DNA from: a virus
Virus record (IMG/VR): IMGVR_UViG_3300048065_000210
Span: 1 to 24,158 of that record
DNA length: 24,158 nucleotides
Strand: one strand, 5' to 3'
Shown: piece after piece, positions 1-24,158 of the stretch
How positions within the stretch are numbered: the stretch's first letter is position 1
Layout of the letters: each line of letters starts with the position of its first letter
The notes under the pieces: generated by a model
The model's database searches: none
Told to the model about the DNA's origin: nothing
Seen by the model: only the letters and a program-made list of their open reading frames with translations
Position numbers and translations under genes: made by a program

Positions 1-563
1 CCACTAGCATCTGTTGAATACATAATCTCATTATTTTCAAGATAAACAGTGAAACTAGGTTTATTTACAGTAACAGCTTCATTATCTGCTAGAGATGCTA
101 CTAGGTTAGGTGATATAAGAACAGTTAATGAGCCATCACCCAAAGAATCAATATTTGATTGAACCATATAAACTTTACTATGATTTGCAAACTTAATTAA
201 ATCACCAGCCTTCAAAGCACTTGATGTACTTGCTGCAAAACCATCTAATTGAATAGAAGCATCTCCTGATGAGTGTGAGCCATTGACTAATATATCTGTT
301 TCAAATCTGCTTGCACCTAAATTATCTAGCGGTGCTTGAATAGTAAAGTCCTCAAAAGAACCTTTTTGTTTTTGTAAAAATGCAAATACTTCTTGGGCCT
401 TTTCTTGTTGTAGGGGTGGCATTTGCACTGTAAAAGAAAAATATTGACTACCTATTTGTCTGACTTGTTTTTTACCTGATAAAGTCTGATTCAATAAAGT
501 AGGTCTATTATCTTTAAAATTTAAACTTCTAAAATTAGGAGATGTTAGAAATTGTCCTGACAT
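1..563 (-). CDS. Minor/distal tail protein, C-terminus cut by window edge
   Basis: An open frame starts with ATG at 563 and runs off the window at base 1 without a stop, giving at least 187 residues. It begins MSGQFLTSPNFRSL and continues with a stretch (about residues 31-70) of the type KKQVRQIGSQYFSF...FAFLQKQKGSFEDF. I associate that stretch with virion proteins lying just after the tape measure in many siphophages. The start overlaps the tape-measure stop as TAATG, so translation is probably coupled. By position it corresponds to lambda gpM/gpL or a distal tail protein joining tube to tip. The rest of the sequence is a beta-rich, Ser/Thr-rich domain with no catalytic motif. The tail role is inferred from synteny and the exact family is not certain. 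Confidence 0.6.
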   Translation of the reverse strand, partial: MSGQFLTSPNFRSLNFKDNRPTLLNQTLSGKKQVRQIGSQYFSFTVQMPPLQQEKAQEVFAFLQKQKGSFEDFTIQAPLDNLGASRFETDILVNGSHSSGDASIQLDGFAASTSSALKAGDLIKFANHSKVYMVQSNIDSLGDGSLTVLISPNLVASLADNEAVTVNKPSFTVYLENNEIMYSTDAS

Positions 564-2260
564 TATACGACTCCCATTTTGCCTTGATTATTCATGGCAT
601 TGTTTATGATTGATGTTATCAATCCTTTTCTTGATGCTAGTAACTGGTCAAATCCAGCAGCATCTACTGTTGATATATTAAAGTTGACTGTAGGAGCTGA
701 TTGGCCTCCCATTTGATTGTTAGGAACAATATTACCATTACCTGAAGGTACAAATAATTCAGGTCCTCTTTCTCCTACAATATAAGGAGTATTTGAGTTA
801 ACTGGACCGCCAGAAGCTCTTCCAAATATACCACTGAAAAAATCACTAAACCCTGATGTCATTGGTTTTAATATTGCTTCTTGTATAGCAATCCTTAGTA
901 ACTGTTCTACTACATAATTTGCAAAATCTTTAAATGCTAATTTACCATTCTTAAGTGAATCTATAATTGAATCTTCAAATTTCTTCATTGATGAAACCCC
1001 TAATTTACCTAATGCTTCGTCTGTAACACCAATTGAATTTTTAAAATCTTCCATACCAACAAGTAAAGGTTTAGTTTTTTCTTCACCATCTCCACCATTA
1101 TTACCGGTAAGATTATCTAAATTTCCTTTTGCATCTTTTAATTTTTCAATTACTTTATCTAAAGAATCATTAGTAATATCAGCCATATCTGAGAATGCTG
1201 TTCCTGATCTTAAACCTAAAAGAATAATTTCATCTTTTAAAACTCTTATATCTATTGCTGAACTTTGTATCTCTTCTTGTAAGTCAACTATAAGACCAAA
1301 CATACTTTGTCTTACTTTCTGTGTGAATAATCTTAAATCAATTAAACTTATTTGTAATGTTTTAAAATTTATTATCATTCCATCTATAAAATTATTTATA
1401 GAATCTAAAAAACCAGCTATACCAGAAATAAAACCTTGAGTTCCTTGTACAATACCTACAGCTATATTTTGACCTAACTTATCAAAGCCGCCAACTTCTT
1501 TTTTTGTATCTGTTAAAAATGTTGTAAGATCTTTTGACACATCTTGTAATACAGGTAAAAAAGCACCAACAAGATTTTGTGTAATGGCTGTAAACTGTCT
1601 TTTGATTATATTTAACTGATCATTAAATGCTTCTGCTTTTTTTGTAGTATCTGAACTAATTAATATTCCAAGATTTTCAGCCTCGTCAAAGAATTTTTTA
1701 AGCTCAGCTGATCCACCTTTTAATGTGTTAACTAAAGCAACACCTTCAGAGTCAAAGAATTTAAATGCTAATCTAACTCTTTCACCTTCAGAAGATGTAT
1801 TAGCTAAACCATCAGCAACATCAAATAATATATCTTGTATATCTCTTGCTGAGCCGTCAGCATTCTTAAATTCAATACCTAATTGTTGTAATGCTCCTTT
1901 AGCTTCACCAGTACCTTTAGCAGCTTCAGCAACTCTACGTATAAATCTTTGCAGACCCATATCTAAGGTTCTTGTTTCAATACCTGTTTGCTCTGCAGCA
2001 AATCTCATTTGTTGTAAGAATTCTACATTTACACCTAGTTTTGAAGCTGTTTTACCTAAAGTATCCAATGCATTAACATTAGCTTTTGTAAAAAGAGCAA
2101 TAGTACCAGCGGCTGCAGTTGCAGCAGCTCCAATACCTAAAACAGCTTTTGTTGTTACAGCAGCGGTTTTACCAGCAAAAGATAAACTTTTATTTAACTG
2201 GTTGAAAGCAGCTTTTGTATTATTTATAGCTGTAAATGTAAATTTAACCTTTTGTGCCAT
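563..2260 (-). CDS. Tape measure protein
   Basis: This 565-residue protein would span the tail lumen, set tail length and take part in DNA delivery. Visible features are a lysine-rich N-terminus, an Ala/Gly/Thr-rich hydrophobic segment at about residues 30-55, long helical stretches, further hydrophobic helices in the 270-330 region, and a C-terminus ending in the typical PYIVGERGPELFVPSG...IVPN motif (about 495-515) seen in lambda-gpH-type tape measures. It follows the G/GT chaperone pair exactly as in lambda. The ATG at 2260 overlaps the frameshifted chaperone stop by 17 nt. With the usual 1.5 angstrom per residue, 565 residues would give a tail of about 85 nm. This is short for the class but normal for small marine siphophages. 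Confidence 0.9.
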   Translation of the reverse strand: MAQKVKFTFTAINNTKAAFNQLNKSLSFAGKTAAVTTKAVLGIGAAATAAAGTIALFTKANVNALDTLGKTASKLGVNVEFLQQMRFAAEQTGIETRTLDMGLQRFIRRVAEAAKGTGEAKGALQQLGIEFKNADGSARDIQDILFDVADGLANTSSEGERVRLAFKFFDSEGVALVNTLKGGSAELKKFFDEAENLGILISSDTTKKAEAFNDQLNIIKRQFTAITQNLVGAFLPVLQDVSKDLTTFLTDTKKEVGGFDKLGQNIAVGIVQGTQGFISGIAGFLDSINNFIDGMIINFKTLQISLIDLRLFTQKVRQSMFGLIVDLQEEIQSSAIDIRVLKDEIILLGLRSGTAFSDMADITNDSLDKVIEKLKDAKGNLDNLTGNNGGDGEEKTKPLLVGMEDFKNSIGVTDEALGKLGVSSMKKFEDSIIDSLKNGKLAFKDFANYVVEQLLRIAIQEAILKPMTSGFSDFFSGIFGRASGGPVNSNTPYIVGERGPELFVPSGNGNIVPNNQMGGQSAPTVNFNISTVDAAGFDQLLASRKGLITSIINNAMNNQGKMGVV

Positions 2261-2734
2261 TGTCTCTTTTCTCTTGTGCTAACTCTAAGTAAGCAATCCA
2301 TCCTTGATATTCTTGGACACTAATTTCTTGAAGTTCCTCTAAGGTTTTTCCAAGTTTTTCTGCTAGTGCATATTGCACATATAAATTAGCATCCTTTGTT
2401 AGTTTTTTTTCGTTTCCTCAATAGGTTCTTGTCCCATAATTTCTTGTGCGACACGCATCAATACTTCTCTATCAACGTTATTTAATAAAGCATTTTTATC
2501 TGCTAAATCAAAAAGTTTATCCCCATCATTATTAAGTGCTTTGTAAATAAGAACATAAGCCATCATTGTTAAATCATCTTCTTTACTCATTTTATAAAGT
2601 TTAGAAGTTTCAGCTAACGTTAATGGCTTACTGTATATTTTAAGAGGTTCATTATCTTCACCCCATTCAGGCACTTCGATCACTTTAACATCTTGCTCTG
2701 CAAAATGTTTCTTTGCGTTATCTATTGCTGACAT
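2244..2734 (-). CDS. Tail assembly chaperone, -1 frameshift product (gpGT-like)
   Basis: A -1 frameshift at A AAA AAC (2408-2402) would add 52 codons to the 111-residue upstream chaperone, giving 163 residues. After the shift the frame reads LTKDANLYVQYALAEKLG, then KTLEELQEISVQEYQGWIAY, and ends at TAA 2246-2244. The TLEEL...EYQGWIAYLEL pattern is the classical C-terminal T domain of lambda-type GT proteins, and it exists only in the -1 frame. In lambda, G and GT in a set ratio bind the tape measure and recruit tube subunits. The T part overlaps the tape measure start by 17 nt, as expected. The shift itself is inferred, but a family-like downstream frame joined to a perfect heptamer makes it strong. 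Confidence 0.85.
2399..2734 (-). CDS. Tail assembly chaperone, unshifted form (gpG-like)
   Basis: This 111-residue acidic, helical protein lies between the tail tube and tape measure genes. It ends KKN-TAA directly after the slippery run, so the normal product stops at 2399. It contains LTLAETSKLYKMSKEDD and VDREVLMRVAQEIMG, a pattern usual for short tail chaperones, though the family is too divergent for close identification by eye. It probably acts in the cytoplasm as a chaperone of the tape measure before tube polymerisation and is not part of the virion. Position, size and the frameshift extension make the call firm. Confidence 0.85.
   Translation of the reverse strand: MSAIDNAKKHFAEQDVKVIEVPEWGEDNEPLKIYSKPLTLAETSKLYKMSKEDDLTMMAYVLIYKALNNDGDKLFDLADKNALLNNVDREVLMRVAQEIMGQEPIEETKKN
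2402..2408 (-). promoter_or_regulatory. Programmed -1 frameshift heptamer A AAA AAC
   Basis: In the zero frame the gene reads ACG AAA AAA AAC TAA. The last seven bases before the stop form A AAA AAC, a standard X XXY YYZ slippery heptamer inside an eight-A run (2410-2403). The zero-frame stop follows immediately, so slippage yields the 163-residue form. No strong downstream pseudoknot was obvious by eye. Confidence 0.85.
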
Positions 2735-2738
2735 AGTC

Positions 2739-3128
2739 TTATACTGTTGTTGATGTTAATGCACCAGTACCTTGTACTGAAACACTTGCCTCAACTAATC
2801 CATCAAATGATGCACTTCTTGAAACGCCAGTAACAATAGCTGTACCAGTATAATAAGTATCACCTGATGTATCGCCTTCAGGATATACATTAAGAGTTAC
2901 TTCTGATCCAATAGTTAAAGCACCTTGACCACTAGTATCAGTCTCATCCCAAAATACATCTAAACTTCCTGAGAAAGAAGTCAATGATGACTTATAAGTT
3001 CTAGCAGAATCACCCATTGAAGTATCTTCTAAAGTATCAGCAGATTCTTCGATTGAGTAAGACCTAATTTCAGCTACAGCATTAGAACCGACTTTAACAG
3101 TTCCTTCACTTCCTTTATGTGTTGCCAT
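2739..3128 (-). CDS. Major tail tube protein (gpV-type)
   Basis: This 129-residue, Ser/Thr/Gly-rich, beta-strand protein starts MATHKGSEGTVKVGSNAVAE. The segments EIRSYSIEESADTLEDTSMGDSA and FSGSLDVFWDETDTSG...LNVYPEG are typical of siphophage tube subunits, which form stacked hexameric rings around the tape measure. It sits between the tail terminator region and the chaperones, as in lambda U-V-G-T-H. It lacks the extra C-terminal Ig domain of lambda gpV, so it is a single-domain tube protein. The ATG lies 14 nt inside the end of the small gene before it. Confidence 0.88.
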   Translation of the reverse strand: MATHKGSEGTVKVGSNAVAEIRSYSIEESADTLEDTSMGDSARTYKSSLTSFSGSLDVFWDETDTSGQGALTIGSEVTLNVYPEGDTSGDTYYTGTAIVTGVSRSASFDGLVEASVSVQGTGALTSTTV

Positions 3129-3282
3129 TTTCTACCTCGTCTTTCGACTTTTTCTTAGAAGAAGGTTTAATTTTATCTTGCGAATGGACTGCTTCCTCTT
3201 TCCAACCCATATTCAATAAAGACTCAACCTTTGAAGGGTGAGCTTTTATAGAAACTTTTCCGTCAGGACTAATCATTTTCAT
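3115..3282 (-). CDS. Small basic protein of unknown function (55 aa)
   Basis: A 55-codon gene is too short for most callers but well supported. ATG at 3282 follows AGGAG with a 6-nt spacing, and the frame ends at TAA 3117-3115, overlapping the tube gene start by 14 nt. The protein begins MKMISPDGKVSIKAHPSK, contains VESLLNMGWKEEA, and has a Lys-rich tail (KKKSKD). The first half resembles small head-tail region proteins of phages that carry a short 'G-W' fold, but I do not recognise a named family. It fills the 3129-3291 gap between the tail terminator and the tube gene, so a tail-assembly accessory role is the simplest guess. Confidence 0.7.
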   Translation of the reverse strand: MKMISPDGKVSIKAHPSKVESLLNMGWKEEAVHSQDKIKPSSKKKSKDEVENGNT

Positions 3283-3291
3283 AATTGTCTC

Positions 3292-3738
3292 CTATACTGC
3301 TACGTCAGGATTTTGTTCCTGAACATAATAATTAGTTAAAAATGTTAAGGTTGCATATCCAACAGGCTGCTCACCTTCACCGTTATATTCTATTTCTGTA
3401 CTTTCTAAATATATATCTTTAGTAAGTGCATCTAAAGTTGTATCTGCAGCTATTGCAACTTCAACTTCTTTACTTATTGTATCAATTGTATCATCAAAAT
3501 TAGTTGTTGTTTTTGCATAAATCTCTACAATAACTGATAAATTTCTTGAAGATAATCTATTAGTTCCAATAACAATTGGTTCAGATTCTTCATTTTTTGT
3601 ATAAACAACTAACGCTGGAAGATTACCAGCTTCTAAAGGATATACTCTTGATTCATATATATTAGATCCTGTAGTTGTTAAACCTGTTAATGTAGTCCCT
3701 ACTTTTTCTCTTATTTGTTGTCTTACGTGATTTGCCAT
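3292..3738 (-). CDS. Tail terminator protein (gpU-like)
   Basis: This 148-residue protein starts MANHVRQQIREKVGTTLTGL, then has SRVYPLEAGNLPALVVYTKNEES, a middle segment with conserved beta strands, and ends TFLTNYYVQEQNPDVAV. The N-terminal helix followed by 'R-x-Y-P-L...LPALVVY' is characteristic of the phage minor tail protein U / tail terminator group. These proteins cap the finished tube and bind the head connector. Its place after the FII-like genes and before the tube fits lambda's FII-Z-U-V order, except that no Z-like gene lies between. The start overlaps the previous stop as TAATG. Confidence 0.75.
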   Translation of the reverse strand: MANHVRQQIREKVGTTLTGLTTTGSNIYESRVYPLEAGNLPALVVYTKNEESEPIVIGTNRLSSRNLSVIVEIYAKTTTNFDDTIDTISKEVEVAIAADTTLDALTKDIYLESTEIEYNGEGEQPVGYATLTFLTNYYVQEQNPDVAV

Positions 3739-4091
3739 TATATTTCCTCAAGCATTAATGCGGTAAATCCTGTTTTGTCTTTTTGTATGTTTACTACTTT
3801 ATAAGATTGTGCAGCTTTTAATGTATTACCATCTACATCTTTTACTGCAGATACTGCTAATGTATCTCCATGTAAAACATTAGGGACATCAATGCTTCTA
3901 CAATATGCTATAGGTTGATTACCTTCTATACCTATACCATCATCATCTTCTAAATATTCATCATTAAGAATAATATTAATAGTAGATTGTGCATCTTGAT
4001 AATTAGTATATACAGCACTAAGACCATGGCCATAGTTAATATCTAAATAACTTGCCATATCTTCTTCAGTCTCAAGATTGTATTTAGACAT
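3738..4091 (-). CDS. Head-tail joining protein, FII-like, copy 2
   Basis: This 117-residue protein shows the C-terminal pattern of lambda gpFII: GIGIEGNQPIAYCRSIDVP, GDTLAV, SYKVVNIQKDKTGFTALMLEE. In lambda gpFII the same order appears as V-x-V-E-G-x-x-P, then D-E-V, G-D-T-L, and V-x-V-x-P-D-x-G. It is plainly related to the neighbouring upstream gene (4091-4495), with aligned INxI, EY, VEG-QP-AY, DVP and LEE. The two look like a tandem duplication. FII proteins bind below the portal after DNA packaging and form the tail-docking ring. The start overlaps the preceding stop as TAATG. Confidence 0.7.
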   Translation of the reverse strand: MSKYNLETEEDMASYLDINYGHGLSAVYTNYQDAQSTINIILNDEYLEDDDGIGIEGNQPIAYCRSIDVPNVLHGDTLAVSAVKDVDGNTLKAAQSYKVVNIQKDKTGFTALMLEEI

Positions 4092-4495
4092 TATTGTTCC
4101 TCTAAAATTACTTCAACCATACCAACATTATCTGGTCTTACATTTTTTACTAAAAATGAAGTTTCAGGAACTAATGTAGTTCCATTGTTTGTTGTTATTG
4201 TATTAACTATTATTCTATCTTCTTGTGAAATATATGGAACATCAGAATGCTTAATATATGCTTTTGGTTGAAAACCCTCAACTGCAACACTACCTGTATC
4301 AATACTAAAATATTCTTGATCAATAATTAAATTTATGCTGTAAGAGTCCCCAGAATCTATATCAAACCAAGTATCTACTAATCCTTGTCTTGAATCCCAT
4401 AATGTTTGTTGAGCTTCAAAGAATGTAGCAGTAACTCCATTACCTGTCGTAGTATCGACATAAGAATTAAAATCTGCTGCACTCTCTAAAGGCAT
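4091..4495 (-). CDS. Head-tail joining protein, FII-like, copy 1
   Basis: This 134-residue protein carries GSVAVEGFQPKAYIKHSDVP, then QEDRIIV, and SFLVKNVRPDNVGMVEVILEE. It is the same FII-like arrangement as the next gene but with an N-terminal stretch (about residues 25-50, Trp-containing DTWFDIDSGDSY) not found in copy 2. Both copies share an N-terminal 'SY-D...G-G' segment that may bind the connector. Family knowledge says one FII ring is enough in lambda, so a second copy is odd. Either one serves as an adaptor between portal and joiner (lambda gpW/FII) or they form a mixed ring. Assignment is by motif comparison with remembered lambda gpFII. Confidence 0.68.
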   Translation of the reverse strand: MPLESAADFNSYVDTTTGNGVTATFFEAQQTLWDSRQGLVDTWFDIDSGDSYSINLIIDQEYFSIDTGSVAVEGFQPKAYIKHSDVPYISQEDRIIVNTITTNNGTTLVPETSFLVKNVRPDNVGMVEVILEEQ

Positions 4496-4498
4496 GAT

Positions 4499-4714
4499 TT
4501 ACTTTTTAGCTCTTGTCTTAGGAGCTTTTACTTTTGAAGTTTCTAAACCTACACTTCTATCTTGTTTTTCAGCTTTAGGTTTACCTACATGAACTTCAGC
4601 TTTGCCATAACCACATAAAGCATGACCCTCATGCTCAGGTAGTTCAACTATATCACCAGCGTGTACTTTAGAACCGCCAGCAACTGTATCTGTTAAGATT
4701 TTATATTTTTTCAT
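4499..4714 (-). CDS. Small protein after the capsid gene, unknown function (71 aa)
   Basis: I chose ATG 4714 (MKKYKILTDTVAGGSKV) because a seven-base-pair hairpin covers the region just upstream and the sequence resembles a common phage small protein whose N-terminus is MKYKVL-type. An ATG at 4756 would add 14 residues, and neither start has a clear Shine-Dalgarno. The first about 45 residues (TVAGGSKVHAGDIVELPEHE) look like a small beta barrel. The tail is Lys/Ala-rich (KVKAPKTRAKK) and probably unstructured. Its position between capsid and joining genes matches where siphophages carry head decoration or head-completion proteins, but no specific function can be assigned. Confidence 0.6.
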   Translation of the reverse strand: MKKYKILTDTVAGGSKVHAGDIVELPEHEGHALCGYGKAEVHVGKPKAEKQDRSVGLETSKVKAPKTRAKK

Positions 4715-4723
4715 ATTTAAGTT

Positions 4724-4741
4724 GGGGGTATTACTACCCCC
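4724..4741 (-). terminator. Strong hairpin between capsid gene and next gene (attenuator or mRNA end)
   Basis: GGGGGTA-GTAA-TACCCCC forms a perfect seven-pair stem with a four-base loop in the minus-strand transcript, and it is by far the most G+C-rich element nearby. It begins 22 nt after the capsid stop codon (4766-4764). No U-tract follows (AACTTAAAT), so it is not a textbook intrinsic terminator. It may attenuate, or act as an mRNA 3'-end stabiliser after processing, keeping capsid mRNA abundant. Its end is 9 nt before the ATG at 4714. Confidence 0.6.
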
Positions 4742-4763
4742 ATTCCATTTAAGCATCAGTTAA

Positions 4764-7316
4764 TTAGTCTGATGATTTACAGAAAGATACTGCATGACGC
4801 ACAGCAACATCAACAGTTTGTAGAGCAACAATTCTTACTCCACCTGAAGTTGATAATGCATAAGGGTCAACAGTAATATCTAAACCACCGTACATACCAA
4901 TTAATAGGTCTGCAAAATTACCAAAGTAGAAATCACCACTTGTTACTTGATTACTTCTGATTACATTATAGCCGTTCATGCTATTGTCAGGAGAAACAAC
5001 AAACTGAGCAGTACCAGTAGCCTTTTCAGTTGTTTTTAAAGTACCAAAGTCAGCAGGTCTACAAATGTAACCTAAAGAACCATTTAAAGCATTGTCGTTA
5101 GCAACAGCACTTTCCATAGCTACGATCTCAGCCCATGTTGGGTTAGCAGCAGCGAAAGTTGTAGTGTTAATACCTGTAGTATTAGCAATACCTGTTGGCT
5201 GACCACTTGAACCTGAACCAGCTAATGCACCTAAATCAATAGCAGTAGCTATAGATTGTGTTAGGTCATCTCTAATTAAGTTCTCAACATCTAAGCTAGA
5301 TTGTTGTAGTAATAGTCTAGTAGCATCAGTAAAAGCACCGATTACTTTAGGAGACATAGTTACTGAACCTGAAGTAAATTCACTTTCAGAAGCAGCATTA
5401 CCTTCAGTTGCAATCCAACCAGCTGATGAAGCAGCAGTCTTCTTCGGAATAACAATATTCCCTTGAAGTCCTCTGAGCATTGTCGCTCCGGCTTGCATAA
5501 CACTTGAAGAGTTACGTAATACGTCGATAAAATCGCCCGCTCTGTAATCTTCAGCTACAAGAGTTGAATCATCAGATGTATTGATGTCTCTTTGTTTCCA
5601 GTTTCTTAATACCTCAGCAGGTAACATGATACCTTGAGCATCTTTACCATACTGTCTTGCAGCAGCAGCAGAACATTCGAATTCGAATTCTGCATCTTGC
5701 TGAGCTCTTCTGTCAGATGGATTAGCTAAAGCTCTAATTGCTTTTACTAAGCTAAACTGTCTAACTTCACTATTGTTCATACCAATCTCAGCAGTCTCTA
5801 GTGGTTTATCATTAGATATTTCATTTAATAATACACCTCTAAAATCTTCAACTGATATACCTTCTTGAATCGCCTTGTCAGCTAAATCTCTTTTGTTGTG
5901 TTTAACAGCTAAGTCTATAATTTCTTTTGAATTTCTTTTAAATTCAGCTTTAGCTTCTTCAACAGATTTTGATCTAACTTCATCAAGGTTGATTTCATTT
6001 TTAACTTCTTCAGTCATAATAATTTCCTTGTTTAAAGTTTTAGAACGGCCAACGCCAACGAGTCTGGATTGATCAGCTGGGACCGATACAGAAGAAACTT
6101 CCATAGGAGTCCAGTTAGCTTTATAATACGTTTCATCATTTTTGCCGTAACGTTCTAATTTGTTTATTTTATAGCCGACACTAATATTCATTCGAATACC
6201 GTCAACCACGTCTTGGAAAACCTCACGAGCTAAATCAGATCTTCCGAATCTGACCACAGCAACAGTCCTTTTTGCTGCCTCATCAAGTTTAAATTCTTCT
6301 ATCACACCAATTTGCTTAGTCATATCATGATCAAGCAAAAGCGGAGCTCGTCCAGATTCTATAAATGTCATGTCTATATCATCTGCACTGTGTCCTAGCA
6401 CTTCCATGCCAAAACTTCTTTCAACAGGTTCTTCAGAAGAAACACCAATCCTAACTCTTCTATTATCCTCATCAATATATTCTGATCTAGATAAATCAAT
6501 AGTTCTATACTTAATATGTAAATCAACTACATTTCTATCTTTTTCTTCATCATCATGATAAGGGCGAGCAGAATCATTTATTTCTACATCATCACCTTCC
6601 ACATCCTCATGTTTTGCGAATTCGACAATTACTTTATCATCAGTCTCGCTGACATTGAGGATATGTCTATCTTCTTTATTCATAGCTTTCTCCTCTTTAT
6701 TTTTAGATAAAGGATGTTTTTCCAACTCGTTAGAGTTGAAATCGTTAAAATCCCTAATGGGATTAATCTTTGTTAAGGTGCTAAATTTATGACCTACTTC
6801 AATTTCAGTAGATTCGCCACCTCTATAAACTTGTATTAATGCTGCAGGATCATCTTCTGTTCCTGTAATTGTTAATGAACTGTTTGGAATATTAATCTTT
6901 CCATCTCTTTCAATTTTTAATATTTTACCTCTTGCTCTTCCGCCAGAAGTATCCCAACTTACAAAGTCACCAACTTTTAATGCATCAGGTAAAGCTCTTT
7001 CTTGTTCTTTTTTCATTTTTTCCACCAATCTTGTTGACCAAGAATAACCTGCATCTCCGCCCCATAAAGCCCACGCTATTCTTCCGTTTGAAGGATAACC
7101 ATCTTCACCAGGGCTAAAACCTTCTGCTTTTTTATCTACCTCATGCCTACTGAAAAAGCTATACATTCTTTTTACAGTATCATCAGATAAATTTTCATTA
7201 GCTACAATTTGTCTTGCTCTTGTAGCACCTACTCTTGTTCCACCTCTTCCAAACTCTTCACGCCAATCTAAGCCTCTTTGTGCTTCAGTTTTCATTCCAT
7301 CATTAGGTTTAGGCAT
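4764..7316 (-). CDS. Fused prohead protease and HK97-fold major capsid protein with extra N-terminal domains
   Basis: An 850-residue open frame with no stop. I prefer ATG 7316 because AAGGTGG lies 8 nt upstream; GTG 7328 and ATG 7322 are alternatives. Residues 11-100 carry a module (GRGGTRVGATRARQI, RHEVD, PGEDGYPSNGRIAWALWGG) known from phage structural proteins. Residues 114-183 match the HVA-Tudor/DUF2945 type (KVGDFVSWDTSGGRARGK, EDDPAAL). Residues 260-420 form an S78/U35 prohead protease: LLLDHD with likely catalytic His330, NISVGY with likely Ser379, then VSVPAD. Residues 434-850 are an HK97-fold capsid protein with a charged helical delta domain (434-505) and the GWIATEGN...SPKVIGAFTD region. 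Strong ribosome sites precede residues 212 and 434. It overlaps the portal end by 8 nt. Confidence 0.9.
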   Translation of the reverse strand: MPKPNDGMKTEAQRGLDWREEFGRGGTRVGATRARQIVANENLSDDTVKRMYSFFSRHEVDKKAEGFSPGEDGYPSNGRIAWALWGGDAGYSWSTRLVEKMKKEQERALPDALKVGDFVSWDTSGGRARGKILKIERDGKINIPNSSLTITGTEDDPAALIQVYRGGESTEIEVGHKFSTLTKINPIRDFNDFNSNELEKHPLSKNKEEKAMNKEDRHILNVSETDDKVIVEFAKHEDVEGDDVEINDSARPYHDDEEKDRNVVDLHIKYRTIDLSRSEYIDEDNRRVRIGVSSEEPVERSFGMEVLGHSADDIDMTFIESGRAPLLLDHDMTKQIGVIEEFKLDEAAKRTVAVVRFGRSDLAREVFQDVVDGIRMNISVGYKINKLERYGKNDETYYKANWTPMEVSSVSVPADQSRLVGVGRSKTLNKEIIMTEEVKNEINLDEVRSKSVEEAKAEFKRNSKEIIDLAVKHNKRDLADKAIQEGISVEDFRGVLLNEISNDKPLETAEIGMNNSEVRQFSLVKAIRALANPSDRRAQQDAEFEFECSAAAARQYGKDAQGIMLPAEVLRNWKQRDINTSDDSTLVAEDYRAGDFIDVLRNSSSVMQAGATMLRGLQGNIVIPKKTAASSAGWIATEGNAASESEFTSGSVTMSPKVIGAFTDATRLLLQQSSLDVENLIRDDLTQSIATAIDLGALAGSGSSGQPTGIANTTGINTTTFAAANPTWAEIVAMESAVANDNALNGSLGYICRPADFGTLKTTEKATGTAQFVVSPDNSMNGYNVIRSNQVTSGDFYFGNFADLLIGMYGGLDITVDPYALSTSGGVRIVALQTVDVAVRHAVSFCKSSD
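6015..6029 (-). promoter_or_regulatory. Internal ribosome binding site and start at the capsid boundary
   Basis: AAGGAA (6029-6024) lies 6 nt before an in-frame ATG (6017-6015, Met434, MTEEVKNEIN). The start sits after the protease domain and at the beginning of the delta domain. The resulting protein would be 417 residues, the normal size of an HK97-type capsid subunit before maturation. Confidence 0.6.
6681..6694 (-). promoter_or_regulatory. Internal ribosome binding site and start at the protease boundary
   Basis: Inside the capsid-fusion frame AGGAG (6694-6690) lies 6 nt before an in-frame ATG (6683-6681, Met212, MNKEDRHILN). The start falls just after the Tudor-like domain and before the protease. 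It would produce a 639-residue protease-capsid protein lacking the N-terminal module. The site is as good as any true start in the window. Confidence 0.65.
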
Positions 7317-8817
7317 CGTCATCACCACCTTGTATATCAGGTTCTACTGGTAACTTAACACCAAAAGGTTGGAAAGCTGTTTTGATTCCATATTGTTCTG
7401 CAAGTTTTTGTTCTCTTTCGTGTTGTTCAAATAGTTCTTCAACATCTCTACCGTAATTAGCTTGTACATCTTGATAAGTTACTAAACCAGACTGCATACC
7501 ATTTATAGATGCATTCATCTCTTTTTGAGGATCAACCCACTGGAATGATCTACCAATAAATATTGTATTATCTGCAAACTTATCATACTTGCTCATTGGT
7601 AAAGGTATATTATTTGCAGGATTCATTACGATAGCTCCTGTTGATATAGACATTTCTAACCATTTTTCAAAAACAGGTCTCATAAAATGATCAATTACAA
7701 ACTTTTGATATACTTTATACATTTCTCTATCTTCAAGAGCTCCAGCTCTTAATGAACTGTAATTAACTGAGCTTAAGTCATTAGTTAATGCATGATAAGA
7801 AATATTTAAACCAGACGCTACACTTCTTAAAACACTAGTTGTAAATGAAGAAAATGCCGTGCTTGGGTGATCAGGATCAAATGATTTAAAATCCATACCA
7901 GCAGGAAGTTGCTCAAAAGAACCTGCTTGAGCTTCCATAATAGGAGTAAATGTATCTTCTAAATCATCACCTACATATCCATCACCATCTGGCGAAGTAA
8001 AGAACCCCATTTTAGAGGCAGATACACGTGCTGCTGTTATTTCTGCTTCTAAATAACCGTTAAGCATTTTTATGTTTGGCATAGCTGCAGCTGTAAAAGG
8101 AACACCTCTATTTTGTTCAGCTCTACTTGGTAAATAAGCATGAATAATTTCATTTGCAGGAACTCTTATATGTTCCTTAGGTGACATATAAGTATTATCA
8201 TAAGGATGGTTTTTAAATAACCAATAAGCAACAGGTTTATCGTTTTTGTCAACTTCAACGCCCATTTTAATTCTATTTTTTGTTTTAGGATTTACTTCAT
8301 TTTTTGTTTCATCTAAATGATCAGCTTCTAAAAACTGTAGTTTATATCCATATTTAGAATCTCTTGTTTGTACATGTCTTATTAAAACCTCACCATCTCT
8401 TGCTAAACATTCGACAAATAACTTTTGACAATCAATAAAAGATTGTCTACCATTTAAAGTACAGTTACCCATTTTTGACCATTTTATAAATTCAGTCTCT
8501 ATAACTCTATTACCTATAATATCTAATGATCCGTCTGTATTTCTTGCTTTAACACCTAATCTAATTCCATTAGAACCAATAATGTTTGAAACCATAAGAT
8601 TTAGATATCTAGCAACAAAAGAATCATTTCTTGCTAAATCTCTACTTCTTTCTCTTAGTATTCTTAGTTGATTTTTAATTTCAGCATCAGCTGAAGTACT
8701 TGAAGCTCTGAAGTCTTCAAATAGTCTACCTGTACTTGCTCCTGCGTATTTTCTATACATTGGCGCTTTACGTACTTTCTTATTACTTCTTCCTATTATT
8801 TTGTCATACCAAGCCAT
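7309..8817 (-). CDS. Portal protein (lambda gpB family)
   Basis: This 502-residue protein is of lambda-portal type. It opens with a basic N-terminus, then FVARYLNLMVSNIIGSNGI, a region with FLEADHLD (about 180), IIHAYLPSRAEQNRG (about 225-240), and YSSLRAGALEDREMYKVYQ (about 355-375), all usual for this family. It ends Asp-rich (GGDDDA). The dodecameric portal forms the DNA channel at the capsid vertex and docks terminase. It lies 2 nt after the gpW-like gene and just before the protease-capsid gene, matching lambda W-B-C-E. It appears intact. Confidence 0.93.
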   Translation of the reverse strand: MAWYDKIIGRSNKKVRKAPMYRKYAGASTGRLFEDFRASSTSADAEIKNQLRILRERSRDLARNDSFVARYLNLMVSNIIGSNGIRLGVKARNTDGSLDIIGNRVIETEFIKWSKMGNCTLNGRQSFIDCQKLFVECLARDGEVLIRHVQTRDSKYGYKLQFLEADHLDETKNEVNPKTKNRIKMGVEVDKNDKPVAYWLFKNHPYDNTYMSPKEHIRVPANEIIHAYLPSRAEQNRGVPFTAAAMPNIKMLNGYLEAEITAARVSASKMGFFTSPDGDGYVGDDLEDTFTPIMEAQAGSFEQLPAGMDFKSFDPDHPSTAFSSFTTSVLRSVASGLNISYHALTNDLSSVNYSSLRAGALEDREMYKVYQKFVIDHFMRPVFEKWLEMSISTGAIVMNPANNIPLPMSKYDKFADNTIFIGRSFQWVDPQKEMNASINGMQSGLVTYQDVQANYGRDVEELFEQHEREQKLAEQYGIKTAFQPFGVKLPVEPDIQGGDDDA

Positions 8818-8819
8818 AT

Positions 8820-9401
8820 TTAAAACCTAATTTTGATTGTATTACCGGAATCTTTATTATTTTTGATTCTTGCTTTTTTAACTTCTTTTAAATATTCAGC
8901 TTTATATCTATCTCTAAACTGCAATAATTCATCTATAGTTAATCTTGACAATGATCTGCCAGCAATACTCATTGAACTTTGATCCATTGTCGCTCTATTT
9001 TCTATAACAGCCTCAATAGCATCAAGCACTTTTTTTGCATGTGATCTAACAGAAGTTGTGACTGTTGCGTAATTTTCTTGAATTTCTGTAAAACCTTCAG
9101 ATAGCTTAATTCTTGCAGAATCAGAAGATCTTGTTATATACGCAATCCAGTTATATTCACCAGCCGCGTATGATGTAGTATTACTAACTTCAATAATATA
9201 TTCATCATTAGATTCTGTAGCAGTTAATGAAAAATTAGATGCAGTTGAACCATCAACTAAATTGAATTCATAAGATAAAGCATAAGATGCAGTTGGGTAG
9301 TCGGTGGATAAGTCTGTTCTCTTCCACGCCCAAAAATCTCCTAACTGCAACTCATTAGGTTCTGTGTCTAGATAGTTAGTACTATCGAATTTATTGGCCA
9401 T
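8820..9401 (-). CDS. gpW-like head-tail connector with N-terminal beta domain
   Basis: This 193-residue protein has two parts. Residues about 10-110 are beta-rich (FWAWKRTDLSTDYPTASYAL, YEFNLVDGS, AGEYNWIAYITRS) and look Ig-like. Residues 118-193 are helical and charged (HAKKVLDAIEAVIENRATMD, GRSLSRLTIDELLQFRDRY) and resemble gpW-type joining proteins. The gene stands between terminase and portal, where lambda has W. Lambda W is only 68 residues, so the N-terminal domain is an addition. The start has no Shine-Dalgarno and is preceded by an A/T hairpin. The gpW relation is by position and general pattern. Confidence 0.6.
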   Translation of the reverse strand: MANKFDSTNYLDTEPNELQLGDFWAWKRTDLSTDYPTASYALSYEFNLVDGSTASNFSLTATESNDEYIIEVSNTTSYAAGEYNWIAYITRSSDSARIKLSEGFTEIQENYATVTTSVRSHAKKVLDAIEAVIENRATMDQSSMSIAGRSLSRLTIDELLQFRDRYKAEYLKEVKKARIKNNKDSGNTIKIRF

Positions 9402-9405
9402 AAAT

Positions 9406-9437
9406 AAATAATAGTTTTTTTGATTATACTATTATTT
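9406..9437 (-). promoter_or_regulatory. Inverted repeat with embedded TATAAT directly upstream of the structural genes
   Basis: AAATAATAGT and ACTATTATTT form a perfect ten-base inverted repeat separated by 12 nt. It begins 4 nt before the ATG at 9401. The loop contains TATAAT overlapping the stem end (9428-9423), but no good -35 stands 17 nt upstream (GTATTT). It could fold to hide the start, or serve as an operator over a weak promoter for the head genes. The whole gap 9402-9478 holds no other feature. Confidence 0.4.
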
Positions 9438-9478
9438 ATATCATGAAATACCTTGATTTGTAATTATTTTCAGAAAGA

Positions 9479-10210
9479 TTATTTTACCTTTAAAACCCAT
9501 AAACAGTTTCTACTTTCAGCTGGAAACATAGGAGCCATTAAATTACTTAGTATATTTGTATCAAAATATTCACTTACAGTTTCAAAATATTGCTTTTGCC
9601 AATCATTCATTAAAGGTTTATAATCTCTAATTGATGCAAATGTTCCATATTTATTTTCAATAGTAAAATATCTTTCTAATATATCTTGTAATTCAAAATG
9701 ATCAAACTCACATATCTCACCATTAATAATATGATTAGAAGCAGCTCCTACTTGTTCATCATAATTAGGTGTTGATAATAAAATGGTTGTATCTTCATTA
9801 GCGAACTTACACATATTTTCTAGAAATATATCTGCATTCTTTTTACCAATATGTTCTATTACTTCAAAACTACAAATTAAATCATAAGTTTCACCTGTAG
9901 GTTCTATGTTTGAACATAAATCTAATTGTTCAAATGATGCCCATTCAACATTTTCATATTTTTCATTAGCATCATTCATTGTTTTTTCTCTTACATCAAC
10001 ACCTAAATACTTTTCGCATTTAAATCTATTTCTGTAAAATACTTCTAAACAGCTACCTGTTCCACAGCCCCAATCTAAAACTTTCATTCCTATCTTTGCA
10101 CGTTTTAAAACATGAGTCCACCTAAGATAATGTGCAAATTGATCGCGATGATAAATATGTCGCTCCATTGCAGTATCTGGGTTTAATTGTGTTGTGTTAT
10201 ATTTTTTCAT
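9479..10210 (-). CDS. Class I SAM-dependent methyltransferase
   Basis: ATG 10210 is chosen because AAGGAG lies 6 nt upstream, giving 243 residues (a 12-residue longer form exists). Motif I is VLDWGCGTGS (44-53), the acidic SAM-ribose residue is in LGVDV (Asp72), and motif IV-like CSFEVIEH lies at 113-120. These define the UbiE/Ubi-G-like Rossmann methyltransferase fold. It lacks the DPPY/NPPY signature of DNA amino-methyltransferases and the PC motif of cytosine-C5 enzymes, so DNA methylation is not indicated; a small molecule, nucleotide or protein substrate is more likely. It is the last gene of the nucleotide cluster and overlaps dCMP deaminase by 14 nt. Confidence 0.8.
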   Translation of the reverse strand: MKKYNTTQLNPDTAMERHIYHRDQFAHYLRWTHVLKRAKIGMKVLDWGCGTGSCLEVFYRNRFKCEKYLGVDVREKTMNDANEKYENVEWASFEQLDLCSNIEPTGETYDLICSFEVIEHIGKKNADIFLENMCKFANEDTTILLSTPNYDEQVGAASNHIINGEICEFDHFELQDILERYFTIENKYGTFASIRDYKPLMNDWQKQYFETVSEYFDTNILSNLMAPMFPAESRNCLWVLKVK

Positions 10211-10646
10211 AGTATACTCCTTGTTGTGAAAAAATCTGATCAGCAAGATTACAACTATCTTGCCAACGTTGATTTGATTTATCTGATATTTGAGCGATCA
10301 CCGCTTTTACTCCTACTTGACACAAACCTTTTGCGCATTCATGACAAGCATGTAAACCATAAATAAAGATTGTAGAACCTTCTAACGATACACCATTTAA
10401 TGTTGCATGATAAATACAATTCATTTCTGCATGTATCGTGTATTTGTATTTTTGTTCTCTATCTTCATATAAAGCTAGTTTATCTGGAAACTTTCTTGGG
10501 AAACCATTGTAACCTTGAGATAATACTTGACCCTCATTACCAATAGCGACAGCTCCAACTTGTGTAGAAGGATCTTTACTCCAAGTAGATATTTCTTTTG
10601 CAAGATTTAAATATCTATTTTTCCAAATGTTTGAAATGTTTTTCAT
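10197..10646 (-). CDS. Deoxycytidylate (dCMP) deaminase
   Basis: I use ATG 10646 (MKNISNIWKNRYLNLAKEI, 149 residues) since the family begins with this W..R/Y..LA helix; a longer start at 10691 adds 15 unrelated residues. The zinc site is visible: TIHAEMN (His72, Glu74) and HACHECAKG (Cys101, Cys104). The usual Pro before the first Cys is Ala here. RKFPDKLALYEDREQKYKY is the typical dCMP-deaminase insertion. The enzyme turns dCMP into dUMP, the substrate of thymidylate synthase. It overlaps the TS-like gene by 32 nt, suggesting coordinated pyrimidine supply. Confidence 0.88.
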   Translation of the reverse strand: MKNISNIWKNRYLNLAKEISTWSKDPSTQVGAVAIGNEGQVLSQGYNGFPRKFPDKLALYEDREQKYKYTIHAEMNCIYHATLNGVSLEGSTIFIYGLHACHECAKGLCQVGVKAVIAQISDKSNQRWQDSCNLADQIFSQQGVYYEKI

Positions 10647-11271
10647 AAATATGTAAGTTTTGTACTTGCCAATGAATAACTCCTGAATCATAACCTAAGT
10701 CGTTGCTTAACTTATCTAGAATATATTTATGCCAAGCATAATCGTTTTTATAACCATAAACAGCATCATTAGACCTCATCTGCACCACACAATCAACCTT
10801 CTGAGATAAGGAGTTAATGTAAAAGCTAACCGCGTTAGTGCAGATAAAATCGTTCTTGCCGTTATCTTGATATTCTTCCCATATACTAGGTCTTGTATAA
10901 ACCATAGTTGCTCTCCTTGAATTACTGTTACGTTGTAATTCCTCTTTAGCATTTACATATTGGCTATAGTATATTGGGGAATATATCAATCTTCCGTAAT
11001 TTGAATTGATTTCTCCATTATTATCTGCTGTATATTTCCATGCAGCAGGAGTTGGATCATAATCTATATCATGTATATTAGTTGATCCTAATTTGTACCA
11101 GTTTATTTCTGCATCAATATAATCTTGGTTGACTTCACCAAATATAGTGGGTTCATCTGCTATAAAGCTAGCTCCTAATATTTGTATTGTTTTACAACCT
11201 GTTTTATCAGTAATAAATTGCTCTTTGTCATACATTGTTTGCAATGTATTGCGAATATCTGATACATTCAT
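10615..11271 (-). CDS. Thymidylate-synthase-family enzyme, probable dCMP hydroxymethylase type
   Basis: This 218-residue protein carries the TS landmarks: EINWYKLGSTN (Glu55, Trp58), AAWKYTADNNG (Trp78), SRRATM (Arg119-Arg120 phosphate site), FICTNAVSF (nucleophile Cys144), MRSNDAVYGYKNDYAW and LHIYEKH (His207, Tyr209). Aligning R-S-x-D-(3)-G-x-x-x-N with R-S-N-D-A-V-Y-G-Y-K-N-D puts Asp177 where TS has the dUMP-selecting Asn177. Asp at this place is the known mark of T4 gp42 dCMP hydroxymethylase. It is shorter than E. coli ThyA (264). Substrate and product are inferred. It overlaps the DUF1599-like gene as ATGA, and dCMP deaminase by 32 nt. Confidence 0.82.
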   Translation of the reverse strand: MNVSDIRNTLQTMYDKEQFITDKTGCKTIQILGASFIADEPTIFGEVNQDYIDAEINWYKLGSTNIHDIDYDPTPAAWKYTADNNGEINSNYGRLIYSPIYYSQYVNAKEELQRNSNSRRATMVYTRPSIWEEYQDNGKNDFICTNAVSFYINSLSQKVDCVVQMRSNDAVYGYKNDYAWHKYILDKLSNDLGYDSGVIHWQVQNLHIYEKHFKHLEK

Positions 11272-11534
11272 TTTTTCTTTTTTTCTTTTAAATATGCACC
11301 ATAAAAACTTGCATAGTTAATTAAATCTAAAACTGAATCGTAAGCAGATTCAAAATTAGCTGTTTTACTTTCAAAAGCTAAAGATTCTAATCGTTTAACT
11401 TTAGTATGTATCATAGTTAAATAAGATGCATCATTGTATGGAAAGTATTCTTTCTTTGATTCTGAACCTTTTGATTTATAATCTTCGCCTTTTAATTCTT
11501 GTAAAGCTGCTGCTTCACTTAATACTGAATGCAT
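11268..11534 (-). CDS. DUF1599 / nucleotide-modification-associated domain protein
   Basis: This is an 88-residue helical protein. The C-terminal half, SYLTMIHTKVKRLESLAFES, followed by DSVLDLINYASFYGAYL, resembles the DUF1599 (Nmad1) family, in which a basic helix with K-x-x-R-L is followed by a D-x-L-x-D-L-x-N-Y motif. Such proteins often sit beside phage nucleotide and DNA-modification enzymes, but their biochemistry is unproven. AAGGAG at 8 nt supports the ATG at 11534. Its position between a MazG-like enzyme and the TS-like enzyme suggests a nucleotide role. Confidence 0.65.
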   Translation of the reverse strand: MHSVLSEAAALQELKGEDYKSKGSESKKEYFPYNDASYLTMIHTKVKRLESLAFESKTANFESAYDSVLDLINYASFYGAYLKEKKKK

Positions 11535-11537
11535 AAT

Positions 11538-11939
11538 TTACTCCTTATCTAAAAAATTTAATTTACCAATATTATCATAATGCTGTGGTGATTGCCAACC
11601 GTCTGGTTTTACAAGATCAGGTAATCCTAATGGATTTGGTCTTGTATCTTTTATACCAATCTCTTTTTGCATATTTGCATGATGTACACGTTTCCATGCT
11701 TTTTTAATATCTACATCAAATGCATCTAATGAACCTAATGCAATTACAATAATATCTATGAAAGCATCTACTACTTCATCTGGTTCTTCGTATTTAATAG
11801 CTTGAAATAATTCATTAAGTTCTTCTTGTACAAATTTTGCTCTAAATTCAAGATAATGTAATTTTTCATTATCTGATGCTTTACTAATAAACTTATTAAT
11901 TTGATATAGTTTATTAAGTTTTTTAATATCACCTATCAT
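11538..11939 (-). CDS. MazG-like nucleoside triphosphate pyrophosphohydrolase
   Basis: This 133-residue all-alpha protein has the metal site of the MazG/PRA-PH group: FVQEELNEL (Glu39, Glu40, Glu43), then EVVDAFIDIIVIALG (Glu55, Asp58, Asp62). The tail with NMQKEIGIKDTRPN and LVKPDGWQSP is a common phage variant that contacts the substrate. Enzymes of this fold cleave NTP or dNTP to the monophosphate and pyrophosphate, so a dCTP- or ppGpp-directed role is possible. It lies upstream of the TS-like and dCMP-deaminase genes, so making dCMP/dUMP from host dNTPs is a reasonable inference. Its start overlaps the previous gene as ATGA. Confidence 0.8.
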   Translation of the reverse strand: MIGDIKKLNKLYQINKFISKASDNEKLHYLEFRAKFVQEELNELFQAIKYEEPDEVVDAFIDIIVIALGSLDAFDVDIKKAWKRVHHANMQKEIGIKDTRPNPLGLPDLVKPDGWQSPQHYDNIGKLNFLDKE

Positions 11940-12247
11940 GCTGCAACCTTTTTAGGATTATCATTAATCCAATGTATAACTTCATCAAAACTATCTGATG
12001 TAAATAAGTTTTCTTCACCACCATATTCATAAACAACATGAAATCTTGGTGCTAATGTATTAGTTAAACCATATATATCTTCAGAATTACATTTTCTTTC
12101 TTTAATATCTTTAGCATCAACCCATATATGATAACCTTTATCATAATCTTCATTACTCATAAAACTAGGTAACGCATCATTTCTATATGATACATCTACC
12201 CAACCTTCTGGTAATTTTAAATCTTTGTGATATTCACTCCACTGCAT
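11936..12247 (-). CDS. Hypothetical protein, unrecognised (103 aa)
   Basis: This is a small acidic soluble protein beginning MQWSEYHKDLKLPEGWVDVS. It has a hydrophilic, aromatic-rich middle (GYHIWVDAKDIKE) and a C-terminal helix FDEVIHWINDNPKK. No catalytic motif or membrane segment is visible. Its start overlaps the preceding stop as TAATG and its end overlaps the MazG-like start as ATGA. Both neighbours are therefore probably translated in step from the same message driven by promoter A. Function is unknown. Confidence 0.7.
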   Translation of the reverse strand: MQWSEYHKDLKLPEGWVDVSYRNDALPSFMSNEDYDKGYHIWVDAKDIKERKCNSEDIYGLTNTLAPRFHVVYEYGGEENLFTSDSFDEVIHWINDNPKKVAA

Positions 12248-12447
12248 TATGCTGACTCCTTATTCAATAATTCATAAGCAACATTTATTAGACCATCTTC
12301 TGCACGACCTATATGTGAAAATACATCAGCATATTTAATTCTAGCTACAGGTGGTAAATCATTAATATACCTCTCTGCTGCTTCATCTAACAATAAAGAT
12401 ATTTCATTTAAAGTTTGTAGTGCTTGTCTTTTTTCTTGTTTTGTCAT
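12247..12447 (-). CDS. Hypothetical small helical protein, first gene of promoter A unit (66 aa)
   Basis: This 66-residue, all-helix protein starts MTKQEKRQALQTLNEISLLL and ends with VAYELLNKESA. ATG 12447 is preceded by AAGGAG at 9 nt in a leader identical to that before the gene at 21838. No family is recognised. As first gene after the promoter and ahead of the nucleotide-metabolism genes, it is likely made early and in quantity, as many phage host-takeover proteins are, but that is speculation. Confidence 0.72.
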   Translation of the reverse strand: MTKQEKRQALQTLNEISLLLDEAAERYINDLPPVARIKYADVFSHIGRAEDGLINVAYELLNKESA

Positions 12448-12448
12448 C

Positions 12449-12474
12449 TTATTTAACTCCTTATTTTTATTTAA
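12449..12474 (-). repeat. 26-nt leader repeat, copy A, with ribosome site
   Basis: These 26 bases are identical to 21840-21865. Both copies contain AAGGAG flanked by A/T runs and place it 9 nt before an ATG. Each stands about the same distance downstream of a matching -10 box, so the repeat is the 5' untranslated part of two transcripts. Confidence 0.9.
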
Positions 12475-12483
12475 GATAGTTCT

Positions 12484-12514
12484 ATTCTACCAAGATAATA
12501 TACCTTTGTATACA
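12484..12514 (-). promoter_or_regulatory. Promoter A (TATACA-17-TAGAAT) with TGTATACA palindrome
   Basis: On the minus strand TATACA (12512-12507) is followed after exactly 17 nt by TAGAAT (12489-12484). The -35 box sits within the perfect eight-base palindrome TGTATACA (12514-12507). Promoter B has the same boxes, spacing and palindrome, preceded in both by TATAAAA-type sequence. It lies right after the terminase stop and would drive the nucleotide cluster and perhaps the head and tail genes. Confidence 0.75.
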
Positions 12515-12525
12515 CTTTTATATGA

Positions 12526-14343
12526 TTATTTCCAACTATTAATCCAACCAGTTTGTCTTGGTCTTCTTTTATTAACATCTTTACCATGTTCTTTTTGTGT
12601 TGATTTGTTTTGTTTAATTAGTGCTTCAATACGATCATAGTTAGGTTGCAATATATAAACTGCTGCGAATGCATAAACTAAAGTATCTAATGCTTCATTG
12701 TTTCTTGTTTTCTTAACCCATTGAAACTTTTTAGCTCCTTTAACATATTTAACAACTCTTTTTTCTGATGTTAATTGTTTAAAGTATTCTTCATCTACTG
12801 TAGCAGGAAAATGTATTGTCGCATTTTCTGCTTTTATTCTTGAGTAAATAACTTCTTTAGCTGTATCTGTTCCTACAGGATATAAAACATGTCTTGATCT
12901 TCCAACAAATGATGGTCTTCCTGCTATTGGTTTTTGTGTTTGTGAAGAACCTTTTATTGCAAAAATCTTACGATGTATTCTTTTTGACGTATAAGCATAC
13001 ACTTGCTGAGTATGATGACCACCTGAGTCGATACATGTTGAAACTATTTTTAAAACTTTATCATCTTCTCTTGTAAATGAATTAAGTAAATACTGATCTA
13101 AGTCTCTCCATACATGTGTAGAAGAAGGATCACCAAATATAACTTTGTAATCTATAATCCAACATTCATTGTTGTGGGACCAACCTACAACTTGAGCTTC
13201 TAAACGATCACCCTGTACGTCAACACCACAAGTTAACAACAGTACTTCATTTGGTACAGTCTCATGATCATAAGTTTCACGTTTATCTAATAAGCCACCA
13301 TATTCAATACTTTCACCAGGATCATCAAATGTTCTACCTAAAGCAGTATTTACCCAAGTCTTAAGCATTTCAGGTTGGTTTTTAACAGAGTAAAAATCTA
13401 CAGCCATATCTACCCAAGTTCTCCAAGGGCTGTAAAGCTCAGAAATATGAAAGCCTGCTACTTTTTTTGTTTCATTCTCTGCAATCCATTGTCCGTTTTG
13501 TAACATCCACATCTTTTTAGATTCAGGTATTACTGTTTCACAATGTTTGCATGTATATTCTGCAGTTTCTGGTTTAGATTTTTCCCAATGTATTTGTTCC
13601 CATTCTAAAACTTGCAATGTAGCACAATGAGGGCAAGGTACATGATAATAACGCTTGTCTGATTCTTCAAAAGCTACTTCTATACGTGATAAACCTTTAA
13701 TTGTAGGAGTAGATGTGATAAATACTTTTCTATTCCAAAAAGTAGTTGTACGTTTTACAGCTAGATTAATAGGATCACCTTCTGCTCCTGCTGATGTTTC
13801 ATATCTATCAACCTCATCGCATAAAAGTATACGTATTGGTCTAGAAGCTAGTCCTGCAGGTGAATTTGAACCTACAATGTTAATATTTCCGCCAGGAAAC
13901 TTTTTAGAAAGAACAGTATTACCGGAATCTCTACTTTTAGGGTCTTTTACTTTAGTTCTTAACCTTTCTGAATCACGAATCATATTCGCTAATCTATCTT
14001 TTGACCATGCTTGAGCCATAGCTAATGTTGGTTGCAATACTAATGTTGGAGATGGATCTTGATCAATAAAGTAACCTACTATGTTATTCAGTATCTCAGT
14101 AGCTCCAACTTGAGCAGATTTCATAAAAACTATAGTATTTATTCTATGATCGTTAGCAGCATCCATGATTTCTTTCTGATATGGTGCTCTATCTGTCTTC
14201 CATTGGCCTGCTTCTGATGAAGATTCAGCCGATAATACCCTATATTGATCAGACCATTCAGAAACAGTTAAATCAGGTGGTGGATTCCATATCTTTTTTG
14301 TTGACGAGAGTACTTTCTCTATATTCTTGCGGTATTGGGTCAT
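12526..14343 (-). CDS. Terminase large subunit (GpA family)
   Basis: This 605-residue DNA-packaging motor and nuclease has a Walker A of the GpA type (KSAQVGATE, 75-83), Walker B (ILLCDEVDR, 172-180), coupling motif TSTPT (210-214), a zinc-binding pair CPHC/CKHC (237-240, 265-268), and nuclease acids Asp375 (GVDVQGDR), Asp439 (IDSGGHH) and Asp553 (EALDTLVYA). Domain order and length match lambda gpA (641). It starts 71 nt inside the small-subunit gene. That start must be kept, since the conserved WNPPPDLTVSEWSDQYR comes only 20 residues later. GpA terminases usually cut at cos sites. Confidence 0.95.
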   Translation of the reverse strand: MTQYRKNIEKVLSSTKKIWNPPPDLTVSEWSDQYRVLSAESSSEAGQWKTDRAPYQKEIMDAANDHRINTIVFMKSAQVGATEILNNIVGYFIDQDPSPTLVLQPTLAMAQAWSKDRLANMIRDSERLRTKVKDPKSRDSGNTVLSKKFPGGNINIVGSNSPAGLASRPIRILLCDEVDRYETSAGAEGDPINLAVKRTTTFWNRKVFITSTPTIKGLSRIEVAFEESDKRYYHVPCPHCATLQVLEWEQIHWEKSKPETAEYTCKHCETVIPESKKMWMLQNGQWIAENETKKVAGFHISELYSPWRTWVDMAVDFYSVKNQPEMLKTWVNTALGRTFDDPGESIEYGGLLDKRETYDHETVPNEVLLLTCGVDVQGDRLEAQVVGWSHNNECWIIDYKVIFGDPSSTHVWRDLDQYLLNSFTREDDKVLKIVSTCIDSGGHHTQQVYAYTSKRIHRKIFAIKGSSQTQKPIAGRPSFVGRSRHVLYPVGTDTAKEVIYSRIKAENATIHFPATVDEEYFKQLTSEKRVVKYVKGAKKFQWVKKTRNNEALDTLVYAFAAVYILQPNYDRIEALIKQNKSTQKEHGKDVNKRRPRQTGWINSWK

Positions 14344-14785
14344 TTGCTAGTTCCTCTAATGCCTCATATATTGCTTGTTTAATTATTTTCTCAACTTCTG
14401 CAAAATCTTCTGATGCTAATACTAAATGTGCAACCTTATTTGGTATAGTTAGCATCTTTCCTCTGCAATTTGATGTGTAATTGATCCAAGTTTCCTCAAC
14501 TTGATCAGTAGGAATTAATTTTCCCTCTAAAACTGCTACATCTAGTTGAGCTTTATCAGCTTGCGCTTTAGTTAGACGTGTTTTTTCCTCAGTTATGTCA
14601 CCTGTTCCATCTTTTGATGTATATCTACCTTGTTTTTGCAAATATGCTATGTAAGAACGCCTACAATGGTCCATATCTAATGGATTTGCACCTAATTTAG
14701 CCTGAAATACATCATTATTGATCAATTTACCAACATTTTGCACAGTCATGAACAGATGTTCTGCTACTTCTTTTCTAGTTGCCAT
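14273..14785 (-). CDS. Terminase small subunit (Nu1-like)
   Basis: This 170-residue protein begins with a winged-helix segment (MATRKEVAEHLFMTVQNVGK) and LDMDHCRRSYIAYLQ. It then has a coiled-coil hinge EEKTRLTKAQADKAQLDVAV followed by LIPTDQVEETW and the C-terminal large-subunit-binding region (IYEALEEL). This is the typical Nu1 layout. It binds DNA near cos and recruits the large subunit. The gene overlaps the large subunit by 71 nt. Its upstream flank has the more G+C-rich, dyad-bearing region described separately. Confidence 0.88.
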   Translation of the reverse strand: MATRKEVAEHLFMTVQNVGKLINNDVFQAKLGANPLDMDHCRRSYIAYLQKQGRYTSKDGTGDITEEKTRLTKAQADKAQLDVAVLEGKLIPTDQVEETWINYTSNCRGKMLTIPNKVAHLVLASEDFAEVEKIIKQAIYEALEELANDPIPQEYRESTLVNKKDMESTT

Positions 14786-14810
14786 TGTTTAATATTAAAC
14801 TGGATATATG

Positions 14811-14915
14811 GGACCTACGTCTAGAAACAAAGTGTGGCGCGAATAACCACATAGATATCGCCCATAAAGGAACCGCAAAATCTGAACATGTGTATCTCAT
14901 AGTGTGTCTAGGTCC
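14811..14915. other. Candidate cos / packaging-start region
   Basis: The block 14811-14910 contains 43 G or C in 100 bases, clearly above the roughly 30% of surrounding lines. GGACCTA (14811-14817) and TAGGTCC (14909-14915) form an inverted repeat. Between them TGTGG (14833-14837) and CCACA (14847-14851) could form a five-base-pair hairpin. It lies just upstream of the Nu1-like gene, where lambda has cosN/cosB. The gap 14786-14896 has no convincing gene. A 41-codon frame (14900-14775) is possible but codes with atypical codons. Function is inferred. Confidence 0.35.
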
Positions 14916-15313
14916 TTTAATCTGTAATGGTACAATGTGTTTAACGGTATCAAGGCGCAACGTCCGTTGTTGATTTTTATCTCTTTGTAATCTTCACGTA
15001 ATATGCATTCAACAATACTCATTGGCTTGATCCACAAGAATCCATCAATTGTATGTATGCACCATACGTCTGCTCTTGTTGTAAGTATGTCACCTTGCTT
15101 ATTATTCTTTTCAAATTCTATAATAATATTTCCTGTAGTTTCAGATCGCTTATCATACTTTACTTCTACTGATTTATGTAGTTCAGGTATCCATATATCG
15201 TAATCAAGGAACTGTCCATCTATTCTTGTTGACAGTGGATATTTCTTTCTTAGAGCTTTAAGTACTTTCTCTTCGTACTCAATACCTATCTTAAGCATTC
15301 TACTAAAGTTCAT
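14897..15313 (-). CDS. PD-(D/E)XK nuclease-like protein, third copy type
   Basis: This 138-residue protein contains the elements of a PD-(D/E)XK fold: an N-terminal helix with IEYEEKVLKAL (Glu12/Glu14), DYDIW (Asp37/Asp39), then SVEVKYDKR (Glu50-x-Lys52). It ends with a strand-rich part, WCIHTIDGFLWIK. The fold is seen in Holliday-junction resolvases, restriction enzymes and other DNA nucleases. It overlaps the gpZ-like gene as ATGA and lies just before the packaging genes, so resolving branched DNA before packaging is a possible role. Activity is not shown. Confidence 0.65.
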   Translation of the reverse strand: MNFSRMLKIGIEYEEKVLKALRKKYPLSTRIDGQFLDYDIWIPELHKSVEVKYDKRSETTGNIIIEFEKNNKQGDILTTRADVWCIHTIDGFLWIKPMSIVECILREDYKEIKINNGRCALIPLNTLYHYRLKDLDTL

Positions 15314-15918
15314 CGTGTTTTATATCCAGCTTTCTTTATGTAGTAATCTGCTACTTTCTTAAACTTAAGTGGTAGCTGTGATTCAACAGCTTTCTTAGCT
15401 ATTCTGTGGAATGGGAATATCTTGTCATATCTAGGATTATCATAAAAGTTTATTAGTAGTTTGAGCTTAGTATTCTTACCTTTACCTGTACGTTTCCAAA
15501 CACCTGTATGACCTTTAATTGTTGCTATAAATTCATTCTTACCTTTAACTAAACCGCTACGTCTTCCTGGTATGTTACCAAACTTATTTAATTTCTTGTT
15601 AGCTGTTATAGGTATACCTGTGCTATTTACCTTACGTATACCACCAAATACAGCGAATCTAATAAACTCATCAGCCCATTCTCTAAATAATAATGTTACA
15701 GTTGGTTTGCTTTTCTTTGCATATTTAATGTAAAGAGCGTTAGTTGTTTGTGGTTTAGGTCTATCTAGATATTTACGCATAGCTACTTGTTCTAGCTTCT
15801 TTGCTCGTTTAGCTGTCTCATTTAATGATATGTATGTAATCTTGGGTACATCTATATCCTTAAATCTTTTAAGATCTTTACTAAACTCTTTGATATTACT
15901 TTTTACTGATACTTTCAT
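15310..15918 (-). CDS. gpZ-like minor tail protein (tail completion)
   Basis: This 202-residue, strongly basic protein matches the outline of lambda gpZ. An N-terminal helix pair (IKEFSKDLKRFKDIDVPKIT) is followed by a Lys/Arg-rich middle with IPGRRSGLVKG. Then FIATIKGHTGVWKRTGKGKN lines up with the FIQQLKNG...VMQR-x-GK motif of gpZ, and PFHRIAKKAVESQLPLKFKK matches the C-terminal LP helix. gpZ helps finish the tail so that it can join heads. Here it lies between nuclease and unknown genes, about 11.5 kb upstream in transcription order of the FII/U genes where it normally sits. The match is by memory of the family. Confidence 0.55.
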   Translation of the reverse strand: MKVSVKSNIKEFSKDLKRFKDIDVPKITYISLNETAKRAKKLEQVAMRKYLDRPKPQTTNALYIKYAKKSKPTVTLLFREWADEFIRFAVFGGIRKVNSTGIPITANKKLNKFGNIPGRRSGLVKGKNEFIATIKGHTGVWKRTGKGKNTKLKLLINFYDNPRYDKIFPFHRIAKKAVESQLPLKFKKVADYYIKKAGYKTR

Positions 15919-16420
15919 ATTTAATTAATTTCGGATTTAGCTTTTTAAGTGATTGTTTTATTTTATACAAGTCTTCGCCAAATCCTATTAATAACTCTTG
16001 TATTGTTAATATTGTAACACTTTCCTTATTTCCATACTTATTGTAAGCAACTTCATGATCATGATCATTTTTACAGATAACATAATCTCTATCATTATAT
16101 TTAATAAACCAAAACTCATGATCTAATTTATTAAATCCTAATGCTTCAGCTTCATCAATTAATGCTTGATAAGCTCTTTGCATCATCTCAATGAGATCTA
16201 TTTTATTTTTTGTTATAAATATATTATCATCATAATGATCTAAAGCTCTATCGAATCTTGTTTTTAATTCAGGTCTAATACAAGTTAACAACCTTTCTAA
16301 ATTCCAAGATTCATCAATATATAGTTTTAATTCATAAAGTTTTTTATGAGCATTAACCAGTTTCATATCTGATTGTTTAGCTTCTAATTCTTTAATTCTA
16401 TCTTCTTTAGTTACATTCAT
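15896..16420 (-). CDS. Hypothetical helical protein next to repeat array (174 aa)
   Basis: This 174-residue, mostly helical, charged protein starts MNVTKEDRIKELEAKQSDM with a probable coiled coil and an acidic/aromatic central part (ALDHYDDNIFITKNKIDLIE, EFWFIKYNDRDYVI). I do not recognise a family. It is the first gene after the repeat array and its first codons read through a repeat copy (GTTACA at 16410). A role in regulation or replication initiation could be proposed from position alone. Its end overlaps the gpZ-like start by 23 nt. Confidence 0.65.
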   Translation of the reverse strand: MNVTKEDRIKELEAKQSDMKLVNAHKKLYELKLYIDESWNLERLLTCIRPELKTRFDRALDHYDDNIFITKNKIDLIEMMQRAYQALIDEAEALGFNKLDHEFWFIKYNDRDYVICKNDHDHEVAYNKYGNKESVTILTIQELLIGFGEDLYKIKQSLKKLNPKLIKYESISKK

Positions 16421-16462
16421 AGTTACTTATCTCAATTTCTGGGTATCAAAAGTAGTTACATT

Positions 16463-16496
16463 GGTTACATATACCTATAGGTATATGTATGTAACC
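16463..16496. repeat. 34-nt imperfect palindrome containing a perfect 20-bp palindrome
   Basis: GGTTACATA... and its near complement end this element. Inside, CATATACCTATAGGTATATG (16468-16487) is a perfect palindrome. The outer arms GGTTAC/GTAACC differ by a 4-base insert. It may be a protein-binding site or extrude a cruciform. No U-tract follows, so it is not a standard terminator. Confidence 0.75.
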
Positions 16497-16527
16497 AAAT
16501 ATGTAACTCTTTTTCTAGTATACCAAC

Positions 16528-16542
16528 GGTTACAATGTAACC
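16528..16542. repeat. Perfect palindrome GGTTACA-A-TGTAACC
   Basis: A perfect 15-nt dyad with one central base is built from two inverted repeat copies. It looks like a dimer-binding operator or an origin-binding unit within the larger array. Confidence 0.75.
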
Positions 16543-16564
16543 AAAATGTAACCATTGTAACTGT

Positions 16565-18412
16565 TTATGTAACTGTTTTAATCTTGTCATATCTTTTGCT
16601 TTGATATCCTTTTTTATCTTCATGATGTATCTTACCTGCATCAGCAAGTCTTTTTATTCTTTGCTTAACAGTGCTATCTTTTAGATCTGCTTGTGCAGCT
16701 ATAATTTCTTTCTGCTTTACCCATATATTTATAGGATCAGTATCTTGTTCTTTAGCAAATTGTGCTTGTAATTCTGCTATAACTAACATTGTCTCATCTA
16801 TCTTAGAATCATCTTGTGTATACATATCTTCTTTAGGAGCTTCTACTAATACGCCTGATGTTAATCCCGGGTAGTTAATTAAGTCTATTTCTTTAAACTT
16901 GAAGTACTTAGGCATCATAGCTTTACCATCTTTAACAAGTGTTTGATTAAATTCTACAAACATTTCTTCATCAGGGTCCTTACGTTTTACAGAGAATTCA
17001 GCATCAACAGCAGCTGGTAATACAGAGCTACCTCTTGCTCTACCATTAGAGCTATGACCTGTATGATGTATTAATGCAATACATGACTTAAATGTTTGCT
17101 TTAAATCATCAACTCTTTCAATAAATTTATTCATATCTTCAGTGCTGTTTTCATTTCCGCCACCAAAATTACGAGCCAAAGTATCTACATATATAGTACC
17201 GATATCACCAAATTCTTCTGCTACATCTTGTATATGTTCTTTAAGCTGTGTATGATCTTTTTCATCTAAAAACCTTACTCCACGATCTGATATAAACAAC
17301 TGAGATGCATGTAAGTCATGATGATAATAATGTTCCCATGCTTGTACACGTCTAGCTATACCTCTTTGACCTTCACCTGCAAGATATATAACAGGGCTTT
17401 GCTTGCATTTATGTTTATGCCATTCAATACCTAAACTAGAACATAGTGCCATATCAATAGCTATAAATGACTTACCACTTTTAGGTGCTCCATATATATC
17501 TACAACTGATTCTTTCTCTAGAATATCCTCTATAATCCATTCTGGCTCTTTAATATTAGTAATAAGATCACTTATCTGTCTTAATACAAGAGTTCCTCTA
17601 CGAGCTTCTCGTGTAGCCGTAGTTATGTAATTTTTAAAACTCTCCTTATCAAAATCTTTACGCTCATAAGCATCATATAAATCATCTTTATCTTTGAAAT
17701 AATTAGGTATTTCTGCTATGCTTACTTTACATTTTTGATTAATTAAGTATTCGCTTAATTCTTTAGCACATTTACTACCAGCTTCATCATTATCAGGCCA
17801 AATAATAACGTCTTTACCTGCAATAACTGACCAATCAGATTTTTTCCATGAATTAACACCACCATGCCAACAGCAAACAGGTCCATCATATAGTTGGTCA
17901 GCTCCTTTAGCTGCTTTTTCACCTTCATTGATTAATACTGCACCATCGCCTTTAGTGAGATATATAGGCATTAAATCATTAGGTCTTTTTGCATACCAAA
18001 TGTTGTTTTCTTTAGTAAATGGCGCGTATTTCTGTTTTATTTTGTAATTATCAGGAAAACGCATAACAACAAAATCATCTGAATACTTTGTAAATACAAC
18101 AGAATCTTTAGCAAATTGCTTCATTTGATCTGATGTAAATGATTGATGTGTTTTGGTTGGTGTAACTGTAGTTTGCATAACAGGTTTATTTGTATTTAAA
18201 ATAACATCACGATCTTGGCCAAAATGATCAATTAGCCAAATAACTCCTCCTCCATCGCTTTCTTCAAAACTATAAAATAATCCTGTTTCAAGATTGAGGC
18301 ACCAACTTCCGTGAGTGCCCCATCTAATCTCGTTACTAGTTTCTTTAGTAGGATTACCTAATAACTGCTTACCGATTTGTGGAGCTAACTGTATAAAGTC
18401 AACTTCATTCAT
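16565..18412 (-). CDS. Toprim primase - RepA-like helicase
   Basis: A 615-residue replication protein. Residues 35-65 (GSWCLNLETGLFYSFEESDG) resemble a degenerate CHC2-type primase head without zinc cysteines. A Toprim domain spans about 155-235, with INEGEK (Glu163/Glu165) and WPDNDEAG (Asp207, Asp209). A RecA-like AAA ATPase follows: Walker A GAPKSGKS (308-315), Walker B IGTIYVDTLARN (405-414), sensor-like LIHHTG (448-452), and Arg-finger-like GRARGSS (457-463). The C-terminus (550-610) holds a winged-helix-like segment. It would prime and unwind the fork. It lies next to SSB upstream and its stop lies inside the repeat array. Confidence 0.88.
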   Translation of the reverse strand: MNEVDFIQLAPQIGKQLLGNPTKETSNEIRWGTHGSWCLNLETGLFYSFEESDGGGVIWLIDHFGQDRDVILNTNKPVMQTTVTPTKTHQSFTSDQMKQFAKDSVVFTKYSDDFVVMRFPDNYKIKQKYAPFTKENNIWYAKRPNDLMPIYLTKGDGAVLINEGEKAAKGADQLYDGPVCCWHGGVNSWKKSDWSVIAGKDVIIWPDNDEAGSKCAKELSEYLINQKCKVSIAEIPNYFKDKDDLYDAYERKDFDKESFKNYITTATREARRGTLVLRQISDLITNIKEPEWIIEDILEKESVVDIYGAPKSGKSFIAIDMALCSSLGIEWHKHKCKQSPVIYLAGEGQRGIARRVQAWEHYYHHDLHASQLFISDRGVRFLDEKDHTQLKEHIQDVAEEFGDIGTIYVDTLARNFGGGNENSTEDMNKFIERVDDLKQTFKSCIALIHHTGHSSNGRARGSSVLPAAVDAEFSVKRKDPDEEMFVEFNQTLVKDGKAMMPKYFKFKEIDLINYPGLTSGVLVEAPKEDMYTQDDSKIDETMLVIAELQAQFAKEQDTDPINIWVKQKEIIAAQADLKDSTVKQRIKRLADAGKIHHEDKKGYQSKRYDKIKTVT

Positions 18413-18415
18413 TAT

Positions 18416-19042
18416 TTAGAACGGTAAATCGTCTTCAGTTAATGGTTTTGCACTAGGATCAAATCTAGGGTCCCCTGACTCAGGCGTTTGATTATCTAAT
18501 GTATTACTATTATCATTAAAACTAAAACCACCTGATGGCTTCTCTGTAGGCTCTGATTGCACAGGTGCCGCATTAAAGTCTGCTGGTTTGTCTGTCCATT
18601 TAACAAAGCTAAATTCAGGTATTGATGAAGATCCTACTTTAAACTCTTGTACTCTACTACCTGTATATTGTAAGTGTGGTACTTTACCAGGGTTCTTTTG
18701 TATATCGTTCCAGAATGTAGAACACATGTTGTTAAAACCTTCGCCTTCTCCCCATGTAAATCTTTGCCATAATCTAGTACCTACATCTGGTATATAGATG
18801 TTTACACTGAATGCTCTTTTATAATCAGGGGCAGGTTGTGTTCTTTTTACACCAGGACGCTCATCCCATGTAAAGTTATACATACCATCATACATACCCC
18901 AACCTGTTTGAATGGTTGATGGATCAACTAAGAAATGTACTAACTGTATTTCTCCATCAGCTGTCATCCAGGCTTTATCTTTGCTACTGTGTTTTATATA
19001 AAGCGAATCAGAACCTCCGCCGTTTAGACCTAAAATGTCCAT
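18416..19042 (-). CDS. Single-stranded DNA-binding protein with DDLPF tail
   Basis: This 208-residue protein has an OB-like N-terminal region with DGEIQLVHFLVDPSTIQTGW and RAFSVNIYIPDVGTRLWQRF. A Gly/Ser/Asn/Pro-rich linker (about 160-200) leads to the acidic ending PLTEDDLPF. That ending is the typical SSB C-terminal peptide (DDxPF) that binds partner repair and replication proteins. The start has GGAG at 6 nt. It is followed after 3 nt by the primase-helicase gene. It probably coats ssDNA at the fork and in recombination with the exonuclease. The N-terminal fold is inferred, while the tail is directly visible. Confidence 0.82.
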   Translation of the reverse strand: MDILGLNGGGSDSLYIKHSSKDKAWMTADGEIQLVHFLVDPSTIQTGWGMYDGMYNFTWDERPGVKRTQPAPDYKRAFSVNIYIPDVGTRLWQRFTWGEGEGFNNMCSTFWNDIQKNPGKVPHLQYTGSRVQEFKVGSSSIPEFSFVKWTDKPADFNAAPVQSEPTEKPSGGFSFNDNSNTLDNQTPESGDPRFDPSAKPLTEDDLPF

Positions 19043-19054
19043 AATATACTCCGT

Positions 19055-19264
19055 TTAATGTATTGTTTTATCAATACTGTTTAAATACTCAGTTTCAAGA
19101 TGGCTTTTACACCTTTCTTTAAAACTATAATAATCCTCGTCGTTTATGATGCCAAAGACATCACATGCGATTTGGATTCTTTCGTAGGCCTTCCTACAAA
19201 ACTCATCGAAATCTTCATCGTATAGATAGCTATTTAAATCCATCTGCTTTTTGTAAGATTTCAT
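19055..19264 (-). CDS. Hypothetical protein (69 aa)
   Basis: A short acidic helical protein reading MKSYKKQMDLNSYLYDEDFD, then EFCRKAYERIQIACDVFGII, with no motif I recognise. AAGG lies 4 nt before the ATG and the gene overlaps the upstream nuclease by 35 nt. It lies between the nuclease and SSB in the replication operon, so a minor role there is all that can be said. Confidence 0.6.
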   Translation of the reverse strand: MKSYKKQMDLNSYLYDEDFDEFCRKAYERIQIACDVFGIINDEDYYSFKERCKSHLETEYLNSIDKTIH

Positions 19265-19652
19265 CTAACCTTTCACATATTTCTGATAATGGGCAAAGAT
19301 AAGTACACTCCCAATTAGGCGTTTCTACACTTGTTACTAAAAACAAGGGTACAACGCACATAATATCTCTGCGATCATATTTGTAAATTAATATAGGTAT
19401 ATATTTACTACCTGCGCTTTCAACAACTTGATGCCACCATTCGTTTTTATACATGGTTTTTTTAGCACTTGATTTATATCTTTTACATTCAATAGCAAAG
19501 TTATTCCAATAAACATCTGCCATTCCTTTTGTTTGGTATTGATCTAGGTTTCTTTTTACTCTATCATTTAAACCTTTTGATTCAAGTAATGTATTTATTT
19601 TATTGACAATAACTCTTTCAAAAGCTGCACCTTTATTTCTGCTGTTTACCAA
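19230..19652 (-). CDS. PD-(D/E)XK nuclease / resolvase-like protein, TTG start
   Basis: This 140-residue protein starts with TTG, supported by AAGGAG 8 nt upstream. No ATG occurs before the catalytic region. It reads GAAFERVIVNKINTLLESKG (Glu12), QTKGMADVYW (Asp46) and AIECKRYK (Glu55-x-Lys57). The pattern E-(N)-D-(N)-ExK is that of Holliday-junction-resolvase-like PD-(D/E)XK enzymes. The downstream part is rich in aromatic and basic residues. With exonuclease and SSB nearby, it would process branched or broken DNA. Confidence 0.72.
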   Translation of the reverse strand: MVNSRNKGAAFERVIVNKINTLLESKGLNDRVKRNLDQYQTKGMADVYWNNFAIECKRYKSSAKKTMYKNEWWHQVVESAGSKYIPILIYKYDRRDIMCVVPLFLVTSVETPNWECTYLCPLSEICERLDEILQKADGFK

Positions 19653-19833
19653 CTTTATTTCTCCTTATTAGCTCCCTAAGTGCTTTTAGTTTAATTTTAG
19701 GTCTTGTATTTTTGTTATTAATCAAAGTTTCTAATTCTTCAATTGACCTATTTTTTACATAAAAGTGTTCAGTTTCATATTTACCTGTCACTTTATTTCT
19801 TGTCTTTGTTGACTTTTTTATTTTTTCTGGCAT
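19633..19833 (-). CDS. Hypothetical basic protein (66 aa)
   Basis: This Lys/Arg-rich protein starts MPEKIKKSTKTRNKVTGKYE and continues with FYVKNRSIEELETLINNKNT and a helical basic end. It overlaps the 41-residue gene upstream by 41 nt in another frame and the nuclease downstream by 20 nt, a pattern common for genes here. DNA or RNA binding is suggested only by charge. No family is recognised and no clear ribosome site is seen. Confidence 0.6.
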   Translation of the reverse strand: MPEKIKKSTKTRNKVTGKYETEHFYVKNRSIEELETLINNKNTRPKIKLKALRELIRRNKVGKQQK

Positions 19834-19918
19834 TTTTAAATATTTTATCCCAATTGTTATCTATTTTCTTTTTATCTTCTGGTCTGCGTTTACTTCCTTT
19901 ACCGCCATGCCAACTCAT
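19793..19918 (-). CDS. Small MSWHGG-type phage protein (41 aa)
   Basis: A 41-codon gene starting within the ATGA left by the end of the ribbon-helix-helix gene (ATG 19918). It begins MSWHGGKGSKRRPEDKKK and continues IDNNWDKIF. This N-terminal pattern is one I associate with small proteins in marine phages. It is short, basic and largely disordered-looking. It overlaps the following 66-residue gene by 41 nt. Function is unknown. The recurrence in phages is from memory and unverified. Confidence 0.6.
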   Translation of the reverse strand: MSWHGGKGSKRRPEDKKKIDNNWDKIFKNARKNKKVNKDKK

Positions 19919-20052
19919 GTAATATTAAGTTTCTTCTTAATAAGTTTTTCTACCACATAAACCATTTTTAATCCATGATTTTTACAGTATTCTTTTAGTT
20001 CTTTATGTACGTCTGCACTAATCCAAACGACTTGCTTTTCTTTATAATCCAT
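19915..20052 (-). CDS. Small ribbon-helix-helix DNA-binding protein (45 aa)
   Basis: This is a 45-codon gene with ATG 20052 inside the exonuclease end (11-nt overlap). The protein has a beta-strand KQVVWIS, a first helix (ADVHKELKEYCKNHG) and a second helix (KMVYVVEKLIKKKL), the layout of Arc/MetJ-type ribbon-helix-helix factors. These dimerise through the strand and bind short palindromes. It is the only visible transcription-factor candidate in the window, so it might act on the TGTATACA sites of promoters A/B. That last step is inference. Confidence 0.72.
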   Translation of the reverse strand: MDYKEKQVVWISADVHKELKEYCKNHGLKMVYVVEKLIKKKLNIT

Positions 20053-20983
20053 GATGTTTAATCCTTAATGTTTTTGCTCTTACGCTTCTTTTTTCTTTAG
20101 CTGGTGTTATTTTTTCTGGCTGTGCTTTGTAATTAATCATTGGCCATTTAACTGTGTATTGATTAGTTTTACCTTCTGACGCATCACCTATTAATTCTTT
20201 GAGTCTTGTTTCTGCGTCATCAATTGTTTTCTCAAGATCTTTAATGATCTTCTTATTAGTAGTAATTGTTTCAATGATAGCATCAGTACCTCCAGGCAAT
20301 ATAATATCATCTTTTTGTACTTTTTTATAAACAATATTTGCATCATTGCTAGTAACAGGAGGATAATATAATTCTTGTTTAACTCTTTGATCAAAATCAA
20401 AAACAATGTCATATAGTTCATGTTTAAATTCAGAATCACGACTATATAAATAAATCCTAAAATCAGTTGATTGCCATAAGACAACAACAGCGCACCAATT
20501 ATAACCAGTACATTCCATTAATCCTTTTGATTGCAATACACCACGCCATTCTTCTAAGTCATTTGTTGGTATATCTCTTGTGCACTTACATTCAAGAACA
20601 CCTGGACCATCTAGTGTAATAGTACTTTGCTCAGGAATGATAAGCCACGGATATTGCCCATTTTTAAACGTTAATTCCTTGGCAACACCCGTTCCGTCTA
20701 ATGATCCTGCAAGAGGGATTTCAGGATGTTCGACTGGCTCATCATGATCTGTTTTTACAAAATCTAAACCTAACATAGTAGCAGCTTCTTCTAATAAAAC
20801 AGGTTCTAATACATCACCCATTCTTTGTATGACTGTTTGTTCGTATGGTTCTGGATCAATACCCTTATGTGCTTTTATAGCTATGTCTAACCATTCATTT
20901 TGTGTCATATATTTACTAACACCTTTAATAACCGGTAATGTAGAACAGCTTGCTTTTGCGTAACTTGTTTTTTTACCTACCAT
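20042..20983 (-). CDS. YqaJ/lambda-exonuclease-type recombination nuclease
   Basis: ATG 20983 is chosen since GGAG lies 7 nt before it; an ATG at 20989 would be only 1 nt from that site. The 313-residue protein contains GDVLEPVLLEEA (Glu60), AGSLDG (Asp96), GVLECK (Glu131, Lys133) and WRGVLQSKGLMECTGYNW (Gln151), the acidic and Lys residues of the YqaJ/lambda-Exo PD-(D/E)XK class. A helical C-terminus (LEKTIDDAETRLKEL) and a basic end follow. Such enzymes make 3' tails for single-strand annealing. No annealase (Beta/Erf-type) gene is visible. Confidence 0.83.
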   Translation of the reverse strand: MVGKKTSYAKASCSTLPVIKGVSKYMTQNEWLDIAIKAHKGIDPEPYEQTVIQRMGDVLEPVLLEEAATMLGLDFVKTDHDEPVEHPEIPLAGSLDGTGVAKELTFKNGQYPWLIIPEQSTITLDGPGVLECKCTRDIPTNDLEEWRGVLQSKGLMECTGYNWCAVVVLWQSTDFRIYLYSRDSEFKHELYDIVFDFDQRVKQELYYPPVTSNDANIVYKKVQKDDIILPGGTDAIIETITTNKKIIKDLEKTIDDAETRLKELIGDASEGKTNQYTVKWPMINYKAQPEKITPAKEKRSVRAKTLRIKHHGL

Positions 20984-21206
20984 TAGCATTCTCCGTATAA
21001 TATAAATCTGCTAATTCTTGAAGTGAAAGATCTGATGGATGGATATGTGTTTCATGATCTTTAGTAGTATATCGATCAGTAACTTTAATGGTTCCATCGT
21101 TATAAATAATTTTTGTATATTTGTGATCTCCCCAATTGTTAACTTCTAATAATTTAATTCTATTAGACCATTCAGTTATCTTAGGTATATCTTCTATAGG
21201 AATCAT
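20973..21206 (-). CDS. Hypothetical protein (77 aa)
   Basis: A small acidic protein starting MIPIEDIPKITEWSNRIKLL with a beta-rich centre (KYTKIIYNDGTIKVTDRY) and an end rich in Leu/Glu. The start overlaps the previous stop as ATGA, and its end overlaps the exonuclease by 11 nt. No family or active site is recognised. It is probably co-translated with the exonuclease. Confidence 0.62.
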   Translation of the reverse strand: MIPIEDIPKITEWSNRIKLLEVNNWGDHKYTKIIYNDGTIKVTDRYTTKDHETHIHPSDLSLQELADLYYTENANGR

Positions 21207-21382
21207 CTATTTACTCCCATTAAATATTGTATTTCAGTTAAAGAATCTCTAACCGAGTATTCTCGATCATTAGCTTGCACCTTAGTTTCACCAGTTAGAA
21301 AATCTTTGTAATAACCTCTTATAGATCTTTTAGGTAAGATCAATGGTTTAGTTGTACCTACTTCGTTTAAATGTATATCCAT
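21203..21382 (-). CDS. Small protein in the promoter B unit (59 aa)
   Basis: A 59-codon frame: ATG 21382 to TGA 21205-21203. It begins MDIHLNEVGTTKPLILPKRS and continues IRGYYKDFLTGETKVQ. The start overlaps the preceding stop in TAATG and the stop overlaps the next start in ATGA. Coupling on both sides, in a region otherwise without coding, supports it. No motif is recognised and function is unknown. Confidence 0.62.
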   Translation of the reverse strand: MDIHLNEVGTTKPLILPKRSIRGYYKDFLTGETKVQANDREYSVRDSLTEIQYLMGVNR

Positions 21383-21471
21383 TATTTACCATCCTTATCT
21401 TTAATAATTAAAGCAACTGCATATAAGCAAACTGCTATGAAAGCTAGTATTAATAATATTTGAAAGTCCAT
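21382..21471 (-). CDS. 29-residue single-pass membrane protein
   Basis: ATG 21471 follows AAGGAG (9 nt) and the frame stops at TAA 21384-21382. The peptide is MDFQILLILAFIAVCLYAVA followed by LIIKDKDGK. It has an about 20-residue hydrophobic helix and a charged KDKDGK tail. It overlaps both neighbours as TAATG. It is too short for gene callers, yet start signal, tight coupling and composition agree. It could insert in the inner membrane and act on a host membrane protein, or as a superinfection or holin-regulating peptide. That is speculation. Confidence 0.65.
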   Translation of the reverse strand: MDFQILLILAFIAVCLYAVALIIKDKDGK

Positions 21472-21614
21472 TACTTCTTCTCCTTAATTACTTTAACTTT
21501 ATGACCTGCATTTTCTAAATTAACTTTTTTCATAACCATTAAAACCATTTCATTTGTTTTTAAAGCTGTTACCCAGCCTAAGCTAGGTAGTTGAACTTGT
21601 AGTGTGTATCTCAT
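21471..21614 (-). CDS. Small protein in the promoter B unit (47 aa)
   Basis: A 47-codon frame from ATG 21614 to TAA 21473-21471, read MRYTLQVQLPSLGWVTALKT with NEMVLMVMKKVNLENAGHKV and a KEKK end. Both ends overlap neighbouring genes as TAATG. It shows mixed strand/helix, a basic C-terminus and no motif recognised. Confidence 0.6.
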   Translation of the reverse strand: MRYTLQVQLPSLGWVTALKTNEMVLMVMKKVNLENAGHKVKVIKEKK

Positions 21615-21838
21615 TATGCGACCTCCTGATTATCAAGATAGTTATCTATCTTTTCTTGCACATCTTTTATAGTATGACCCCAACCGCCAAATCTTATTAC
21701 TGGGTTGATACTAACCTTTGAACCAGTCCAGTGATTTCTACCACAATCCCAATGTGAGTCTATTTTAAATCCTCTATACTTATAAACGGCTGGTTGATAT
21801 TTAGTAGCCTTTTTATATATTTCTTTTTTATGCTTCAT
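21614..21838 (-). CDS. Hypothetical protein, first gene of promoter B unit (74 aa)
   Basis: ATG 21838 is used because AAGGAG stands 9 nt before it in the shared leader; a frame with an ATG at 21868 would start within the leader itself. The 74 residues start MKHKKEIYKKATKYQPAVYK and include DSHWDCGRNHWTGSKVSINP, with Cys/His/Trp that may fold round a metal, but no family is recognised. It ends TAATG with the next gene. Being first from a strong promoter suggests early expression. Confidence 0.65.
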   Translation of the reverse strand: MKHKKEIYKKATKYQPAVYKYRGFKIDSHWDCGRNHWTGSKVSINPVIRFGGWGHTIKDVQEKIDNYLDNQEVA

Positions 21839-21839
21839 G

Positions 21840-21865
21840 TTATTTAACTCCTTATTTTTATTTAA
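21840..21865 (-). repeat. 26-nt leader repeat, copy B, with ribosome site
   Basis: These bases are identical in all 26 positions to 12449-12474. They include AAGGAG (21853-21848) 9 nt from ATG 21838. See promoter B. Confidence 0.9.
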
Positions 21866-21874
21866 CATAAGACT

Positions 21875-21905
21875 ATTCTATATAGATTTAATATAATTGT
21901 ATACA
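21875..21905 (-). promoter_or_regulatory. Promoter B (TATACA-17-TAGAAT) with TGTATACA palindrome
   Basis: On the minus strand TATACA (21903-21898) is followed by 17 nt and TAGAAT (21880-21875). TGTATACA (21905-21898) is a perfect palindrome overlapping the -35 box. A TATAAAA-type stretch lies just before it, as in promoter A. It would drive the replication and recombination genes. The region between this and the nuclease end (21906-21994) holds only a long inverted repeat. Confidence 0.75.
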
Positions 21906-21951
21906 TTTTTATACATTATCTTTTGTTAGTTAAGCAGAGTAAAATAGATCT

Positions 21952-22009
21952 GAGGTCGATATTTCTAATAACTCCCCTAGATCATATATACTCCTTAGTG
22001 ATCGGCCTC
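21952..22009. repeat. Long-spaced inverted repeat GAGGTCGAT / ATCGGCCTC
   Basis: Nine-base arms at 21952-21960 and 22001-22009 pair except for one position, which is a wobble in the plus-strand copy. The loop is 40 nt. One arm overlaps the last codons of the nuclease gene. It has no U-tract, so it may be a weak transcript end or chance. Low certainty. Confidence 0.3.
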
Positions 22010-22447
22010 ATCTAATAAGGGATTCAATGTAGGTACTTGTGATAAAACGTCTAACGTTTCTTTAAAACTATCTATTTCTAGATCAGGAGTAATTATATCT
22101 GAATGAAAGGTAAAGTATGTCTGTGTAGAATTATTCGGCTTAAAGAGTATTCGTTTATCAGGCATGAACACAAAAGCAATGATATCGCAATGATATTGTT
22201 GATAAACTTTACTCTGAGTCCTAGAACTCTCTGTCGCATAAACATATTTACCCTCTTGGGTTTTATTTCTTGATTTAACTTGTATTGTGTATTTAGCAGG
22301 TCCAAGCTCACACAAAAGATCTGCTGGGTGTTTAGGCATTGTATCATAAACAAAATCACACCACTCAAGTAAAAATGTTTTTACTATTGATTCGCCTAAA
22401 GCTCCAAGCCTTGAACTACTTTGGTGTTGTTCCTTTGTCTTGCTCAT
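21995..22447 (-). CDS. PD-(D/E)XK-like nuclease with QxK active-site variant
   Basis: This 150-residue protein starts MSKTKEQHQSSSRLGALGES (Glu19), then has MPKHPADLLCELG (Asp43) and YTIQVKSRNK (Gln56-x-Lys58). That is the E-(N)-PD-(N)-QxK arrangement found in some PD-(D/E)XK endonucleases, such as homing or resolvase-like forms, in which Gln replaces the second acid. The strand-rich middle and a long C-terminus with no motif follow. It overlaps the lysozyme end by 32 nt and sits at the end of the lysis group, an odd place for a nuclease. A role in host DNA breakdown or marker exclusion is possible but unproven. Confidence 0.62.
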   Translation of the reverse strand: MSKTKEQHQSSSRLGALGESIVKTFLLEWCDFVYDTMPKHPADLLCELGPAKYTIQVKSRNKTQEGKYVYATESSRTQSKVYQQYHCDIIAFVFMPDKRILFKPNNSTQTYFTFHSDIITPDLEIDSFKETLDVLSQVPTLNPLLDEADH

Positions 22448-22859
22448 GTTGTTTTGATAAAGCTAATTGCCTTGAGTTGTAAGCTGCTCTATTTGGTGTT
22501 TGGATAGCATACTTGCTTCTTAATACCTCTTCTGATGCTTCTAACCAACAACCCATTTCCATGAGAGCTCGTGTTTGTCTAAAATTCATGAATCCTGTTA
22601 TGCCCATTTGATATGTCATATCGATACAAACTAATTGCGCTTTTTCAGGAAAAGTACGCCAAACAGGCCACATTTTATCTAAGTTATCAGTAACTCTTTT
22701 TATATCATTTTCTAATAAATATAATGCTTCATCTTCTGATATACCATTAGCTTCAAGATTTCTACCGACTCCAATTGTTAATTTATCAGCAGTACATTTA
22801 TAAGGGAAAGTTCTCATGCCTTCGTGCTTGAGTAACATTTGTTTTACATTGTCTAACAT
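22416..22859 (-). CDS. T4-type lysozyme (endolysin, GH24)
   Basis: ATG 22859 gives 147 residues beginning MLDNVKQMLLKHEGMRTFPY. A longer reading from 22976 would run through the holin gene in another frame and lacks homology. The active site reads KHEG (Glu13), YKCTADKLTIGVG (Cys22, Thr28): the E-C/D-T triad of T4-type muramidases with Cys in place of T4's Asp20. Later TYQMGITGFMNFRQT and QTPNRAAYNSRQL match the family's C-terminal helices. It cuts peptidoglycan to free progeny. There is no signal anchor, so it depends on the neighbouring holin. It starts 1 nt after the holin stop. Confidence 0.92.
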   Translation of the reverse strand: MLDNVKQMLLKHEGMRTFPYKCTADKLTIGVGRNLEANGISEDEALYLLENDIKRVTDNLDKMWPVWRTFPEKAQLVCIDMTYQMGITGFMNFRQTRALMEMGCWLEASEEVLRSKYAIQTPNRAAYNSRQLALSKQHEQDKGTTPK

Positions 22860-22860
22860 A

Positions 22861-23232
22861 TTATTTTTTGGTTTTTTCGTATGTACGTAATGTGGACATA
22901 CCAAGCATAGCCATAACGATTGTAGATAGTTGGCTAAAATCAAATTCAGGTGTTTCAAATTGAATTCCATAAACAATAAGAATATATTGTATGACTGGTT
23001 CTATAATAAAATGATAAGCGAGTGATAGACCGCAACACCAACCAATAAATGGCCTCCAGCCTGCAACGAATACATTATTGTGTTTTGCTTCAACTTTATT
23101 AACTTCCAATTGTGCTTTATTAAGCGAAATAATTTCCTTCTCAAGTTCATGAGATAGTTTTGTTTTTAAATCTTTGTCAGCAACAAATTTATCCAAAATG
23201 TTACTAACTGGTTCGATAAGTTTGTCTATCAT
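22861..23232 (-). CDS. Three-TM holin (GTA_holin_3TM type)
   Basis: This 123-residue protein has an amphipathic N-terminus with LIEPVSNILDKFV, a charged coil (EIISLNKAQLEVNKVEAKHN), then FVAGWRPFIGWCCGLSLAYH, a second hydrophobic stretch (IIEPVIQYILIVYG) and a third at LSTIVMAMLGMSTLRTYEK. The FVAGWRPFIGW motif is characteristic of this holin family of phages and gene transfer agents. It would open the inner membrane for the lysozyme next to it. Confidence 0.9.
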   Translation of the reverse strand: MIDKLIEPVSNILDKFVADKDLKTKLSHELEKEIISLNKAQLEVNKVEAKHNNVFVAGWRPFIGWCCGLSLAYHFIIEPVIQYILIVYGIQFETPEFDFSQLSTIVMAMLGMSTLRTYEKTKK

Positions 23233-23245
23233 ATATTAATTTAGA

Positions 23246-23446
23246 TTAAATTAAACCTCTGAGGACTAGAGTAAACATACTAATTAGTATTGTTGTAAGA
23301 CCAGCTAATAACCAACCCTTCATACTATTTACTGATGCTTGTAAATCATCAGTTTTTCTATAAATAGTTTTCCATCGTTCTTCGCACATTTTCTCATGAA
23401 CCCTTAGGTCTGAATGTACATCATTAGCGGTCTTACGAGCAGCCAT
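23246..23446 (-). CDS. Holin/XhlA-like one-TM protein (66 aa)
   Basis: A 66-residue protein with a charged helical N-terminus (HEKMCEERWKTIYRKTDDLQ) and one C-terminal hydrophobic segment (GWLLAGLTTILISMFTLVLR). This is the XhlA/lysis-accessory layout, a cytoplasmic coil with a single membrane anchor. It starts in TAATG with the gene before it and lies 13 nt from the three-TM holin, so it probably helps or times lysis. Confidence 0.7.
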   Translation of the reverse strand: MAARKTANDVHSDLRVHEKMCEERWKTIYRKTDDLQASVNSMKGWLLAGLTTILISMFTLVLRGLI

Positions 23447-23706
23447 TATTCTTCCTCAACCACCTCAGCTACATCTTCAGCATTGATAGCTCTATCAAAT
23501 GATTGGATACAAAGATTCTTGTATTCATCAGTAATGACATAATCATCATAGTATTCTTGAAGTCTAGCTAGTTTTTTACCAGCAATGTTTAGCTTAGCAG
23601 CTAATGCCATTTGCTCTTCATTTAAGTCAGCAGCTCTATATTCAGTGCCATTAAATGTAATTATTACTGGTTCTTGGTTTTCCATCTTATTTTCTTCTTT
23701 ACTCAT
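23446..23706 (-). CDS. Small acidic protein, possible DUF6447-like (86 aa)
   Basis: ATG 23706 follows AGGAG by 6 nt. The protein has VIITFNGTEYRAADLNEEQM followed by LAAKLNIAGKKLARLQEYYD and an acidic end (EDVAEVVEEE). The ITFNGxEY...L...A...LxxLQ pattern resembles a small-protein family (DUF6447, from memory) common in marine phages and bacteria. No activity is known. It precedes the holin-like protein in TAATG. Confidence 0.6.
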   Translation of the reverse strand: MSKEENKMENQEPVIITFNGTEYRAADLNEEQMALAAKLNIAGKKLARLQEYYDDYVITDEYKNLCIQSFDRAINAEDVAEVVEEE

Positions 23707-23752
23707 TTAACTCTCCTATAAGTTATTTAAAATTAAATTATATACTAAGAAA

Positions 23753-24046
23753 TTATAATGATGAACTTTCATTAGCAAGTTTCTTGGCTTCTTTAACTTC
23801 ATCAGTCCATACTGTGTTTGCGATACCTTGAACCTCTGCTGATTCACCTGATATATCGGTATCTGTATGAGTCCAAGTATCGTCATCGTTTTTTACAGAG
23901 CTTACACATTCTAGTGCATGTCTATGAAAAGACCTTGAAAGCTCTTCACCATCTTCTTTGATGACTGTAGCTGTTCTTACTTGTATAGTTTTGTAGTCTC
24001 CTACAACTTCTATTTTATCTTCTATTATTGTTTTTGTTATTGCCAT
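23753..24046 (-). CDS. Hypothetical protein after tail-fibre gene (97 aa)
   Basis: ATG 24046 follows AAGGAG by 8 nt. The protein begins MAITKTIIEDKIEVVGDYKT and contains IQVRTATVIKEDGEELSRSF, a WTHTDTDIS turn and VWTDEVKEAKKLAN. It is beta-rich and resembles small proteins that follow tail fibre genes in marine phages, of unknown role. Attachment to the tail tip is one guess. Confidence 0.6.
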   Translation of the reverse strand: MAITKTIIEDKIEVVGDYKTIQVRTATVIKEDGEELSRSFHRHALECVSSVKNDDDTWTHTDTDISGESAEVQGIANTVWTDEVKEAKKLANESSSL

Positions 24047-24066
24047 TCTATTTTCTCCTTTGTCCG

Positions 24067-24086
24067 TACCTAGAATCCACTAGGTA
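24067..24086 (-). terminator. Seven-base-pair hairpin between fibre gene and next gene
   Basis: TACCTAG and CTAGGTA form a perfect seven-pair stem with the loop TGGATT. It sits 11 nt after the fibre stop codon and 20 nt before the next ATG. The following CGGACAAAGGAG has no U-tract, so it may be a processing or stability element rather than a terminator. Confidence 0.5.
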
Positions 24087-24097
24087 TATTAGTTAAA

Positions 24098-24158
24098 TTA
24101 AATCGTATAAGTCGCAGATACATAGAAATATACTCCTGTTGTTGCAGTAATGAACCAG
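24098..24158 (-). CDS. C-terminal end of a probable tail fibre or structural protein (partial)
   Basis: The last 19 codons of an upstream gene, WFITATTGVYFYVSATYTI, end at TAA 24100-24098. The Thr/Tyr-rich beta-strand ending is typical of phage fibre tips. The start lies outside the window. Confidence 0.55.
   Translation of the reverse strand, partial: WFITATTGVYFYVSATYTI

Follow-up and report, generated by a model that had tools for sequence, protein, structure and literature searches.

The window analysed here, the whole 24,158 bases of an IMG/VR virus record (G+C 32.5%) from a small marine bacterial virus, encodes a thymidylate synthase (TS)-family protein with an aspartate where TS carries Asn177. 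An earlier note on this DNA took that residue as a sign that the phage makes 5-hydroxymethyl-dCMP (5-hm-dCMP), or methylates dCMP, and may carry modified cytosine in its DNA. The locus raises the question of which nucleotide the enzyme acts on, which group it adds, and what the genes around it would do with the product.

The gene lies on the minus strand; the same interval read on the plus strand is full of stops. The protein matches PF00303 with 54.7 bits (cut-off 24.3), and a phmmer search of the PDB returned T4 gp42 (1b49) at E=4e-62, followed at about 1e-6 to 1e-4 by MilA, a CMP hydroxymethylase, and by thymidylate synthases, with E. coli TS at about 1e-4. These two scores, together with at least 595 relatives in IMG/VR, rule out a family match by chance. 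The nearest characterised relative is RB14/T4 gp42 (about 50% identity over 215 aligned residues), and the best matches among 50,697 phage records are Tequatrovirus gp42 proteins (about 49%). A maximum-likelihood tree built from 58 TS-family proteins places the query inside the gp42 clade with support of 100/100, apart from ThyA, SPO1 gp29 and the AXL3-type enzymes. We considered a longer protein made by reading through the TAG at 10615 and rejected it, because the continuation is short, contains more stops and is unlike the gp42 C-terminus, and because most members of the marine subfamily terminate near the same point as the 218-residue query.

Table 1. Genes of the putative cytosine-modification module and its flanks, in window positions.
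Feature	Position	Strand	Details
orf193, 3' flank of slot	8820..9401	-	directly after terminase, with no module, in Roseobacter phages CRP-811/406
Class I SAM methyltransferase, candidate hydroxymethylcytosine-tailoring enzyme	9479..10210	-	243 aa; Methyltransf_23
dCMP deaminase	10197..10646	-	149 aa; PF00383 3.9e-17, phrog_174
gp42-type dCMP hydroxymethylase (P0001), predicted	10615..11271	-	218 aa; ATG at 11271, TAG at 10615
DUF1599/Nmad1-like small protein	11268..11534	-	88 aa; phrog_18404 2e-15
MazG/PRA-PH-like NTP pyrophosphohydrolase, candidate dCTPase	11538..11939	-	133 aa; PF01503 4.3e-11, phrog_671
Terminase large subunit, 5' flank of slot	12526..14343	-	~50% identical in Roseobacter phages CRP-811/821

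The neighbours named in the earlier note were recovered (Table 1). The deaminase, MazG-like and methyltransferase genes match their Pfam families; the DUF1599-like ORF falls below the PF07659 threshold (17.8 bits, cut-off 25; 0.0044), yet it matches a phrog family. Among 80 IMG/VR loci that contain relatives of the query, 71 have this ORF, 75 a deaminase and 54 a MazG-like gene. The genes overlap in an operon-like manner, the deaminase ATG at 10646 giving a 32-nt overlap with the 3' end of the hydroxymethylase gene. Elsewhere in the window, a holin-like protein (GTA_holin_3TM, PF11351; 22861-23232) adjoins a phage lysozyme (22416-22976), and one 854-aa ORF (4764-7328) lies at the major capsid position; its CRP-811 counterpart is annotated as major capsid protein, and the N-terminal part of the window's ORF looks different from a capsid protein and is possibly a fused protease region. 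Searches for tRNAs and Rfam RNAs in the window returned none.

We aligned the protein with E. coli ThyA, T4-type gp42 and SPO1 gp29 in MAFFT. Each residue previously listed as a TS landmark is present in the query's own numbering (E55, W78, R119/R120, C144, R166, S167, D169, H207 and Y209), along with D177. This aspartate stands opposite Asn177 of E. coli TS, as had been claimed, so no asparagine occupies the position, and T145 stands opposite His147. Asp177 shows no variation across the gp42-type clade and is also present in 52/52 homologues encoded beside the cassette described below. This invariance and the query's place inside the T4 gp42 clade uphold dCMP as the substrate.

A study of the gp42 ternary complex named two features as the signature of hydroxymethylation (PMC6400193). 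One is an Asp at position -3 from the catalytic Cys (Asp145 in T4), which activates water and without which the D145N mutant yields no 5hm-dCMP; the other is a Ser that precedes a Tyr by two residues (Ser94/Tyr96) and assists. The query carries this signature as D141-F-I-C144 and S90-N-Y92, and its C144, E55 and R119/R120 correspond to the catalytic Cys, Glu60 and phosphate-binding Arg123/124 of T4. At the ThyA positions Asn177, His147, Leu143 and Trp83 the query reads D, T, D and T. It also lacks the C-terminal tail of ThyA, ending at HFKHLEK and so falling short even of gp42. Trp83, Leu143 and the tail, which serve TS in hydride transfer and closure, are thereby absent. The THF gate columns of gp42 (Ile81, Val85 and Phe174) contain A77, T81 and Y172 in the query; PMC6400193 describes the gp42 residues at these columns as relatively conserved only, and as non-discriminating. 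Because the signature is present and the hydride-transfer and closure landmarks are missing, we predict that the product is very likely 5-hm-dCMP. Of the two reactions offered by the earlier note, hydroxymethylation fits the D141/S90/Y92 signature and the loss of Trp83, Leu143 and the tail, and is favoured over methylation on sequence grounds.

Residues 143 and 177 (E. coli numbering) are D/D in T4, D/N in SPO1 and M6, L/N in ThyA, and N/D in DLP4, our 5mC-type comparison sequence. The known products are hm-dCMP for T4, hm-dUMP for SPO1 and M6, and dTMP for ThyA, and DLP4 is closely related to Xp12, a 5mC phage (PMC7653180, PMC9206674). The query has D/D, as T4 does. Its D177 departs from the dUMP hydroxymethylase pattern (Asn177 with Asp143, as in SPO1 gp29 and M6 ORF058), and its D143 from the dCMP methylase pattern (Asp177 without Asp143; Leu in the sister locus L267, Asn in DLP4). 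Taken alone, the enzyme adds one more member to the known gp42 family and extends it to small marine phages.

We compared 80 loci anchored on the terminase gene, over the region from terminase to orf193 or the portal, and found four main states of this slot. The first is empty: 21 loci that reach the portal genes have no gp42- or ThyA-like gene and show gaps of mostly ~70-800 bases, and two isolates, Roseobacter phages CRP-811 and CRP-406, also have an empty slot. One of the 21, L300, was excluded from the tailoring-gene comparison; it does have MazG, DUF1599-like and deaminase genes, and with them, in the same slot, an unusual TS-family protein (L300:3046-3795) with Arg at 143 and no Glu58. 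The second state, found in the window and nine other loci, comprises MazG, DUF1599-like protein, gp42-type enzyme, deaminase and methyltransferase. The third (14 loci) has a gp42-type enzyme and deaminase followed by a cassette of three to four genes. The fourth (24 loci) has MazG, DUF1599-like protein, a ThyA-like enzyme of ~264 aa and deaminase, with nothing further in the loci inspected. The ThyA-like enzyme combines Asp177 and Phe147 with Leu143 and a C-terminal tail, and keeps Trp83 except in L289, which has Phe; from these features it is predicted to be a dCMP methylase yielding 5mC (L267:8818-9612 and 23 similar loci). Among complete slots, those reaching the portal genes, a tailoring gene (methyltransferase or cassette) accompanies 11/11 hydroxymethylase-type and 0/21 methylase-type enzymes, counts that come from related phages and are not independent trials.

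DNA alignments resolve these differences to single genes. Between the window and L329, a fourth-state locus, homology is unbroken from 11939 to 11272 and returns at 10614, so that exactly the hydroxymethylase gene is exchanged; a second exchanged stretch runs from the deaminase to 9440 and covers the methyltransferase. Between the window and L097, a third-state locus, homology extends from 11276 to 10184 and returns at 9438, with exactly the methyltransferase exchanged. In L097 the DUF1599-like gene is also exchanged, for a dATP/dGTP diphosphohydrolase-like gene, and the deaminase allele differs (67-69% versus 87-100% identity to the window's deaminase). The cassette phages have, in place of the DUF1599-like gene, a protein with a dATP/dGTP diphosphohydrolase N-terminal domain (PF18909; L008:2984-3289).

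The cassette encodes proteins of ~320 aa (phrog_13881), 295 aa, 290 aa (PLP fold, PALP, phrog_7093) and 378 aa (no family), and has at least 281 relatives. It is visible in 52 of 80 loci, all with an Asp177 hydroxymethylase, and most of the others end too early. For the 378-aa protein (D_378), searches of Pfam, NCBIfam and annotated phages were negative, and nothing in the PDB matched significantly. Examples of the cassette lie at L014:4610-8454 and in L096-L175, and it also occurs in T4-like marine phages. We regard these four genes as a candidate cytosine hypermodification pathway.

The methyltransferase next to the hydroxymethylase, METHYLTRANSFERASE, has at least 451 relatives by profile search. 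Among the best 80 of these matches, drawn from a metagenome collection and not independent lineages, 76 loci have a detectable TS-family gene, and all 76 hold the D143/D177 type (74 directly, two through a second TS adjoining the methyltransferase); in the remaining four the contig or fetched stretch stops near the methyltransferase. The two apparent Asn177 exceptions were dismissed, since a second Asp143/Asp177 TS lies beside the methyltransferase, and a 'Q' at residue 177 in five loci was an artefact of SPO1-type tblastn alignments, the full MAFFT alignment giving D. The TS partners belong to several lineages, and the tree needs at least five changes of the 'MTase partner' label (the rows H_L012 and H_L023 lack the label, though the methyltransferase is present). 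Methyltransferase and cassette were found together in 0/80 and 0/80 loci (160 loci in all). A distant homologue occurs in five phage records (ct3Et533, ctUtU524, PW916 and two AXL3 entries), all of which hold methyltransferase, MazG, D143/D177 TS and dCMP deaminase in one module; a thymidylate kinase is annotated in the modules of AXL3 and ct3Et533.

The nearest named families of the methyltransferase are UbiG and Hen1, both O-methyltransferases, and its nearest solved sequences are Hen1 RNA 2'-O-methyltransferases. It had no match among the DNA-methylase Pfam families (N6, N4 and C5), only to generic class I SAM families. In an AF2 model (pLDDT 90.2) the fold is of the generic class I SAM type. 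A Foldseek search returned ~1,300 matches, with TM ~0.6 to many small-molecule methyltransferases and no substrate singled out; a first model, built from five close sequences (pLDDT 54.7), had been discarded. Overall, the enzyme probably acts in the hydroxymethylcytosine (hmC) pathway. We propose only tentatively that it is an O-methyltransferase of the hydroxymethyl group. Just as tentatively, it may be a dedicated partner of phage dCMP hydroxymethylases. In that case it would methylate hmC, at the nucleotide stage or within DNA, to give for example 5-methoxymethylcytosine, and would represent one of two or more tailoring options that exclude each other, the PLP-enzyme cassette being the other. 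In the literature searched, which misses most subscription journals, the hydroxymethylase/methyltransferase pairing and the four-state slot look unreported. Our searches likewise found no report of 5-methoxymethylcytosine as a phage base and no paper linking 'pelagiphage' with 'hydroxymethylase'.

It is rather unlikely, in our judgement, that the methyltransferase has nothing to do with the hydroxymethylated base and only happens to lie next door, as an RNA or cap-like methyltransferase might. Its generic fold and Hen1 resemblance would suit such a role, as would the annotation of some homologues as 'capping protein' or tRNA methyltransferase. However, the 76/76 linkage to D143/D177 TS genes spans several TS lineages, near-identical phages carry the other cassette in its exact place, and methylase-type slots have no methyltransferase.

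In our preferred reading, the hydroxymethylase forms the centre of a small cytosine-replacement module that can be exchanged between phages and includes the MazG-like, DUF1599-like, deaminase and tailoring proteins. The MazG-like enzyme and its DUF1599-like partner would convert dCTP to dCMP, and the hydroxymethylase is predicted to move a hydroxymethyl group from methylene-tetrahydrofolate onto C5 of dCMP, yielding 5-hm-dCMP, while the deaminase would divert excess dCMP to dUMP and dTTP. No gene of the PolA, thymidylate kinase or cytidylate kinase families was found in the window or in the 32,453-base relative G001, and host kinases and polymerase would make and incorporate 5-hm-dCTP. The adjacent SAM methyltransferase would alter the hydroxymethylated base or nucleotide, as its linkage suggests, with the hydroxymethyl oxygen as the favoured guess, and the virion DNA would resist restriction. 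To this overall reading, a gp42-type hydroxymethylase, replacement of cytosine by 5-hydroxymethylcytosine, and tailoring by the methyltransferase, possibly by O-methylation, we give a probability of about 0.82. Against it stand the altered gate residues (Ile81 to Ala77, Val85 to Thr81), the loss of the final ~20 residues of gp42, the failure to recognise a nucleotide kinase, the generic fold of the methyltransferase and the shared ancestry behind the linkage counts. The virion DNA of this phage, known as a contig alone, likely contains hmC or a derivative, also because the same domain set marks MetaGPA contigs and because AXL3, with a homologous methyltransferase, has resistant DNA.

It is improbable that the module only remodels nucleotide pools, removing host dCTP and supplying dTMP, with the hydroxymethylated base not kept in the virion. 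The failure to recognise a phage kinase or polymerase in the 32.5-kb relative fits such a role, but it would make dedicated tailoring genes pointless; moreover, cytosine-modified contigs carry the same gene set (PMC8670742) and AXL3 DNA is restriction-resistant (PMC7504290). We give still less credence to a dCMP methylase, of the TS N177D or Xp12 type, in a phage that carries 5-methylcytosine. Asp177 alone makes a TS a dCMP methylase, according to literature cited in PMC8670742, and the ThyA-like enzyme that sister phages encode in this slot combines Asp177 with Leu143, a TS-type tail and, nearly always, Trp83. The query, however, with D at the Cys-3 position, S at Tyr-2 and T instead of Trp83, has no such tail, clusters with gp42 and not with ThyA, and is accompanied by tailoring genes that methylase-type slots lack. 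Least probable of all is an enzyme acting on dUMP (ordinary or hydroxymethyl dUMP) with Asp177 as tolerated drift: PF00303 membership and a dCMP deaminase next door that would provide dUMP are consistent with it, but Asp177 is invariant in the gp42-type clade and in all 52 cassette-side homologues, Asn177 is kept in the SPO1 and M6 hm-dUMP enzymes, and Asp177 is associated with modified cytosine in MetaGPA (PMC8670742).

For the hydroxymethylase module, the slot comparison outweighs the enzyme alone. Phages that are otherwise nearly identical exchange whole genes cleanly, so that restriction escape through DNA chemistry becomes testable in one genomic background. Across the slot, residues 143 and 177 would predict unmodified cytosine, 5mC, hmC with methyltransferase, or hmC with the second cassette. 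The methyltransferase, a widespread uncharacterised family (at least 451 relatives), and the four-gene cassette (at least 281) are candidate makers of new cytosine hypermodifications.

Among the closest known systems is T4. The query matches T4 gp42 (PDB entries 1b49, 6a9a and 6l18) at D177 (T4 D179), D141 (D145), S90/Y92 (S94/Y96), C144 (C148), E55 (E60) and R119/R120 (R123/R124), and neither protein has the TS C-terminal tail. It differs from the 246-residue gp42 in lacking the last ~20 residues, in its gate residues (I81 to A77, V85 to T81, F174 to Y172) and in the folate-tail residue (Arg177 to Lys175). Unlike T4, the phage is ~32 kb, with a GpA-type terminase, a lambda-like portal and a methyltransferase at the tailoring position. 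T4 needs its gp1 kinase, whereas no glucosyltransferase or gp1 kinase was recognised in this phage.

Phages of the Xp12/DLP4 type, in which all cytosines of Xp12 are 5mC (PMC7653180, PMC9206674), share dCMP deaminase, an Asp177 TS and, in DLP4, MazG and DUF1599-like parts fused in one protein. They differ in residue 143 (Asn in DLP4) and in an adjoining dihydrofolate reductase, and no methyltransferase or other tailoring cassette was found in them. In MetaGPA, an Asp177 TS, a dCMP deaminase (PF00383/PF14437) and PRA-PH (PF01503) mark experimentally cytosine-modified contigs (PMC8670742). Those modules, with carbamoyltransferase, share the window's core domains and its Asp177, along with a changed residue 147; the window's tailoring gene is instead a SAM methyltransferase, a class on which the main text of PMC8670742 is silent. 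Pelagibacter phage HTVC200P, for which an isolate exists, encodes a TS with Asp143/Asp177 beside a kinase-like ORF (L410:3974-4792) and is likely another hmC-type phage.

Stenotrophomonas phage AXL3 shares a homologous methyltransferase (28%), a D143/D177 TS, MazG and dCMP deaminase with the window, although its TS lies outside the gp42 type (19% identical to the query) and the phage also encodes a thymidylate kinase and a DNA polymerase I. Of 37 restriction enzymes tried on AXL3 virion DNA, 35 failed to cut; the two that did have sites made up of A and T alone (PMC7504290). The AXL3 protein gp28 (L179:10301-11110), annotated as thymidylate synthase, carries Asp143/Asp177 and by these residues is probably a dCMP hydroxymethylase, which would account for the restriction-resistant DNA of that phage.
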